Of a DNA stretch of 64,000 nucleotides, positions 1-64,000 are shown piece after piece. The stretch spans positions 124,001 to 188,000 of the forward strand of contig JALEGD010000001.1 of assembly GCA_022763425.1 (NCBI GenBank), in the 5' to 3' direction. This DNA is from Pelagibacteraceae bacterium. Lineage in GTDB: Bacteria > Pseudomonadota > Alphaproteobacteria > Pelagibacterales > Pelagibacteraceae. The notes below the pieces were generated by a model, which had not been told where the DNA came from, searched no databases, and saw only the letters and a list, made by a program, of their open reading frames with translations. The translations under genes were made by a program, and so were the position numbers. Position 1 is the stretch's first letter; every line of letters begins with the position of its first letter.

Positions 1-1076
1 AATTTATTAATTCCAGTTTTATCTTTAATTGAAACTTCTATTAAGTCTTTAAATTTATACCCTTTTAATTCTTTGATGATTTTTTTTGCATTAAAACTTT
101 TTTTATCTTTTTTATTAAGAATAATTAGCGTCTTATCTGTAATCAATTTTTGAATATTTTTTGGTATTTTCTTTTCAGTTCCATCTAGTATCAAAATGTC
201 TAAATTGGCGTCTTTGCTGGCATTTAGAGCCAACTCTACACCTGTTTTTTCAATCTTGTTTTTAGCGTTCCTAATACCTGCTGTATCAGTCAAAATCACT
301 GGGTAATTATTAATATGATATTTAACCTCGATAATATCTCTTGTGGTTCCTTTAATACTTGAAACTATTGCGGCTTGTCTTTTAACTAATAAATTTAAAA
401 AACTGGATTTACCGGCATTTGGTGGTCCTATAATTGCTATTTTAAAACCATCTCTAATTATCTCTCCCATAGTTTCATCTAACATTTCATCAATATCAGA
501 AACTATAGATTTAATTTTTTCTTCGTTATTTTTTAGAATCCCTTCTGGTAAATCTTCTTCTGAAAAATCTATTGATGCTTCCGTCTTACTTAAAACATCA
601 AGAATAGTTTCTCTCCACTCTAAAAATTTAGGACTACTATTTTTAAGTCTAAGGGCTTGTATTCTTTGTGCTTCTGTTTCAGCTTGTAAGAGGTCAGCGA
701 TGGACTCTGCCTCATAAAGATTTATCCTGTTGTTCTGATAAGCAGTTTTAGTAAACTCTCCTGGTTCAGCTAATCTGCAATCTTTTCTATCACCTAAATC
801 TTCTAATAACTTATTAATAACTGCCTTACTTCCATGTGTGTGAATTTCAATTAAATGCTCACCGGTATAACTTTGACCTTCTGGATACCAAATTAAAATT
901 CCTTCATCTATTAGTTCGCCTTCTTGATCATAAAAAGATTTTAGTAATGCTGATCTTGGTTGATCAATAACTGTCCGTGTTATTTGATTTGCAATTTGTA
1001 AAGCGCTGTCTCCAGAAACACGAATAATAGCTATTCCTGATACACCAGGAGGAGTTGATAGAGCATAGATATTCAT
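1..1076 (-). CDS. mnmE: tRNA uridine-5-carboxymethylaminomethyl(34) GTPase MnmE (3' part outside window)
   Basis: With MnmG this GTPase modifies the wobble uridine of certain tRNAs. Translating the minus strand from the ATG at 1074-1076 gives a TrmE N-terminal folate-binding domain (MNIYALSTPPG...) with the family motif EIHTHGS. A helical region follows, then a GTPase domain with G1 motif GPPNAGKSS near residues 216-224 and G3 DTAGIR. The frame stays open to base 1, so the C-terminal part of the GTPase domain and the usual C-terminal cysteine motif lie outside the window. Only 18 bases separate its start codon from the divergent alkyltransferase gene. In many alphaproteobacteria mnmE is followed by mnmG, rsmG, parA and parB, but that cannot be checked here. 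Confidence 0.96.
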   Translation of the reverse strand, partial: MNIYALSTPPGVSGIAIIRVSGDSALQIANQITRTVIDQPRSALLKSFYDQEGELIDEGILIWYPEGQSYTGEHLIEIHTHGSKAVINKLLEDLGDRKDCRLAEPGEFTKTAYQNNRINLYEAESIADLLQAETEAQRIQALRLKNSSPKFLEWRETILDVLSKTEASIDFSEEDLPEGILKNNEEKIKSIVSDIDEMLDETMGEIIRDGFKIAIIGPPNAGKSSFLNLLVKRQAAIVSSIKGTTRDIIEVKYHINNYPVILTDTAGIRNAKNKIEKTGVELALNASKDANLDILILDGTEKKIPKNIQKLITDKTLIILNKKDKKSFNAKKIIKELKGYKFKDLIEVSIKDKTGINK

Positions 1077-1094
1077 GATAAAAATATATCAAAT

Positions 1095-1361
1095 ATGAAA
1101 TTAAAAGGAACACCGCTTCAAGTTAAAGTTTGGAAATACCTAATGAAAATTCCAAAAGGAAAAACGAAAACATATTTAGAAGTTGCTAAAGCAGTTGGAA
1201 AACCAAAAGCGGTAAGAGCTGTAGCCAATGCAATAGGAAAAAATCCTTATCCTATTAAAATTCCATGTCATAGAGTAATTCGTTCAGATGGTGGGTTAGG
1301 GGGATACTCAGGTCCAGGTGGAATTAAAACAAAAAAAAAATTATTAGCTTCAGAACGATAA
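1095..1361 (+). CDS. Minimal O6-alkylguanine-DNA alkyltransferase domain protein (Ogt/MGMT family)
   Basis: This 88-residue protein consists only of the C-terminal DNA-binding and methyl-acceptor domain of the Ogt/Ada family. It has the acceptor motif PCHRV, the helix-turn-helix segment around AVRAVANAIGKNP, and the C-terminal GGYSGPGGIKTKKKLL pattern. The cysteine is present, so it could be a true methyltransferase rather than an alkyltransferase-like protein that lacks the cysteine. Full-length Ogt proteins are about 160-180 residues; the N-terminal domain is absent and no in-frame upstream coding is visible. It converges with the UbiH-type gene, overlapping it by 12 bases. Direct-repair function is inferred from the motif. 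Confidence 0.85.
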   Translation: MKLKGTPLQVKVWKYLMKIPKGKTKTYLEVAKAVGKPKAVRAVANAIGKNPYPIKIPCHRVIRSDGGLGGYSGPGGIKTKKKLLASER

Positions 1362-2441
1362 ACCTTCATCGGCAAATTTTATAATCTCATTTTTTAATTC
1401 TGGAAATTTATCTAATTGCTTAAACCCTCTTTTTCTTAAATTTGATATTTGCTTATTATTGGATTTGAAAATTCTTCTTATTAAATCAATTGAAGAGGCA
1501 AAAACAAAATTATTAATTTTTGTTTTTTTCTCATATTCCTCGAGCAATGAAAAGTCTCCAAAATCATAACCATATTTTTTCTTATCTTGATAGACATCAT
1601 AAAGCTGCTTGATATCTCTCACCGTCATATTCCATCCTTGCCCAGCAATTGGATGGATACGATGACTTATATCTCCTATGTTAATCTTTCTGGGTTCAAT
1701 TCCACATGTTAAAAAATTAAATTTTAGTGAAAAACTTTCAATTTTTGAATTCAATTTAACATTTTTATAAATCAAAAAATTAGAATTTAGATACTTCTCC
1801 AAAGATAATTTAGAATTAACTATTTTTCTCATCTCAGAATTTTTAGATAATGACCACACAAGTGAAGTGTTATTTTGATTTATGGGTAAAAAGGCTAGGG
1901 GACCATCGTTTAAAAAAAATTGTCTTGAGCAGTTATTTAAAAGTTTTTCATGTTTAATAATAAAAGTAAAAGCATCTTCTTTATAGTCCCAACTTAAATC
2001 TTTTTTCTTTGTATCATTATAAACAGTATTAATAGTTAGGGCATATTTGTTAGGTGAAAAAACTTTTTTAATTTTTAGATTTTTAATTTCTCCAGAAAGT
2101 TCTTCATAAAGTTTGTCTTTTAAAACAATATAACTCAAAGGAATTTTTTTTGTTTTGTTATAGAAAATACTATCTGGATCTAAATAATCTTTATGGTTTT
2201 CATATAGCTTAATTGAATTGATAGGATTGCTAATTTTTTCCAAATTTTTTAATTTTAACTTTTTTAAAAAGTTAAAACTATCATTTGAGATAGATATCGA
2301 GGCAACAGAAGGCTTTGGCTTTAAACCTTTTTTTTCAACTAACTCCACAGGATAACCCAGTCTAAATAAGGCAAGTGCAACAAGATTACCTGTTAAACCG
2401 TCACCAATAATACCAATTTTTTGAATAATTTTTTTATCCAT
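1350..2441 (-). CDS. FAD-dependent ubiquinone-biosynthesis hydroxylase, UbiH/COQ6 family
   Basis: This flavin monooxygenase of 363 residues resembles enzymes that hydroxylate the ring of ubiquinone precursors. The N-terminus has a Rossmann dinucleotide fold with GDGLTGN near residues 13-19. Near the middle to C-terminal third is the second FAD motif, GDISHRIHPIAGQGWN, diagnostic of the UbiH/UbiF/UbiI/Coq6 family. The middle substrate-binding region is divergent and lysine- and asparagine-rich. Which ring position it modifies cannot be decided from sequence. It lies between the alkyltransferase gene (converging) and ftsK (diverging). Confidence 0.85.
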   Translation of the reverse strand: MDKKIIQKIGIIGDGLTGNLVALALFRLGYPVELVEKKGLKPKPSVASISISNDSFNFLKKLKLKNLEKISNPINSIKLYENHKDYLDPDSIFYNKTKKIPLSYIVLKDKLYEELSGEIKNLKIKKVFSPNKYALTINTVYNDTKKKDLSWDYKEDAFTFIIKHEKLLNNCSRQFFLNDGPLAFLPINQNNTSLVWSLSKNSEMRKIVNSKLSLEKYLNSNFLIYKNVKLNSKIESFSLKFNFLTCGIEPRKINIGDISHRIHPIAGQGWNMTVRDIKQLYDVYQDKKKYGYDFGDFSLLEEYEKKTKINNFVFASSIDLIRRIFKSNNKQISNLRKRGFKQLDKFPELKNEIIKFADEGLSF

Positions 2442-2503
2442 TTTTTATCAATCTTATAAAAAATGTTAAAAAGTAACAAAGGTTGATTCGTTAAATTTTA
2501 AAT

Positions 2504-4636
2504 ATGCTACAAAAAGTACTAAATTTTTTAAAACTAAGACTTATTGAAGTCTCAGGTCTTGTTATATTAACGTTTTCTATATTTTATCTTTATTCAGTTG
2601 CAACTTACTCGCCAGAAAACGCTACACTGATTACACCGGGAAAAACTGAAGATTTAGTTTTTTTAAATTATAGTTTTTATATATCAGACTTTTTACTACA
2701 GGCTTTTGGTCTTTCCTGTTTTTTACTTTTTGTAAATTTTTTTATTTGGAGTTGGTTAATCATTATACAAAAGTCTGTATCTAGTATTACTTTCAAATTT
2801 TTATTTATCGTTATTTACCTTTCGTTTTTTTCACTTGGCCTAAAAATATTATTTGATCAAAGTTTTTGGTTACCTGACAATGGTAATGGGGGATTTTTAG
2901 GTGCTTATCTTATTAGTTTTATTCCTTTAGATTTTTATACCTTTAATTCAATTATTGCTTATTCATCTTTAACTATTGGAGCAATTTTTTTTATATTAAG
3001 TTTGGGTTTAAATTTTTCAGAATGGGTAGCTGTTTTAAAAAAAATTGGTTTAATTTTAATAGCGCCTATTAAATTTTTAAAAATGATATTTAAAAAGGCA
3101 GGAACAATTGATCAACCTGCTGTTCAAGAAGAAACTGAAGAATTAATTCCTACAATTAATAAAAGCTTTAAACCAAAACCAATGGAGACACAGGCAAGTC
3201 TTCCCTTGGATACAAAAGAGAATTTTTCATTTAAGTCTGGAGAATACAAACTGCCGCTAACTGATTATCTGAACCAGTCAAAAAGTAATAAGAATTCTGA
3301 TACTTTAACGGATGATCATAAAGAATTATCAAAATTTTTAGAAAGCACACTTTTAGACTTTGGCATTATGGGTAAAATTAAAAAAGTAAGTCCAGGTCCA
3401 GTTGTTACTCTTTATGAGTTTGAACCAGCTGCAGGAATTAAAACTTCTAAAATTGTAAATCTCACTGATGACATTGCAAGAAGCACTAGCTCAATATCTA
3501 CGAGAATAGCTCCTGTCCCTGGAAAAAATACAATAGGTATAGAAATACCAAATAAAGAAATTGATCCTGTAAATTATAGACAAATTATCGAAAGCAAAGA
3601 ATTTGCAAATCCAAATATTAATATTCCAATTACTTTAGGAAAAACTATTGCTGGGTATCCGATTGTTGGTGACCTAGTAAGTATGCCTCACTTACTTATC
3701 GCTGGAACAACTGGATCTGGAAAATCAGTTTGTATCAATACATTAATTTTGTCTGTACTTTATCGACATACTCCTGAAACATGTAAACTTATTTTAATTG
3801 ATCCTAAGATGTTAGAATTATCAGTTTATCAAGGCATTCCTCATTTATTATCTCCGGTTATTACTGAACCCAAAAAAGCAACTTCAGCATTGAAATGGAC
3901 TGTAAGAGAAATGGAAACGCGTTACAGAAAAATGACCGAAGAAGGAGTCAGAAATATTTCAGGGTTTAACGAAAAAGCAAAAAAAGAAGGTAAAAAAGTT
4001 ATGCCTTACATCATTGTTGTTGTTGACGAGATGGCAGATTTGATGATGGTATCTGGAAAACAAGTTGAAAATTATATTCAACGTCTTGCACAAATGGCTC
4101 GAGCTGCAGGTATTCATATTATTATGGCCACTCAAAGACCAAGTGTTGATGTGATTACTGGTACAATTAAGGCTAATTTTCCAACTCGAATTTCATTCCA
4201 AGTGACATCAAAAATAGATAGTCGAACTATTTTAGGTGAACAAGGAGCTGAACAACTATTAGGAAAAGGAGATATGTTGTTCATGTCATCAGCAAGTAGG
4301 ATGATAAGAATTCATGGACCTTTTGTTTCAGACTCTGAGATTGAAAAAGTAAGTACCTTTTTAAGATCACAAGGATCACCAACCTATATTGATGATATTA
4401 CTAAAGTTGAGGATAATGACAGTGTATCTGAGGGAGGGCTAGATTCATCTGATAAAGATGAGCTTTTTAATCAAGCAGTTGAGTTAATTAAAAATGAAGG
4501 CAAAGCTTCAACCAGTTTTTTACAAAGAAAATTACAAATTGGATATAATAGAGCTGCAAGAATTATTGATCAAATGGAAGAAGCAAAAATTATAAGTCCT
4601 GCAAATCATACTGGTAAACGTGAAATTTTACCGTAA
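2504..4636 (+). CDS. ftsK: DNA translocase FtsK
   Basis: FtsK is the septal DNA pump that clears and resolves chromosomes at division. The 710-residue protein has about four N-terminal membrane segments (residues 15-180), a short linker, and the RecA-like motor with Walker A GTTGSGKS at about residues 401-408. Walker B (VVVDEMADLM) lies near 505-512, and a C-terminal winged-helix gamma domain spans about 650-710 and ends in GKREILP. The gamma domain recognises KOPS sequences in the family. The linker is short compared with E. coli FtsK, typical of alphaproteobacteria. Its TAA shares one base with the lolA ATG, so the two genes are probably cotranscribed. Confidence 0.96.
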   Translation: MLQKVLNFLKLRLIEVSGLVILTFSIFYLYSVATYSPENATLITPGKTEDLVFLNYSFYISDFLLQAFGLSCFLLFVNFFIWSWLIIIQKSVSSITFKFLFIVIYLSFFSLGLKILFDQSFWLPDNGNGGFLGAYLISFIPLDFYTFNSIIAYSSLTIGAIFFILSLGLNFSEWVAVLKKIGLILIAPIKFLKMIFKKAGTIDQPAVQEETEELIPTINKSFKPKPMETQASLPLDTKENFSFKSGEYKLPLTDYLNQSKSNKNSDTLTDDHKELSKFLESTLLDFGIMGKIKKVSPGPVVTLYEFEPAAGIKTSKIVNLTDDIARSTSSISTRIAPVPGKNTIGIEIPNKEIDPVNYRQIIESKEFANPNINIPITLGKTIAGYPIVGDLVSMPHLLIAGTTGSGKSVCINTLILSVLYRHTPETCKLILIDPKMLELSVYQGIPHLLSPVITEPKKATSALKWTVREMETRYRKMTEEGVRNISGFNEKAKKEGKKVMPYIIVVVDEMADLMMVSGKQVENYIQRLAQMARAAGIHIIMATQRPSVDVITGTIKANFPTRISFQVTSKIDSRTILGEQGAEQLLGKGDMLFMSSASRMIRIHGPFVSDSEIEKVSTFLRSQGSPTYIDDITKVEDNDSVSEGGLDSSDKDELFNQAVELIKNEGKASTSFLQRKLQIGYNRAARIIDQMEEAKIISPANHTGKREILP

Positions 4637-5199
4637 TGAGATTTTTCATTATTTTATTTTTAATAATATTTTATCCATTTAATTCTTTTTCAAATATTAC
4701 TGATGATATTGCAAAAAAACTAAACGAAACCAATAATCTCATTTTCTCATTTGAGCAGAAATCTAATAATTTAAATGAAAAGGGTGAATGCTACTTGCTC
4801 TTTCCAGGTAATTTAAAATGCATTTATAGCGGTGAAGAAGGAAAAGAAATTTATGTAAAAAATAATAGCTTATATATTATTAAACATAAATTTAAGAGAT
4901 CTTATAGATACCCAATAAAAAACTCTGCTTTTAATATTGTACTAAATAAAAATAAAATCTTGAAAAATCTAAAATCTATTGATCAATCAAAAATAGGGTC
5001 TCAAAATGATAATTATTTTTACGAGATTAATACGGATGAAGGTGTATTTTTGAAAATATTTTTTAATAAAAAAACAAAACTTTTAAAAGGGTGGGAGACC
5101 ATCAGCTATAATCAGGAACCTGTAAAATTCACTATTATAAATCCTAAAATAAATACTGAATTTAATGAGAAATTTATTTTACCGAGTTACGGTTTTTAA
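4636..5199 (+). CDS. lolA: Outer-membrane lipoprotein carrier protein LolA-like
   Basis: LolA shuttles lipoproteins across the periplasm. This 187-residue protein starts with a clear signal peptide (MRFFIILFLIIFYPFNSFS). It then has the LolA-type pattern of an early FSFEQ segment, an alternating beta-strand region and a C-terminal LKGWETISYNQEPVKFTI segment. Position directly after ftsK (one-base overlap) is the common alphaproteobacterial ftsK-lolA arrangement and supports the call. Sequence conservation is modest, so the assignment rests on context plus fold-like features. The 3' end overlaps the convergent GNAT gene by 4 bases. Confidence 0.8.
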   Translation: MRFFIILFLIIFYPFNSFSNITDDIAKKLNETNNLIFSFEQKSNNLNEKGECYLLFPGNLKCIYSGEEGKEIYVKNNSLYIIKHKFKRSYRYPIKNSAFNIVLNKNKILKNLKSIDQSKIGSQNDNYFYEINTDEGVFLKIFFNKKTKLLKGWETISYNQEPVKFTIINPKINTEFNEKFILPSYGF

Positions 5200-5693
5200 A
5201 CTCTTACTTTTTCTTTTTTAAAAATATTCATGCCCCTTGCTATATAATTTCTTAAAGCGTGAGGATGATCCAGAGTACAAGTGTGAACCCAGATACGATT
5301 AGGCTCATGATTCCATCCAGATCTTAAAGCATGAGTTAATAAATAACCGCCAAGTCCTTTTCCAAAGTATTCTTTAAAAATTCCAAAATAAGATATCTCT
5401 ACTTCTTTTTTATCTTCATGGTTTAAGTACTCATAAAATCCAGCTACATCTTCACCAACTTTGGCTATACAAAACTTTAATTTAGATTGATTTAGATAAT
5501 TCTCCCATTCTTTTAAGGACCAGGCTAATCTGTCTTTCCAATGAAAATCTTCTCCAATTTTTTGGTATAAAAATTTACAAAACTGAGGATCTTTTTTTTC
5601 ACTCTCTTCAATTTTTAAATTTGCTATTCCACATTCAGCAGGAATTAAATCTAATTTGGAGTTTGTTTCTAAAAAATACCTTTGAATATTCAT
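5196..5693 (-). CDS. GNAT-family N-acetyltransferase
   Basis: This protein of 165 residues has GNAT features: a beta-strand block ending in EISYFGIFKEYFGKGLGGYLL near residues 100-118, which carries the acetyl-CoA pyrophosphate-binding R/Q-x-x-G-x-G/A-like loop (here GKGLGG). A C-terminal WVHTCTLDHPHALRNYIARGM segment is typical of family members acting on small molecules or protein N-termini. The substrate cannot be told. It is the last gene of a minus-strand group whose 5' neighbour is the M23 peptidase, 16 bases away. Confidence 0.85.
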   Translation of the reverse strand: MNIQRYFLETNSKLDLIPAECGIANLKIEESEKKDPQFCKFLYQKIGEDFHWKDRLAWSLKEWENYLNQSKLKFCIAKVGEDVAGFYEYLNHEDKKEVEISYFGIFKEYFGKGLGGYLLTHALRSGWNHEPNRIWVHTCTLDHPHALRNYIARGMNIFKKEKVRV

Positions 5694-5709
5694 TAACTAA
5701 TTTTTATTA

Positions 5710-6666
5710 TTAAACGCCATCATATGCAAAAGGCCAAACTTTTTTTGCACCCTCTGGTAAAATTTTTCCAGATTTAGTTTTGTATCCAATTATTGGACTT
5801 TTTTCTTTAGATTTTAATTTTTTTACAGACTTATTATCAAATGGCTCCTCATTTCTGTAAAAACTAATTGGGTCCATCCAGTAACCGTCTTTGACTAAAA
5901 ATCCACCTCTAAAAAAACTCCAGCTAGGTGACTTAGAATAAAACGCAGCAAAGTGTAATGCTGGTCTTCTTACTTTTTTTCCTTTTTTTCCAGAATTTCC
6001 ATTAGGACCCAGGATATCTCCAACTTTAATTTTTTGCCCAATTTTTAAATCTAAGGGCCATTTATTAAAATGAGTATACTGAGTATAAATATAATATTTT
6101 GTTCCACTTTGTTGAGGTGTATGTCTTAAAACAACTTCAACGCCTTTTCTGCTCATCAAATTTTCAAATAAACCCACCACCGTACCATTGGCCATTGCTA
6201 ATACCGGCTCATCAAACTTCATAGGTAGATCACGCCCTTTATGATATGCTGGCCTACCGTCTCTTTTATAGGAATAATCAATTGCCCAACAATCATCGCA
6301 AACTACAAGTTTTTTATTATTATAAAATTTTGCTTTTAAACCTGTCTTAAACATTCCGCGTTTTTTTTGTATTTTTGTATCTTCAGATACAGGAGGGCCT
6401 GGTAATATTCCTGCCATTTTATAAATTTCTAATGAGATAGTATTAGGCTGAACGAAGCCTTCTAATTTTTGATGCTGAGGTGAATCTATTTTTAAGTTAG
6501 GATAGATATTATTTATAAAATACTCTCTTTTTTTTTTACCTTTTTTACTACTTTTCTTTTTTCCTTTAAATTTAACTTTATGCGATTTTGAAAAGCTAGG
6601 AAATGTTGAAAAAAAAATTAGAGAAGTTGCACTAAAAAGAAATTTTAAAAACTTTCTTTTTTTCAT
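5710..6666 (-). CDS. M23-family (LytM/DD-endopeptidase-like) periplasmic metallopeptidase with lysine-rich N-terminus
   Basis: This 318-residue secreted protein has an N-terminal signal sequence (residues 1-27). A strongly basic stretch follows (KVKFKGKKKSSKKGKKK, about 30-47), then an M23 domain with the first zinc motif HKGRD, a middle YTHF segment and the final LHFAAFY segment. M23 enzymes cut peptidoglycan cross-bridges, and some non-catalytic members regulate amidases. The zinc-binding residues look present, so it is probably active. The basic segment may bind wall or membrane polymers, which is inference. Its stop is 16 bases before the GNAT start, and its ATG follows the HIT gene stop directly. 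Confidence 0.83.
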   Translation of the reverse strand: MKKRKFLKFLFSATSLIFFSTFPSFSKSHKVKFKGKKKSSKKGKKKREYFINNIYPNLKIDSPQHQKLEGFVQPNTISLEIYKMAGILPGPPVSEDTKIQKKRGMFKTGLKAKFYNNKKLVVCDDCWAIDYSYKRDGRPAYHKGRDLPMKFDEPVLAMANGTVVGLFENLMSRKGVEVVLRHTPQQSGTKYYIYTQYTHFNKWPLDLKIGQKIKVGDILGPNGNSGKKGKKVRRPALHFAAFYSKSPSWSFFRGGFLVKDGYWMDPISFYRNEEPFDNKSVKKLKSKEKSPIIGYKTKSGKILPEGAKKVWPFAYDGV

Positions 6667-6667
6667 T

Positions 6668-7045
6668 TTAATTTTTTCTTAAACCTCTTAGACCCATTGG
6701 TTCACCGCCCATGACATGATAATGAAAGTGAGGTACTTCCTGGCTACCATCTGGACCAGTATTTGCAATTAATCTAAAGCCGTTACCGCCTTCAGTTAAA
6801 GATACTTTGGTAATCTTACAAACCTCAGCAATAGCTTGCATTAATGAAGCGATTTCATCTTTAGATGCATTTTTAGAAAAATCATCAACATCAGTGTAAG
6901 CGCCTTTTGGAATTACTAATACATGTACTTTTGCAAGTGGACTAATATCTTTAAATGCCAAAGCATGATCATTTTCAAATACTTTATCACAAGGAATTTC
7001 ACCTCTTAATATTTTTGCAAAGATATTATTTGTATCGTAACTCAT
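6668..7045 (-). CDS. HIT-family (histidine triad) nucleotide-binding hydrolase, HinT-like
   Basis: HinT-type proteins hydrolyse aminoacyl- or phosphoramidate-linked purine nucleotides. The 125 residues show the family start (NIFAKILRGEIPCDKVFEND), the LVIPKGAY segment and the catalytic HFHYHVMGG histidine triad near residues 106-114, ending in MGLRGLRKN. Length and motifs fit the HINT branch. The start overlaps the end of hisE by four bases (ATGA type), so it is translated with the histidine operon. In alphaproteobacteria HIT genes commonly sit next to hisE. Confidence 0.95.
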   Translation of the reverse strand: MSYDTNNIFAKILRGEIPCDKVFENDHALAFKDISPLAKVHVLVIPKGAYTDVDDFSKNASKDEIASLMQAIAEVCKITKVSLTEGGNGFRLIANTGPDGSQEVPHFHYHVMGGEPMGLRGLRKN

Positions 7046-7353
7046 TGTCTTTTTCTGTTAGCTTTTTCTACAAGACCAGAAACGCCTTCTCTTTTCTTTA
7101 ATTCATTCATGACATCTTCGACTTTCACATTGTTTGCCTCTAACAAAACAAGAATATGATACATAACATCAGCTGCCTCGTGCACTTCATTTTTCTTCTC
7201 ATTTAGCGCATCAATAAGTTCTTTGATTTCCTCCATAACTTTCTCACGGCAAAGACTGTTATTATCTAATAATTTTTTTGTATAAGACTCATGTTCTGAT
7301 GAGTTTTTTCTTTCTCGTATTGTTTTAATTAAACCTTCTAAGACTTCAAACAT
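7042..7353 (-). CDS. hisE: Phosphoribosyl-ATP pyrophosphatase HisE
   Basis: HisE catalyses the second step of histidine synthesis, removing pyrophosphate from phosphoribosyl-ATP. The 103-residue all-alpha protein has the MazG-like metal-binding pattern REKVMEEIKELIDAL, then HEAADVMYHILVLL near residues 58-72. It follows hisF by one base and overlaps the HIT gene. No hisI is fused or adjacent, so phosphoribosyl-AMP cyclohydrolase must be encoded elsewhere. Confidence 0.95.
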   Translation of the reverse strand: MFEVLEGLIKTIRERKNSSEHESYTKKLLDNNSLCREKVMEEIKELIDALNEKKNEVHEAADVMYHILVLLEANNVKVEDVMNELKKREGVSGLVEKANRKRQ

Positions 7354-7354
7354 C

Positions 7355-8113
7355 CTATAATCTTACAGGAACATTTTCTTTTTTTAAATACTCTTTTGCC
7401 TGTTGAATTGAATATTCCCCAAAGTGAAATATAGAAGCAGCTAATACTGCACTTGCACCACCATCTAAAATACCATCTTTTAAATGCTCAAGGTTACCAA
7501 CTCCACCTGAAGCTATAACTGGAATATTTAAACTACTTGATATTTTTTTTGTTAATTCAATATCATAACCCTCTTTAGTTCCATCTCTGTCCATAGAGGT
7601 TAAAAGAATTTCTCCTGCACCATTTTTTTCTGCTAATTTAGCAAACTCTACTGCATCAAGCTCTGTTGCTTCTCTTCCACCATGAGTAAAAACGGTCCAT
7701 TTATTTTCCGCAGTTTTTTTTGCGTCGATCGCAACAACAATACATTGTGAACCAAATTTATTTGAACTTTCTTTTATTAGCTGAGGATTTTTAATTGCTG
7801 CTGTATTAATAGAAACTTTATCTGCGCCAGCTAATAAAAGTTTTCTAATATCTTGAATTGATCTTACGCCGCCACCAACCGTTAAAGGCACAAAACAACA
7901 CTCGGCCGTTTTTTTTACCGTATCTAATAAAATATCTCTCTTATCACTTGATGCCGTAATATCTAGAAAACAGATCTCATCAGCACCATTTTTATTATAA
8001 ACTGAAGCTTGTTCTACAGGGTCTCCTGCATCAATAAGATCAACAAAATTAATACCCTTAACAACTCTTCCATCTTTAACATCTAAACAGGGTATAATTC
8101 TTTTTTTAAGCAT
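7355..8113 (-). CDS. hisF: Imidazole glycerol phosphate synthase cyclase subunit HisF
   Basis: HisF is the (beta/alpha)8-barrel cyclase that uses ammonia from HisH to make imidazole glycerol phosphate and AICAR. The 252 residues contain the catalytic aspartates in [14 protein letters not shown] (N-terminal) and [15 protein letters not shown] (about residues 170-184). The phosphate-binding segments TVGGGV and ASGGVG are both present. It overlaps hisA by 8 bases. AICAR made here can enter the purine pathway through PurH, encoded at 20.2-21.8 kb. Confidence 0.98.
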
Positions 8114-8822
8114 TAAATTTTACCAATTCATTTAGATCAATTAAGCCATCATAAATTGCTTTTCCAACAACAACACCTGAGATTTTCTTTTGAGACTTAA
8201 TTAGTTTAATATCATCAATGCTTGATACACCACCTGATGCTGTTACTGGAATATTTGAATTCTCAGCCATCTTGAGTGTGTCTTCAATATTAATTCCTTG
8301 TTTCATTCCATCCTTATTGATGTCAGTAAAGATAATACTTTTTAAAGGCAGGTTTTTAATAGTTTCTAAAAAATCAAAACATGAAATTTCTGTTTGATCT
8401 TTCCATCCCTTTAGAGCAATCATTTTGTCTCTAACATCAAGACCTACTGAAATTTTATTTTTATACTTTTGAGATATTTCAATTAATAAATCTGGATCAT
8501 TTACTGCAGCAGTTCCCATCACCACATTCTCAACTCCAAGATCAATTACTTCTTCAACAGTATCTTTTGTTCTCAACCCACCACCAACTTGAACTTTTAA
8601 ACCAGTGCTTTGAATAATTTCTTTAATTGTTTTTAAATTAGACTTTTCTTTGTGAATTGTTCGGTCAAGATCAACTACATGCAAAAATTCAAAACCTTTA
8701 TCCTCAAAGGCTTTAGCTTGTTCAATAGGAGACCTTGAATAAACTGTTTGTTGTTCAAAATCACCCTTGGTTAATCTTACACACTTTCCATCTTGAAGAT
8801 CTATAGCTGGATAAATAATCAT
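8106..8822 (-). CDS. hisA: ProFAR isomerase HisA
   Basis: HisA isomerises the aminoaldose ProFAR to the ketose PRFAR. It is a 238-residue barrel related to HisF, with the catalytic Asp in [15 protein letters not shown] at the N-terminus, the phosphate-binding VGGGLRT and SGGVSS motifs, and the second catalytic Asp in [12 protein letters not shown]. It sits between hisH (sharing one base with it) and hisF (8-base overlap), the usual order for channelling the product to HisHF. Confidence 0.97.
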
Positions 8823-9457
8823 TATAATTTAACAAAATTTTCTAATATTTTTATACCATTTGCCTGGCTTTTTTCTGGGTGAAATTGAGTCCCAAAAATA
8901 TTATCCTTTTCAACTGCTGATACAATTTCAGTTGAATAATTAGTTGTAGCAGAAATAAATTGTTCATTTTCAACATCAAAAGCAAAGCTATGAACAAAAT
9001 AAAAATGGCTTTCATTTTCAATTCCTGAAAATAATTTTGATTTTTGATTGATGCTAATATTATTCCACCCCATATGTGGTAATTTCAAATTCATATCTGT
9101 TAAGTTAATTTTGTTTACTTTGCCTTTGATCCAATCAAAGCCTTTACTTCCTCCATCTTCTTCTCCAAATGAAGAAAATAATTGCATACCAACGCAAATA
9201 CCCAAAATTGGTTTTTGTTTTTCTAAAACAGCGCTGGTTAGCTCACCAATCATTCCTTCAATTGATAAAAGAGATTGATAACATTGTTTAAATGATCCTT
9301 GGCCAGGTAGCACTATTTTATCAAAATTTTTTAATTCATTTGCTGAATTAATAATTTTAACATCAAATTTATTGAAAATATTATTTGAAGCTAGTTCAAC
9401 TGCTTTTGAGACTGACTTTAAGTTGCCAGACTCATAATCAATGATAGCTATTTTCAT
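8822..9457 (-). CDS. hisH: Imidazole glycerol phosphate synthase glutaminase subunit HisH
   Basis: HisH is a class I glutamine amidotransferase that supplies ammonia to HisF. The 211 residues include the oxyanion segment LPGQGSF, the nucleophile elbow GICVGMQLF (catalytic Cys near residue 88) and the C-terminal His-Glu pair in THFHPEKSQ-like sequence (FGTQFHPEKSQ). It lies 6 bases after hisB and shares its last base with the hisA start, consistent with tight translational coupling. Confidence 0.97.
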   Translation of the reverse strand: MKIAIIDYESGNLKSVSKAVELASNNIFNKFDVKIINSANELKNFDKIVLPGQGSFKQCYQSLLSIEGMIGELTSAVLEKQKPILGICVGMQLFSSFGEEDGGSKGFDWIKGKVNKINLTDMNLKLPHMGWNNISINQKSKLFSGIENESHFYFVHSFAFDVENEQFISATTNYSTEIVSAVEKDNIFGTQFHPEKSQANGIKILENFVKL

Positions 9458-9463
9458 TAATTG

Positions 9464-10051
9464 CTAAATGGTACCTTTGGTCGATGGTATAATATTTTCA
9501 GCTCTAGGATCAACTGTAACAGCTTCTCTTAAAGCTCTAGCTAAGCCTTTATAACAAGACTCTATAATGTGGTGAGAATTATCACCGTAAATATTTTCAA
9601 CGTGTAAAGTGATACCTGCGCTTTGTGAGAATGCGTGATACCATTCTTTAAATAATTCAGTATCCATCTCACCAAGTTTTTCTACAGCAAGTTTTACTTT
9701 CCAAACTAAATAAGGGCGATTTGATAAATCCAAAGAAACACGACTTAATGTTTCATCCATCGGTATGGTTGCACTTGCGTACCTTTTAATTCCTTTTTTA
9801 TCGCCTAGAGCCTTTTTCAAAGCTTCTCCAAACGCTATACCGCTATCTTCTGTTGTATGATGAAGATCAATGTGCAAATCCCCTTTAGCTTCTAGATTTA
9901 TGTCTATTAGAGAATGTTTAGCAATTTGTTCCATCATATGATCAAGAAAACCAATGCCTGTATTAATCTTAGACTGACCAGTGCCGTCTAAGTTTACTTC
10001 AACATTAATTGAAGTTTCTTTTGTTTCTCTTTTAATTGAACCTTTTCTCAT
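9464..10051 (-). CDS. hisB: Imidazoleglycerol-phosphate dehydratase HisB
   Basis: This monofunctional dehydratase (195 residues) converts imidazole glycerol phosphate to imidazole acetol phosphate. It shows the duplicated manganese-binding motifs: [12 protein letters not shown] and [12 protein letters not shown] in the first half, and [17 protein letters not shown] in the second. It is the first gene of the minus-strand hisBHAFE-HIT group, and its promoter must share the 79-base gap with divergent hslV. The bacterial HisB phosphatase domain seen in E. coli is absent, as is usual outside enterics. Confidence 0.98.
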
Positions 10052-10093
10052 ACTTTACTGAAGTATTTACCTCATTAAGAATTAAATTAACAC

Positions 10094-10123
10094 CTTGAAG
10101 ATAAAAGAATAATAACCACATAT
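10094..10123 (+). promoter_or_regulatory. Candidate heat-shock (sigma-32/RpoH) promoter of hslVU
   Basis: CTTGAA at 10094-10099 and CCACATAT at 10116-10123 are separated by 16 bases. This differs by one base in the -10 from the E. coli RpoH pattern CTTGAA-N11-16-CCCCATNT. It lies directly before hslV, a gene known to be heat-shock controlled in other bacteria. The transcription start predicted from this spacing would fall at or within a few bases of the ATG at 10131. No ribosome binding site is visible, so the transcript may be leaderless. Confidence 0.5.
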
Positions 10124-10130
10124 ATTGAAA

Positions 10131-10682
10131 ATGGAGCAAAATAAAGACAGGCTAGATTGGCACGGAACAACGATCGTTCTGATAAGAAAAGGTAATGATG
10201 TTGTTGTTGCGGGTGACGGACAAGTAAGTATTGGCAATACTGTGATGAAAAGCACAGCTAAGAAAGTTCGTAAAATAGAAAAAAGAGATGTCATTGCTGG
10301 ATTTGCCGGATCAACTGCGGATGCATTTACACTATTTGAAAGATTAGAAGCAAAATTAGAAAAGCATGGCGGTCAGTTAACTAGAGCTGCTGTTGAATTG
10401 GCTAAAGACTGGAGATCAGACAAATATTTAAGAAGATTAGAAGCTTTAATGGCCGTAGCAGATAAAGAAAGTAGTTTTATCATTAGCGGTAACGGAGATG
10501 TGTTGGAACCAGAGCACGGTATTATTGCAATTGGTTCAGGTGGAAATTATGCTTTAGCTGCAGCTAGAGCAATGATTGATGATCCTAAAAAAACAGCCGA
10601 AGAGATTGCTAAAAAATCTATAGAAATTGCAGCTGACATTTGTGTTTTCACAAATCACAATATTACAACCGAAAAACTTTAA
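10131..10682 (+). CDS. hslV: ATP-dependent protease proteolytic subunit HslV
   Basis: HslV is the proteasome-like peptidase of the HslUV (ClpYQ) complex. The 183-residue protein has the N-terminal threonine pair of the mature enzyme in [11 protein letters not shown], then VVAGDGQVS(I)GNTVMKS and [17 protein letters not shown], all typical. I chose the ATG at 10131. A TTG two codons upstream is possible but has no better ribosome binding site. The short segment before Thr is the propeptide, as in other alphaproteobacteria. Its TAA shares one base with the hslU ATG. Confidence 0.97.
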
Positions 10683-12001
10683 TGGAAGAAAATCAAAAAA
10701 TTGTTTCATTCTCACCTAGAGAAATTGTCTCTGAACTTGACCGATTTGTAATTGGCCAATCAGAAGCAAAAAGAGCCGTTGCTATAGCTTTGAGAAATAG
10801 ATGGAGAAGACAAGAATTACCTGAAGAAATTCGTGAAGAAGTTTTACCAAAAAACATTTTAATGATTGGGCCAACTGGTGTTGGTAAAACTGAAATTTCA
10901 AGAAGATTATCTAAATTAGCTGAGGCACCGTTTATCAAAGTAGAGGCAACAAAATTTACAGAAGTTGGATACGTTGGTAAAGATGTAGAACAAATTATCA
11001 GAGATTTAATTGAAATTTCGATTGCATTAGTAAAAGAAAGAAAACGAAAAGAAGTATTAGCTAAAGCTCAAATGTCTGCTGAGGAAAGAGTGCTTGAGGT
11101 ACTAGTTGGTAAAAACGCAAGTAGCGCAACTAAAGAAAGTTACAGAAAAAGATTAAGGGCAGGTGATTTGGATAACAACGAGATTGAAATTTCTGTTCAA
11201 GACAATCCTCAAATGCCGTCTTTTGATATTCCAGGTATGCAAGGAAGCGTTGGAATGGTGAGCATTGGAGATATTTTTGGAAAAGGCATGGCCAAAAAGA
11301 AAAAGAAAAAAATGACTGTCAAAGAATCGTACGATTACCTTATTGAAGAAGAATCTGATAAATTAATGGATAACGATCAAGTTTTAAAAGAAGCAAAATT
11401 TGCAGCTGAAAATAACGGAATTGTTTTTCTTGATGAGATCGATAAAGTTTCTGCAAGATCAGATGGCAGATCTGGAGCTGATGTTTCAAGAGAAGGAGTA
11501 CAAAGAGATTTACTTCCATTAATTGAAGGGACAACAGTAAACACTAAACATGGTCCTATAAAAACTGATCATATTCTTTTTATCGCTTCTGGCGCATTTC
11601 AATTAGCTAAGCCTTCTGATCTATTACCAGAATTACAAGGAAGGCTTCCAATTAGAGTAGAGCTTAATGCATTAACTAAAGAAGATTTTATTAAAATTTT
11701 AAAAGAGCCTGATAACAGTTTAATTAAACAATATACTGCACTGCTTGGAACTGAAAAAGTAACACTTGAATTTACAGATGATGCAATAGAAGCCATCGCA
11801 GAAATTTCGACTCATATCAACTCTACAATCGAAAATATTGGAGCAAGAAGACTTCATACAATTTTAGAGAAAATTTTAGATGATATCAGTTTTGATGCGC
11901 CAGATAAAAGTGGTGAAAAAGTTTTAATTAATAAAGCTTATGTTGATAAACATTTAGGTGATATTGCTAAAGATAAAGATTTATCAAAATTTATTTTATA
12001 A
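10682..12001 (+). CDS. hslU: ATP-dependent protease ATPase subunit HslU
   Basis: HslU is the AAA+ unfoldase partner of HslV. Its 439 residues begin with [33 protein letters not shown], and Walker A GPTGVGKT lies at about residues 63-70. The family-specific I domain follows, then Walker [10 protein letters not shown] and the sensor segment [11 protein letters not shown], with the short C-terminal SKFIL tail that inserts into HslV. The open frame extends 14 codons upstream, but the ATG overlapping the hslV stop (TAATG) matches the family start. The 3' end overlaps the convergent Smr gene by 6 bases. Confidence 0.98.
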
Positions 12002-12430
12002 TTTTTTTAAAAACACAATTATCGATCCTGATCCACCAAGTTTGATCGGACTTTGTTCAATTTTAATAACATGATCAGAAAAATTATTTTCGATATGTTC
12101 GGGAACAGCATATCTAAGTAAGCTTAAATCCTTAGAAGCATATGGATCTTGTTCTTTATTAGAATGAAGGCCTTTTCCTGTAATAAATAATATCTTTCTA
12201 ACTTTTCTCTCAATTGCATCGTTTATAGTATTAGACACAACGTCTAGGGCTTCGTGCATTCTAAGACCATGAAGATCTTTTCGAATATCAAATAATTTAT
12301 CATTATTTTTTTCTATAATTGAATTGTCGAGAGGAGCGTCTTTATCTTCTATACTATTAATATTTTCTATAAAAGATTGCCAATCTTTAAGGTCTTCTGC
12401 TGTTGGCTTAATGTTTGGTTTCTTCTTCAC
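11996..12430 (-). CDS. Smr/MutS2-type small endonuclease domain protein
   Basis: This protein of 144 residues is a stand-alone Smr domain, a family of nucleic-acid-binding or nicking domains. It has the [14 protein letters not shown] start motif near residues 55-66, [11 protein letters not shown] near 83-93 and the C-terminal [12 protein letters not shown] segment. It starts with GTG and overlaps timA by 23 bases. Its place beside timA, fxsA and secB is conserved in alphaproteobacteria near the replication origin. The substrate is unknown. Confidence 0.88.
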
Positions 12431-13022
12431 TTGATAACTCTGTTAAATACCAAGTTGGATCATTGTTTTTTAAATCTTTTTCGAATACCCAAACATCTGT
12501 AACTAATTTGATTTCTTCTGGGTTTCCTTCAATTATTTCACCTTTATCACTCTTTAAACAATTTACGATTTCACTTACAAACTTTGTTTTTACTTTGTAA
12601 AAAGTATCTTTGTTATCAATATCTAATATTTTAGTCTCTTTAATTCCAATGAACGACATCTGAGAAGTGATTTTTTTACTCTCTCTTTCTTTAATCACAC
12701 CTTCAAAGTTTTTATATAAATCTTTCGTAAGCAGAGGTTTTAAAGCCTTTCGATCTCCTTTAGCAAAAGCATTGATTATGATTTCATAAGCCGCTTCTGC
12801 TCCTTTTATAAAAATTTTTTCATCAAATTTTGTTGTGTCTTGCTTTATTTCATCTTCAATAATAGGTTTGGTAAACTCTTCATTAGATTGGGCTTGGGTA
12901 AATCTTGCTTTCATAGGCATGTTGTCAGCTCCTTTGCCTAATGTGCTTCTTAATCTCAATAAAATAAATCCCGCCATTATTGCGAGAAGTATTATGTCGA
13001 TATATCCAAAGTTTTCGCTCAT
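12408..13022 (-). CDS. Tim44-like domain membrane protein (TimA family)
   Basis: This protein of 204 residues has one N-terminal membrane helix (YIDIILLAIMAGFILLRLRSTLG) and a C-terminal Tim44-like domain. The domain segments are EAAYEIIINAFAKGDRKALKPLLTKDLYKNFE and TDVWVFEKDLKNNDPTWYLTEL. The family is the bacterial relative of the mitochondrial import motor subunit Tim44, and its role in alphaproteobacteria is envelope-related but poorly defined. It diverges from fxsA with a 38-base gap. Confidence 0.9.
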   Translation of the reverse strand: MSENFGYIDIILLAIMAGFILLRLRSTLGKGADNMPMKARFTQAQSNEEFTKPIIEDEIKQDTTKFDEKIFIKGAEAAYEIIINAFAKGDRKALKPLLTKDLYKNFEGVIKERESKKITSQMSFIGIKETKILDIDNKDTFYKVKTKFVSEIVNCLKSDKGEIIEGNPEEIKLVTDVWVFEKDLKNNDPTWYLTELSSEEETKH

Positions 13023-13060
13023 TCTTGTAATTTCTTAAAAAGTAATTATTTCAATAATAA

Positions 13061-13483
13061 ATGCAATTTACAATACTATTTTTAATAATTGTTCCATTGA
13101 TTGAAATATATTTCATGATTAAGATAGGTGCTGTTATTGGAGCTTTCAATACCATACTAGCAACTTTATTGACTGCAGCTGCCGGCCTATATTTTGTTAA
13201 ACTGCAAGGAATCTCAACATTATATTCAGCTGTAAACAGTATAAGAAATGATCAAACTCCATTTAAAGAAATACTAAGTGGTTTTTGTTTGATTATAGCT
13301 GCTATATTTTTAATTATCCCTGGTTTTTTTACTGACACCATTGGTGTTTTACTGCTCATACCTTTTACTAGAAATATAATTTTAAAGATATTTGTTAACG
13401 AAGAAAATTTAAATAAATCGAATAACCGTGGTGTAAACACGATAGAAATAGAAGCGGAGGAAATTAATGAACGAGACAAATAA
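13061..13483 (+). CDS. fxsA: FxsA-family cytoplasmic membrane protein
   Basis: This 140-residue membrane protein has about four hydrophobic segments and the FxsA signature: PLIEIYFMIKIGAVIGAFNTI at the start, LQGISTLYSAVNSI in the loop and PGFFTDTIGVLLLIP. FxsA in E. coli was named for suppressing F-exclusion of phage T7; the cellular role is not known. The charged C-terminal tail overlaps the secB start by 17 bases, as in other alphaproteobacteria. Confidence 0.92.
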   Translation: MQFTILFLIIVPLIEIYFMIKIGAVIGAFNTILATLLTAAAGLYFVKLQGISTLYSAVNSIRNDQTPFKEILSGFCLIIAAIFLIIPGFFTDTIGVLLLIPFTRNIILKIFVNEENLNKSNNRGVNTIEIEAEEINERDK

Positions 13484-13910
13484 TGATCAAAAAAAATACG
13501 AAGTAGTTGCTAAATATATTAAAGATATTTCGTTTGAAATTCCTTCACCTGATAGTTTCGTCGATGCTGCACAAAATCTTGGCTCATATGCCACTAAACT
13601 AGATTTAAATAGCAACCCTTACAAAAACAACTTAATCGAATTGAATTGCAAGTTTTTACTAGAAGCTCCTGAAAATATTCAAAACAAAATTCATGCGGAA
13701 GTATGTATATCAATTGTTTTCAAGCTAACTGATCCAAAAATGACAGCAGATGAAGTTAAAAAAACTATTTTAGTTTCAATACCAAGTGAACATTTTGAAT
13801 TTATGAAAGATGTCGTTACTTCACTGTTTCAAAAATCTGGTTTTAAAAATTTTAATTTTAATAAAACAATTGATTTTGAAGAATTATACAAACAACAATT
13901 TGCTAATTAA
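13467..13910 (+). CDS. secB: Protein-export chaperone SecB
   Basis: SecB keeps preproteins unfolded and delivers them to SecA. The 147 residues show the family pattern YIKDISFEIPSPDSF, then IHAEVCISIVFKL and a C-terminal helix region ending FEELYKQQFAN. The ILVSIPSEHFEF-type segment replaces the canonical ...P..LFPFAR motif, so this copy is divergent there. A GAGG ribosome-binding site precedes the ATG inside fxsA. It converges on dnaQ with an 8-base overlap. Confidence 0.9.
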   Translation: MNETNNDQKKYEVVAKYIKDISFEIPSPDSFVDAAQNLGSYATKLDLNSNPYKNNLIELNCKFLLEAPENIQNKIHAEVCISIVFKLTDPKMTADEVKKTILVSIPSEHFEFMKDVVTSLFQKSGFKNFNFNKTIDFEELYKQQFAN

Positions 13911-14574
13911 GCATAGACGATTTTGGTAATTCTTTTTGAAGAAATTCTTTGTGTAATTTTTTTTCCTCATCCGTAATTTGAACTATAATTTGTTTTCGAT
14001 CTTTAATACTTTTAACGTTTTTAATAGATTCATCTTGTGCGTTTAAATCAAACTCAAAAGTGGGTTCTTTCTTTTCAAATAGTTCTATGTAAACTTTAGC
14101 CAATAATTCACAATCTAAGAGGGCAGAGTGTTTTTGTCTTCTTGAATTATCTATTTTGAAACGCTTACACAGCGCATCAAGGCTATTTTGTGCCCCAGGA
14201 AACTTTTCTCTAGCTACGTTAAGAGTATCAACAATATTATCTTTTAAAATCTGTTTTTCACCAACTTCTTTGAGTTCTTTATTTAAAAATGCCAAGTCAA
14301 ACTCAGCATTATGAATCACTAACTTCTTGCCATCTATAAATTTTAAAAAATCTTTAGCTACATCATTAAATTTTGGCTTATCTTTTAAAAATTCTTTTGA
14401 AATACCATGAGTATCATAAGCGCCTTGGGATATTTCCATTTCTGGATTCAAAAAAACATGAAACTTTTCACCTGTAGGAATATGATCCTCAATTTCTATA
14501 CAAGCAATCTCTATAACTTTATCATTTACTGATGATAAACCTGTTGTTTCTGTATCTAATAAAATCTCTTTCAT
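13903..14574 (-). CDS. dnaQ: DNA polymerase III epsilon subunit (proofreading exonuclease)
   Basis: This is the 3'-5' proofreading exonuclease of the replicase. The 223 residues carry DEDDh motifs: Exo I LLDTETTGL (residues 5-13), Exo II VIHNAEFDLAF near 92-102, and Exo III RQKHSALLDCELLAKVY near 152-168. The C-terminal tail would contact the polymerase subunit. It overlaps coaE by 4 bases and belongs to the PPSR-maf-aroE-coaE-dnaQ operon that is conserved next to the alphaproteobacterial origin. Confidence 0.96.
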   Translation of the reverse strand: MKEILLDTETTGLSSVNDKVIEIACIEIEDHIPTGEKFHVFLNPEMEISQGAYDTHGISKEFLKDKPKFNDVAKDFLKFIDGKKLVIHNAEFDLAFLNKELKEVGEKQILKDNIVDTLNVAREKFPGAQNSLDALCKRFKIDNSRRQKHSALLDCELLAKVYIELFEKKEPTFEFDLNAQDESIKNVKSIKDRKQIIVQITDEEKKLHKEFLQKELPKSSMLN

Positions 14575-15143
14575 ATAATTACCTTATTTAATAAATTTTT
14601 AGCGTCTTTTTTAATCTTTGCACTATTAAAATTATTTTTAACCACAAAGTCTGCTTTTTCTTTTTTTAAATCCAAAGGTAGTTGTACTGATTTTAGTAAT
14701 TTATATATTTTTAAATTAAAATTTTTTCTTTTTTTTAATTTAATCATCATTTTATTTTTTGAAGGATCTATAAAGACTAAAATATCTGTATTTAAATTTA
14801 ATTTATTTTCTAAAAACAAAGGTATATCTAGAACAACAGCTTTTTTATTTTTATTTTTTTTTAAAAATTTATTCATTTCCTTTCGAACTAATGGATGCAC
14901 GATTTTTATAATTTTTTTTAAATTGGTTGGATTTTGATTTATAATTTTTACTAAATCATCTTTGCCGATTGGAAATTTAGAAATATGTTTTGGGAATGAT
15001 TTTTTGAGTTTAGTGTATAAATTTCTACTACTTTTGTATAAATCAGTAACAATATTATCAGCATTAAATAGGGGTATCTTCAATTGCTTGGCAAAAAAGG
15101 ACTTACCTGAACCAATATCACCCAAAACTGCAATTCTAATCAT
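14571..15143 (-). CDS. coaE: Dephospho-CoA kinase CoaE
   Basis: CoaE phosphorylates dephospho-CoA in the last step of coenzyme A synthesis. The 190-residue protein has an N-terminal P-loop (LGDIGSGKSFFAK), NADNIVTDLY, the HPLVRKEM motif and VLDIPLFLENKL, all characteristic of the family. The C-terminal half is lysine- and asparagine-rich and weakly conserved. It overlaps aroE by 8 bases and dnaQ by 4. Confidence 0.95.
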   Translation of the reverse strand: MIRIAVLGDIGSGKSFFAKQLKIPLFNADNIVTDLYKSSRNLYTKLKKSFPKHISKFPIGKDDLVKIINQNPTNLKKIIKIVHPLVRKEMNKFLKKNKNKKAVVLDIPLFLENKLNLNTDILVFIDPSKNKMMIKLKKRKNFNLKIYKLLKSVQLPLDLKKEKADFVVKNNFNSAKIKKDAKNLLNKVII

Positions 15144-15927
15144 TTAAAGTTTTTATAACCTCCTCAGTAATAACGGGCTCGACACCAGTCCATATTTTAA
15201 ATGATGCTTGTGCTTGGTACAAAAACATCATTTTTCCGTTAGCAATCCTGTTATTATTTTTTTCCGCTTCTTCCAAAAAATTTGTTTTTTCGGGATTATA
15301 AATCACATCATAAAATAATTTATTTTTAATACCTGTTAAATCCAAATTTAATCTATCGTTTTTGTTTAGTCCCACACTTGTCGCATTTATATAAACATCA
15401 GCATCTTTTATCTTTTCCCAGTCAATAATTTCTAAATTGTCATATAAATCAGATAGCTTTTTTAATCTTTCTTCTGATCTATTGGTTAAAGTAATTTTAC
15501 CAACACCCAAATTATTTAATGCTTCAATTATTGAGGGTGATACACCACCTGCCCCTATCAAAAAAACTGATTTATTTTTAAAATTAAATTTTAAATCCTC
15601 TAAGGATTTTTGAAAACCCATGACATCAGTATTGTGACCGATAATTTTACTTCCTGACTTACACAATGTGTTAACAGAATTAGTTTTAAGAGAAACTGCA
15701 GATAATTCGTCTACATACTCAATAATATCTTGTTTGAATGGCACAGTAACATTACAACCAAAAAGGTTATCATCTTTTAACTCTTTAATAATTTTTTGTA
15801 AGTCTTCTTTTTCTAATAATTTTTTTTCATAGATAAAATCTAACTTATTTTGTTTTATCCAAATATTGTGGATTTTTGGAGACAGTGAATGTTCGATTGG
15901 GTTTCCTATTACACAAAGTTTTTTCAT
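15136..15927 (-). CDS. aroE: Shikimate dehydrogenase AroE
   Basis: AroE reduces 3-dehydroshikimate to shikimate with NADPH. The 263 residues show HSLSPKIHNIW (substrate binding), GCNVTVPFKQDIIEY with the catalytic lysine, the dinucleotide loop GAGGVSPSI near residues 125-133, NATSVGLN and a C-terminal FLYQAQASFKIWTG segment. Length is normal for the family. The start overlaps maf by 4 bases. Confidence 0.97.
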   Translation of the reverse strand: MKKLCVIGNPIEHSLSPKIHNIWIKQNKLDFIYEKKLLEKEDLQKIIKELKDDNLFGCNVTVPFKQDIIEYVDELSAVSLKTNSVNTLCKSGSKIIGHNTDVMGFQKSLEDLKFNFKNKSVFLIGAGGVSPSIIEALNNLGVGKITLTNRSEERLKKLSDLYDNLEIIDWEKIKDADVYINATSVGLNKNDRLNLDLTGIKNKLFYDVIYNPEKTNFLEEAEKNNNRIANGKMMFLYQAQASFKIWTGVEPVITEEVIKTLND

Positions 15928-16511
15928 GATAATTTATCAAGATAAGGTTTAAGTTGTTTCATTGGCAATCCTTGAATTGAATCAATATCACCATCAATTT
16001 TTTCAAACAAATTTTTTCCTGGGCCTTCAATTTGATATACTCCATATTTTAACATAGTTTCTAATTCAATTTTTTCTAAATAATTTGATATTTCTTTATC
16101 AGATAATTTCTTCATTTTTAAAAGGCATGTATCGTGAAAGTGAGAAATCATGCTTCCTGCCCTGGATACACAGATTGCTGAATGAAGCATATGGGTTTGA
16201 TTATTTAGGTTATGTAAAATATTTTTGGCATCTTCTAAATTTTTTGGTTTATCAATGTTTTCTCCGTTTAAATCTAGAGTTTGATCTGCACCAATCACAA
16301 CGTCATTTAAAAACTTAGAACTTACTCTGTTTGCTTTAAGTTCAGCTAAGTTTTTTGCAATTTGTAATGGAGTGGCGCCATTATAAATTAGTGATAATTT
16401 AATTTCATCTTCATCCACACCAGATGAATATTGTTTCACATCGTAGTTATAGTTTTTTAAAATTGTAAATCTAATTCCACTATTAGAGGCTAAAATTAAC
16501 TTATTAATCAT
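15924..16511 (-). CDS. maf: Maf-family nucleoside triphosphate pyrophosphatase
   Basis: Maf proteins hydrolyse non-canonical or methylated nucleotides and have been linked to septum control. I start the gene at the ATG at 16509-16511, giving LILASNSGIRFTIL at the N-terminus, which is the family P-loop-like motif (usually SxSPRR). The longer open frame upstream lies inside PPSR and lacks family similarity. The remaining motifs, VIGADQTL and a C-terminal DGDIDSIQGLPMKQL, are conserved. The arginine pair of the first motif is replaced here by GIRF, a partial change. It overlaps PPSR by 8 bases. Confidence 0.93.
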   Translation of the reverse strand: MINKLILASNSGIRFTILKNYNYDVKQYSSGVDEDEIKLSLIYNGATPLQIAKNLAELKANRVSSKFLNDVVIGADQTLDLNGENIDKPKNLEDAKNILHNLNNQTHMLHSAICVSRAGSMISHFHDTCLLKMKKLSDKEISNYLEKIELETMLKYGVYQIEGPGKNLFEKIDGDIDSIQGLPMKQLKPYLDKLS

Positions 16512-17328
16512 TAATTTTTTGTTTTTCAATTTCAAAAATTTTAACAATTGAAGCGGCACTTTCTTCTACAGATTTTCTTGTTACATCAATCATTGGTATT
16601 TTTCTTGAATTAAACAATTTTTTTGCTTCATCTATTTCTTTTTCAATATTGCTTATATCAGCATAAGTTGAGGATTTTTTGTCGTTTAAAATTGTAATTC
16701 TTGTTTTTCTTACATCTGAAAGTCTTTTTGGATCAATTGTTAAACCAACCTTTACAGCTTTTGATTTATAAATATCTTCAGGTAAAATTTGATGAAGAAC
16801 AAGGGGTATATTAGAAACTTTATAACCTCTTTCACCTAAATAAATAGATGTTGGTGTTTTACTAGTTCTGCTCACTCCAAAAATTATAATATCTGCGTCT
16901 ACAGCTGTATCTAGCTTTTGTCCATCATCATGCTGCAATGTAAATTGCATTGCTTCTATTTTTTTATAATACTCTTTATTTAATTGATGTTGCCCACTTG
17001 GTTTAAGAGTAGCTTTCTGATCAAAAATTTTTTCAAATTGTGGGATCAAATAATCTAATAAACCAAAGCAGGGAATGTTAAATGTTTTGCATTCGTTAAT
17101 GATATGATTCGTGGTTTGTTTTTCTACAAGCGTATAAAGGATAATGGGGTTTTCTACTTTTTTACATGCCTCAATTAATGTTGCCGTTTGAGTAGTTGTT
17201 CTCATGAAAGCAAAATGATGAATTTTATAGTTATTGTCTGGAAACTGAGCTTTTAATGCTAAATAAATTCTATCAAGAGTTTCTCCTGTAGAGTCTGAAA
17301 CTAAGAAAAAGTTGAAAGTTTTGTTCAT
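16504..17328 (-). CDS. Pyruvate, phosphate dikinase regulatory protein (PPSR/DUF299)
   Basis: This bifunctional kinase/pyrophosphorylase reversibly phosphorylates pyruvate phosphate dikinase or PEP synthetase. The 274 residues start with NFFLVSDSTGETLDR and contain the P-loop-like GVSRTSKTPTSIYLGERGYKVSNIPLV near residues 147-173, both diagnostic of DUF299. It is the orthologue of the gene that borders the replication origin in Caulobacter and Rickettsia (family 'RP001'). It is the first gene of the minus-strand operon running through maf, aroE, coaE and dnaQ, and it diverges from rho across a 353-base AT-rich gap. Confidence 0.95.
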   Translation of the reverse strand: MNKTFNFFLVSDSTGETLDRIYLALKAQFPDNNYKIHHFAFMRTTTQTATLIEACKKVENPIILYTLVEKQTTNHIINECKTFNIPCFGLLDYLIPQFEKIFDQKATLKPSGQHQLNKEYYKKIEAMQFTLQHDDGQKLDTAVDADIIIFGVSRTSKTPTSIYLGERGYKVSNIPLVLHQILPEDIYKSKAVKVGLTIDPKRLSDVRKTRITILNDKKSSTYADISNIEKEIDEAKKLFNSRKIPMIDVTRKSVEESAASIVKIFEIEKQKIND

Positions 17329-17681
17329 AAATATGTTTATAAAGATTTTATAACAACTTTATATCAATAGAGTTAAAAAAATTTAAATTTTATCTATAAA
17401 CGTTACAATTTTAATAATAAATTATTAGACTTAAATTTTTATATCCGATTATCTTGAATTAAGTGAGTAAGTATAAAATTCCTTTAATTTTAATATCTAT
17501 ACTGTTTATAAATATGTATATCTAGTTATTAAATAATTAACCCCATTATAAACATGACCTAATAACAAAACTAACTTATATAAATATAATTATTATATTA
17601 TTACTTAACCATTTATCAGATATTGCAAATTATCAGAAAATTAGTTATAAAAGTGTTTCACCACAATAAAACTTTTCCATT
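17329..17681. other. AT-rich divergent intergenic region; candidate chromosomal replication origin
   Basis: No gene fits in these 353 bases, which contain few G or C. The sequence TGTTTATAA occurs at 17334-17342 and 17503-17511, and inverted (TTATAAACA) at 17546-17554. Read as TTATAAACA it is two substitutions from the DnaA box TTATCCACA. Other near matches are TTATCTATA at 17390-17398 and TTATCAGA at both 17613-17620 and 17630-17637. The decamer ATAAATATGT is repeated at 17327-17336 and 17508-17517. The gap separates PPSR from rho, near the block that flanks the origin in other alphaproteobacteria. It must also hold the promoters of both operons. No exact DnaA consensus box is present. Confidence 0.45.
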
Positions 17682-18950
17682 ATGAATTTACAAGAACTAA
17701 AAGATAAATCACCTGCCGATCTAATTTCAGAAGCTGAAAAGCTTGGTATTGAAAATCCAAGCACACTTAGAAAACAAGAAATATTATTTGCAATATTAAA
17801 AAAACTTGCTGAAAAAGGTGAGCAAATAACTGCCACAGGTGTATTAGAAACTTTACAAGATGGGTTTGGTTTTTTAAGAGCCATGGAGTCAAATTATCTA
17901 CCGGGGCCTGATGATATTTATGTAAGTCCGAGCCAAATAAGAAGATTTGGTCTTAGAAAGGGAGATACTGTTGAAGGAGAAATTAGAGCCCCAAAAGATC
18001 AAGAAAGATATTTTGCATTATTAAAAGTTAATAAAATCAACTTTGAAGATCCTGAAAAAACCAAACATAAAATCAACTTTGATAACTTGACACCATTATA
18101 TCCAGATGAAAAAATTAAGTTAGAAATTGAAAAAACAAAGATAGAAAAAAAGACAGACGTAACTGCAAGAGTTATTGATTTAGTTTCACCAATTGGAAAA
18201 GGACAAAGATCTTTAATTGTTGCTCCTCCAAGAACAGGAAAAACCGTCATTTTACAAAATATTGCAAATTCAATAACTGCAAACCACCCAGAGATTTATT
18301 TAATAGTATTGCTAATTGACGAAAGACCAGAAGAAGTTACAGATATGCAAAGAACAGTTAATGGTGAAGTTGTAAGTTCTACATTTGATGAGCCAGCTCA
18401 ACGACACGTTCAAGTTGCTGAAATGGTAATAGAAAAAGCAAAAAGACTTTGTGAACACAAAAAGGATGTTGTTATATTACTAGATTCAATAACAAGACTG
18501 GGTAGAGCATATAACGCTGTTGTTCCAAGTTCAGGTAAAGTTTTAACTGGTGGTGTTGATGCAAATGCACTTCAAAGACCCAAGAGATTTTTTGGTGCTG
18601 CTAGAAACATTGAAGAAGGTGGTTCTTTAACTATAATCTCAACTGCTCTGATTGAAACAGGCTCAAGAATGGATGAAGTAATTTTTGAAGAATTCAAGGG
18701 AACAGGTAACTCAGAAGTGGTTCTTGATAGAAAAGTTGCAGATAAAAGAACCTACCCAGCAATTGATGTTGCCAAATCTGGAACGAGAAAAGAAGAATTA
18801 TTGTTTGAAAAAGATGAGCTATCTAAGATGAACGTACTAAGAAGAATTATTAACCCTATGGGATCTATGGATGCTATAGAATTTTTAATAGGTAAATTAA
18901 GAGAGACAAAAAATAATGGAGAATTTTTTGACTCTATGAACAAAGGTTAA
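17682..18950 (+). CDS. rho: Transcription termination factor Rho
   Basis: Rho is the hexameric RNA helicase that terminates transcription. The 422 residues include the N-terminal SAP-like [22 protein letters not shown] and the RNA-binding cold-shock-like domain with [30 protein letters not shown]. The motor domain follows, with Walker A APPRTGKT near residues 181-188, [14 protein letters not shown] (Walker B) and the Q/R loops. It begins with ATG after the candidate origin gap. Its stop codon overlaps the convergent Trm112-like gene. In most alphaproteobacteria rho is near hemE or mnmE; here mnmE lies 17 kb away on the other side of the gap. Confidence 0.98.
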
Positions 18951-19117
18951 TCAATTTTTTTAGCTTCTTCTATTAACATTATAGGAATTCCATTTTTTAT
19001 TGGATAAGCAAGCTTAGAAGTTTTAGCAATTAAACAATTACTTTTTTCATCGTAAATTAACTTTTCTTTTGATTGTGGACAAACAATTGTTTTTAATAAA
19101 TCTTTATCAAATTCCAT
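18947..19117 (-). CDS. Trm112/YcaR (UPF0434)-family small protein
   Basis: This 56-codon gene on the minus strand has its ATG at 19115-19117, sharing one base with the TAA of the upstream Lon-domain gene, and TAA at 18947-18949, overlapping the rho stop. The product has the UPF0434 pattern [14 protein letters not shown] at the start, then [14 protein letters not shown] and EEA near the end. YcaR and its eukaryotic relative Trm112 are small zinc-ribbon proteins, the latter activating methyltransferases. Only two cysteines remain (residues 13 and 28), so zinc binding is uncertain. Confidence 0.85.
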
Positions 19118-19773
19118 TAGTGAATATTCCTATTTTCGTCATTATTATTTCCTAAAATATAAAAATTAATAATTTGATTTAAAACATCATTTCTATCTTT
19201 TATATCTGTCGTTTCTAGCAATCTCTGTTTTTCGCTAATTGTAAAAGGACATATCATTGCCAGTGAATTAATTAACTGAGAAGGCTCTACTTTTTCAACT
19301 ATCTTCCAGTCCGTAATTAATTGATGTTTTTCAAAAAGTTTCTTTGTCTTATCAATTAAATCCATTGTATTGATGTCGATTTTTTCCTCATCATTAAAGT
19401 CTTTTTTAAAACCTTCATAATCGACTTTAAATTTTCTATATAAATTATTTGTATCAATTTCATTTTTAATTTTAAATCTAGTTATGCCCTTAAGGTTAAT
19501 TAAATAACGACCATCAGGGGTAGAAGAGTGGTATTCTATATAACCAACACACCCAATTGAGTATACTTCTGGTTTGCCATCTAAATCCTTCTTTAAATTT
19601 GATTGAACCATTCCAATTAAATTATTGCCACTAATTGCGTGCTCTGTCATTTGTTTATATCTTGGCTCAAATATATTGAGGGGCAGAAGAGTTTTTGGAA
19701 AAAAAATTGCATTGCTAAGTGGGAAAATAGGTATTTCAGTTGGTAATTCTGATATGTTAAATTTTTTTTTCAT
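19117..19773 (-). CDS. Lon N-terminal (LAN/PUA-like substrate-binding) domain protein
   Basis: This protein of 218 residues consists of a Lon-type N-terminal domain without ATPase or protease parts. It has ELPTEIPIFPLSNAIFFPKTLLPLNIFEPRYKQM at the start, IGMVQSN, YSIGCVGYIEYHSSTPDGRY and a helical C-terminal region with PFTISEKQRLLE. The family (COG2802) is common in alphaproteobacteria, often near a thioredoxin and a Trm112-like gene, and its function is not established. It is translationally coupled to the Trm112-like gene by a TAATG overlap. Confidence 0.9.
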   Translation of the reverse strand: MKKKFNISELPTEIPIFPLSNAIFFPKTLLPLNIFEPRYKQMTEHAISGNNLIGMVQSNLKKDLDGKPEVYSIGCVGYIEYHSSTPDGRYLINLKGITRFKIKNEIDTNNLYRKFKVDYEGFKKDFNDEEKIDINTMDLIDKTKKLFEKHQLITDWKIVEKVEPSQLINSLAMICPFTISEKQRLLETTDIKDRNDVLNQIINFYILGNNNDENRNIH

Positions 19774-19827
19774 TATTTATCTATTGAAAAACTTTAACAT
19801 AAATAATAATTTAAAAAAAATATAAAA

Positions 19828-19902
19828 GCGGGTGTAGCTCAGTGGTAGAGCGAAACGTTGCCAACGTTTAGGTCGTGGGTTCAATTCCCTTCACCCGCTC
19901 CA
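19828..19902 (+). tRNA. tRNA-Gly (anticodon GCC)
   Basis: The 75-base cloverleaf has acceptor stem GCGGGTG paired with CACCCGC, discriminator T and an encoded CCA end. The D arm is GCTC...GAGC. The anticodon stem AAACG/CGTTT holds loop TTGCCAA, giving anticodon GCC. The T arm GTGGG-TTCAATT-CCCTT has one T-T mismatch and one G-T pair, slightly weaker than usual. The pterin dehydratase ATG begins only 5 bases after CCA. Confidence 0.97.
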
Positions 19903-19907
19903 AAAAA

Positions 19908-20249
19908 ATGACAGAATTATCTAAGAAAAAATGCATACCGTGTTCTGGTGAGATCCCTGCTTTTACAGAAGGGCAAATTAATGAATTTAGAACCAAAATA
20001 GATAATTGGGATATAAAGAAAAATGACAAAGGTCATTTCTATTTATCAAAAGATTTTAAGTTCAAAAATTTTGAAACAAGCTTAAATTTTATCAGCAAAG
20101 TTTCACAAATTGCCGAAAACGAGAACCATCATCCTGACCTAAAGTTTGGATGGGGATATGCCAATATTATTATTATGACACATGCTATAAATGGGTTAGC
20201 TGAAAGTGATTTTGTCTTGGCGGCTAAGATCGACGAAATTAGTGCTTAA
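19908..20249 (+). CDS. Pterin-4a-carbinolamine dehydratase (PhhB/PCD family)
   Basis: PCD dehydrates 4a-hydroxytetrahydropterin and recycles the cofactor of aromatic amino acid hydroxylases; in bacteria without them it may aid pterin or molybdopterin metabolism. The 113 residues begin MTELSKKKCIPCSGEIPAFT and carry the catalytic histidine motif ENENHHPDLKFGWGYANI near residues 68-85. The frame is open into the tRNA, but the ATG at 19908 is the family start. The gene lies directly behind tRNA-Gly with no room for a ribosome-binding site and converges on purH with an 11-base overlap. Confidence 0.93.
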   Translation: MTELSKKKCIPCSGEIPAFTEGQINEFRTKIDNWDIKKNDKGHFYLSKDFKFKNFETSLNFISKVSQIAENENHHPDLKFGWGYANIIIMTHAINGLAESDFVLAAKIDEISA

Positions 20250-21795
20250 AATTTCTTATTCCTGTAAACACCATTGATATGCCAGCTTTGTCTGCGGCAT
20301 CAATTACTTCTTGATCGCGAATAGAGCCACCAGGCTGTATGATAGATTTAACACCTGCTTGGACAAGATTTTCAAGACCATCGGCAAATGGAAAAAAAGC
20401 GTCTGAAGCTGCAGATGATCCCGCGATTTCTTTTGGAAAAAATTTTAAAGCATTTTTACATGCAATTTCGGCAGAACCAACCCTGCTAGTTTGGCCAGCT
20501 CCAACACCTAGTGTCTTATTGTCCTTGGTTATAACAATCGCATTTGATTTTACGTGTTTGCAAACTTGATTTGCAAACAAAAGATTATCAATTTCTATTT
20601 CTGTTGGTTTTGCTTTGGTTACAATTTTTAAATCTTTTTTTGTTAAAGATGAAAAATTCTCATCTTGAAGGAGAAAAGTCTTTTGCATAAAAGCTACTGA
20701 AAATGATGGGTTATTTTCTACCAACTCATACTCTAAAACCCTAAGGTTTTTCTTTGATGATAATATTTTTTTTGCTTCATCACTAACCTCTGGTGTTAAA
20801 ATCACTTCATAGAAGGTTTTTACAATTTCAGTAGCTATCCCTTCGTCAATACTATAATTGAACGCCACAACCCCTCCAAATGCGCTTGTAGGGTCACCTG
20901 AGAGGGCATTTAGATAGGCTTTTAGTCCATTTGTATCTAAAGCACACCCACAAGGATTATTATGCTTAATTATGGCACAAACTTTACTTTGTTTGTCAAA
21001 GTCATTTACTAGTGAATAGGCATTAAATGAGTCTAAGTAGTTATTATGACTAAGCTCTTTTCCTTGAATTTGATTTAAATTTGAGAACCCTTTTTTATCA
21101 TTAACAATCTCAAATACACGGCTTTCTTGATGAGGGTTTTCACCGTACCTAAGTTTTTGTATAATTTTACCAGGAATAGTTTTTTTATCTAAAAACTTAA
21201 TACCATTTTGTTCTGACATCCAATTCGATATCAAGCTGTCGTAATAAGCTGTTTCGCTAAATGTAATAGCTGACATTTTTTTTCTGAACTCTATGGATGT
21301 CGAACCTTTATTTTGTTCAAATTCTTTTAAAAATTCATCATAGTATTTTGGAGAAGGTAGTACGGTTACATGTTTAAAGTTTTTTGAAGACGATCTAAGC
21401 ATTGAAGGGCCTCCGATATCAATATTTTCGATCATCTCTTCAAATGATACGTCACCTTCTAATAATTTATTTTCAAACGGATAAAGATTAACAATTACAA
21501 GGTTGATTTCACTAATTTGATTTTCTTTCATTTGATCTTGATGATTTTTTTTATCAATATCTCCTAACAAGCCACCGTGTATTTTAGGATGAAGTGTTTT
21601 AACTCTGCCTTCTAATATTTCAGGTGAACCAGTGTATTGAGAAATTTCAGTGCATTCAAAACCCTTGTCTGTGATGAATTTAAAGGTTCCACCTGTACTT
21701 ATAATTTCAACATTGTGCTTTTTTAATTCGCTAAGAACGTTCTCAAGATTTGTTTTGTCTGAAACTGAAATTAAAGCTTTAGTAATTTTATTCAT
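20239..21795 (-). CDS. purH: Bifunctional AICAR transformylase/IMP cyclohydrolase PurH
   Basis: PurH performs the last two steps of IMP synthesis. The 518-residue protein has the N-terminal cyclohydrolase (methylglyoxal-synthase-like) domain starting KALISVSDKTNLENVL, with STGGT near residues 33-37. The C-terminal transformylase domain has KLRYGENPHQ, the catalytic KHNNPCG motif near residues 253-259, SAFGGVVAFN and GAGQTSRVGS. It is the last gene of the rpe-heparinase-purH run, 21 bases behind the heparinase-like gene. Confidence 0.98.
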   Translation of the reverse strand: MNKITKALISVSDKTNLENVLSELKKHNVEIISTGGTFKFITDKGFECTEISQYTGSPEILEGRVKTLHPKIHGGLLGDIDKKNHQDQMKENQISEINLVIVNLYPFENKLLEGDVSFEEMIENIDIGGPSMLRSSSKNFKHVTVLPSPKYYDEFLKEFEQNKGSTSIEFRKKMSAITFSETAYYDSLISNWMSEQNGIKFLDKKTIPGKIIQKLRYGENPHQESRVFEIVNDKKGFSNLNQIQGKELSHNNYLDSFNAYSLVNDFDKQSKVCAIIKHNNPCGCALDTNGLKAYLNALSGDPTSAFGGVVAFNYSIDEGIATEIVKTFYEVILTPEVSDEAKKILSSKKNLRVLEYELVENNPSFSVAFMQKTFLLQDENFSSLTKKDLKIVTKAKPTEIEIDNLLFANQVCKHVKSNAIVITKDNKTLGVGAGQTSRVGSAEIACKNALKFFPKEIAGSSAASDAFFPFADGLENLVQAGVKSIIQPGGSIRDQEVIDAADKAGISMVFTGIRNFKH

Positions 21796-21816
21796 TGGAT
21801 GTTTTCTTATAGTCTA

Positions 21817-23457
21817 TTAATTTGTTTTTTCCAAAGCCCAGTTAATGTTATTCACCTTATCTTTCAAAGTACCCTCAACAAGAATACATTTTGACTCTAA
21901 AATTTTGTCATAAGAAGCGAAATAAAGACTATCTTCGATTTTTACCGAATGAGATGATTTAAATCTCCAGCCCTGATTATCCACACTTAATAATATATCT
22001 CCACCTTGAGTTTGTATAAGTTTGCCCTCAGGTGTGACGTGAAATCGAAGAGAAAAATTTAGGAAAGCCAAATCTTTTTTTGCAACAATTACAAGTTCTT
22101 CTCCAGTCAACTTATTTTCATTTTCATGAATAACTATTTTTCTTTCATACATCGTATTATACTTTTTTTGATAACCATTATGGCCAGAAATAATTGAAAT
22201 AGTATCTTTGTCAGTGTTTAGGTCTTTTTTATAAACTTTTAATTTTTGTATAAGAGAATTTCCATAAAATGTTCTAACCAATTGGTTTTTTTGAAATAAG
22301 CAGGAAGAAGTGTCATTTATTGTTAATGCAGAATGTGCCGCAGTAGTTTGACTTAGATATGGCAAATCACCACTAAAATTGTGAGCTGACCCACAATTTG
22401 AAATTATTTTTTTTCCATTATAAAGAAATTCAAAAGATAAACATCCTGCTTGGTAATTTTGTGAATTTAAATCAGACGGTGGATCATTGGCATCGACAGC
22501 TATTTCAAACTTTTTAATTTTTGAAATTAAGTAAGAATGAGTTTTTGTTTTTTTATCGAATTTATAGTTTTTGGCTTTTAAAAATTTATTAAATTCAGTG
22601 GCATCTCTATTTTTAGCCCCATTAAATAGTGGGAGAAAATTATTTGATAGTAATAATCCCTTATAATTATCACCAATTTTTTGAATATTTTGGTCTAAAA
22701 ATTCAGGTACAGTATTTTGTGAGAAGATTAAAAATTCTCTAACTAAAATTAAATGGTGCAATAACCAAAATTGATCCTCTGGGTTTTTACTTTCAACAAA
22801 TCCATTTCTATCAATAATGTTTTTTATTTCACTTGAGAGATTTTTAATTGTACTTTGAAATAATTTTTGGTTCCCTTCAAAGGTAACACTAACTAAAATT
22901 AAAGAAGCAAGGACGAGTATTTTTTCTAATCTGTTATGTATAAATGTAAGGTTTCGATTTAAGTGAAGAGCTTGTTTTATAATATTGTTTGTTATGGTCG
23001 CTCTAAAAACCATATCATCGTTTCTTATTGTAAAATGAGAACAACATATCCAAAAAATTAATCGATTGGCTGTGATAAGATGGTTCCAATTTTTTTCATT
23101 ATAATTTTGATTTTTTCTTAACCATTCAACCATGATGTTTTTAGCGAGTATTTTATGATTTTTTATATCGAGTTGAGATAACCAAGAAAATTTATGAAGT
23201 TCTGATAAATGTTTTTCACCAATATTATCAAGTTTCCAAATATTTTTTTGAAATCGATTAATTAATTCGCTTCTTTTATTGTTTTTATCCTCGAGCTCTA
23301 AAAGTAAAGGAACATTATTCATATCATAACTTCTAGACGGGGGAGTAACTTTTAAACTATTGTTATAATATTGAGTTGTAAAATATATTTTTCTAACTTT
23401 TTCTAAAAAAAGATTAAATAATGAATAAATAAATAACCTTATGAATCTAAGATTCAT
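21817..23457 (-). CDS. Heparinase II/III-like protein
   Basis: This protein of 546 residues has an all-alpha N-terminal region (WKLDNIGEKHLSELHKFSWLSQL, repeated helices to about residue 290). A C-terminal beta-rich domain follows, with EIAVDANDPPSDLNSQNYQAGCLSFEFLYNGKKIISNCGS and SQTTAAHSALTINDTSS, the heparinase II/III signature. In animal-associated or soil bacteria such proteins are polysaccharide lyases. No signal peptide is evident here, and neighbouring rpe and purH give no sugar-degradation context. The pairing with purH is widespread in alphaproteobacteria, and the substrate is unknown. Its ATG follows the rpe stop with no gap. Confidence 0.87.
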   Translation of the reverse strand: MNLRFIRLFIYSLFNLFLEKVRKIYFTTQYYNNSLKVTPPSRSYDMNNVPLLLELEDKNNKRSELINRFQKNIWKLDNIGEKHLSELHKFSWLSQLDIKNHKILAKNIMVEWLRKNQNYNEKNWNHLITANRLIFWICCSHFTIRNDDMVFRATITNNIIKQALHLNRNLTFIHNRLEKILVLASLILVSVTFEGNQKLFQSTIKNLSSEIKNIIDRNGFVESKNPEDQFWLLHHLILVREFLIFSQNTVPEFLDQNIQKIGDNYKGLLLSNNFLPLFNGAKNRDATEFNKFLKAKNYKFDKKTKTHSYLISKIKKFEIAVDANDPPSDLNSQNYQAGCLSFEFLYNGKKIISNCGSAHNFSGDLPYLSQTTAAHSALTINDTSSCLFQKNQLVRTFYGNSLIQKLKVYKKDLNTDKDTISIISGHNGYQKKYNTMYERKIVIHENENKLTGEELVIVAKKDLAFLNFSLRFHVTPEGKLIQTQGGDILLSVDNQGWRFKSSHSVKIEDSLYFASYDKILESKCILVEGTLKDKVNNINWALEKTN

Positions 23458-24114
23458 TTATTGCTTTCTTAAATTTTTAATATTTTCAGAAATATTATTT
23501 TCACCTTTAAAGATAGTTGTTCCTGAAACCAAAACATTTGCACCTGCTTTTATCGCCAATGGCGCAGTTTCGAAATCTATACCACCATCAATCTCAATAT
23601 CGATATTAAGATTTTCATTTTCAATTTTAGATCTGAAAAATTTTACCTTTTCTAAAACTTCCGGCATAAATTTTTGTCCTGCAAATCCAGGGTTAACGCT
23701 CATAATCAAAATTAAATCAATTTCTTTAAGATAATTTTCTATTACACTGCTTGGAGTTTCAGGATTTAAGGAAATACCAACCTTTTTTTTACAAGATCTT
23801 ATAACATTGATAGTCCTTTGAATATTGTCTGTTGCTTCTGGGTGAAACGTTATGATATCAGCGCCTGCATCAGCATAGTCTTTAATATATTTTTCTACCG
23901 GAGATATCATCAAATGAACATCAAAAGGAAGTTTTGAGCATTTTCTTATTTTTTTTATTACTGGTGGTCCAAAAGTTAAATTTGGTACGAAATGACCATC
24001 CATGACATCAATGTGTATTAAATCAGCTCCTGAACTATTTAATTTTTCAATTTCATTGCCAATTTCACTAAAATCACAAGATAAAATTGATGGTGAGATT
24101 TTGATTTGGTTCAT
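23458..24114 (-). CDS. rpe: Ribulose-phosphate 3-epimerase Rpe
   Basis: Rpe interconverts ribulose-5-phosphate and xylulose-5-phosphate. The 218-residue barrel shows ISPSILSCDFSEIG, the metal-binding histidines in LIHIDVMDGHFVPNLTFGPPV (residues 34-54) and FDVHLMI, plus MSVNPGFAGQKF and the phosphate-binding DGGID and VSGTTIF segments. It heads the minus-strand rpe-heparinase-purH run; about 40 bases separate it from the small membrane protein gene upstream. Confidence 0.97.
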   Translation of the reverse strand: MNQIKISPSILSCDFSEIGNEIEKLNSSGADLIHIDVMDGHFVPNLTFGPPVIKKIRKCSKLPFDVHLMISPVEKYIKDYADAGADIITFHPEATDNIQRTINVIRSCKKKVGISLNPETPSSVIENYLKEIDLILIMSVNPGFAGQKFMPEVLEKVKFFRSKIENENLNIDIEIDGGIDFETAPLAIKAGANVLVSGTTIFKGENNISENIKNLRKQ

Positions 24115-24155
24115 AATAATCTTTTAACTTATTTTAAAAATTTGAAAAATTCTTT

Positions 24156-24449
24156 TTAAGAACCCGTGGCTAATATTATATCTATTAAAAGTGTAAAAAG
24201 CATACAAGTAGCAATAAATAAGCAAACGTGCAGCGAATAATAAATCATGACCAATTTGTCTCGGAAGTTTTTTGATTTAATGATCATGATTTCTTTATTT
24301 TTTTCTGACTTATTTTTGAAATCATAAGATAGCATCCAAAAATTATTTGAATTCAGTCTTTTATCTATATAACCTGTTCTTAAGATATTTTTTTTAATAA
24401 ATTGAATAATTAAAACTAATATAAAAATACAAAATGTAATTTTTATCAT
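24156..24449 (-). CDS. Small membrane protein of unknown function
   Basis: I do not recognise this 97-residue protein. It has a hydrophobic N-terminal segment (residues 1-18), a polar lysine- and asparagine-rich middle, and a second hydrophobic helix near residues 67-92 (YYSLHVCLFIATCMLFTLLIDIILA). Two membrane spans with a cytoplasmic or periplasmic loop are likely. It lies between rpe and the divergent CBS/DUF294 gene and has no informative neighbours. A real gene is likely because the frame fills the gap and has hydrophobic patterning. Confidence 0.6.
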   Translation of the reverse strand: MIKITFCIFILVLIIQFIKKNILRTGYIDKRLNSNNFWMLSYDFKNKSEKNKEIMIIKSKNFRDKLVMIYYSLHVCLFIATCMLFTLLIDIILATGS

Positions 24450-24472
24450 TTACAAATCAATATTATTACAAA

Positions 24473-25930
24473 ATGAAAACAAAAAAAACTATTGAATTAT
24501 TCACTAAAAAAATAAGTGATTTCATGACATCAGATTATATCTGTGTTGATCAAGATGAAGTAGTTTTAGAGAGTATTAAAAAAGCAGTTGATCAAAAAAA
24601 GGAGACAATACTTGTTCAAAATGAAAAACGTAAAATCGTAGGAATAGTCACTTTAAAAGATATTTTTAAAAAATTTGTAGTAAAGTTTGATCAGGGTTTA
24701 AAAATTCAAAATATTATGTCCTCACCTGTAATTTATGTGAGTGGAGATGACTTATTATTTCATGCAGTTGGTGTTATGAGAAAAAATAATTTTACTCATA
24801 TTCCTGTTCTTAATTCAAAAAGAAAAGTTATTGGAATTATAAATTTAGTTGATGCGCTATCCGCAGAATTGGGAAATACTATAACTCAGATTGATGAACT
24901 AACTCAAGATGAACATGATATTAAAGGATTAATTAATATTAAAAAATACCAGCCAGTTTTAGTTGAAAATTTACTCGAACAAGGAGTTGCCCCACTAGAT
25001 ATTGCTTATTTATTAAGTTTCTTAAATAATCTCATTTATTTAAGAGCTGTAACGATTGCAAAAAAAGAAATCTCAAATGAATTTAAAGGTTTTAAAGTTC
25101 CAAAGTTTTCAGTGATTACCATGGGATCTGGAGGAAGGATGGAGAGTTTTTTACATCCAGATCAAGACAATGGAATTATTTATGTTGGTGATGAAACAAA
25201 AGAAATAGATCAATACTTTGAAGCATTATCTAAACATTTCACAAAAACACTAGATGATTGCGAAATTCCATTTTGTAAGGGAAACCTAATGGCATCTAAT
25301 CCTTTATGGAGACATAGTCTTCAAGGGTGGAAAGACCAACTTTTAGATTGGACTAAGAACCCATCACAACAGTCTATGCGATATATTGAAATGTTATATG
25401 ATTTTAGGTCTGTGTATGGTGATCCCAGTCTAGCTGATGAATTAAGAAAGTTTTTATTAAATATTTTGGATAATAAATATCTTCAAAAATTTATGTATAA
25501 GAATGAAGAAAATTCTGATGCAGGTTTGAGTTTTTTCGGTAACTTTGTTTTAGAAAAAGATGATGAGGATAATAAGGGTTTGTTTAATTTAAAACATACT
25601 GGAACTTTGCCCTTGGTAGAATCTATTAGACTTTATGCAATCAAACATAAGGTAGAAGAAATCTCTACACAAGAAAGGCTGGAAAAACTTAAAGATTTAG
25701 ATGTTTTTACCGAAAACGAATATGATTTTTTTAGTAATGCTCATAAATTTTTATCACTCATTTTGCTTAGCAATCAATCTATTAGGGCAAAACAAAATTT
25801 GTCAGTTAAAAACTTCATCGATGTCTACAAATTAACAGACCGAGAAGTCAAAATTTTAAAAATGTATTTGAAAAGAATACAAAAACTTAAAGATAAAGTG
25901 AGGGTAGATTTCAGTGAGGAATATTTTTAG
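24473..25930 (+). CDS. CBS-domain and DUF294 putative nucleotidyltransferase (GlnD-like)
   Basis: The N-terminal 130 residues form a pair of CBS domains (ISDFMTSDYICVDQDEV and IMSSPVIYVSGDDLLFHAVGVM), which usually sense adenine nucleotides. Residues about 215-245 carry the nucleotidyltransferase motif GSGGRMESFLHPDQDNGII of DUF294. A DUF294 C-terminal helical domain follows, ending in KRIQKLKDKVRVDF. The family resembles GlnD-type signal enzymes, but its target is unknown. Its 3' end overlaps the exonuclease start by 17 bases. In many gammaproteobacteria such a pair lies beside acs and VC_2705/DUF4212 symporter genes, as here. Confidence 0.88.
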   Translation: MKTKKTIELFTKKISDFMTSDYICVDQDEVVLESIKKAVDQKKETILVQNEKRKIVGIVTLKDIFKKFVVKFDQGLKIQNIMSSPVIYVSGDDLLFHAVGVMRKNNFTHIPVLNSKRKVIGIINLVDALSAELGNTITQIDELTQDEHDIKGLINIKKYQPVLVENLLEQGVAPLDIAYLLSFLNNLIYLRAVTIAKKEISNEFKGFKVPKFSVITMGSGGRMESFLHPDQDNGIIYVGDETKEIDQYFEALSKHFTKTLDDCEIPFCKGNLMASNPLWRHSLQGWKDQLLDWTKNPSQQSMRYIEMLYDFRSVYGDPSLADELRKFLLNILDNKYLQKFMYKNEENSDAGLSFFGNFVLEKDDEDNKGLFNLKHTGTLPLVESIRLYAIKHKVEEISTQERLEKLKDLDVFTENEYDFFSNAHKFLSLILLSNQSIRAKQNLSVKNFIDVYKLTDREVKILKMYLKRIQKLKDKVRVDFSEEYF

Positions 25931-26585
25931 TCCGATAAAGAAATTAATTAATACTGAGTTTGTAAACAAAATTAACATTTCGGATGTTAATTTTTGTGTA
26001 TTTGATACTGAAACTACAGGCCTAAATTACAATCATGGTGACAAAATAATTTCAGTATCTGGTGTAAAAGTACAAAATTATGAAATTGATAAACAAGATA
26101 AATTGGACGAATTTTGTGACCCAATGATTGAAATCACTCCTGAAAATGAGCAAATTCATCATATTTCTAATCGGATGGTAAAAGGCAAACCAAATATTTA
26201 TGAACTAGAGTCTAAGTTTAGAGGTTTTTTTAAGAAATCTGTTTTGGTTGCACATAATGTTAAATTTGATTGTAATTTTTTGATCAGTAACCTTGCTCAT
26301 ACACAGTTCGAAAGTCGTATTCGAGAAGCCGTGAAATTAGATACCGTCTTTTTTTCTGCTGGTGTTTATCCTGAATTCAAAAACTATGAATTATCTGAAC
26401 TTTGTAATCAGTTAAATATTACCCATCATGATCAACTTAGACATTCTTCACTAGGAGACTCTATCATTACTGCAAGGTTATTTATTCATCTTTTAAAAAA
26501 ATCTAAAGTTCAAAATATTAAAGAAATTTTAAATATTTCAAAATTTGGACAAAAGGTTTTATTAAATAAGACTATTAGTAACTAA
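25914..26585 (+). CDS. DEDDh 3'-5' exonuclease, DnaQ/PolC-epsilon-like
   Basis: This 223-residue protein has the three exonuclease motifs FDTETTGLNY, VAHNVKFDCNF and RHSSLGDSIITARL, with the catalytic Asp, Glu, Asp, His and Asp in place. It is a second epsilon-like exonuclease besides DnaQ at 13.9 kb. Position behind the CBS/DUF294 protein (GTG start inside its 3' end) marks it as the paralogue that travels with that signalling enzyme and not as the replicative proofreader. The substrate and the reason for the pairing are unknown. Its stop touches the convergent small membrane gene. Confidence 0.9.
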   Translation: MRNIFSPIKKLINTEFVNKINISDVNFCVFDTETTGLNYNHGDKIISVSGVKVQNYEIDKQDKLDEFCDPMIEITPENEQIHHISNRMVKGKPNIYELESKFRGFFKKSVLVAHNVKFDCNFLISNLAHTQFESRIREAVKLDTVFFSAGVYPEFKNYELSELCNQLNITHHDQLRHSSLGDSIITARLFIHLLKKSKVQNIKEILNISKFGQKVLLNKTISN

Positions 26586-26921
26586 TTATTTATTAAATAA
26601 ATTTGAAAGAGATCTTGCAATCTCACTCTCTAGAGGAAAAGATAGCATTCCCATAACTGAATAGCCTAATAAGTACGGCATAACATAAAATCTAAACATG
26701 TAAAAAAACCAAGCAACATATAAGGGCACGAGTGGTTTAATTAAAAAAGATGGTGTCACTTTATTAAACATTTTAATAACTGGGTTGGTCAATTGAACAA
26801 ACACTTTCATAAAAAAGAAACTACTATCTTCCTTTTGAAAGATGTTCATGGCGACCCGACCAATCAAGGTCCACATGATCAAACCTAAAAAGTAGTCTAT
26901 TAAAATTACTATTGGGGACAT
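26586..26921 (-). CDS. Small membrane protein, YggT-like pattern (weak)
   Basis: This protein of 111 residues has about three hydrophobic segments. A middle motif, VQLTNPVIKMFNKVTPSFLIKPLVPLYVAWFFYMFRF, resembles the proline-spaced LL.P....R...P core of YggT proteins without matching fully. A standard YggT gene occurs at 36.9 kb, so this may be a divergent paralogue. It lies downstream of the symporter operon, separated from it by a strong terminator, so it probably has its own promoter. Confidence 0.6.
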   Translation of the reverse strand: MSPIVILIDYFLGLIMWTLIGRVAMNIFQKEDSSFFFMKVFVQLTNPVIKMFNKVTPSFLIKPLVPLYVAWFFYMFRFYVMPYLLGYSVMGMLSFPLESEIARSLSNLFNK

Positions 26922-26930
26922 TTAAAATAA

Positions 26931-26960
26931 CACGGGCGATACTATAAAATATCGCCCGTG
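26931..26960 (-). terminator. Intrinsic terminator of the Na+/solute symporter operon
   Basis: The perfect 11-base-pair stem CACGGGCGATA/TATCGCCCGTG surrounds an 8-base AT-rich loop. On the minus strand a TTATTTT stretch follows. It sits 27 bases after the stop of the symporter large subunit and is one of very few GC-rich hairpins in the window, so termination for this highly expressed operon is likely. Confidence 0.85.
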
Positions 26961-26987
26961 AGTAAATAGTTATTTAGTGTGAATGAC

Positions 26988-28814
26988 CTATAGGACAGTC
27001 TTTCCTGAAGGTATTCTCACTTCGTCGACCATTGCTTGTGTTTTCGCATCTGGTTCAGGAGTCATTAAACTCACTACAACCATCGAAATTAAGCAAACAG
27101 GTGCACCGATTAGACCAAATCTTAAATGGTCTATTCCCATCCAAGGAGCGTTACCCATGAATGCAGGAGCTACATAAATTAGATATGCAGTTCCAGCTCC
27201 AAGTCCAAGTAACATTCCTGCTATTGCACCTTGTCTAGTTGCTCTCTTCCACCATACTCCAAGAACTAATGGGAAGAATAGTCCTGACATTGCAAAGTCG
27301 AATGCCCAGGCTACTGATCCTAATATTCCTGTAAGTCTCATTGATGCGATGTAGGCACCAAAAGCACCTGTCACAACAAGTAGAATACGAGCTACGATTA
27401 ACCTCTTAGCAACGTCTGCTTTCGGGTCTACTATTTTGTAGTAAACGTCGTGAGACAGAGCGTTAGAAATTGCAAGAATTAATCCATCCGCTGTAGACAT
27501 TGCAGCAGCCATACCACCGGCAGCAACTAGTCCAGAAATTACGTATGGTAATCCTCCCATTTCAGGTGTAGCTAAAACGATCACGTCACCTCTCATGAAC
27601 CATTCGTTCAATTGAAGTATTCCATCACCGTTAAAGTCAGCTATGTAAGCTTGTTTCACCGCAATCCATTCTTTAACCCAACCAATAGCTTGTACATCAG
27701 CAATTGACTTACCGATAATACCAGTCGCTAAGTTTGGATCTAAGATTGAGATTTTAGCAAGTGTCGCTAAAGCTGGTGCTGAGAAGTACAACAAGAAGAT
27801 AAAGAATAGTGACCATGCCACTGATCTTCTAGCTGATTTCACACTTGGAGTAGTGAAATATCTCATCAAGATGTGTGGTAAAGAAGCAGTTCCTACCATC
27901 ATACAAATTGCAAGTGAGATAAATTTCCAAGCAGCCATTCCGCCTTCAGCAACTCCAGCATGAGATACAGAGATAGATTTTAATCCACCTGGTACACCAG
28001 CTGATTTTATTGCTGCAGCAGAGTTTTTAACTAGACCATATTCCTGCTCAAGTTGACCTAATCTAGCAACTTCATCTCCCAACATAAATTGAGGGAAGAA
28101 TCCGAAACCAAACTTATTTGATAACCAGAAGATTGGTAATAAATAAGCTATGATTAGAACGATATATTGAGCAACCTGAGTCCAAGTTACGGCTCTCATT
28201 CCACCTAACATAGAACATAATAAGATACTGATTAGTCCTACCCATACACCTAATTCAAAAGGAATTCCTAAGAATCTAGATGCAATTGTACCTGTAGCGT
28301 TAATTTGAGCAGTCACGTAAGTGAATGATGCTAAAACTAAAACTAACACGGCACAGGCTCTAACGAAGTTTCCACCGTATCTAGTTCCGATAAAATCAGG
28401 AACTGTGTAGCAACCAAACTTTCTTAAGTATGGTGCTAATAGCGAAGAAACTAGAACGTATCCACCTGTCCATCCAACTAGGAAGGCCATGTATGTATAA
28501 CCACCGTAGAAGATACCTCCTGCCATTGCTACGAAAGATGCACCTGACATCCAGTCAGCTGCTGTCGCCATACCGTTAAATACGGTTGGAACTTGTCTTC
28601 CTGCAACGTAGTAAGCATCAGCTTGCATTGTTCGTGATAAAACTCCGATCAACGCATAGATTGCGATGGTAAATACTAAGAATAGGATACCAATTGTTTT
28701 TGCTGATACACCATTAGCTTCTAATAGTGCCATCAACAAACAAAATACTAAAAATCCACCAGTATATGTACCGTAGATTTTAGGTAAGTTGTCAATAAAG
28801 TTACCTTTAAACAT
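26988..28814 (-). CDS. Na+/solute symporter large subunit (SSS family, VC_2705 subfamily; ActP-like) with EF-hand-like insert
   Basis: This 608-residue, roughly 13-helix member of the sodium:solute symporter family is predicted to import a monocarboxylate such as acetate. The family core is clear: YYVAGRQVPTVFNGMATAADWMSGASFVAM, GGYVLVSSLLAPYLRKFG and AAAMSTADGLILAISNALSHDVY. The subfamily is diagnosed by the preceding DUF4212 gene, with which it shares one base (TAATG). Residues 393-404 read DFNGDGILQLNE, a canonical EF-hand calcium loop in a soluble segment. Codons are visibly richer in C-ending forms than those of its neighbours, suggesting high expression. The substrate is inferred from acs nearby. 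Confidence 0.93.
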   Translation of the reverse strand: MFKGNFIDNLPKIYGTYTGGFLVFCLLMALLEANGVSAKTIGILFLVFTIAIYALIGVLSRTMQADAYYVAGRQVPTVFNGMATAADWMSGASFVAMAGGIFYGGYTYMAFLVGWTGGYVLVSSLLAPYLRKFGCYTVPDFIGTRYGGNFVRACAVLVLVLASFTYVTAQINATGTIASRFLGIPFELGVWVGLISILLCSMLGGMRAVTWTQVAQYIVLIIAYLLPIFWLSNKFGFGFFPQFMLGDEVARLGQLEQEYGLVKNSAAAIKSAGVPGGLKSISVSHAGVAEGGMAAWKFISLAICMMVGTASLPHILMRYFTTPSVKSARRSVAWSLFFIFLLYFSAPALATLAKISILDPNLATGIIGKSIADVQAIGWVKEWIAVKQAYIADFNGDGILQLNEWFMRGDVIVLATPEMGGLPYVISGLVAAGGMAAAMSTADGLILAISNALSHDVYYKIVDPKADVAKRLIVARILLVVTGAFGAYIASMRLTGILGSVAWAFDFAMSGLFFPLVLGVWWKRATRQGAIAGMLLGLGAGTAYLIYVAPAFMGNAPWMGIDHLRFGLIGAPVCLISMVVVSLMTPEPDAKTQAMVDEVRIPSGKTVL

Positions 28815-29068
28815 TAGTCGTCCTCCCCATATCCATGCTCTTCGTCAATTTTATTTTGACGGCCAGATGACCAAAAAATTAAAATGACGAACGCACCTAA
28901 AGAACCCTGTGCACACATGTAGTATGCTAATGGGTAACCAAGGAACGAAGCATTGTTAAGAGAACTTCCAAACATAAAGATAACGATTGAGAAAAAGAAC
29001 CATATCGCCAATGTTAAAAACATCAGAGACTTGGTTTTTGCCCAATGCGCTTCGGCTTTGTTTGCCAT
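28814..29068 (-). CDS. DUF4212 small subunit of Na+/solute symporter
   Basis: This 84-residue, two-helix protein (HWAKTKSLMFLTLAIWFFFSIVIF and a second segment with GYPLAYYMCAQGSLGAFVILIFWSS) belongs to DUF4212, always found just upstream of VC_2705-type symporters. It has an acidic C-terminus. A strong ribosome-binding site (AGGGAGAA, 29074-29081 on the minus strand) precedes the ATG. It probably assembles with the large subunit, which is inference from genetic linkage. Confidence 0.93.
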   Translation of the reverse strand: MANKAEAHWAKTKSLMFLTLAIWFFFSIVIFMFGSSLNNASFLGYPLAYYMCAQGSLGAFVILIFWSSGRQNKIDEEHGYGEDD

Positions 29069-29089
29069 ATTTTTTCTCCCTTTTATTGT

Positions 29090-29103
29090 TAAGTTATAAC
29101 TTA
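29090..29103 (-). promoter_or_regulatory. Palindromic candidate operator upstream of DUF4212-symporter operon
   Basis: TAAGTTATAACTTA is a perfect 14-base palindrome lying 22 bases before the DUF4212 start codon. It could be a regulator binding site or just an AT-rich chance palindrome. It is noted because the dctP leader at 58070-58083 has a different perfect palindrome in a comparable position. Confidence 0.3.
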
Positions 29104-29219
29104 GCGACGGATACTACTTACTGAGCTTTAAAAATCTAGTGTAACGTCTTACCAAAAATCATTATTTGGTGGTATATTTTTGCACCGCAAAACTATATAT
29201 CGTTATAAAATTAAAAAAA

Positions 29220-29843
29220 ATGAAATTTAAAATTGAAGATATAAAAAAAGGATTTGATGCAACAAAAGAGTACCTTCTTCATCCAATTGCCGCTTTGTTT
29301 CAATCAAAAAAAATTTCTAATAATAAAGAATTAGCCCAATACATAAGAAACGAGTCTGCAAAAGTTGTTCAACAAACATTGTATGAGTATGTAAGAAATA
29401 GAATGGGCACACTCTATGTAAAGATGCATGATGATCAAAAATTTATAGACTCTTTAAATATCGCTACGTGGAATATTTACACAGTCGCACTTCAGGACCT
29501 AACTTTATATTCACATTCTGTAATTGAAAATCTTTATAAAAAAGAATTTAGTAATTTAGAATTAGAAAATTTTTACAAAGATATTTTAGATGCTGAAATT
29601 GAAAAAGGTTTAAAGCAAGAACTTCTAGATGATAAAATTAAAGAGTTTCATTTAAGATTACAAAGTATTGACTTGAAATCTTTTTTTCAAAACAAACCAT
29701 TTAAAGAAAGTTCACTTGCTTTGTACTATTGGGCTCCGATAGCAGACGAATTAAAAAAACAGGATCGAAATATTGTTCTTAATTCAATTCATCTTAAGTG
29801 GAAAAATATTGAAAAAGAGTTCTCTAAATTATTAAATTTTTAA
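29220..29843 (+). CDS. Conserved hypothetical helical protein
   Basis: I cannot name a family for this 207-residue protein. It appears soluble and mostly alpha-helical, with segments EYVRNRMGTLYVKMHDDQ and ALYYWAPIADELKKQDRNIVLNSIHLKWKNIEKEFSKLL. There is no signal peptide or obvious catalytic motif. An open frame extends 18 codons upstream from a TTG, but the ATG at 29220 gives a better start. It lies between two divergent/convergent symporter genes. Its position in the carboxylate-transport neighbourhood suggests a link, but nothing more can be said. Confidence 0.75.
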   Translation: MKFKIEDIKKGFDATKEYLLHPIAALFQSKKISNNKELAQYIRNESAKVVQQTLYEYVRNRMGTLYVKMHDDQKFIDSLNIATWNIYTVALQDLTLYSHSVIENLYKKEFSNLELENFYKDILDAEIEKGLKQELLDDKIKEFHLRLQSIDLKSFFQNKPFKESSLALYYWAPIADELKKQDRNIVLNSIHLKWKNIEKEFSKLLNF

Positions 29844-29844
29844 T

Positions 29845-31755
29845 TTATTTCTGACCATAATCATCAGATAAAGAAACAACTTCTTTATCAGACTCAGTTG
29901 ACAACTCCAGTTTGTAAGCAAGAAACCATGTGTAACCAACAAAGAAAGCCCAAAATAATATTTGCCATACCCAAATAGAAGGCAAACCAAATGACCAGGT
30001 CGAAGGATCATCTGGAATTCCAAACAGGCTATTTCCTACAGAAGCTCCTGGTCCAAATCCAAATAATATTAAAAAGACTCCTAGTGTTAAAGCGGTCACC
30101 ATTAAATGACGATTAGAGTGGGTAATACCTGCCTGGTCCTCAATATAATCAAAATATTTCTGACGATGAACTCGGTCAATTGGATTTTGTTTTATATAGG
30201 TAACTCCAACCACTAGACCTAAATTTACCACCAACGCCCAAACCGATGAATGAATTGTAAGTGGCCATGGCCCCCACGGTAAAAATTTACCTAATATTAA
30301 ATGACCCGCTGGATCTGTAAGAATTAAAATAAAAAAACTTCCTATTAGCCCTGATAATACCGCTTCTTTGGTAAACCAAGGTACATAACAAATAGCAATC
30401 AACGGAATTAACATCTGAGCAGCAAGTGAAATAGAAAAACTATTTAATACCCAGATTATCTTATCAGCAAAAGTTATAAGTATTAGGGATAGTATAGCTA
30501 TTAATAGAATAGACAATCTCGTTACCAATATTTCAGATTGAGGCGAAGCCTTAGGGTTAAATATTTTTTTGTATACATCTCTAGAAAAAATACCAGCCGT
30601 TGTTGAAATGAATGCGGCTGCTGTTGATTGAAGAACTGCAAATGCACTTATGACTAAAATTGAAAATAACCATGGCGATGTTTCTTTTATTGTCATGCCG
30701 TAATTTGCAAATAAATTTAAATCAAAATTATTTCTTTCAATATTCTCTGATAAAAATTTAGAAACATTTATTCCCGCATCATTCACGATTGAATTTGATC
30801 CAAGAATATGCGCGCTAACACCTATAAAGGTAACAAAAAATATTAAGATAAAACCTATTAAAAAAGTAGTAACCCAAACTTGTTGACTCGCAAAAGGTTT
30901 AGGGCTTTCGCTTGAAAAACACCACATCGAAAAAGCAGGTGAACAAAAAATACCAATTGTTGAAACAACAAATCCAAATATTAAAGTTCCCGACCAATTT
31001 ATTTTTTCATCTTCTAAATTATAACCAGAGCCAGAGTTTATAATTTCAGGAATATAAAATAATGATATTGTATTTGCTTCACTACTTTCTTTTAATTGAG
31101 ATAGTTTAGCTAAAGTTTGGTTTAATGACATAAAACCTCCGGATAGATTATAGGAGATAAGACCTAAAATAATTAAACCAAAAATTATAATTATAAATTT
31201 GAATGCATTATTATGCGCAACTGAATTAGTCCCACCCAAACCAACATAAATACAGATGATAAGCCCTATTACCCATGATGAAATCACAGGGCTTAATAAA
31301 TTTTCTGTAATGATGCTAAGTAGTTTTCCGCTTAAAGACAATTGAAGTCCAACAAATGGAATAATAAAAAAAATTGATATTAAAATAATGATGTATTGAA
31401 ATAATTTACTTTTAAAATAGTCGCCATACATTTCTGCCGGAGTAATATAGCCAAACCTTTTACTTAAAACCCACTGTTTCTTCATAAAAAATATACTCAC
31501 TATTGATGTTATAATTACAGTGAATGCGAGGTATGAACCCATAAAACCTATATCTAGATTTAAACTTGACTGGCTAAAAAAATTTACATTTGTGATTAAG
31601 ATCGATGTAATTGCAAAAATAAAAATAAAAAAACTTAACTTTCTCTTACCAATTAAAAAATCAGAGACATTTTGCTCAGAACTTTTAAATTTCCACCCTA
31701 TCGCAATAGATGCTATCCAAAAAATTGATAAGAACCCAAATATCCAATAATTCAT
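29845..31755 (-). CDS. Sodium:solute symporter family protein (second SSS transporter)
   Basis: This 636-residue polytopic protein has the SSS pattern: FLIGKRKLSFFIFIFAITSILITN, TPAEMYGDYFKSKLFQYI and LQSTAAAFISTTAGIFSRDVYKKI, the last matching the sodium-binding TM region. It has two extra C-terminal helices (about residues 530-630) beyond the usual 13. It is only distantly similar to the other symporter at 27 kb. Similar transporter modules occur fused to histidine kinases (CrbS-type), but here no kinase domain follows. The substrate is unknown. It converges on the hypothetical gene at 29.2 kb with one base between stops. Confidence 0.87.
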   Translation of the reverse strand: MNYWIFGFLSIFWIASIAIGWKFKSSEQNVSDFLIGKRKLSFFIFIFAITSILITNVNFFSQSSLNLDIGFMGSYLAFTVIITSIVSIFFMKKQWVLSKRFGYITPAEMYGDYFKSKLFQYIIILISIFFIIPFVGLQLSLSGKLLSIITENLLSPVISSWVIGLIICIYVGLGGTNSVAHNNAFKFIIIIFGLIILGLISYNLSGGFMSLNQTLAKLSQLKESSEANTISLFYIPEIINSGSGYNLEDEKINWSGTLIFGFVVSTIGIFCSPAFSMWCFSSESPKPFASQQVWVTTFLIGFILIFFVTFIGVSAHILGSNSIVNDAGINVSKFLSENIERNNFDLNLFANYGMTIKETSPWLFSILVISAFAVLQSTAAAFISTTAGIFSRDVYKKIFNPKASPQSEILVTRLSILLIAILSLILITFADKIIWVLNSFSISLAAQMLIPLIAICYVPWFTKEAVLSGLIGSFFILILTDPAGHLILGKFLPWGPWPLTIHSSVWALVVNLGLVVGVTYIKQNPIDRVHRQKYFDYIEDQAGITHSNRHLMVTALTLGVFLILFGFGPGASVGNSLFGIPDDPSTWSFGLPSIWVWQILFWAFFVGYTWFLAYKLELSTESDKEVVSLSDDYGQK

Positions 31756-31860
31756 ATTAATTACTTTTTATTAGTTTTGATTAATATCTTTTAGTCAAAA
31801 AACCAGCAACATATAAACTTTTATTTTGATGATTACAGCATTTCATTATAATTAAGAAGA

Positions 31861-32163
31861 ATGTCCAATAACTTTGATGATTTAGCTAAAACAGCTTTAA
31901 ATGAGGCCTCGTCTAGAAAACAAAACCTATCTTTGGGTGAGTTAGAAAATAAATTAAAAGAGCTTAACGAAACTATAAGCAAGTATCCTGCCCCAATTTC
32001 AAAGTGTGATGCCCAGTTTAATTCGCTATTAGAGCAGAGAGACAATACAATTAAAGAAATTACTAAGCTAATGCAAACTCAAAAAGAATATGGAGGGCCC
32101 GAAGGCCCTGAACCAACTCGTTATGGAGATTGGGAAAAAAAAGGTATTGTTTCCGATTTTTAA
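31861..32163 (+). CDS. DUF1674 (SdhAF4-like) protein with N-terminal extension
   Basis: The last ~24 residues (YGGPEGPEPTRYGDWEKKG and the terminal VSDF) are the hallmark of DUF1674, the bacterial form of succinate dehydrogenase assembly factor 4, which binds flavinylated SdhA. Family members are usually about 60-75 residues. This 100-residue protein carries an extra N-terminal segment, FDDLAKTALNEASSRK followed by a helix-rich coiled-coil-like region. A TATAAT sequence sits close upstream. It converges with acs, the two stop codons being adjacent. Confidence 0.85.
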   Translation: MSNNFDDLAKTALNEASSRKQNLSLGELENKLKELNETISKYPAPISKCDAQFNSLLEQRDNTIKEITKLMQTQKEYGGPEGPEPTRYGDWEKKGIVSDF

Positions 32164-34263
32164 CTATCTATTTAATCTATTATCGACCAAACTTTGTACT
32201 ACTGAAGGATCAGCTAAAGTCGAAGTATCTCCTAAATTGCTATAATCATTTTCAGCAACTTTTCTTAAAATTCTTCTCATAATTTTACCTGATCTTGTTT
32301 TCGGTAAGCCTGGAGTAAAATGAATTAAGTCTGGAGTTGCAAGTGGTCCAATATTTTTTCTTACCCATTGCTTTAATTCTTTGGTTAATTCATCTGAACC
32401 TTCTTCTCCTGCATTAAGTGTAACATAACAATATAGCCCGTTACCTTTAATATCGTGAGGATAACCCACCACTGCAGCTTCCGCTACTTTTGGATGAGCA
32501 ACAAATGCACTTTCTATCTCTGCAGTTCCAAGATTGTGACCTGATACAATAATCACATCATCTACTCGACCTGTGATCCAGTAATATCCATCTTTATCTC
32601 TTCTACATCCATCACCAGTAAAATACATTCCGTCAACGGTTGAAAAGTATGTATCAATAAATCTTTGATGATCACCATAAACAGTTCTCATTTGACCTGG
32701 CCAAGAGTCTTTCATGCAAAGTCTTCCTTCACAAGCTCCTTTTAGCTCTTTACCTTTGTCGTCAACTACTGCTGGCTGAACTCCATAAAAAGGTTTTGTT
32801 GCAGAACCTGGTTTTAAATCTATTGCTCCAGGTTGGGCTGAAATTAAAATTCCACCCGTTTCTGTTTGCCACCAAGTATCAACAATTGGACATCGAGAAT
32901 CACCAACAACCTTGTGGTACCATAACCAAGCTTCTGGATTAATAGGTTCACCAACTGATCCTAAAACCTTAAGAGATTTTCTACTTGATCTTTTTACTAG
33001 AGCTTCTCCTTCTCTCATTAAGGATCTTAATGCTGTTGGAGCAGTATAGAAAATATTTACTTTATGTTTATCAATAACATCCCAGAATCTTCCTGCATCA
33101 GGGTATGTCGGTACTCCTTCAAATACTAATGTTGTAGCACCATTCGATAATGGGCCGTACACAATATAGCTGTGTCCTGTTACCCATCCAACATCTGCAG
33201 TACACCAATAAATATCTCCTTGTTTATAATTAAAAATATATTCATGTGTCATCGATGCATAAACTAAGTAACCACCTGTAGTATGAAGAACACCTTTAGG
33301 TTTTCCAGTAGAACCCGATGTATAAAGAATGAATAAAGGATCTTCAGCATTCATTTCTTCTGGCTCACATTCAGTAGATTGGTTTTGTACTAAGTCGTGG
33401 TACCAAACATCTCTTCCTTCAACCATGTTTACATCAGCGCCAGTATGTTTAAGCACAATACATTTTTTTATAGACGGACATGATTGTAATGCTTCATCGG
33501 TTGTACCTTTTAAAGGAATAGATTTTTTACCTCTAACTCCTTGGTCAGCTGTTATGATATATTCAGAGTCACACCCTTGAATTCTTCCAGATAGTGAGTC
33601 TGCAGAAAAACCCCCAAAAACAATTGAGTGAACTGCTCCAATCCTTGCGCAAGCCAACATTGCATAAACTGCAGCCGGAACCATTGGCATATATATTGTA
33701 ACCCTATCTCCTTTTTTAACACCAATTTCCTTCATTCCATTTGCTAATTTACAAACTTCATTCTTTAATTCTTGATATGTTACTTTGCTATCTACAGTTG
33801 GTTCATCACCTTCAAAAATTATTGCAGTATCATTTGCTTTATGCGGTAGGTGTCGATCAATACAATTATATGAGACATTTAGCGTTCCATCATAAAACCA
33901 TTTAATATCAACTTTGTTTTTACTGTAAGTTACATCTTTAATTTTAGTATAAGGTTTAATCCAATCAATTCGCTTTCCTTCTTCTGCCCAAAAAGCTTCA
34001 TTGTTTTTAACGGACTCATTATATTTTTTTTCATAGCCTTTTTTATCTATCAAAGCATTTTTTGACCATGATGATGGAACTTTAAATACCTTTTCCCCGC
34101 TTGATTTTTGACTGGTTTTTTTTACAGATTTCTTTTTTTTAGAAAATTTTTTCTTCTTCGCTTTTTTTACAGATTTCTTTTTTTTAGAAACTTTTTTCTT
34201 CTTCGCTTTTTTTACAGATTTCTTTTTTTTAGAAACTTTTTTCTTCTTTCTTTTTTTTGCCAC
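32164..34263 (-). CDS. acs: Acetyl-CoA synthetase Acs with lysine-rich repeated N-terminal tail
   Basis: Acs activates acetate to acetyl-CoA through acetyl-AMP. The 699 residues hold the AMP-binding motifs [11 protein letters not shown] and [18 protein letters not shown], and near the end PKTRSGK, whose Lys660 is the acetylation-controlled catalytic lysine. Normal Acs proteins begin near KVFKVPSSW. Here about 50 residues precede it, composed of three 15-residue units of lysine, serine, valine and alanine (residues 6-50). The GTG start at 34261-34263 has a good AAGGGGG ribosome-binding site, so the tail is probably translated. The tail's role is unknown. Confidence 0.96.
34114..34248 (-). repeat. 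Three tandem 45-bp repeats inside the acs 5' end
   Basis: The period of 45 bases is seen from CTTCG at 34156 and again at 34201. Each unit encodes 15 residues of the form [15 protein letters not shown]. The units differ by only a few bases (phenylalanine replaces valine in the third, and the last alanine becomes threonine). The near identity at DNA level indicates recent amplification or strong homogenisation. Confidence 0.9.
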
Positions 34264-34284
34264 TGCGCCCCCTTAAAATTTTTT

Positions 34285-34701
34285 TTAAATTTTACCCAAC
34301 TTACATATTATTTTCCAGCTTTTAGAGTCTATTGGCATTACCGAAAGTCGACTTTGTTTTATCAAAGCTAGGTTAGAAAGTTCTTTGTTTTGCTTGATAT
34401 TTTCTAAAGTTACTGGAGATTTTAATTTTTGTTTAAATTTTAATTGCACCGCAACAAATCTTTTTTCTTTATCGGTTGGATCTATGAAGTGTTCTTTGAT
34501 GACCTCTACAACTCCAACAATTTCTTTTCCAATATTAGAATGGTAAAAAAAACATAAGTCACCTTTCTTCATTGTCTTAAGGTTATTTGCTGCTTGATAA
34601 TTTCTCACGCCATCCCAAACTGTTCCTTTTGATCCTGACTTTTTTTGTTGATCAATTGACCACACATTTGGTTCAGATTTTACTAACCAATAATTTTTCA
34701 T
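34285..34701 (-). CDS. EVE-domain protein (PUA-like fold)
   Basis: EVE domains bind modified bases in nucleic acids. The protein of 138 residues has the family start NYWLVKSEPNVWSIDQQ, WDGVRNYQAANNLKTMKKGDLCFFYHSN near residues 28-56, and IVGVVEVIKEHFIDPTD. The ATG at 34699-34701 overlaps the tsaD stop (ATGA), and the longer open frame upstream lies within tsaD. An EVE gene coupled to tsaD is common in alphaproteobacteria. The ligand is unknown. Confidence 0.92.
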   Translation of the reverse strand: MKNYWLVKSEPNVWSIDQQKKSGSKGTVWDGVRNYQAANNLKTMKKGDLCFFYHSNIGKEIVGVVEVIKEHFIDPTDKEKRFVAVQLKFKQKLKSPVTLENIKQNKELSNLALIKQSRLSVMPIDSKSWKIICKLGKI

Positions 34702-35774
34702 AAAATTAAACCTGCACCTTTCATGAAAGGTGCTTTTTGATCTAATGGCCATCTTGGTTGTGAAATTATTTTTAGATTGGGTTTTTTTCCAACTTCGTAA
34801 TTTTGTAGTCCTGCCCAGGCAATCATTGCAGCATTATCAGTGCATAAATTTATTGGTGGAAAGTGAGCATTAAATTTTAATGCAGAAGAAACTTGTTTAA
34901 TCGTCTTTCTTATTGATTGATTTGACGCTACTCCTCCAGCTACTACAAAATTTTTATTTTTAACTTTTTTGTTTCTTTCTAAAAACATTTCGATCGCTTT
35001 TTTACATTTTACTTTTAAAATTTCATTTATTGTTTTTTGAAAAGAAGCGGCTAAATCATATTTATCTTGCTTTGATTTAATATTCCTGGATGCATGCAGC
35101 ACTGCAGTTTTTAAGCCAGCATATGACATATTGCATCCTGATCTATGCAAAATAGGTTTTGGTAAATCAAAACTATTTTCATTTCCAAATTTTGCAAATG
35201 TTTCAATTTTAGGACCACCAGGAAATTCTATTCCTAAAATTTTAGCAGTTTTGTCAAACGCTTCACCCAAAGCATCATCTATTGTAGTGCCTAATCTTTT
35301 ATATTTTCCCACTCCTTCAACTGATAAAAATTGTGAGTGACCGCCAGATATTAATAATAATAAGTATGGAAACTTAATAGGTTTGATTAAACCCATAGTA
35401 AGCGCATGACCCTCAAGATGATTAGTCCCAAAAAAAGGTTTTTTTAAAGCGCTGGCGATCGTTTTGCCTGCGGTCATCCCCACCATCAGACAAACCAAAA
35501 GTCCTGGACCCGCAGTACAAGCCACACCATCTATTTGGCGAATGTTGACTTTACTTTTTTTAATCGCTTTTTTTATAATAAGATCTATTTTTTCAGAGTG
35601 GGCTCTTGCTGCTAGCTCGGGCACAACACCGCCGAATTTTTTGTGAACTATCTCTTGGCTAGATACAATATTAGATAGTATTTTTACTTTACCATTTTTT
35701 GATTTTTTCACTAATGCGGCGGCTGTTTCATCGCAACTGGTTTCTATACCTAAAAAAATTAAATCCTTTTTCAT
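34698..35774 (-). CDS. tsaD: tRNA threonylcarbamoyl-adenosine (t6A37) transferase TsaD
   Basis: TsaD transfers threonylcarbamoyl to A37 of ANN-decoding tRNAs. The 358 residues show the ASKHA-fold start LGIETSCDETAAAL, the metal-binding histidines in GTNHLEGHA (about residue 115-122), LLISGGHSQ, FPGGP and GGVASNQSIR. Length is normal for bacteria. It ends in TGA, overlapping the EVE start. The 66-base gap to divergent mscS holds both promoters. Confidence 0.98.
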   Translation of the reverse strand: MKKDLIFLGIETSCDETAAALVKKSKNGKVKILSNIVSSQEIVHKKFGGVVPELAARAHSEKIDLIIKKAIKKSKVNIRQIDGVACTAGPGLLVCLMVGMTAGKTIASALKKPFFGTNHLEGHALTMGLIKPIKFPYLLLLISGGHSQFLSVEGVGKYKRLGTTIDDALGEAFDKTAKILGIEFPGGPKIETFAKFGNENSFDLPKPILHRSGCNMSYAGLKTAVLHASRNIKSKQDKYDLAASFQKTINEILKVKCKKAIEMFLERNKKVKNKNFVVAGGVASNQSIRKTIKQVSSALKFNAHFPPINLCTDNAAMIAWAGLQNYEVGKKPNLKIISQPRWPLDQKAPFMKGAGLIL

Positions 35775-35840
35775 TAACTAAGCTTGTTATTTGAATTTTG
35801 TCTTGATTAGAACAATTTACATGTATATTTCAAAATTAAC

Positions 35841-36938
35841 ATGGATGTATTTAACAAATTTTTTGCCCTTTTAACTGATGTTTGGAAAGAGGGTGTGTCT
35901 GGAGCGAGTTTTACAGATATAGTAATTGCTTTATTTGTTTTTTTCATTTTTCTTCTTTTAAGAAGCTTTGTTTCAAGGTTTATTGTTAAAAAAATTGAAC
36001 TCTATGTTTCTAAAAGCACAAACAATTTTGATAATAGTTTAACTGTATCGCTCGAAGGACCGATTAAATTTTTTCCTGTTGTTTTTGGTTTCTTTTTAGC
36101 ATCCACATTTTTAAATCTTGAGGGCAAGTCTGAAATTTTTGTAGATAATTTAAATAGATCTTTAGTTACAATATTAATTTTTTGGTTTATCCATCAACTT
36201 ATTTATCCTGTTTCATTATTAATAAAGAGCATTGAAGAAATTCTTTCAAAAGATCTGTTAAATTGGATTTTAAGAGCGCTCAAAGTTCTAATTGTAATTT
36301 TAGGTTTTGCCGCAACACTAGAGATTTGGGGAATTAAAATCGGACCAATTATTGCTGGTCTAGGCTTGTTTGGTGTTGCTGTAGCGCTTGGTGCACAAGA
36401 TTTATTTAAGAATTTAATTTCAGGAATTTTAGTTTTAGTAGAAAAGCGTTTTAAGGTTGGAGATTGGATAAGTGTCGAGGGTATAATAGAAGGTACAGTT
36501 GAGAATATTGGTTTTAGATCAACAGTTATTAGAAAATTTGACAAATCATTAGCAACGATTCCAAATTTTCAATTCGCAGAAAAAGCTGTGATTAATCAAT
36601 CAGAAATTTCAAATCGCAGAATTGATTGGATGATCGGACTTGAATACAAAACAACGTCAGAACAACTAGAGAAAGTTAGAAACGATATTATAGATCATAT
36701 CAAATCTAGTGAAGAATTTATTGTTTCTGAAAATACACCGTGCGCAGTAAATCTGAATCAGTTTTCAGCTAGTTCAATAGATATTTTGGTAAGGTGTTAT
36801 ACAAAAACAAATGACTATTATGAGTGGTTAAAAATTAAAGATAAGTTTGTAATTAAGGTTAAGCAAATTGTTGAAAATGCTGGAGCTTCTTTTGCTTTTC
36901 CATCTCAATCTATTTATGTTGAGAAATTTGATAAATGA
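35841..36938 (+). CDS. MscS-family small-conductance mechanosensitive channel
   Basis: This 365-residue protein has about five membrane segments. The pore helix TM3 region GLGLFGVAVALGAQDLFKNLISGI lies near residues 172-196, with the Gly/Ala packing pattern of MscS. The beta domain with VGDWISVEGIIEGTVENIGFRSTVIR and a C-terminal alpha/beta domain follow. Such channels release solutes on hypo-osmotic shock. Its TGA overlaps the yggT ATG, forming an mscS-yggT-folD run. Confidence 0.93.
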   Translation: MDVFNKFFALLTDVWKEGVSGASFTDIVIALFVFFIFLLLRSFVSRFIVKKIELYVSKSTNNFDNSLTVSLEGPIKFFPVVFGFFLASTFLNLEGKSEIFVDNLNRSLVTILIFWFIHQLIYPVSLLIKSIEEILSKDLLNWILRALKVLIVILGFAATLEIWGIKIGPIIAGLGLFGVAVALGAQDLFKNLISGILVLVEKRFKVGDWISVEGIIEGTVENIGFRSTVIRKFDKSLATIPNFQFAEKAVINQSEISNRRIDWMIGLEYKTTSEQLEKVRNDIIDHIKSSEEFIVSENTPCAVNLNQFSASSIDILVRCYTKTNDYYEWLKIKDKFVIKVKQIVENAGASFAFPSQSIYVEKFDK

Positions 36939-37222
36939 ATTCATTAATTATTTTAATTGATAATATTATTTATCTTTACTCGATTGTTTTAATTGTAAAT
37001 ATCGTTTTATCTTGGCTTACTACATTTGATATTATTAACATTAGCAACAGATTTGTTTATGCAGTTTTAGAAGCTAGTTATAAACTTACAGATCCTTTGC
37101 TAAATCCAATTCGTCGTGTGATGCCAAATATAGGTGGGCTAGACTTTTCTCCAGTAATATTATTTTTATTATTAGGATTTTTAAGAAACCTTTTAAGAGA
37201 ATATGGACTAGGACTGCTATGA
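36935..37222 (+). CDS. YggT-family membrane protein
   Basis: This 95-residue protein with two to three hydrophobic helices carries the YggT signature: LSWLTTFDIINISNRFV, KLTDPLLNPIRRVMPNIGGLDFSPVILFL near residues 52-80, and a C-terminal helix. YggT proteins have been tied to cell shape and osmotic or division functions, without a settled role. It overlaps mscS upstream and folD downstream by four bases each. Confidence 0.92.
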   Translation: MNSLIILIDNIIYLYSIVLIVNIVLSWLTTFDIINISNRFVYAVLEASYKLTDPLLNPIRRVMPNIGGLDFSPVILFLLLGFLRNLLREYGLGLL

Positions 37223-38079
37223 TTATTGATGGAAAAAAAATTGCAGAAGAATTAAGAGCAAAAATTAAATCAGATATAAACAAGTTAACAGGTAATCAAA
37301 AACCTGGATTAACTGTAATACTCATAGGCGAAGATGCAGCGAGTCAAATATATGTAAAAAATAAAGAAAAGTTTGCAAATGAAGTAGGAATTAATTCTAC
37401 TGTTATAAGATATGAAAGTAGTATTTCTGAAGAGGATTTAAAAAATCAAATTAGAAAATTGAACAATGATAATAATGTTCACGGTATTTTAGTTCAATTA
37501 CCTTTACCAAAACATATTAATCAAAGAGACATCATTGAAACCATAGATCCTAAAAAAGATGTAGATGGATTTCATCCAATTAATGTTGGAAATTTGTCAT
37601 CGGGTAACGATGCATTAGTGCCGTGCACACCTCTTGGCTGTTATTATTTAATTAAGAAAGCCGTACCTAATCTTAGTGGTTTAAATGCTGTTGTTATTGG
37701 AAGGTCTAATATTAATGGAAAACCAATGACACAATTACTATTAAAGGAAAATTGTACAGTGACTATCGTTCATTCTAAAACTAAAAATATTGAAGAAATT
37801 TGCTGTAGAGCCGACCTAATTATTGCTGCCGTTGGAATACCAAAAATGGTTAAAAGTAATTGGATTAAAAAGGATGCTGTTATTATTGATGTAGGGATTA
37901 ATAGAATTGAGGTTGATGGCAAAAATAAAATTGTAGGTGATGTTGATTTTGACGAGGTGCAAAATAAAGTAAAAGCTATAACACCAGTTCCTGGTGGAGT
38001 TGGACCTATGACGATTGCATGTTTATTAGAAAATACCTTGAAAGCTTTTAATAAAATTTCGGGGAACGCTCCCCAATAG
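37219..38079 (+). CDS. folD: Methylenetetrahydrofolate dehydrogenase/cyclohydrolase FolD
   Basis: FolD interconverts methylene-, methenyl- and formyl-tetrahydrofolate. The 286 residues contain YVKNKEKFANEVGI with the catalytic lysine, GILVQLPLPKHI near residues 94-105, KDVDGFHPIN, VIGRSNINGKPM in the NADP domain and TPVPGGVGPMT near the end. Its last codons are part of a GC-rich hairpin (38061-38089). Confidence 0.98.
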   Translation: MIIDGKKIAEELRAKIKSDINKLTGNQKPGLTVILIGEDAASQIYVKNKEKFANEVGINSTVIRYESSISEEDLKNQIRKLNNDNNVHGILVQLPLPKHINQRDIIETIDPKKDVDGFHPINVGNLSSGNDALVPCTPLGCYYLIKKAVPNLSGLNAVVIGRSNINGKPMTQLLLKENCTVTIVHSKTKNIEEICCRADLIIAAVGIPKMVKSNWIKKDAVIIDVGINRIEVDGKNKIVGDVDFDEVQNKVKAITPVPGGVGPMTIACLLENTLKAFNKISGNAPQ

Positions 38080-38093
38080 AGGAGCCCCCTTTA
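38061..38093 (+). terminator. GC-rich hairpin at the end of folD (terminator or switch)
   Basis: GGGG-aac-GCTCC pairs with GGAGC-CCCC around the folD stop codon and is followed by TTTATTG, resembling an intrinsic terminator with a three-base bulge. A competing hairpin GGGGA-ACGC-TCCCC (38061-38074) uses the same bases. It would end the mscS-yggT-folD transcript. Confidence 0.55.
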
Positions 38094-38100
38094 TTGTATA

Positions 38101-38245
38101 GTCTTTCGACCGAATTCATTTAGAAAAATGAATTCATTTTAAGTATTTCAACTTAAAGTATACGGTAAATAAAACCGTTTCTTTAAATTTCAGGTGGTGA
38201 CATAAACACCTCCTCCAATAATTACTTAATCATTATTTTTTTTTA
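38101..38245 (+). ncRNA. Candidate structured non-coding RNA: string of hairpins downstream of folD
   Basis: Four consecutive hairpins occur in about 105 bases without a gene. GAATTCATTT-AGAA-AAATGAATTC (38112-38135) is a perfect 10-bp stem. TTTAAGT-ATTTCA-ACTTAAA (38138-38157) is 7 bp. ACGGT-AAATAAA-ACCGT (38162-38178) is 5 bp. AGGTGGTG-ACATAAA-CACCTCCT (38192-38214) has 7 pairs and one T-T mismatch. A weak AATAAT/ATTATT stem and a run of Ts follow (38217-38242), as at a terminator. GAGGAG at 38079-38084 could also pair with CTCCTC at 38210-38215 and close the whole domain. I recognise no known RNA family. Confidence 0.35.
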
Positions 38246-38466
38246 AAATCAAATTAGCTTAATTTTTTCTTTTCAAAAAAAAATAAAATAAATTCATAAG
38301 CATAATAAATTTTTCATGTTCAACTATTTGTTGCACAGTGAGTTTATTAAGTATTTTTGCGGTTAATTTTTTTAAATCTAAAAATTAAAATTAAATATTT
38401 GAATTTTCAGTAACTTAAAATTCTTTTAATTAAATATTAAAAGTTTATAGTATTGTTAATTTTTTT
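38246..38466. other. AT-rich gene-free sequence
   Basis: Very AT-rich sequence with homopolymer runs between the hairpin string and the end of the psiE-like gene. I see no open frame with family similarity, no clear promoter and no clear hairpin. Confidence 0.6.
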
Positions 38467-38850
38467 TTATAAATCTTCTTTACTCACATTAGTCTTTAAT
38501 ATTTTACTTTTTCTTAGCTTCAAGACTACGATTGCAATAGCAAGCAATAATATTGCACCAGACTCAAAGATTAGTACTGACGCATCAATATCTTTTTTTT
38601 GTAATATAATTAAACGGGCCAATGCAGTAATTGCTATGAATAAAGGATAAGTAAGTCTAATGGATTGATTGCTCCAGTAGTTACCGACCATACCCATGAC
38701 CTCTAAATAAATGAAAAGCAATAGTAAATCAGCCAACTGAATAGTTTGAACTTTGTACATTTGAATAATTTCAAGAGTAAATGCTAAAGATGTTGCAACC
38801 AAAACTATAGCTGCGCCTGCTAACTGAATTCTTCTTATGAAATCTTTCAT
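38467..38850 (-). CDS. PsiE-family membrane protein
   Basis: This 127-residue protein has four hydrophobic helices and the PsiE-type charged loop (LADLLLLFIYLEVMGMVGNYW near residues 40-60, SIRLTYPLFIAITALARLIIL near 63-83). PsiE is phosphate-starvation-inducible in E. coli with unknown function. No Pho box was recognised. It lies directly behind argG (adjacent stop and start). Confidence 0.85.
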   Translation of the reverse strand: MKDFIRRIQLAGAAIVLVATSLAFTLEIIQMYKVQTIQLADLLLLFIYLEVMGMVGNYWSNQSIRLTYPLFIAITALARLIILQKKDIDASVLIFESGAILLLAIAIVVLKLRKSKILKTNVSKEDL

Positions 38851-40038
38851 TTATTTCCTTAATAACTTACAGTGTTTCTTTATAAAATTCTCTACATTTT
38901 TTTTGTTAAAAGTTTTGTTTTCCTCAAAACTTACTTTTTTTAGAGAGTATAAAGGGCTTTTTGAAATTCTTGATATAATTGAAATATTACCTTTGTAGAG
39001 CTTAAGTTTAATTTTTCCTTTTATCTTAGACCTTTTTTTGTCAATTATTTTTTGAATTTTGAATCTTTCTTTTGAATACCAATAACCATTATAAATCAAT
39101 TCTGCATATCTTGGCATCAGTTCATCATTTTTATGCATAGTTTCTTTATCAAGATTTACTGATTGGATAGCTCTATTTGCAAACAACAATACTGTACCGC
39201 CTGGTGTCTCATAAACGCCACGAGATTTGATACCAATGAATCTATTTTCAACCAAATCAACTCTTCCGATCCCATTTTTGCCAGCAATATTATTTAATTT
39301 ATCCAAAAGTTTTGCTGGTGACATTTTTTTATTATTTAAACTTATTGGATCACCATTTTTATACTCCAGAGTAATAAAGGTTGGTCTATTAGGTGCTCTT
39401 TCTGGAGATGCCGTTCTTTGAAAAATATATTCAGGAGCAGCTTTTTTTGGATCTTCTAAAACTTTTCCTTCAGTGGATGTATGCAATAAATTATCGTCAA
39501 CAGAAAAGGGTGGAGCACCTTTTTTATCCTTAGGAACAATAATCCCATTTTTTTTTGCGTATTTTATTAATGCTGTTCTTGAATTTAGATCCCAATCTCT
39601 CCATGGTGCTATAACTTTAATATTCGGACCAAAGTAATAGTAACCTAACTCAAATCTTACTTGATCATTCCCTTTTCCAGTTGCTCCATGAGAAACAGCT
39701 TGAGCACCAAATTTTTTGGCAATTTCTATCTGTCTTCTTGCAATTAATGGTCTGGCAATAGATGTACCCAATAAATATATTCCTTCGTAAAGTGCATTGC
39801 CTCTTATCATTGGAAATACATAGTCTTTTACAAATTTTTCTTTTAAATCTTCTATAATAATTTTTTTTACGCCTAATTTTTTAGCATTTGTATAAATTGC
39901 TTTTCGATTAATTTCTTGTCCTAGGTCTGAGGTATAACAAATAACTTCTGCTTTATATTTATCTTGAAGCCATTTTAGTATGACAGAAGTATCCAATCCA
40001 CCTGAGTAAGCTAATACAATTTTTTTTATTTTTTTCAT
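38851..40038 (-). CDS. argG: Argininosuccinate synthase ArgG
   Basis: ArgG joins citrulline and aspartate with ATP in arginine synthesis. The 395 residues have the PP-loop AYSGGLDTSVILKWL (residues 10-24), TSIARPLIARRQIEIAKK, SHGATGKGNDQVRFELGY and EDPKKAAPEYIFQRT, all of the type I enzyme. The C-terminal 50 residues are lysine-rich and more variable. It lies between ialB (3 bases upstream) and the psiE-like gene. Confidence 0.97.
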   Translation of the reverse strand: MKKIKKIVLAYSGGLDTSVILKWLQDKYKAEVICYTSDLGQEINRKAIYTNAKKLGVKKIIIEDLKEKFVKDYVFPMIRGNALYEGIYLLGTSIARPLIARRQIEIAKKFGAQAVSHGATGKGNDQVRFELGYYYFGPNIKVIAPWRDWDLNSRTALIKYAKKNGIIVPKDKKGAPPFSVDDNLLHTSTEGKVLEDPKKAAPEYIFQRTASPERAPNRPTFITLEYKNGDPISLNNKKMSPAKLLDKLNNIAGKNGIGRVDLVENRFIGIKSRGVYETPGGTVLLFANRAIQSVNLDKETMHKNDELMPRYAELIYNGYWYSKERFKIQKIIDKKRSKIKGKIKLKLYKGNISIISRISKSPLYSLKKVSFEENKTFNKKNVENFIKKHCKLLRK

Positions 40039-40041
40039 GTA

Positions 40042-40548
40042 TTAGTTTTTGCAGTTTTTTCTTGCTGTATTATACGCGTCTGTAAATCCTATCATGGAAT
40101 AAGTATCTCGAGTTTTATTTCCACGAGATGAAACACCTATGACTTGTGCCTTGTTTGCTTTTTTCATTGCTCTAATCATTTTTAACTCATCATCTAAGCT
40201 TGTCATCCATGCAAAGTTTCCTTTTGTTTCAAATTTAAATTGAGCGTTACCAACATTTACATTTACATCACTCTTTTTTTTAAAAGGATATCCATTAGTA
40301 ACACTGATTTCATTTGAAACTCCGTCGTTTGGTCTAAAGGTAACAAATATCCTACTCTCAGCACGATTTAAATTCGCAGGAGACATTTTGGTAGGAATAG
40401 ACACTGCAAAACAAATTTTATCTTTCCCTTTCCCAGAATACTGGCTTTCCCACATCTTGAATCTTTTTTCTATTTTAATTTCAGAATTCACGTTGTTCAT
40501 GAAAAAAAGTGAAAATATTAAGATAGGTATTATTTTTTTTAAGGGCAT
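40042..40548 (-). CDS. IalB-family (invasion-associated locus B) periplasmic protein
   Basis: This 168-residue protein has a signal peptide (residues 1-22) and the IalB family segments: KICFAVSIPTKMSP, RIFVTFRPNDGVSNEISVTNGYPF and a C-terminal DTYSMIGFTDAYNTARKNC. The two cysteines at about 45 and near the C-terminus could form a disulfide. The name comes from Bartonella. The family is general in free-living alphaproteobacteria, so no invasion role is implied. It overlaps the aldo/keto reductase by 10 bases. Confidence 0.87.
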   Translation of the reverse strand: MPLKKIIPILIFSLFFMNNVNSEIKIEKRFKMWESQYSGKGKDKICFAVSIPTKMSPANLNRAESRIFVTFRPNDGVSNEISVTNGYPFKKKSDVNVNVGNAQFKFETKGNFAWMTSLDDELKMIRAMKKANKAQVIGVSSRGNKTRDTYSMIGFTDAYNTARKNCKN

Positions 40549-41585
40549 GGATTTGAATATATTAATTGTACTTCGTTTATAGCTTGAATTACTTCATCAT
40601 CAAGTTTGATTTCGTGGCTTTTTAAATTATTTTCTAATTGATCCATTTTTGTAGCTCCAATTATAACTGAAGTTACAAATGGTTGAATTTCACAAAATTT
40701 TATAGCCATCTGACATACATCTAGATTAAATTTTTTTGCAATTTTTATGTACTCTTTTATCGCCGGTTCAGAGTTGGGTGTTCTGTATCTTGGGTATCTA
40801 TCTCCGAAAAGTTTTAATCTAGTTCCGTCAGGTAATTTTCCATCTAAATATTTTCCACTTAGTGTTCCACTTGCAAGAGGGGAATAAGCTAGTAAGCCTA
40901 CATTTTCTCTAATTGAAATTTCTGAAATTCCAACTTCATAACTTCTATTTAAAAGATTATAGGGATTTTGAACTGAAACTATTTTTTCTAAATTTTTTAT
41001 TTCTGCGGTTTTAATAAACTCAAAAGTTCCCCAAGCAGTTTCATTAGAAAGACCGATAGTTTTAATTTTTCCCTCTTTAACAAAATCGGTTAGACAATCT
41101 AATGTTTCAAGAATTGGAGTGACATCATTTGAGTCTTTATGATGATACTCTAAACCTGAAAAAACATTTAATGGTCGATCTGGCCAATGTAATTGATATA
41201 GATCGATGTAATCTGTATCAAGATTTTTAAGAGATCTATCTAAAGCAAATTGTATTTGTTTTTTATTTAATCTTGTTTCTTCTCCATTATCCCGAAACCA
41301 ATCCATATTCGATCGTCCCACAATCTTATCTGCAATGACTAACCTATCTCTATTTTTCTTTTTATTAACCCACTTTGAAATAATTCTACTTGTTTCACCT
41401 TGGGTGTTAGCGCTGGGAGGAATTGGATATAATTCTGCAGTATCAAAAAAATTTACACCATAATCAAAAGCCATATCCATTTGTTGGAAAGCTTCATCTT
41501 GGTTATTTTGCTCTCCCCAAGTCATAGTTCCAAGACATATTGAACTAACTTTGATATTAGAATGCCCTAATTTTTTATACAGCAT
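40539..41585 (-). CDS. Aldo/keto reductase (Tas-like)
   Basis: This NADPH-dependent aldehyde/ketone reductase has 348 residues. The barrel motifs include the start KLGHSNIKVSSICLGTMTWGEQN, FFDTAELYPIPP with the catalytic Asp and Tyr, IDLYQLHWPDRP with the catalytic His, IGLSNETAWG and the C-terminal TSVIIGATKMDQLENNL. It is closest to the Tas/YajO type. The physiological substrate is unknown. It is the first gene of the minus-strand run AKR-ialB-argG-psiE. Confidence 0.93.
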   Translation of the reverse strand: MLYKKLGHSNIKVSSICLGTMTWGEQNNQDEAFQQMDMAFDYGVNFFDTAELYPIPPSANTQGETSRIISKWVNKKKNRDRLVIADKIVGRSNMDWFRDNGEETRLNKKQIQFALDRSLKNLDTDYIDLYQLHWPDRPLNVFSGLEYHHKDSNDVTPILETLDCLTDFVKEGKIKTIGLSNETAWGTFEFIKTAEIKNLEKIVSVQNPYNLLNRSYEVGISEISIRENVGLLAYSPLASGTLSGKYLDGKLPDGTRLKLFGDRYPRYRTPNSEPAIKEYIKIAKKFNLDVCQMAIKFCEIQPFVTSVIIGATKMDQLENNLKSHEIKLDDEVIQAINEVQLIYSNPCP

Positions 41586-41631
41586 TAAAAATGTTTACCC
41601 CATGATCAAACAATTATAAATAAAAATTCTA

Positions 41632-42207
41632 ATGTCTGAGCAAATTGCTATTTTAATTCAAATAATTCTTATAGATTTAGTTTTGGCAGCAGATAACGCT
41701 ATTATAATTGGCATGCTCGCATCTAAATTCGATGCAAATATTAGAAAAAAAATATTTTTTTGGGGTATTACTGCTGCTGTTGTTTTAAGAATAATTTTTA
41801 CATTATTAACTGCGTATCTTTTGCAAATAAGTGGATTAAAATTAGTCGGAGGATTAGTTTTATTGTGGGTTGTCTATAAGCTATATAAAGATGTAATTCA
41901 GAAAGAAGAAAAAAAAGAAGTTAATATAAACCCAAAAAGCAAATCTTTAATAAGTGCAATTGGTACAATTGCTTTGGCAGATGTTAGTTTAAGTTTAGAT
42001 AATGTTCTTGGCGTAGCTGGTGCCGCCAAACATCATTACGATCTTTTAATATTTGGTTTAGTGTTATCTATTATCCTTATGGCAACAATGGCGAATGCAG
42101 TTTCGAAACTAATAAATAAGTATGCTTGGATTGCTTGGCTTGGTTTGATTGCCATTTTATATGTTGCAATAGATTTAATTTACTCTGACTTAAAAACATT
42201 GATTTAA
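41632..42207 (+). CDS. TerC-family integral membrane protein (YjbE-like)
   Basis: This 191-residue, six- to seven-helix protein has the TerC core: IDLVLAADNAIIIGMLASKF near residues 14-33 and LADVSLSLDNVLGVAGAAKHH near 117-137. Acidic residues in the paired DN motifs likely bind metal; relatives export manganese or calcium. The substrate is inferred. It lies 79 bases upstream of the BI-1 gene and may have a separate promoter. Confidence 0.92.
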   Translation: MSEQIAILIQIILIDLVLAADNAIIIGMLASKFDANIRKKIFFWGITAAVVLRIIFTLLTAYLLQISGLKLVGGLVLLWVVYKLYKDVIQKEEKKEVNINPKSKSLISAIGTIALADVSLSLDNVLGVAGAAKHHYDLLIFGLVLSIILMATMANAVSKLINKYAWIAWLGLIAILYVAIDLIYSDLKTLI

Positions 42208-42229
42208 GGGGTTTTTGACACCTTGAAAT

Positions 42230-42257
42230 TGTCACAAAATTTTCTCATATATATGTT
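42230..42257 (+). promoter_or_regulatory. Candidate sigma-70 promoter of the BI-1 gene
   Basis: TTGTCA (42230-42235) and TATGTT (42252-42257) are separated by 16 bases. An inverted repeat TGACA-N9-TGTCA (42216-42234) overlaps the -35 element. Support is by pattern only. The BI-1 gene also has a strong AAGGAG ribosome-binding site before 42287. Confidence 0.3.
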
Positions 42258-42286
42258 AAGTTTATAAATAAAATTAAAAGGAGATT

Positions 42287-43045
42287 ATGAATTTAAAAGA
42301 TAGAATGGCCAGAGTTCAATCATCTGCAACGGTTGCAAATGATAGTGTACATGAAGGTCTAAGAAGTTACATGCTAAAAGTTTATAACTTTATGGCATCA
42401 GGCGTATTATTAACCGGTTTTGTTGCACTAGGTTTATTTAAGTTTTCTGTAGTGACTGATCAAGCCGGTAACATTGTAGGACTAACGTCTTTAGGAAATG
42501 CAATTTACTCATCAGCTTTAATGTGGGTTATAGCACTTGCGCCATTGGGCATTGTTTTTTACATGAGTTTTGGAATTAACAAAATGAGTGCACAAAGAGC
42601 CCAAACAGTTTTTTGGATTTTTGCAGCTTTAATGGGAGCGTCTTTATCATCGATATTTTTGCAATACACTGGCGCTAGCATCTCAAGAGTGTTTTTTATT
42701 ACAGCAGGTACTTTTGGAGCTATGAGTTTGTACGGTTACACAACTAAAAAAGATTTAACTGGTTGGGGCTCGTTTTTATTAATGGGATTAATAGGAATAT
42801 TAATTGCTTCATTAGTAAATATTTTTTTAAAATCGCCAGCTGTTTACTTTGTTGTTTCGGTTTTAGGTGTTTTAATTTTTGTAGGCTTGACAGCTTATGA
42901 CACTCAAAAAATTAAAAATATGTATTTTGAGAGTGATAGTACAGAAGTTTCATCAAAAAAAGCTGTTATGGGCGCCTTAACATTATATCTAGATTTCATT
43001 AATTTATTTATAATGTTGTTAAGACTTTTTGGTCAAAGAAGATAA
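42287..43045 (+). CDS. Bax inhibitor-1/YccA family membrane protein (YbhL-like)
   Basis: This 252-residue protein has seven hydrophobic helices and the BI-1 family pattern: LRSYMLKVYNFMASGVLLTGFVAL near the start, FWIFAALMGASLSSIFLQYTG in the middle, and VGLTAYDTQKIKNMY with GALTLYLDFINLFIMLLRLFG at the C-terminus. The paired aspartates of the last motif are the pH-sensing/calcium pair in studied relatives. Bacterial homologues affect FtsH or calcium leak. A strong AAGGAG ribosome-binding site precedes the ATG. Confidence 0.95.
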   Translation: MNLKDRMARVQSSATVANDSVHEGLRSYMLKVYNFMASGVLLTGFVALGLFKFSVVTDQAGNIVGLTSLGNAIYSSALMWVIALAPLGIVFYMSFGINKMSAQRAQTVFWIFAALMGASLSSIFLQYTGASISRVFFITAGTFGAMSLYGYTTKKDLTGWGSFLLMGLIGILIASLVNIFLKSPAVYFVVSVLGVLIFVGLTAYDTQKIKNMYFESDSTEVSSKKAVMGALTLYLDFINLFIMLLRLFGQRR

Positions 43046-43052
43046 GTTTTTA

Positions 43053-43093
43053 AAAACCCTAGTTCTAATAATAATGTTAGACTAGGGTTTTTT
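43053..43093. terminator. Bidirectional intrinsic terminator between BI-1 gene and DUF2256
   Basis: AAACCCTAGT-t-CTAA pairs with TTAG-ACTAGGGTTT around an 8-base loop (43054-43090), flanked by A and T runs on both sides. It ends the plus-strand BI-1 transcript. The 3' end of the minus-strand DUF2256 gene lies within its right arm. Confidence 0.88.
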
Positions 43094-43216
43094 ATTTGAG
43101 CATTTTTTTGAACAATACTTAACATTCATCCAGTTTTTTTCCCATTTTTTTCTCCAAGTAAAAGTTCGGTTGCAAGTTTTGCAAATTTTTTCTGGAAGGT
43201 GCTCTTTCTTTTTCAC
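43082..43216 (-). CDS. DUF2256 small cysteine-rich protein
   Basis: This is a 44-residue product starting with GTG at 43214-43216, overlapping the TGA of the DUF2794 gene by 4 bases, and ending at TAG 43082-43084. The protein matches the DUF2256 pattern: HLPEKICKTCNRTFTWRKKW, then a C-terminal YCSKKC. The four cysteines (two CxxC-type pairs) probably bind zinc. The family is widespread and of unknown function, with the pattern seen in short zinc-ribbon proteins. Confidence 0.92.
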   Translation of the reverse strand: MKKKEHLPEKICKTCNRTFTWRKKWEKNWMNVKYCSKKCSNKKP

Positions 43217-43542
43217 TTAATTAAGCGAATATTTCTTTTGTACAAAACTGAGATGATATTCTTAATTTCATCAGAATATTTAATAACTTTGCCATACTGA
43301 TCTTTTAATTGATATTTTTGCCCAACTTTACTTTTTAAACTTTTTATAATTTGGAACAAAGGTTTCTCAGTTGCTTTTCTATAAATATCAAAACCAACAA
43401 TGTTTTTATTTATAAAAATTGCATAATCTTTCCATTCTCCTTTTGAGACCATGGCACCATATATATTTAAAATTTCTCCCAATTCTTTTTTGTTAAAAAA
43501 AATTTCTTCTTTAAAATTTTTATTTTTTATTAATTTAAACAT
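43213..43542 (-). CDS. DUF2794 family protein
   Basis: This 109-residue protein carries the alphaproteobacterial DUF2794 pattern: FNKKELGEILNIYGAMVSKGEWKDYAIFI (about residues 16-44), DIYRKATEKPLFQIIK, and a C-terminal GKVIKYSDEIKNIISVL. No known function. It overlaps ispZ by 8 bases and DUF2256 by 4, so all three appear to form one operon. Confidence 0.9.
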   Translation of the reverse strand: MFKLIKNKNFKEEIFFNKKELGEILNIYGAMVSKGEWKDYAIFINKNIVGFDIYRKATEKPLFQIIKSLKSKVGQKYQLKDQYGKVIKYSDEIKNIISVLYKRNIRLIK

Positions 43543-44080
43543 TTATTTTATATTTTTTAATTAGATTGATTTGAAACATCATAAATATAAACGTGATTGG
43601 AATTATACCAAATACTTTAAATTTAACCCAAAAGTCTTCTGTTTGGGTTCTCCAAACAATCTCATTTAGGAAAGCTAAAAAAATAAAGAAAATCATCCAT
43701 CTTTTATTTAGTAACTCCCAACCCTTTTCTTCAAGCTGGATAGAACTTTCCAATAAAGATTTTAGTAAATTTTTTTTAAGAAAAAGGCTTCCACAAAATA
43801 AAACAGATGCAAAAAGCAAATTCACAATTGTTGGCTTCATATAAAAAAATATTTTATTATCAAAATACAGAGTTAATCCACCAAACAAGGAGACTATCAC
43901 TGCACTGATAATTGGAACTTTAGGAATTTTTTTTTCGACAAAATACAATATTCCAGTTGCTACTATTGTAGCTATTATTAGTGGCAGTATTGCCTCAGTC
44001 ATTCCAAATTTTTTGTAATAAATAAAAAAAATTAATAACGGACCAAAGTCTGCTATAAACTTTAAGGTTGATTTATTCAT
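43535..44080 (-). CDS. Inner-membrane septation protein IspZ/YciB
   Basis: This 181-residue protein has about five membrane helices and the YciB/IspZ family pattern: FIADFGPLLIFFIYYKKFG at the start, FGGLTLYFDNKIFFYMKPTIVNLLFA near residues 64-90, and LNEIVWRTQTEDFWVKFKVFG near 138-158. In other bacteria the family affects septation and envelope integrity. It shares two bases with the divergent DUF3108 gene start, so both starts overlap head to head. Confidence 0.93.
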   Translation of the reverse strand: MNKSTLKFIADFGPLLIFFIYYKKFGMTEAILPLIIATIVATGILYFVEKKIPKVPIISAVIVSLFGGLTLYFDNKIFFYMKPTIVNLLFASVLFCGSLFLKKNLLKSLLESSIQLEEKGWELLNKRWMIFFIFLAFLNEIVWRTQTEDFWVKFKVFGIIPITFIFMMFQINLIKKYKINV

Positions 44081-44807
44081 GTGTAAAAAAATTTTATTAT
44101 TATTTATTGTTCTATGTTTTCAGACTTCGCAGTGTATTTCAAGAGAATATAATTATGAGGCTTATGGTTTAAATTTAAATTTCTTAAATTTGAAGTTAAA
44201 TATAAAGGATGGAAAGATTTATTCTATAATTCATAGCAAAGGTCTAGCTGGTCACTTTTTTAGTTTTGAAAATATAATTCAGACAACATATGATAAAAAT
44301 AATTTAGAATATTATTTTAATTTAAAAAAAAAAAATAAAGAAAAAATTTACCAATTTAAAGTTAAAAATGGTGATATTGACCTGAGCAATATTAATCTCA
44401 ATAAAGGTAAAAATTACAAATTAATAAAAAAAACAGATTTAAGAAATGTACTAGATCCATTAACAGCTGTAAGTGAAATTCTTTATAGTAATAAAATAGA
44501 TGCTAAATGTAATTTTAAAAATAGAATATATGATGGCGATGATGTGTACGAAATATTTTTAACACCTGAAGAAAAAAATAAATCAAAAATTAAATTTAAT
44601 AAAAAAGAATATAAAATTATTTTTGTTTGTAGACTAAATTATAAAGCAATTTCAGGACATAAATTTAAAAGAGAAAAAAAATTGAATTCAAGGTATTTAG
44701 ATATTTATTTTTCAAAATTTAATAATAATGTATTGCCAACCTACTTTGAGGCAAAATCAAAAATTATTCCCGTGAAAATGTATTTATCAACAGTTTTAAA
44801 CCCTTGA
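44079..44807 (+). CDS. DUF3108 periplasmic protein
   Basis: This 242-residue protein has a signal peptide (about 1-20) and DUF3108 features: NYEAYGLNLNFLNLKLNI, a region with DLRNVLDPLTAVSEILYS, CNFKNRIYDGDDVYEI and a C-terminal LPTYFEAKSKIIPVKMYL. The family is a secreted beta-rich protein of unknown role in the envelope. Its ATG overlaps the start of ispZ on the other strand. Confidence 0.85.
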   Translation: MCKKILLLFIVLCFQTSQCISREYNYEAYGLNLNFLNLKLNIKDGKIYSIIHSKGLAGHFFSFENIIQTTYDKNNLEYYFNLKKKNKEKIYQFKVKNGDIDLSNINLNKGKNYKLIKKTDLRNVLDPLTAVSEILYSNKIDAKCNFKNRIYDGDDVYEIFLTPEEKNKSKIKFNKKEYKIIFVCRLNYKAISGHKFKREKKLNSRYLDIYFSKFNNNVLPTYFEAKSKIIPVKMYLSTVLNP

Positions 44808-44841
44808 TTTATGAGTAATGATAATTAACTATTAAATACTA

Positions 44842-45174
44842 ATGAAAAATAAAATTCCTCAAAAAGCAAAATTTTCTATTGGAGAAGTTGTAAGACACCG
44901 CTTGTTTGAATTTAGAGGCATTATTTACGATGTAGACTTTGAGTTTAATAATTCAGAAGAATGGTATCAATCTATACCAAAAGATGTGAGACCAAGAAAG
45001 GATCAGCCATTCTACCATATCTTGGCAGAAAATGATGAAATCACTTATGAAGCTTACGTATCTGAACAAAATTTAGTCTTAGACGATAGAAACGAGCCAG
45101 TTGGCCATCCATTGGTGAAAGAGATCTTTAATGGACAAGGAAAAGACGGTCTGTATCTTAGATCCACAAATTAA
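44842..45174 (+). CDS. hspQ: Heat-shock protein HspQ / hemimethylated-DNA-binding YccV family
   Basis: This 110-residue protein has the YccV-like fold pattern: AKFSIGEVVRHRLFEFRGIIYDVDFEF at the start, WYQSIPKDVRPRKDQPFYHILAE near residues 43-65, and a C-terminal DGLYLRSTN. HspQ in E. coli is a Lon-adaptor and specificity enhancer. The gene starts 34 bases after the DUF3108 stop. Confidence 0.93.
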   Translation: MKNKIPQKAKFSIGEVVRHRLFEFRGIIYDVDFEFNNSEEWYQSIPKDVRPRKDQPFYHILAENDEITYEAYVSEQNLVLDDRNEPVGHPLVKEIFNGQGKDGLYLRSTN

Positions 45175-45243
45175 TATTCGCCTAAAATAAAACACTTTTT
45201 CTTCAGCAATCAGACATTTTCCTAATCTAAATCAATATTCATA

Positions 45244-45286
45244 GTCCAGTTTGAAGTTTTTCCCATTCTCCCTCTTCAAACTGGAC
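45244..45286. ncRNA. Perfect 13-bp hairpin with pyrimidine-rich (anti-Shine-Dalgarno-like) loop
   Basis: GTCCAGTTTGAAG and CTTCAAACTGGAC are exact inverted repeats around a 17-base loop, TTTTTCCCATTCTCCCT. No T-run follows on either strand, so it is not an ordinary terminator. The plus-strand loop contains TTCTCCCT, the complement of the ribosome-binding sequence AGGGAGAA used by the DUF4212-symporter operon and, over 7 bases, by dctP. It could be a small RNA element or an attenuator before ccmC. The 158-base gap holds nothing else recognisable. Confidence 0.45.
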
Positions 45287-45332
45287 AGACTAACACATAC
45301 CAAAATAAATTATTTTCTTTAGTTTTTGCGAA

Positions 45333-46034
45333 ATGTTTAAATATTTAAACACCAAAAACTTTAAAAGCTTTCATGACCATTATCTTTTTTGGGTAAAAAT
45401 TTTTTTTCTCACTCTAGTAATATTTGGCCTGATACTATCCCTCTTTTTATCTCCTGCAGATTATTTGCAAGGAGACACGGTAAGGATCATGTATGTCCAT
45501 GTGCCGGCATCTTGGTTGACTTTACAAATTTATGCAGTGATGTGTGTTTGCAGTTTTATTGCATTAATTTTTAAAAATAGAGTTTTTACAATAATAACAA
45601 AAAGTATTGCGCCCATTGGTTTTACTTTTTCATTAATATCACTTTTTACCGGATCAATTTGGGGCCAGCCGACTTGGGGCACTTTTTGGACATGGGACGC
45701 AAGATTAACTTCAATGCTTATTTTAGTAATATTTTATATTGTATATATTCTTTCTTGGAAAATAATTACAAATTTTCATTTAGCAGAAAAATTATCATCT
45801 ATTATTGCTTTAATTGGTTTGGCTAATCTACCAATTATAAAATTTTCTGTAGATTGGTGGAATACTTTGCATCAGCCTGCAACAATTAAACTTACAGAAA
45901 GTTCTACAATTCATTCATCAATGCTTACTCCTCTAATAGTGATGTTTTTGTCTTTTCTTGTATTCTCAGTAATTATTTTTTTAATTAGATTTAAACTTGA
46001 AAGTTTAAATCTTAGAATTCATTCAAAAAGATAA
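45333..46034 (+). CDS. ccmC: Heme exporter/chaperone CcmC
   Basis: CcmC loads heme onto CcmE during cytochrome c maturation. The 233-residue protein has six helices and the tryptophan-rich WGTFWTWDARLTSMLIL motif near residues 115-131, plus IMYVHVPASW and WWNTLHQPATI, with the axial-histidine positions in place. The ATG is used as start. It shares one base with ccmE. No ccmD lies between them. Confidence 0.96.
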   Translation: MFKYLNTKNFKSFHDHYLFWVKIFFLTLVIFGLILSLFLSPADYLQGDTVRIMYVHVPASWLTLQIYAVMCVCSFIALIFKNRVFTIITKSIAPIGFTFSLISLFTGSIWGQPTWGTFWTWDARLTSMLILVIFYIVYILSWKIITNFHLAEKLSSIIALIGLANLPIIKFSVDWWNTLHQPATIKLTESSTIHSSMLTPLIVMFLSFLVFSVIIFLIRFKLESLNLRIHSKR

Positions 46035-46477
46035 TGAACAATAAAACAAAACAAAGATTAAGTTTTTTCCTAGTATCAGTGATTGCCTTCATAATAATTG
46101 GTAAATTTATTTATGAGTCATTATCAAAAAATACAGTTTATTTTTTTTCTCCAAGCGAGTTATATATTTCTACAGAGTTACCAAATGGATTAATTCGTAT
46201 TGGTGGAATGGTAAAAAAGGGTTCTTTAATTAAAGAAGGTAATAAGTATTCTTTTATTATCACAGATTTTAAAAATGATATTTCAGTAAATTATATAGGT
46301 ATCAAACCCAATCTATTTGAAGAGGGTCAAGGTGCAGTTGTTGAAGGAAAATTAAGCACAAGAAATAGCTTAATGGCGTCAAAAATATTAGCTAAGCATG
46401 ATGAAAATTATATGCCGAAAGAAGTTGCCGATGCATTAAAAAAATCTGGTGATTGGAACAAAAATTATGGCAAGTAA
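46034..46477 (+). CDS. ccmE: Cytochrome c maturation heme chaperone CcmE
   Basis: CcmE binds heme covalently through a histidine and passes it to CcmF. The 147 residues have one N-terminal membrane helix, an OB-fold domain with LIRIGGMVKKGSLI and GQGAVVEGKLS, and the heme-binding KHDENYMPKEVADAL motif near residues 119-133. Ends are shared with ccmC (one base) and ccmF (11 bases). Confidence 0.96.
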   Translation: MNNKTKQRLSFFLVSVIAFIIIGKFIYESLSKNTVYFFSPSELYISTELPNGLIRIGGMVKKGSLIKEGNKYSFIITDFKNDISVNYIGIKPNLFEEGQGAVVEGKLSTRNSLMASKILAKHDENYMPKEVADALKKSGDWNKNYGK

Positions 46478-48329
46478 TTTTGCTAATGGAGTATTAATAT
46501 TAAGTATTTTTTTTTCTTTTCTAAGTAATTTGTTTTTTTTTCAAAAAAAATTTAATTTATCTATCCGATTATTTAATTTTTCTTCAATTTTAATTATTTT
46601 TACTTTTCTTTTACTAATTTATTTTTTTTACTCATCAAATTTTAGTATTGCAGCAGTTTATGAAAATTCACATACATTAAAGCCAATCTTTTATAAAATA
46701 GCTGGGACCTGGGGAAATCACGAAGGGAGTTTATTACTTTTTATAGTTATTATTGCGGTTTACGGTTCTTTATTTTCTATTTTTTTTAACAAAGCAGAAA
46801 GTGAGAAATTCAAATCATGGGTAATTTTTTTTCAAAATAATTTATTTTTAATTTTTTTAATTTTTTTAATTACTACATCCAATCCTTTTGACATGATTAT
46901 TCCTAGACCTATAGAAGGGTTGGGTTTAAACCCTATACTTCAAGACCCTTTATTAGTAATTCATCCTCCATTTTTGTATTTAGGCTATGTTGGTTTTTCT
47001 TTAACTCTTAGTTTGGTTTTATCTGGTTTAGTAAATAAAAATTTAAATTCAAATTGGGCAATTATTAGCTGGCCATGGGTAATGATAGCGTGGGTATTTT
47101 TAACTATTGGAATTACTTTAGGATCAGTATGGGCATATTATGAACTTGGTTGGGGTGGCTATTGGTTTTGGGATCCTGTTGAAAATGCATCTTTAATGCC
47201 ATGGTTAGCGGGCACAGCATTAATTCATTCTATGCTAGTTTTAAAACTAAAGAATCAAATGAAAAGTTGGACAAGTTTATTAGCCATAATTACTTTTTCT
47301 TTTAGTTTATTAGGTACATTTCTAGTGAGATCAGGAGTGCTCAATTCAGTACATGCATTTGTTAATGATCCAGATCGTGGTGTTTTTATATTGATGATAA
47401 TCTTTTTAATTACACTTTCGTCTTTAATAATTCACATTCTTTTTTCAGAAAAAAATAAACAAATTACCAATTATTTTTTATCAAAAGAAAGTTTTGTGAA
47501 TTTAAATAATCTTTTTTTGCTATTTTTTCTTTTTGTAGTTTTGTTAGGTACAATTTATCCAATAATTTTATCTATTTTTGATCAAACAATCTCTGTTGGA
47601 CCAGTATACTACAACACTATACTCGCACCATTTGTTTTTATCTTTTTGGTTCTTATGTCCATCGGACCATTGTTAAAATGGTCTAATAAAATCAAACTAC
47701 AAGATCTATACATTTATATTTATATTTTTATTTTATGTTTGGTTTTATCTATAATCATAATTGTATTATCGAACAGCTATGATTTGATTTTATTTTTGGG
47801 GATAGCCTCATCATTATTCTTAATATTTTCGATTTTGGGCGAAATTTATAAAGGCAGTATTAGAATTAAGCCTTTTTATTTACCGAGGCTTTTGTCACAC
47901 ATGGGCGTGGGTATATTTTTCTTATCTATTTTTCTTAACTCTTATTATTCTTACACAAAAGATTTTGAAATAAAAATTAATGAAACAAAAAGTTTTGATA
48001 ATTTATCTTTAAAGTTTGTTGATCACAGTATTGGTAAAATAGAAAATTATTTAGAAATGAAGACTAAATTTGAAATCAGAAGCGGAAAAGAAGTATTTAA
48101 TTTAGAACCCTCTGTTAGAAAGTATTTTCAACCAAATCAAATTACATCTGAGACAAGTATAAAACCAACTTTTTTTTCTAATTATTATTTAGCTATTAAT
48201 TTTCCAGATTCTCAAAGTATAATTTTAGGCGCGAGATATTATTATAATTATTTAATCCACGGTATTTGGCTTGGCTTATTGTTAATTATTTTTGGAGGTT
48301 TTTTAAGTGTATTTAAAAAAAGGATTTAA
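46467..48329 (+). CDS. ccmF: Cytochrome c heme lyase subunit CcmF
   Basis: CcmF is the membrane heme lyase. The protein has about 620 residues and 13-15 helices. The WWD signature WGGYWFWDPVENASLMPW lies near residues 227-244, with HEGSLLLF at about 83-90 and the family segment SGVLNSVHAFVNDP. I use the ATG at 46467; a GTG six codons earlier is also possible. Its end overlaps the ccmG start by 23 bases. Confidence 0.96.
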   Translation: MASNFANGVLILSIFFSFLSNLFFFQKKFNLSIRLFNFSSILIIFTFLLLIYFFYSSNFSIAAVYENSHTLKPIFYKIAGTWGNHEGSLLLFIVIIAVYGSLFSIFFNKAESEKFKSWVIFFQNNLFLIFLIFLITTSNPFDMIIPRPIEGLGLNPILQDPLLVIHPPFLYLGYVGFSLTLSLVLSGLVNKNLNSNWAIISWPWVMIAWVFLTIGITLGSVWAYYELGWGGYWFWDPVENASLMPWLAGTALIHSMLVLKLKNQMKSWTSLLAIITFSFSLLGTFLVRSGVLNSVHAFVNDPDRGVFILMIIFLITLSSLIIHILFSEKNKQITNYFLSKESFVNLNNLFLLFFLFVVLLGTIYPIILSIFDQTISVGPVYYNTILAPFVFIFLVLMSIGPLLKWSNKIKLQDLYIYIYIFILCLVLSIIIIVLSNSYDLILFLGIASSLFLIFSILGEIYKGSIRIKPFYLPRLLSHMGVGIFFLSIFLNSYYSYTKDFEIKINETKSFDNLSLKFVDHSIGKIENYLEMKTKFEIRSGKEVFNLEPSVRKYFQPNQITSETSIKPTFFSNYYLAINFPDSQSIILGARYYYNYLIHGIWLGLLLIIFGGFLSVFKKRI

Positions 48330-48825
48330 AATATTAAGCTTAATATTAGCTTCAATAATTATTTTTTATTTTTTTTATTATTCTTTATTTCAAGAAAAAA
48401 AATTTAATCCAAAAGTTATGATTGGAAGTCAAATGCCAAATTTGCAATCTAAAACATTGTACAAAAATAAAGTTTTGTCGTTTTCAAATATTGTTAGTAA
48501 TGAAAAGTTTGTTGTTAATATTTTTGCGTCCTGGTGTGCACCTTGCAAAATTGAGCATCCTGTTTTGATGCAATTAAAAAATAGTAAAATTAAGATTATT
48601 GGTATTAATTACAAGGATAACCAAAAAAATGCCAAAGCATTTATTGAAAATTATCAAAACCCTTTTGAAAAAGTTTTAATTGATAGTGATGGCGCTTTGT
48701 CAATTCAACTTGGTGCGTTTGGAGTTCCAGAAACATTTTTAGTTGATAAAAATTTTACAATTATTGAAAAGCATATTGGTCCAATTGATAATAATTTTGT
48801 TAAAAAGGTTATAAATTTAAAATGA
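48307..48825 (+). CDS. ccmG: Thiol:disulfide interchange protein CcmG/DsbE
   Basis: CcmG reduces the cysteines of apocytochrome c. The 172-residue thioredoxin-fold protein has an N-terminal membrane anchor and the redox motif FASWCAPCKIEHP (WCAPC), followed by IGINYKDN and GAFGVPETFLVDK with the cis-proline. It begins with GTG overlapping ccmF and ends in TGA overlapping the ccmH ATG. Confidence 0.95.
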   Translation: MYLKKGFKILSLILASIIIFYFFYYSLFQEKKFNPKVMIGSQMPNLQSKTLYKNKVLSFSNIVSNEKFVVNIFASWCAPCKIEHPVLMQLKNSKIKIIGINYKDNQKNAKAFIENYQNPFEKVLIDSDGALSIQLGAFGVPETFLVDKNFTIIEKHIGPIDNNFVKKVINLK

Positions 48826-49175
48826 AGTTTTTTTTAGTTTTTATTATTTCTTGGTTTAGTATTGCTTATGCTAATGAGGTTCAGGATAGAACAAATTCTA
48901 TTACTAAAAATTTACGTTGCCTTGTGTGCGAAGGGCAGTCCGTTTATGAATCTAATTCAGATTTTGCGAAAGATATAAAAACCTTTGTTTCAAAAAAGAT
49001 AAAAGAAAAGAATACTAATGATGATATTTATGAATTTTTGATATCAAAATATGGAGAAGAAATAATATTAAATCCTGATTTTTCTAATAAATTTATATTT
49101 CTTTGGATAGCTCCTATCTTATTCTTTTTAATAGGTATTTTTTTTATTTTTAGGAGATCAAATGAAATTAGATAA
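48822..49175 (+). CDS. ccmH: Cytochrome c maturation protein CcmH (NrfF/CycL-like)
   Basis: CcmH presents apocytochrome to the heme lyase. The 117-residue protein has a signal peptide, the redox motif LRCLVCEGQSVYESNSDFAKDI and a C-terminal membrane helix. The usual LRCxxCQ has glutamate for glutamine after the second cysteine. A CcmI-like TPR part is not fused or adjacent. Its last bases overlap the NUDIX start by 14. Confidence 0.93.
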   Translation: MKFFLVFIISWFSIAYANEVQDRTNSITKNLRCLVCEGQSVYESNSDFAKDIKTFVSKKIKEKNTNDDIYEFLISKYGEEIILNPDFSNKFIFLWIAPILFFLIGIFFIFRRSNEIR

Positions 49176-49683
49176 ATGTTGTCATATTTATATTTATAAA
49201 AAAACTGATGCAGAGCAAAAAAAAAGAAAAGTTTGTAAAAAGTGTGGTTTTATTGATTATAAAAATCCTAAAATTGTAGCTGGATCCTTAGTTGTTAAAA
49301 ATAAAAAAATTTTATTATGTAGAAGAGCAATTGAGCCTAGTTATGGAAAATGGACTTTTCCGTCTGGATATTTAGATGCCAACGAAACTCCACAAGAAGG
49401 AGCGATTAGAGAAGCAAAAGAAGAAGTAAATATTAAAATAAAACTAAAAAAATTATTCATTATTTTTACTGTTCGAAAAAAAAATTTAATTCAATTTGTA
49501 TTTTTGGCTGATCACGTAAACAAAACCTACAAACCCGGCATTGAAACTCTCGAGGCAAAATATTTTAGTTTTGATGAGATACCATGAAAACATTTAGCCT
49601 TTCCTAGCGTAGCTTATGCTATTAAAAAATATAAAAAATTGCCTAAAAATTTGCCAATTTTTTACACTTTTGGCAAAGATTAG
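49162..49683 (+). pseudogene. NUDIX hydrolase with N-terminal zinc ribbon, interrupted by in-frame TGA
   Basis: The first 141 codons give a cysteine-containing N-terminal region (CCHIYIYKKT, CKKCGF) and a complete NUDIX box, GYLDANETPQEGAIREAKEEVN (residues 75-96), followed by a normal fold to FSFDEIP. At 49585-49587 a TGA stands exactly where related proteins have tryptophan (EIPW..LAFPS). The same frame continues with KHLAFPSVAYAIKKYKKLPKN and ends at TAG 49681-49683. Thus a 172-residue protein was split by a single TGG-to-TGA change or a sequencing error. The catalytic core upstream is intact, so a truncated enzyme could still be made. Confidence 0.85.
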
Positions 49684-49722
49684 GTCTTTTAATTCAACCT
49701 TTAATCATATAGTTACCAACTA

Positions 49723-50205
49723 ATGAAAAAAATATTTTTATCAGGACTATTTGTTTTATTAACTTCATCAGCTTTTGCCAAGGGATTAGCACTGTCAACT
49801 GGTGTTTTAGATTATAGTGATGATAAGAAAAAAGCTGGATTTTTAGAAGGTACTTATAGTTTTGGAGAAGATAAAGCATTCGAAACTGCTATTGGAAAAT
49901 TAGTACCAATTACTGGCGCCATGTTAACAGAGGATAGCGCTTCAATGATTTATGCAGGTTACAAAGTTGATTATAAAATTGGAAATTTTCTAATTAGCCC
50001 AAGTTTTACCCCGGGATATTATGATGAAGGGGATGGAAAAGATTTAGGCCATAACATTGAATTTAAGTCTCAAATTAATCTTGGCTGGAATTTAGGAGAG
50101 AAAAGTAATTTTGGATTATCATATAGCCATATATCCAATGCTAGCATAGGTGATAAAAATCCTGGCGCTAATAATATCGCATTTACTTTTTACACACAGT
50201 ATTAA
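49723..50205 (+). CDS. PagL-like outer-membrane beta-barrel (lipid A 3-O-deacylase family)
   Basis: This 160-residue protein has a signal peptide ending in SSAFA and an eight-strand barrel pattern with alternating aromatic residues ending in ...FYTQY. The region near residues 134-150 reads YSHISNASIGDKNPGANN, matching PagL with catalytic His136 and Ser138. The triad glutamate expected about 12 residues after the serine is replaced by asparagine (Asn150), so catalysis is doubtful. It lies 10 bases upstream of the 2-hydroxyacid dehydrogenase gene, which may share its transcript. Confidence 0.8.
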   Translation: MKKIFLSGLFVLLTSSAFAKGLALSTGVLDYSDDKKKAGFLEGTYSFGEDKAFETAIGKLVPITGAMLTEDSASMIYAGYKVDYKIGNFLISPSFTPGYYDEGDGKDLGHNIEFKSQINLGWNLGEKSNFGLSYSHISNASIGDKNPGANNIAFTFYTQY

Positions 50206-50214
50206 CTTTTAGAT

Positions 50215-51363
50215 ATGAAATTAAACGATTGTCATAATGTAGATGATTTTCGTAAACTTGCTAAAAAAAAATTACCGTCTCCCATCTTTCATTATATTGA
50301 TGGTGGTGCCGATGATGAGAGTACCCTAAAGAGAAATACAGATTCTTTTAATAAATGTGACTTGGTTCCAAATGTCTTAACTGATGTGAGTAGTATTGAT
50401 ACTTCAACAACAGTACTGGGTCATAAAATTGATTTTCCATTATTTCTATCACCAACAGCTATGCATCAAATGTACCATCATGAAGGAGAACAAGCGACTG
50501 CAAGAGCTGCAGAGAAATTTGGAACTTTCTTTAGTTTGTCAACAATGGGTACAAAAAGTATTGAAGAAGTTTCAAATATTTCAGGTGGACCAAAAATGTT
50601 TCAATTATATATTCACAAGGATCAAGGTCTTACAGATAATTTGATAGAACGTTGTCAACGATCTGGTTTTAAAGCCATGTGTTTAACCGTTGATACTATT
50701 GTAGCGGGCAATAGAGAAAGAGATCATCGTACTGGATTTACAACACCACCAAAACTTACCTTGGAAAGTTTATTGAGTTTTGCAACTCATCCTGAATGGA
50801 GCATAAGGTATATGCTTGGTCCAAAATTTAGATTAGCTAACGTGGAACATATATCTGAAAATCAAACAAATATAGAAAGCTCTGTAATGTCTTATATTAA
50901 TTCACAATTTGACCGAACAATGAATTGGAAGCATGCTGAATATGCTGCAAAAAAATGGAATGGACCATTTGCTTTAAAGGGGGTTATGTCCGTGGAGGAC
51001 GCAAAAAAAGCAATAGATATTGGAGCAACGGCTATTATGATTTCAAATCATGGTGGAAGACAATTAGATGGTTCGCGAGCACCTTTTGATCAATTAGAGA
51101 CTCTAGTTGATGCTGTTGGAGATAAAATTGAGATAATTCTAGATGGTGGAATTAGAAGAGGCACTCATGTTTTAAAAGCTCTGGCTCTCGGAGCAAAAGC
51201 ATGTTCTATGGGAAAAGCATATTTATATGCATTAGGCGCCGGAGGTCAGCCAGGTGTTGAAAGAGTTTTGCAAAAAATGAAAGATGAAATTACTAGAGGT
51301 ATGACATTAATGGGAACGCGCAATGTTAATGAGTTAACCAAAGATAAGATTGCTTTTAGATAA
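50215..51363 (+). CDS. FMN-dependent alpha-hydroxy acid dehydrogenase (LldD/glycolate oxidase family)
   Basis: This 382-residue FMN-binding barrel oxidises 2-hydroxy acids such as L-lactate. Motifs include FHYIDGGADDESTLKRN, FPLFLSPTAMHQMYHHEGEQATARAAEKFG, ISNHGGRQLDGSRAPFD with the active-site His-Gly-Gly-Arg, and ILDGGIRRGTHVLKALALGAKACSMG for phosphate binding. L-lactate versus other 2-hydroxy acids cannot be told from sequence. It is followed after 2 bases by an aminotransferase gene in a tightly packed operon. Confidence 0.94.
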   Translation: MKLNDCHNVDDFRKLAKKKLPSPIFHYIDGGADDESTLKRNTDSFNKCDLVPNVLTDVSSIDTSTTVLGHKIDFPLFLSPTAMHQMYHHEGEQATARAAEKFGTFFSLSTMGTKSIEEVSNISGGPKMFQLYIHKDQGLTDNLIERCQRSGFKAMCLTVDTIVAGNRERDHRTGFTTPPKLTLESLLSFATHPEWSIRYMLGPKFRLANVEHISENQTNIESSVMSYINSQFDRTMNWKHAEYAAKKWNGPFALKGVMSVEDAKKAIDIGATAIMISNHGGRQLDGSRAPFDQLETLVDAVGDKIEIILDGGIRRGTHVLKALALGAKACSMGKAYLYALGAGGQPGVERVLQKMKDEITRGMTLMGTRNVNELTKDKIAFR

Positions 51364-51365
51364 TA

Positions 51366-52526
51366 ATGAAGATAGCTGATAATTTTTCAAGATTAGGTAC
51401 TGAGAATGCTTTTGTAATCTTGGCAAAAGCAAAAAAATTAGAAGGTGAAGGAAGAGAAATTATAAATTTAGGTATCGGACAACCTGATTTCTTAACCCCT
51501 AAACATATTGTAGAGGCAGGAAAAAAAGCATTAGACGAAGGGCATCACGGATATACACCTGCTAATGGGACACAAGAACTAAGAGATGGTGTAAGCAGGC
51601 ATATAAAAAAAATGTATGGAGCTGAAATAGACTCAGCACGAGTTTTTATTGCACCTGGTGGAAAACCTTCAATGTATTTTGCAATAATGATGTTTGGTCA
51701 ACCTGGTACAGAAATTATTTATCCAGAGCCAGGGTTTCCAATTTATGAGTCGGTAATAAATTATACAGGTGCAAAAGCAATTCCTATGTATTTATCTGAG
51801 AAGAAAAATTTTTCATTTAATGCAGATGAAGTGCTTTCTCTGATAAATGATAAAACGAGATTACTAATAATAAATAATCCGCAAAATCCAACAGGTGGAC
51901 TTATTGATAAAAATGAAATCGATAAGCTTGTACAAGGTTTAAAAAAATTCCCTGAAGTTGTAATATTGAGCGATGAAATTTACTCAAGACAAATTTATGA
52001 TGGAAAAAAGATGCCGTCATTTTTTTACTATCCTGAGCTTTATGATCGTTTAATTGTAATGGATGGTTGGAGTAAAACTTACGCAATGACAGGATGGAGA
52101 TTGGGTTGGAGTGTGTGGCCAGAAAGCCTAATTGATAAAGTTACTAGAATGGCAATTAATAGCTATTCATGTGTATCTGCTGCTAATCAAGTTGCAGCAT
52201 TAGCAGCTCTAGAAGGACCTCATGATTTTTTAGATGATATGATGGAAAAATTTGATAAGCGTCGAGAGCTAATTGTAAAAGGATTAAATAGCTTACCAGG
52301 AATTAAATGTAATAATCCAGGGGGAGCATTTTATGCATTTCCCAATGTGAGTGAAACTGGGATGAGCGGAGATACTTTTGCTGAAAAATGTTTATATGAT
52401 GCAGGCGTAGCCTTAGTTCCAGGCACTAGTTTTGGCAAATCATGCACAAATTTTGTAAGATTTAGCTTTGCAAATTCGTATGAAAATATTGAAAAAGCAT
52501 TGGAGAAAATAAAAAAAATTCTCTAA
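51366..52526 (+). CDS. PLP-dependent aminotransferase, class I/II (aspartate aminotransferase-like)
   Basis: This 386-residue enzyme has fold type I features: INLGIGQPDFLTPKHI, VFIAPGGKPSMYFAIMMFGQPG, NNPQNPTGGL, LSDEIYSRQI, and the PLP lysine in WSKTYAMTGWRLGW. The C-terminal half has FVRFSFANSYENIEKAL. The substrate is unknown; within this gene group, a 2-oxo acid from the 2-hydroxyacid dehydrogenases or glycolate oxidase (for example glyoxylate to glycine) is a reasonable inference. Confidence 0.92.
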   Translation: MKIADNFSRLGTENAFVILAKAKKLEGEGREIINLGIGQPDFLTPKHIVEAGKKALDEGHHGYTPANGTQELRDGVSRHIKKMYGAEIDSARVFIAPGGKPSMYFAIMMFGQPGTEIIYPEPGFPIYESVINYTGAKAIPMYLSEKKNFSFNADEVLSLINDKTRLLIINNPQNPTGGLIDKNEIDKLVQGLKKFPEVVILSDEIYSRQIYDGKKMPSFFYYPELYDRLIVMDGWSKTYAMTGWRLGWSVWPESLIDKVTRMAINSYSCVSAANQVAALAALEGPHDFLDDMMEKFDKRRELIVKGLNSLPGIKCNNPGGAFYAFPNVSETGMSGDTFAEKCLYDAGVALVPGTSFGKSCTNFVRFSFANSYENIEKALEKIKKIL

Positions 52527-52536
52527 TATATAAATT

Positions 52537-54024
52537 ATGCCATTAAAATTACCTGAAGCAGATACAACAATTATTCAAGATAAAAAAAATATTGTTCAAG
52601 ATTTATTCAAAATTACTAAGAATATTATTCATTCGGATGAAGAAATTAAACCTTATGAAACTGATGGTTTATCCGTCTATAGACAGAAACCTATCGCAGT
52701 AGTTTTGCCAGAAACAACCGAGCAAGTTTCTAAAATTTTAAAATATTGTCATAATAAAAAAATCAAAGTTGTTCCAAGGGGCGCGGGTACTGGTTTGTCC
52801 GGTGGCTCAATCCCTCTTGCTGATTGTGTTTTGATGGGAATGGGAAAGTTCAATAAAATATTAGAAACTGATTTTGATAATAGGTGTGTCGTAGCACAAC
52901 CATGTGTAGCTAATTTAGCAATCACTCAAGCTGTTCAACATAGAGATTTTTATTATGCTCCTGATCCATCAAGCCAATTAGCCTGTTCCATTGGAGGAAA
53001 TGTAGCAGAAAACTCCGGGGGAGTTCATTCGTTAAAATACGGTACCACAACGAATAATTTAATGGGTGTTGAAATGGTATTAATGGATGGAACTGTTTTA
53101 AAACTTGGTGGAAAGCATCTTGATTCAGAAGGTTATGATTTTTTAGGTCTTGTCACAGGATCTGAGGGCTTGCTAGGTGTTGTGACTGAGGTGACAGTTA
53201 GAATATTAAAAAAACCAGAATCTGTAAGAGCTGTTTTAATTGGATTCAATAGTATTGAAGATTCTGGAAATTGCGTTGCAGACATTATTGCAAAAGGCAT
53301 AGTTCCAGCTGGAATGGAAATCATGGACAAGCCACTAATTATTGCAACAGACAATTATGCTAAAGCTGGTTATCCAAGAGACGTAGAAGCTTTACTGATT
53401 GTTGAATTAGATGGAACAACTAGTGAAGTAGATACATTGATTGATAAAGTTTTAGATATCGCAAAAATGAATAAAGCTTCTTACAACAGAGCAAGTAATA
53501 GCGATGAAGAAAGAATGAGATTTTGGAAAGGAAGAAAGGCAGCATTCACGGCTTGTGGAGTACTAGCTCCAGATTATATTTGTATGGATGGTTCTATCCC
53601 GAGAAATAAATTAGCTGATGTATTAAGTTATATTAGTAAATTATCAAAAAAGTATAAATTAGATGTAGCAAACTGTTTTCATGCTGGAGATGGAAATTTG
53701 CATCCACTCATTATGTTTGATTCCAATGATTCTGTTGAACTGAAAAAAGCTGAAGACTTCGGAGCTGATATTTTAAAATATTGTGTAAAGGTTGGTGGGG
53801 TCTTATCTGGAGAACACGGTATTGGAGTAGAAAAAAGAGAATTAATGTGCGAGATGTTCAATGACAATGATATTCAACAACAGCTTAATATCAAAAATGC
53901 ATTTGATTCAGAAAACCTTTTAAATCCAGGAAAAGTATTTCCAATTCTTCACAGATGTGCAGAAGGCGGAAGAATGCATATACACAAAGGTAAAGACAAG
54001 TTTCCAGATTTACCAAGGTTTTAA
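52537..54024 (+). CDS. glcD: Glycolate oxidase FAD subunit GlcD
   Basis: GlcD is the FAD-binding subunit that oxidises glycolate or related D-2-hydroxy acids. The 495 residues show the VAO-type FAD domain: KVVPRGAGTGLSGGSIPLADCV, YYAPDPSSQLACSIGGNVAENSGGVHSLKYGTT, SEGLLGVVTEV, and the C-terminal substrate-domain motif CFHAGDGNLHPLI and SGEHGIGVEKRELM. Its last base is the first of glcE (TAATG). Confidence 0.95.
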   Translation: MPLKLPEADTTIIQDKKNIVQDLFKITKNIIHSDEEIKPYETDGLSVYRQKPIAVVLPETTEQVSKILKYCHNKKIKVVPRGAGTGLSGGSIPLADCVLMGMGKFNKILETDFDNRCVVAQPCVANLAITQAVQHRDFYYAPDPSSQLACSIGGNVAENSGGVHSLKYGTTTNNLMGVEMVLMDGTVLKLGGKHLDSEGYDFLGLVTGSEGLLGVVTEVTVRILKKPESVRAVLIGFNSIEDSGNCVADIIAKGIVPAGMEIMDKPLIIATDNYAKAGYPRDVEALLIVELDGTTSEVDTLIDKVLDIAKMNKASYNRASNSDEERMRFWKGRKAAFTACGVLAPDYICMDGSIPRNKLADVLSYISKLSKKYKLDVANCFHAGDGNLHPLIMFDSNDSVELKKAEDFGADILKYCVKVGGVLSGEHGIGVEKRELMCEMFNDNDIQQQLNIKNAFDSENLLNPGKVFPILHRCAEGGRMHIHKGKDKFPDLPRF

Positions 54025-55226
54025 TGCCAGATATTTTTTATCCTAAAACTGAACAAGATGTTTCAGATTTTATTTTTGATAATTATAATAAAAGTAACCC
54101 AATTGAAATCATTGGAAATGGATCAAAAAAAATTGGAAGACTTATTCAATCATCTCAAACTCTCAGTCTTAGTAGCATGTCTGGAATTCTGGAATATTTT
54201 CCAGAAGAATTATACATAAAGGTTTTGCCTGGAACACCCATCTCAGAAATAGAGACTGCACTTAAACAAAAAAATCAGTTTTTTGGTTTTGAGCCAAACG
54301 ATTTAGGTTATCTTTATGATGGAAAATCAAATTCAGGAAGTATTGGAGGAGTAGTTTCATGCAATCTTTCTGGTCCTGGTAGGTTTAAAAATGGAGCACT
54401 AAGAGATCATGTGTTAGGTTTTAAATCAGTAAATGGCTCAGGCGGAAAAGTAAAATCCGGTGGAACAGTTGTAAAAAATGTTACCGGTTATGATTTAAGC
54501 AAGATTATAAGTGGTGCTTATGGAACTTTGTGTGCAATTACGGAAATAAATCTAAAAGTGTCACCACTACCTGAATTTGAAGAAACATTTTTAGTAAATG
54601 ATATAGATTATGTAGAAGCTATTGAAATTTTCAGAATAGCTTTAGACTCTTCTTTAGAAATTTCTGGCGCATGTTTTTTTCCCGCGGCAAATGCATCTTT
54701 TTTGACACTAAATGATGTAAAAAAAGACACATCTGTTTTAGGTTTGAGAATTCAAGGGCCAAAAGCTTCTGTAATTGAGAGGATGCAAAGTTTAAATAAA
54801 ATATTTAAAGATAAAACAACTTCAATGCTTGATACTTATCAAACATCAATTTTTTGGAGAGAAATAAAAAATTTTGAGGGATATGCAAATTCTAAAGAGT
54901 TTGTGTGTAAAATTTCTTTGCCAATCACCAATATGGTTAATTTTTTAAAATTCTTTGAAAAAACTAATTTTAAATATTTTTTAGATTGGGGTGGTAATAT
55001 TGCCTGGTGCTCTTTAGAAAATCAAAGTGATTTGGATAAAATGAAAATTTTCTGTTTAAAACACGATGGACACTTAACAGTACTAAGAGCAAATGATAAT
55101 TTTAGAAAAAGTGAGGAATTTTTGACTAATTCAGATTCTAATATTAAGATTTTATCAAAAAAATTAAAAGAAAGTTTTGATCCTAAAGGTATACTAAACC
55201 CTAATAAAATGTATGCAGGAATTTAA
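54024..55226 (+). CDS. glcE: Glycolate oxidase FAD-binding subunit GlcE
   Basis: GlcE is the second flavin-binding subunit of the membrane-associated glycolate oxidase. The 400-residue protein has the FAD-binding motif IEIIGNGSKKIGR, the SGSIGGVVSCNLSGPGRFKNGALRDHVLGF stretch, and TVVKNVTGYDLSKIISGAYGTLCAITEI. It is shorter than GlcD, as expected, and its stop overlaps the glcF start by one base. Confidence 0.93.
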   Translation: MPDIFYPKTEQDVSDFIFDNYNKSNPIEIIGNGSKKIGRLIQSSQTLSLSSMSGILEYFPEELYIKVLPGTPISEIETALKQKNQFFGFEPNDLGYLYDGKSNSGSIGGVVSCNLSGPGRFKNGALRDHVLGFKSVNGSGGKVKSGGTVVKNVTGYDLSKIISGAYGTLCAITEINLKVSPLPEFEETFLVNDIDYVEAIEIFRIALDSSLEISGACFFPAANASFLTLNDVKKDTSVLGLRIQGPKASVIERMQSLNKIFKDKTTSMLDTYQTSIFWREIKNFEGYANSKEFVCKISLPITNMVNFLKFFEKTNFKYFLDWGGNIAWCSLENQSDLDKMKIFCLKHDGHLTVLRANDNFRKSEEFLTNSDSNIKILSKKLKESFDPKGILNPNKMYAGI

Positions 55227-56527
55227 TGCAAACTAACTTTAAAAAAGATCAACTTCTCGATCCTGAAATACAAAATTCGGAAAAAATTTTTAGAAAATGT
55301 GTTCATTGTGGAATGTGCAACGCAACTTGTCCAACTTATCAAGTACTCGGAGATGAATTAGATGGGCCGAGAGGTAGAATTTATATGATTAAAGATATGC
55401 TTGAGAACAACAAACCAGCAAACGAAAAAATAGTAAAACATATAGATCGTTGTTTATCTTGCTATGCTTGTGTTACGACTTGTCCATCGGGTGTTGATTA
55501 CTTACATCTTGTTGATCATGGCAGAAATCATATTGAAAGGACTTATAAAAGACCATTATTTGAAAGGTTGTTAAGAAGCCTGTTAGCCTTTGTATTACCT
55601 AGGCCGAAATTATTTAAATTTTTAGGAAGCTTAGCAATGTTTACAAAACCTATACATTCAGTCTTGCCAAAAAAATTAAAGCACATGATTTCTTTTATGC
55701 CTAAATCTTTTCTGAAATCAGAATATCCAGATAACGTTGTATTTAAACCTAGTAAAAAATCTATTTCGAAAGTAGCATTGTTAACTGGATGTGTTCAAAA
55801 GGCAATTTCACCCAACATTAATGACTCATCAATAAATGTTCTTTTGAGACATGGAATTGAAGTTCATGTTTTAAAAGAAATAAAATGTTGTGGGTCATTG
55901 ACTCATCACATGGGTAAAGAAGAAGCTTCTCATCAATATTTTATAGAAAATATTAATGCCTGGCACAAATTAATTGAAAAAGAAAAAATAGATGCAATTT
56001 TAGTAAACACATCTGGTTGTGGAACAACAATTAAAGATTATGGTTTTATTTTCAAAAATCACAAAGATAAATCGCTTAGAAAGAAGGCAAAAGAGGTCAG
56101 TGAAATTGCCTTGGACATAACAGAATATTTGGAAGAATCGATAAAACTTGATTTCACAAGAACAAATAACTCAAAAAGATATAATATTGCTTACCATTCC
56201 GCATGCTCTATGCAACATGGTCAAAAAGTACACAGTCAACCTATAGAACTATTAAAAATGACTGGTAATAATATTTTAGAGGTTCCCGATGGACATTTAT
56301 GCTGCGGTTCTGCTGGTACCTATAATTTAATGCAAGAAGAAATGGCTTCAGAATTATTAAAAAGAAAATGTGAAAATATCAAAAAGATCAAACCAGATAT
56401 TGTTGCTACTGGTAATATAGGCTGCATAACACAAATTTCAAATGGTATAGAGGTACCTATAGTTCATACTATTGAACTTATTGATTGGTTTACAGGAGGG
56501 AAAAAGCCAATAGTGATTAAAAATTAG
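55226..56527 (+). CDS. glcF: Glycolate oxidase iron-sulfur subunit GlcF
   Basis: GlcF transfers electrons from GlcDE to the quinone pool. The 433 residues carry two 4Fe-4S motifs, CVHCGMCNATCPTYQ and CLSCYACVTTCPSG, in the first 90 residues. Two CCG-type domains (KCCGSLTHHMGKEEAS and LCCGSAGTYNLMQEE) follow. The order glcD-glcE-glcF is the E. coli order. The small gap to the GFA gene suggests one transcript. Confidence 0.96.
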   Translation: MQTNFKKDQLLDPEIQNSEKIFRKCVHCGMCNATCPTYQVLGDELDGPRGRIYMIKDMLENNKPANEKIVKHIDRCLSCYACVTTCPSGVDYLHLVDHGRNHIERTYKRPLFERLLRSLLAFVLPRPKLFKFLGSLAMFTKPIHSVLPKKLKHMISFMPKSFLKSEYPDNVVFKPSKKSISKVALLTGCVQKAISPNINDSSINVLLRHGIEVHVLKEIKCCGSLTHHMGKEEASHQYFIENINAWHKLIEKEKIDAILVNTSGCGTTIKDYGFIFKNHKDKSLRKKAKEVSEIALDITEYLEESIKLDFTRTNNSKRYNIAYHSACSMQHGQKVHSQPIELLKMTGNNILEVPDGHLCCGSAGTYNLMQEEMASELLKRKCENIKKIKPDIVATGNIGCITQISNGIEVPIVHTIELIDWFTGGKKPIVIKN

Positions 56528-56528
56528 A

Positions 56529-56987
56529 ATGACAAGTAAAAATAAAAAATATGGAAGTTGTCTCTGTGGAAAAAATAAATTTTATACAATTTACAAACCT
56601 CTACGATCAGTCGCTTGTTATTGTAGATACTGTCAGCTTAGAACCGGTTCTATTTTTGGGGTTACCTATTGGTTCGAAAAATTAAATTTAAAGTTTAATA
56701 AAAAGCATTTAAAAGCTTATACTTTTACGACCGAAAGCGGAAATAAATTTAAAACTTTTTCTTGTAAAAATTGTAGCTCATCAATTTATTGGGAAATATC
56801 TCATTTAAAAAATCAAGTTGGTATTGCAGCTGGTAGTTATAACAAACCAAGTTTCTGGCACAAAATAGAAAAAGAAATTTTTACAAGAACAAGACCTAAG
56901 TTTTTAAAAAGTTTTAGTAATAATAACTTTTTAAAAAGCCCAACATTCAAACCAAAGAAAAAGGACCCAAAATATTTACAAGGTTAA
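56529..56987 (+). CDS. GFA (glutathione-dependent formaldehyde-activating / CENP-V) domain protein
   Basis: This 152-residue protein has the zinc-binding pattern GSCLCGKNKFYT, CYCRYCQLRTGSIFGVTYW and FSCKNCSSSIYW. The family includes formaldehyde-activating enzymes, but most members have no assigned substrate. It lies between glcF and the 2-hydroxyacid reductase with 1- and 2-base gaps, so it is translated with them. A role in small carbonyl detoxification is inference. Confidence 0.88.
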   Translation: MTSKNKKYGSCLCGKNKFYTIYKPLRSVACYCRYCQLRTGSIFGVTYWFEKLNLKFNKKHLKAYTFTTESGNKFKTFSCKNCSSSIYWEISHLKNQVGIAAGSYNKPSFWHKIEKEIFTRTRPKFLKSFSNNNFLKSPTFKPKKKDPKYLQG

Positions 56988-56989
56988 TT

Positions 56990-57946
56990 ATGAAAAAAAT
57001 ATTAGTAACTAGAAAATTATTAAATGAAAATAATGTGCGTATTTCAAATCTTTTTAAAGCGATATTAAATGATAAAGATAAATTATATACAGAGGATGAA
57101 ATAATTTCACTGTCAGAGGGTTGCGATGGTATTTTGGCTTTTACAACAACACCCTTCAATCAGGAGATGATAAAAAGATTACCCAAAACCGTAAAAATAA
57201 TTTCCAATTATGCAGTTGGTTACGGAAATATAGATATTGAAGCAGCAAAAAGCAGAGGAATAGTCGTTACAAATACACCCGAAGTTTTAACAGATGCAAC
57301 AGCTGATATTTCAATTTTGTTATTACTAGGAGCTTCACGCCGAGCTTATGAGGGAAGAAAGGCTGCTGAAAAAGAGAATTGGTTGTGGTCAAGTGATTAT
57401 TTAATTGGAAAGCAAATGACTGGAAAAAAATTAGGTATTTTGGGGATGGGAAGGATTGGAAGAGCTGTTGCAAAACGAGCTAGAGCTTTTGATATGGAAA
57501 TTCATTATCATAACAGAAATCAGTTAAGTTCAGATCTAGAAGAGGGCGCAATTTATCATAAAGATATAAACGATTTATTTAAAAATAGTGAATTCTTATC
57601 AATTAATTGTCCAGGTTCAAAAGATACAGAAAATTTAATTAATGAAGAAACAATTAAAAATTTTCCTGATAGAGTTGTCATAGCAAATGCTGCACGTGGA
57701 GAAGTAATTGATGATGATGCAATGATTAAAGCGATGAAAAGTGGAAAAGTATTTGCATTAGGTCTAGATGTTTACAGAGGTGAGCCTAAGATAAATAAAA
57801 AATATTTGGATTTAGATAATTTATTTTTGTTACCTCACTTAGGAAGCGCAACAAAAAAAACTAGAATTGCAATGGGTGACAGAGCAATTGATAATTTAGA
57901 TGCTTTACTAAATAAAAACTCCCAGCCAAAAGATAAAGTTAACTAA
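56990..57946 (+). CDS. D-isomer-specific 2-hydroxyacid dehydrogenase (glyoxylate/hydroxypyruvate reductase type)
   Basis: This 318-residue NAD(P)-dependent reductase has the VGYGNIDIEAAKSRGIVVTNTPEVLTDATADISILLLL region, the Rossmann motif GILGMGRIGRAVAKRARAFDM near residues 147-167, and NAARGEVIDDDAMIKAM. The catalytic His lies in LPHLGSATKKTR. GyaR/GhrA-type enzymes reduce glyoxylate. It is the last gene of the hydroxyacid run. Confidence 0.93.
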   Translation: MKKILVTRKLLNENNVRISNLFKAILNDKDKLYTEDEIISLSEGCDGILAFTTTPFNQEMIKRLPKTVKIISNYAVGYGNIDIEAAKSRGIVVTNTPEVLTDATADISILLLLGASRRAYEGRKAAEKENWLWSSDYLIGKQMTGKKLGILGMGRIGRAVAKRARAFDMEIHYHNRNQLSSDLEEGAIYHKDINDLFKNSEFLSINCPGSKDTENLINEETIKNFPDRVVIANAARGEVIDDDAMIKAMKSGKVFALGLDVYRGEPKINKKYLDLDNLFLLPHLGSATKKTRIAMGDRAIDNLDALLNKNSQPKDKVN

Positions 57947-58069
57947 TCAACTGTGGGTTGTTTAATATTTCCCATATTTTTAAAGTTTTTCTTTGCGCCT
58001 GCAATATTTTCCCCTCATAGGCTAACTATTTAGATAGACAATTTATGATTGTTTAAGCTAAATTACGCC

Positions 58070-58083
58070 AGTTAAATTTAACT
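58070..58083 (+). promoter_or_regulatory. Palindromic candidate operator in dctP leader
   Basis: AGTTAAATTTAACT is a perfect 14-base palindrome 19 bases before the dctP ATG. A longer imperfect palindrome, TTAG-N4-ACAAT-N5-ATTGT-N5-CTAA, lies at 58030-58061. These could be binding sites for a local regulator, but no regulator gene is linked. GGGAGAA at 58089-58095 is the ribosome-binding site. Confidence 0.3.
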
Positions 58084-58102
58084 AACATGGGAGAAAAAAC
58101 AC

Positions 58103-59251
58103 ATGTCAAAAAAAAACATTACGTCAAATTCAAGACGTAAATTTTTCAAAAAAGCAGCAGCAGTTACGGGTGCTACAGCAGCAGCTGTCGCAATGCCTAA
58201 CGTTGGCGCTTGGTCAGCTGGTCACGGAAAAACTGTGAAGCTGAAAATGCAAGCTGCATGGGGCGGCGGTATCTTCTTAGAGATGGCGAAGCAATATGGA
58301 GACAGAGTAAATGCTATGGGTGGTGGTTCACTACAAATGGAAGTTTTACCTGTTGGTGCAGTTTTAAAAACTAAAGAAATCGCAGATGGTGTATCTAAAG
58401 GTGTAGTAGATGCTTCTCACTCAGTGACAGCATACTGGTACGGTAAAAACGCTGCTGCTTCTTTATTTGGTACTGGTCCTTCTTACGGATTCTCATCTCA
58501 AGAATTAATGGGATGGATTGAAGAAGGTGGCGGAAGAGCTTTATATGAAAAGACTTTAAAGAAAATCGGTCTTGATGTTGTAGGTTTCTTCGCTATGCCT
58601 ATGCCTGCTCAGCCTTTCGGTTGGTTTAAGAAACACACTACAAAAGTTTCTCAGGTTAAAGGTCTTAAGTATAGAACAGTTGGACTAGCTACAAACGTTC
58701 TTCAAAAAATGGGAATGGTTGTAAGACAGTTACCAGGTGGTGAAATTCAACCAGCAATGAAAACTGGTTTGATTGACGCTGCTGAGTTTAACAACCCAAC
58801 ATCTGATAGAGACTTTGGTATGCAAGACGTTTCTAAGCATTATCACTTAGGAAGCTTCCACCAATCTCAAGAGATGTTTGAGATGCAGTTCAACAAGAAG
58901 AAGTACAACAGCTTATCACCAGCGCACCAAGCTATTATTAAGCACGCTGCTGAAGCCGCAAACACTTCAAACTACTTCATGGCATTAGTGAGATACTCAA
59001 ATGACTTAGGAAGACTTATGAAAGAGTCTGGAGTTAATGTGTATCAAACTTCTGATGAAATCTTAGATGCTCAATTAGCAGCTTGGGATGTAGTTATGAA
59101 GGACTTTAGAAAAGATCCATTGTTTGATGAGATCGTAAGATCACAACAAGCATATGCTAAAAAAGTAATGAAGTATCTATTCATGAACCAGCCTAATTAC
59201 AGACTGGCTTATACTAGAGCCTTCGGAGATCCATCTAAAGTAAAAATTTAG
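58103..59251 (+). CDS. TRAP transporter solute-binding protein DctP (TakP-like, 2-oxo/2-hydroxy acid type), Tat-exported
   Basis: This 382-residue periplasmic binding protein has a twin-arginine signal (SRRKFFKKAAAVTGATAAAV, residues 10-29). The mature part has the TakP/lactate-TRAP branch motifs: YRTVGLATNVLQKMG, VRQLPGGEIQPAMKTG, AAEFNNPTSDRDFGM and FHQSQEMFEMQFNKK. Studied relatives bind pyruvate-type 2-oxo acids or lactate with a metal ion. Codons are unusually rich in C-ending forms for this window, as in abundantly made proteins. A strong terminator separates it from dctQM. Confidence 0.93.
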   Translation: MSKKNITSNSRRKFFKKAAAVTGATAAAVAMPNVGAWSAGHGKTVKLKMQAAWGGGIFLEMAKQYGDRVNAMGGGSLQMEVLPVGAVLKTKEIADGVSKGVVDASHSVTAYWYGKNAAASLFGTGPSYGFSSQELMGWIEEGGGRALYEKTLKKIGLDVVGFFAMPMPAQPFGWFKKHTTKVSQVKGLKYRTVGLATNVLQKMGMVVRQLPGGEIQPAMKTGLIDAAEFNNPTSDRDFGMQDVSKHYHLGSFHQSQEMFEMQFNKKKYNSLSPAHQAIIKHAAEAANTSNYFMALVRYSNDLGRLMKESGVNVYQTSDEILDAQLAAWDVVMKDFRKDPLFDEIVRSQQAYAKKVMKYLFMNQPNYRLAYTRAFGDPSKVKI

Positions 59252-59264
59252 TTTGATCTAGTTT

Positions 59265-59296
59265 AAAAAGGGCCTCTTTAGAGGCCCTTTTTTTTA
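59265..59296 (+). terminator. Intrinsic terminator between dctP and dctQ
   Basis: AAAAAGGGCCTC-TTTA-GAGGCCCTTTTT followed by TTT forms a 12-bp stem with a four-base loop and a T run. It would let dctP be expressed far above the membrane subunits, as in other TRAP and ABC operons. Confidence 0.9.
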
Positions 59297-59331
59297 ATAG
59301 CAAAATTCTAATTATAAATATAGAAAGCGTC

Positions 59332-59916
59332 GTGGATTTCGTAAATAATTATATCAAGTTTGCAGAAAGTCTAAGTCGATGGGTCGGCAAAGGATTTGCA
59401 TGGTGCATTGTAATTTTATGTCTAGGAACTGTTTATGAAGTAACTATGGCCTATTTATTTAATGCTCCAACATTATGGAACTTTGATTTTAGTTTACAAA
59501 TGTATGGTGCGTTGTTCTTAATGGCTGGCGCTTATACATTATCATGTGATGCGCATGTGAGAGGAGATGTAATTTATAGATTATTTTCAATTCCCACACA
59601 GGCAAAAATAGATTTAGTTTTATATTTTCTTTTTTATTTTCCGGGTATTTGCGCTTTAGCATTTTCTGGAATTGATTATGCAGGTAATGCTTGGCAATCA
59701 AAAGAAACAAGTTGGAATAGTCCAGCACAAATTCAGATTTATATGATTAAAACCTTAATCCCTGTTGCAGGTTTTATTCTTATTAATCAAGGTATTAGTG
59801 AAGTTATGAGATGCGTGATTGCAATTAAAACTGGAGAGTGGCCAGAAAGACAAGATGATGTTTTAGAGACTGAACAAAAATTAATGCGAGAAGCAAGAGA
59901 GAAAGAAGAATTATAA
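59332..59916 (+). CDS. TRAP transporter small permease DctQ
   Basis: This 194-residue protein has four membrane helices: FAWCIVILCLGTVYEVTMAYLF, NFDFSLQMYGALFLMAGAYTLS, VLYFLFYFPGICALAFSG and a fourth near residues 136-155. It carries the DctQ-type DAHVRGDVIYRLF loop motif. It starts with GTG; no in-frame ATG is nearby. It is followed by dctM after one base. The C-terminal tail is charged. Confidence 0.92.
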   Translation: MDFVNNYIKFAESLSRWVGKGFAWCIVILCLGTVYEVTMAYLFNAPTLWNFDFSLQMYGALFLMAGAYTLSCDAHVRGDVIYRLFSIPTQAKIDLVLYFLFYFPGICALAFSGIDYAGNAWQSKETSWNSPAQIQIYMIKTLIPVAGFILINQGISEVMRCVIAIKTGEWPERQDDVLETEQKLMREAREKEEL

Positions 59917-59917
59917 A

Positions 59918-61279
59918 ATGTTTGGAATGACAAATCCAGAAACAGCACTATTTATGATGTGCATCTTCTTGTTCTTCGTTTTACTTGGATTCCCAATTGC
60001 TTTTACACTTTTAGCAATGGGTGTTGGGTTTGGCTACTTTGCTTATTGGAACCCAGAAACAATGGAAAGTATATTTGATAACAGGATTTTTGATCTTGTT
60101 GTTCAAAATACATATTCTGTTATGGATAATCACGTACTCACAGCAGTACCATTGTTTTTATTTATGGGTTATTTGGTAGAAAGAGCTGGAATTGTAGCAA
60201 AATTATTCTTTGCAATTCGATTGGCTTCTCACAGATTACCAGCTTCAATGGCAGTTGCAGCATTGGTTACCTGTACTTTATTTTCTACTGCAACAGGTAT
60301 TATTGGTGCGGTTGTTACTCTGATGGGTCTACTCGCATGGCCAGCGATGATTAAAGCAGGTTATAACAAGAAATTTGCATCAGGTATTATTTGTTCGGGT
60401 GGTTGTCTTGGAATTTTAATACCACCAAGCATTATGCTTATTGTTTATGCAGTGATTGCTCAACTGTCTCCACTTAGATTATTTGCAGCTGCAATGCTAC
60501 CAGGATTATTACTCGCTAGTTTATATATTTTATATGCAATTGGTTTAGCAATGTGGAAGCCAGAATTAGCTCCAAAACCAAGAGCAGAAGAGATACCGCC
60601 AAGCAATGTAATTGCAAAAGAAGTTGTTGTATCGTTTTTACCTCTATTTACTTTAATACTTTTAGTTCTAGGTACTATCCTTGCAGGAATTGCAACACCA
60701 GCCGAAGCTGCAGCGGTTGGAGCTTTTGGCTCTTTAGTCATGGCTTATTTTTATAAAACTTTAAAATGGCAGTCTTTTAAAGAATCAGTTTTCTTAACTG
60801 CAAAAACGTCAGCAATGATTATGTGGTTATTTATTGGTTCTTGGACTTTTGCATCAGTGTTTTCGTATTTAGGTGGTCATGAGATTTTCGAACATTTTTT
60901 TAAATCAATGGATTTAGAACCTTGGCAGTTTTTAGTGATAACTCAAATTATTATTTTCTTATTGGGTTGGCCATTGGAATGGACTGAAATTTTAATTATC
61001 TTTGTACCAATCTTCTTACCATTACTAGAAACTTTCGGTGTAAATCCATATTTCTTTGCAATGTTAATCGCTTTAAATCTTCAAACATCATTTTTAACTC
61101 CACCGATGGCAATGTCGGCATATTATTTAAAAGGTGTTCAAAAAAATAATGTTGAACTTATGGATATATTTAAAGGTATTATGCCATTCTTAGCGATCGT
61201 TATTTTAGCTATGATTATTATGTATAACTTCCCAGGTTTAGCATTATGGCTACCGACAGCATTATTTGGCCCAGCCTAA
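59918..61279 (+). CDS. TRAP transporter large permease DctM
   Basis: This 453-residue, about 12-helix protein has the DctM pattern: FVLLGFPIAFTLLAMGVGFGYF, NHVLTAVPLFLFMGYLVERAG, LFSTATGIIGAVVTLMGLLAWPAM, GGCLGILIPPSIMLIVYAVI and NLQTSFLTPPMAMSAYYLKG. It completes the Na+-coupled TRAP transporter with DctQ and DctP. The conserved GILIPPS loop and the re-entrant helices are intact. Confidence 0.96.
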   Translation: MFGMTNPETALFMMCIFLFFVLLGFPIAFTLLAMGVGFGYFAYWNPETMESIFDNRIFDLVVQNTYSVMDNHVLTAVPLFLFMGYLVERAGIVAKLFFAIRLASHRLPASMAVAALVTCTLFSTATGIIGAVVTLMGLLAWPAMIKAGYNKKFASGIICSGGCLGILIPPSIMLIVYAVIAQLSPLRLFAAAMLPGLLLASLYILYAIGLAMWKPELAPKPRAEEIPPSNVIAKEVVVSFLPLFTLILLVLGTILAGIATPAEAAAVGAFGSLVMAYFYKTLKWQSFKESVFLTAKTSAMIMWLFIGSWTFASVFSYLGGHEIFEHFFKSMDLEPWQFLVITQIIIFLLGWPLEWTEILIIFVPIFLPLLETFGVNPYFFAMLIALNLQTSFLTPPMAMSAYYLKGVQKNNVELMDIFKGIMPFLAIVILAMIIMYNFPGLALWLPTALFGPA

Positions 61280-61287
61280 TATAATTT

Positions 61288-62631
61288 ATGAAAGACCTTT
61301 GTTTTTTATCAGCAACTGAGATTGCAAATGGGTTACAGTCTGGTGACTTAAAATCAGAACAAGTTTTACAAAGTTTTGCAAATAGAATTGGAGAATTTGA
61401 AGAAACCGTGAAAGCTTGGGAACATTTTGATAAAGATTTTATTTTACATAAAGCTAGTGAAGCCGATGATTATAAAAACATTGGAAGACCGATTGGCCCT
61501 CTTCATGGTCTACCAATTGGGATTAAGGATATCTTTGGTACAAATGATATGCCAACAAGGTGTGGAACTAATTTAGTTTCAGGAGTTCATACTAAAAATG
61601 ATGCGTCAGTAGTAAGCTTTTTAAGGAACTCTGGTGCTCTAATTATGGGTAAAACAGTAACCACTGAGTTTGCATATTTTGATCCAGGAAAAACCACTAA
61701 CCCTCATGATGAACAAAGAACTCCGGGTGGATCATCCAGCGGTTCAGCTGCTGCAGTTGCATCATACATGTGTCCTGTTGCCATCGGTTCACAGACAAAT
61801 GGCTCAGTTCTCCGTCCAGCATCATATTGTGGAGTTATAGGCTACAAACCTACTTATGGTTTGGTATCAAGAAATGGAGTTTTAAAACAGTCCCATTTAT
61901 TAGATCACATTGGAGTTTTTGCCAGACATATCGAAGATATCGCTTTGATTACAAGAGAGATAGTCAGACATGATTTAAATGACTCATCAACTATACCTTA
62001 TTCAATTTCTAATATTACTGAAGTTTGTAAAGAAGAGCCTCCGTTTGATCCAAATTTTGTTTTTATTAAAACTTCAAAATGGAAAAATATGGATAAAGAT
62101 GCAGTAAAAAGTTTTGAAGCATTTTTAAAAAAATATAAAAAAAACATAGAAATTGTTGATGCCCCCTCATACTTTGAAAATATTTTTAAATATCATCAAA
62201 TCATTCATGAAACAGACATGGCTTATGCATTTTCAGACTATTATAAAAAATCTAAAAACAAATTAGGAAAAAAACTAGTTGAGGCAATTGAGAGAGGATT
62301 AAAATATAAATCTAGTGAGTATGTTGAGGCTTGTGAGAATAGAGATTATTTCTACAAATTGTTTCAAGAAACATTTCAAGACTATCATGCAGTTTTAACC
62401 CCAGCTACTACAGGCGTTGCACCAAAAACTTTGAAACAAACTGGTAGTCCAGAATTTTGTACTATTTGGACTTATCTGGGTATGCCTGCTTTATCTTTAC
62501 CTTTGCTTGAGGGAGAAAATGGAATGCCCCTGGGAATTCAAATTGTTGGAGAAAAGTTTGACGATTCAAGGTTATTGAGAACTTCCAATTGGTTAATTAA
62601 TAAAGTAAAAGTAGACAGTAATGATAAATAA
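61288..62631 (+). CDS. Amidase signature family hydrolase
   Basis: This 447-residue protein has the Ser-cisSer-Lys site: LPIGIKDIFGTNDMPTRCGT supplies the lysine, and TPGGSSSGSAAAVAS with GSQTNGSVLRPASYCGVIGYKPTYG the two serines (near residues 150 and 175). It is not GatA, since length, the second half and context differ. It follows dctM after 8 bases. It may hydrolyse an amide or ester imported by the transporter, but the substrate is unknown. Confidence 0.92.
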   Translation: MKDLCFLSATEIANGLQSGDLKSEQVLQSFANRIGEFEETVKAWEHFDKDFILHKASEADDYKNIGRPIGPLHGLPIGIKDIFGTNDMPTRCGTNLVSGVHTKNDASVVSFLRNSGALIMGKTVTTEFAYFDPGKTTNPHDEQRTPGGSSSGSAAAVASYMCPVAIGSQTNGSVLRPASYCGVIGYKPTYGLVSRNGVLKQSHLLDHIGVFARHIEDIALITREIVRHDLNDSSTIPYSISNITEVCKEEPPFDPNFVFIKTSKWKNMDKDAVKSFEAFLKKYKKNIEIVDAPSYFENIFKYHQIIHETDMAYAFSDYYKKSKNKLGKKLVEAIERGLKYKSSEYVEACENRDYFYKLFQETFQDYHAVLTPATTGVAPKTLKQTGSPEFCTIWTYLGMPALSLPLLEGENGMPLGIQIVGEKFDDSRLLRTSNWLINKVKVDSNDK

Positions 62632-62845
62632 AATAGCTGCAATTCTAGGAACAGGTTTAACAATAATTTTTTTATTGGGCGTAACCTTAACTTTGAACGC
62701 CTCGAACATGATTACATTTTTTGATATTTTGCCAGTATGGATAATCATGGGTGCTGCAATTTTTATGATGATGATCGAAGTTTTAGAGATTTTTGATATT
62801 CATGTTGCAGATGCAATGGCAAAAAAATTTCTTAAAAAAAAATAA
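62621..62845 (+). CDS. Small two-helix membrane protein of unknown function
   Basis: I do not recognise this 74-residue protein. It has two hydrophobic helices (AAILGTGLTIIFLLGVTLTL and ILPVWIIMGAAIFMMMIEVLEIF) and a basic tail. It overlaps the amidase by 11 bases and lies 12 bases before the DMT permease, so it may be a small accessory membrane protein of the region. Confidence 0.6.
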   Translation: MINKIAAILGTGLTIIFLLGVTLTLNASNMITFFDILPVWIIMGAAIFMMMIEVLEIFDIHVADAMAKKFLKKK

Positions 62846-62857
62846 TATTTCAAAATT

Positions 62858-63760
62858 TTGAAACAGTTTATTAATAAGAACCCATTAATATTATTATTTA
62901 TTCAGCCTATTTTTATGGCCAGTAACTTAATTGTTGCTAGAGGAGCAGTAGAATATTTACCTCCGATATCATTGGCATTTTGGAGGTGGGTTCTTGCGTT
63001 TATAATACTTTTTTTATTCACTCATAAAGAAATAATAGAAAAATTTAAATATTTTAAGAAAGAGTTTTTTAATATCTTTTTTCTTGGAGCTACTAGTGCT
63101 GGAATTTGTGGCGCTTTTCCATTTATTGCTGGAACTACAACTACAGTGGTGAACATGGGTATTATTTATTCATCATCACCAATTTTTATAGTCTTATTTA
63201 CTTATCTTGTATTTAAAACCACAATAACTTTTAAACAAATTTTTGGTATTCTAATTTCATTACTAGGCGTTTTAGCAATTGCTTGCAAAGGAGATTTAAA
63301 AATCTTATTTGAACTTGATTTTACATCAGGAGATTTATGGATTTTGGGGGCATCAATTAGTTGGGCGCTATATTCTGTGTATCAAATTAAATTTAACACT
63401 AAGTTTACAGTTTTTGCCAGGGTAACTTTAATATCATTATTAGGTGCTGTAAGTTTATTTCCTTTTATATTTGTTGAAAGTCATTTCTTTTATCAGGCCA
63501 AAATGAGCAATGAGGCTATATTTTGGGTTGTCTTTGCGGCAATATCACCAAGCATTATTGCTTTTTTCTTGTACGCAAACTTGCAGAAAAAAGTTGGAAC
63601 AAATCTAGCTGGTCTAGTTGTGTATTTGTATCCTATTTATGGTTCTGTATATGGCTATTTTATTTTTTCAGAAACATTTCAGATGTATCATATTATAGGT
63701 GCTTTTTTGGTTTTTTTAGGAGTATTTTTCTGTAAAGATTTTAGAAACAAAAATGTTTAA
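62858..63760 (+). CDS. DMT/EamA-family permease
   Basis: This 300-residue protein of about ten helices has two EamA repeats: ASNLIVARGAVEYLPPISLAFWRWVLAFIILF and SGDLWILGASISWALYSVYQIKF. Motifs such as GIIYSSSPIFIVLFTYLVF are typical. It starts with TTG at 62858; no in-frame ATG is close. DMT permeases export amino acids, nucleosides or other metabolites, and the substrate is unknown. Its stop overlaps the start of the hydrolase. Confidence 0.9.
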   Translation: MKQFINKNPLILLFIQPIFMASNLIVARGAVEYLPPISLAFWRWVLAFIILFLFTHKEIIEKFKYFKKEFFNIFFLGATSAGICGAFPFIAGTTTTVVNMGIIYSSSPIFIVLFTYLVFKTTITFKQIFGILISLLGVLAIACKGDLKILFELDFTSGDLWILGASISWALYSVYQIKFNTKFTVFARVTLISLLGAVSLFPFIFVESHFFYQAKMSNEAIFWVVFAAISPSIIAFFLYANLQKKVGTNLAGLVVYLYPIYGSVYGYFIFSETFQMYHIIGAFLVFLGVFFCKDFRNKNV

Positions 63761-64000
63761 GTATTTTCACTTTACTATTTTAATAATTTTAGTTTTTTAC
63801 ATATCAATATTGTTATTTATGTTTTTTTTTCAAAGAACATTTATGTATCATCCAAAAGTAAAAACTCTCGACTCACCTCCAATTAAATTTAAATATAAAG
63901 AAGTTTATATTCCTTCAGAAAAAAACATAAAATTAAAATCATGGTTCAGTTTTAGTCCTCTTAATAAAAAAACCATTTTATTCTTTCATGGTAATGCTGG
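63753..64000 (+). CDS. Alpha/beta hydrolase with N-terminal membrane anchor (partial, continues beyond window)
   Basis: The 82 visible codons from the ATG at 63753 give a membrane helix (residues 7-29) and YHPKVKTLDSPPIKFKYKEVYIPS. LKSWFSFSP follows, then the oxyanion motif ILFFHGNAG, typical of the YfhR/ABHD13-like serine hydrolases. The catalytic Ser, Asp and His lie outside the window. It overlaps the permease stop by 8 bases. Confidence 0.85.
   Translation, partial: MFKYFHFTILIILVFYISILLFMFFFQRTFMYHPKVKTLDSPPIKFKYKEVYIPSEKNIKLKSWFSFSPLNKKTILFFHGNA

Follow-up and report, generated by a model that had tools for sequence, protein, structure and literature searches.

A predicted chromosomal replication origin between PPSR and rho in a SAR11 genome

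The PPSR-rho gap and its sequence elements

The DNA analysed here (the window) is a stretch of 64,000 nucleotides, bases 124,001-188,000 of a Pelagibacterales (SAR11) genome that is complete in a single contig of 1,211,322 bp. At 141,329-141,681 in genome numbering, the divergent genes PPSR and rho are separated by the very AT-rich, 353-base gap to which an earlier note on this sequence had drawn attention, and whose A+T content of 83% compares with about 70% for the genome (Table 1). Gap length by itself is unremarkable, since a crude ORF caller finds about 15 divergent gaps of at least 300 bp in the 842 kb of genome read, a sample of approximately that size made up of the window and separate 14-20-kb stretches and including all of 108-302 kb. 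The gap has no match in Rfam, where a single sub-threshold chance hit falls inside PPSR. A search of a phage collection gave no match, and a promoter and terminator scan gave no signal above shuffles.

Table 1. Features of the PPSR-rho locus, in window coordinates
Feature	Position	Strand	Remarks
secB (+), dnaQ, coaE, aroE, maf (-)	13467..16508		left flank of the locus, conserved
PPSR (COG1806/DUF299)	16504..17328	-	also flanks the Caulobacter origin (PMC1914354)
DnaA-box-like TTATGAACA	17322..17330	-	overlaps the PPSR start codon; under coding constraint, weak evidence
Candidate oriC	17329..17681		353 bp, 83% A+T, between divergent PPSR and rho
DnaA-box-like TTATAAACA	17334..17342	-	TTATCCACA or TTATTAACA at the same position in relatives
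DnaA-box-like TTATAAACA	17503..17511	-	kept in 6/7 genus genomes
TTAACCCC element beside box	17537..17544	+	kept in 6/7 genus genomes; TTAGCACC in the seventh
DnaA-box-like TTATAAACA	17546..17554	+	rho-side box; intact in 2/7 genus genomes
DnaA-trio-like CTA ATA ACA AAA CTA ACT	17559..17576	+	4 nt past the box; lower strand 3'-GAT-TAT-...-5'
28-bp pure A/T run	17576..17603		probable DNA unwinding element by its place beside box and triplets
rho	17682..18950	+	right-hand flank, in the window's genus only

Three repeat families had been pointed out in the gap, and the copies of all three are present. TGTTTATAA occurs twice and once inverted (as TTATAAACA), TTATCAGA lies at 17613-17620 and 17630-17637, and ATAAATATGT at 17508-17517 and at 17327-17336, this last copy overlapping the PPSR start codon. 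Neither TTATCAGA nor ATAAATATGT is conserved across the genus and, by sequence conservation, these two of the three families are noise. TTATAAACA is found three times in the gap as compared with 0.04 +- 0.20 in dinucleotide shuffles, 0 of 500 of which reach three copies. These three sites are DnaA-box-like, with one mismatch each, and are joined by the one across the PPSR start, no perfect TTATNCACA being present in the gap (25 sites in the genome). The boxes at 17503 and 17546 form a divergent pair 43 bp apart, a distance that is 44 bp in the relative G023. Within the 842 kb read, four box-like sites within 225 bp are found only at the gap, a count that includes the coding-constrained site overlapping the PPSR start codon, and the gap is likewise the sole cluster of this kind in the 430 kb read of G023. 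Scanning for perfect TTATNCACA as an origin marker was abandoned, as a reversed control pattern was equally frequent and no perfect site falls in the gap. Elsewhere in the window, a lone perfect DnaA box TTATCCACA with NTA triplets 4 nt on (21977-21995) lies inside a coding gene and is probably a chance occurrence.

The rho-side box opens a composite block, TTATAAACA-TGAC-CTA-ATA-ACA-AAA-CTA-ACT, followed by the 28-bp A/T run, so that an AT-rich candidate unwinding element stands, as a sequence feature, beside DnaA-type sites. The triplets are recognisable in this genome and degenerate, and they are strong in relatives. At the regulatory level, the gap contains neither the CtrA site TTAA-N7-TTAA nor GANTC. 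Four OmpR-type (Trans_reg_C) regulators were found, but with a best CtrA-model score of 137 bits against a cutoff of 350 none passes as CtrA, and the protein itself appears to be absent from the genome. It has been reported that CtrA sites in Rickettsiales origins are variable in number, down to zero (PMC1914354). Two IHF-like matches (17614-17643) coincide with the TTATCAGA repeats and are not conserved. A TATTG element (mostly TATTGCAA) is located near 17620-17632, in the rho-side part of the gap, in 7 of 7 genus genomes, and is perhaps a promoter or leader element of rho.

Conservation of the locus and loss of hemE

The identity of the locus becomes apparent when relatives are examined. In 30 genomes from other genera of the same family, PPSR and hemE diverge from a gap of 258-286 bp. 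It has been established experimentally for Caulobacter, and predicted for Rickettsia, that hemE and COG1806 (PPSR) flank the origin (PMC1914354). In these other genera rho comes fourth in a hemE-hemH-hemJ-rho series, of which the first three genes have been lost only in the window's genus, where the seven PPSR-carrying genomes (the present one included) show a PPSR-rho gap of 346-353 bp without hemE-hemH-hemJ. The proposal of the earlier note that the origin junction is kept here with rho replacing hemE is supported by the 30 relatives with a PPSR/hemE gap. The hemE gene of this genome is found near 718 kb, in a hemB-hemE-hemH cluster at 716582-720553. It is unlike the native SAR11 copy: the closest hemE found is that of strain HIMB114, a member of the window's genus, and the closest outside the genus belong to Bdellovibrionota, with 35-53% identity over matched stretches. 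This resemblance suggests that hemE-hemH-hemJ at the origin may have been replaced by a horizontally transferred cluster, which would have freed the three genes for loss and would account for rho being the neighbour today.

Rearrangement has also affected the surroundings of the gap. In G023 the order is hemE-hemH-hemJ-rho, one other ORF and mnmE-mnmG-rsmG-parA-parB. Compared with this arrangement, the window's genome (108-142 kb) has the block ending in rho in inverted orientation relative to mnmG-rsmG-parA-parB, which puts parAB on the opposite side of the origin. The sole perfect parS copy in the 842 kb read, TGTTTCACGTGAAACA, is located at genome position 121789, in the start region of rsmG next to parA-parB and 20 kb from the gap. 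At greater evolutionary distance, none of 25 genomes of another family of the same order (G060-G084) has a PPSR (PF03618) match, so the origin neighbourhood must differ there.

The gaps of the 30 other-genus relatives, whose genomes are related and hence not independent samples, contain 74 TTATN(A/C)ACA sites against 5.1 expected, an enrichment of about 15-fold, and 11 of these sites are perfect TTATNCACA (0.9 expected). Box-like sites hold similar positions across genera. The one at the PPSR end is TTATAAACA in the window's genus and elsewhere either TTATCCACA or TTATTAACA, depending on the genus, which supports the earlier suggestion that the boxes may have drifted to TTATAAACA, the starting form being TTATCCACA. 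The DnaA protein scores above the threshold of the equivalog model for DnaA and carries RRSR...GRDHTTV in its C-terminal segment, which we take to be the canonical box-reading segment. As this segment looks canonical, altered recognition is not required, and the boxes may be weaker rather than newly recognised by DnaA, weaker binding being the simpler reading.

On the hemE side of the same 30 gaps, a box-like sequence with ACA at its end (TTATNMACA with 0-3 mismatches) precedes a 4-nt spacer and then triplets in phase. Among the first five triplets, NTA is found in frame in 101 of 150 cases, as compared with 10 and 6 in the neighbouring frames and with a maximum of 41 in shuffles. Read on the other strand as 3'-NAT-5', these triplets are a sequence match for the DnaA-trio unwinding element, whose consensus is 3'-GAT-5' with an important central adenine (PMC8287927, PMC10721633).

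Strand skew and competing locations

In this genome, gene orientation and raw skew both switch sign at around 160 kb and again at around 770 kb. Over roughly the first 40 kb of the window, the cumulative raw skew is lowest at about 34-36 kb in window numbering. Raw GC skew of 20-kb samples was set aside because it is confounded by gene orientation, and the codon-3 GC skew of leading- and lagging-strand genes was compared instead in 5-kb steps, a fit that removes the orientation effect. The optimum for the origin was obtained at 145 kb, the gap being at 141.5 kb, with a terminus near 780 kb. All positions within 3 log-likelihood units of this optimum lie at 125-145 kb, in a block bootstrap the origin falls at a median of -1.5 kb relative to the gap, with a 90% interval from -21 to +28 kb, and the log-likelihood gain is 40 against a maximum of 13.7 in 60 gene permutations. 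The GC-skew check recommended in the earlier note thus places the origin on the gap once orientation is controlled. In G023, with its gap at 335.6 kb, the estimates are 325 kb from GC3 skew and 335 kb from TA3 skew; TA3 skew in the window's genome yields no sensible origin. Orientation bias alone is less exact, with estimates of 165-170 kb here (24-29 kb off the gap) and about 295-310 kb in G023. The dif site was dropped as a terminus marker, as Pelagibacter is reported to lack the dif/Xer system (PMC2731167).

The orientation estimate is one of the observations that would fit an origin elsewhere in 120-170 kb, for instance at 165-170 kb or near parAB, which together with parS lies at 119-122 kb, the gap then serving only as a bidirectional PPSR/rho promoter. 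Divergent genes do need promoters, and promoter-like hexamers are present in the gap, though in no greater number than in shuffles. We consider this improbable, given that boxes and triplets have been kept despite the change of flank from hemE to rho, that codon-3 skew favours the gap and that no second four-box cluster exists in the 842 kb read, with 108-302 kb fully covered. The competing cluster that the earlier note had envisaged near a gene such as hemE or parB was likewise not encountered in these 842 kb.

An origin beside dnaA, as in many bacteria, would agree with the rpsT-dnaA-dnaN-recF-gyrB order at 64-70 kb, with the AT-rich gap upstream of dnaA and with the use of dnaA as the starting point of published SAR11 alignments (PMC12421898), but it is very unlikely: that region has no box cluster, and its likelihood relative to the PPSR-rho gap is 14 units worse by GC3 skew and 20 units worse by orientation. 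The location of dnaA 72 kb from the gap, with a dnaA-PPSR distance of 61-72 kb in 10 of 10 complete relatives, also counts against it, and neither dnaA (69 kb) nor hemE (718 kb) is a better candidate than the gap. Finally, a sequence with 83% A+T easily yields TTAT-like words, and the motif matches could in principle be a composition effect in a random AT-rich spacer. This explanation is rejected by the comparison with dinucleotide shuffles, by the test of triplet phase and by the box scan across the sampled genome; it is refuted for the family as a whole and has hardly any probability left for the present gap.

Predicted mode of initiation and known counterparts

Locus, skew, boxes and triplets lead to a strong prediction, namely that the chromosomal origin (oriC) of this SAR11 genome very probably corresponds to the 353-bp PPSR/rho gap. 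Both the element and its location are of a familiar type, with one landmark gene lost and the boxes shifted towards A/T. We infer that DnaA would bind the few divergently oriented, AT-shifted boxes (TTATAAACA), and that a DnaA-ATP filament would grow from the rho-side box at 17546 onto the lower-strand triplets (3'-GAT/TAT-5') and melt the A/T run, where helicase loading would lead to two-way replication. Loss of hemE-hemH-hemJ in the window's genus would have left this origin between PPSR and rho. A broader and more tentative possibility, which we rate somewhat below an even chance, is that SAR11, as slow-growing ocean bacteria, operate their origin almost wholly with weak AT-shifted boxes (TTATNAACA) and a degenerate trio, free of CtrA control. 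In such a pared-down initiation circuit, a heme cluster acquired horizontally would have let the origin neighbour go while the origin stayed unmoved.

SAR11 bacteria rank among Earth's most abundant organisms, and their in-situ growth is estimated from coverage relative to an origin or terminus placed by coverage or GC skew; this work reports one peak in coverage or an origin defined by skew, and no name for the locus was found there (PMC9589681, PMC9516812). No description of a SAR11 origin at the present locus was found in the literature searched, though the DoriC database may contain one. Alignments that begin at dnaA start about 60-70 kb from the gap (PMC12421898). An origin resolved to the base, its boxes and trio-like array defined, would give growth estimates a fixed reference point and make SAR11 initiation testable. 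It is also important to remark that adjacency to hemE, a standard criterion for alphaproteobacterial origins, can vanish while the origin stays.

The proposed arrangement resembles the basal unwinding system of Bacillus subtilis, in which phased 3'-NAT-5' triplets come after a box and adjoin an AT-rich stretch (PMC8287927, PMC10721633). In the SAR11 gaps the triplets frequently open with a base other than G, and the spacer and proximal box differ. With Cori of Caulobacter crescentus the gap shares the COG1806 (PPSR) left flank, the hemE right flank in sister genera and an AT-rich gap with several DnaA-type sites. Unlike Cori, the SAR11 locus has lost the adjacent hemE-hemH-hemJ, its boxes are mostly TTATNAACA, TTAA-N7-TTAA is missing from the gap and 0 of 4 OmpR-type regulators score as CtrA. 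The origins of Rickettsia and Wolbachia are also found in AT-rich reduced genomes at the same locus or half of it, but they were predicted with TTATNCACA boxes and often with CtrA sites (PMC1914354). In Wolbachia one landmark gene has been lost as well, and there the case is the reverse of SAR11, as hemE was kept and COG1806 was lost beside the origin (PMC1914354).
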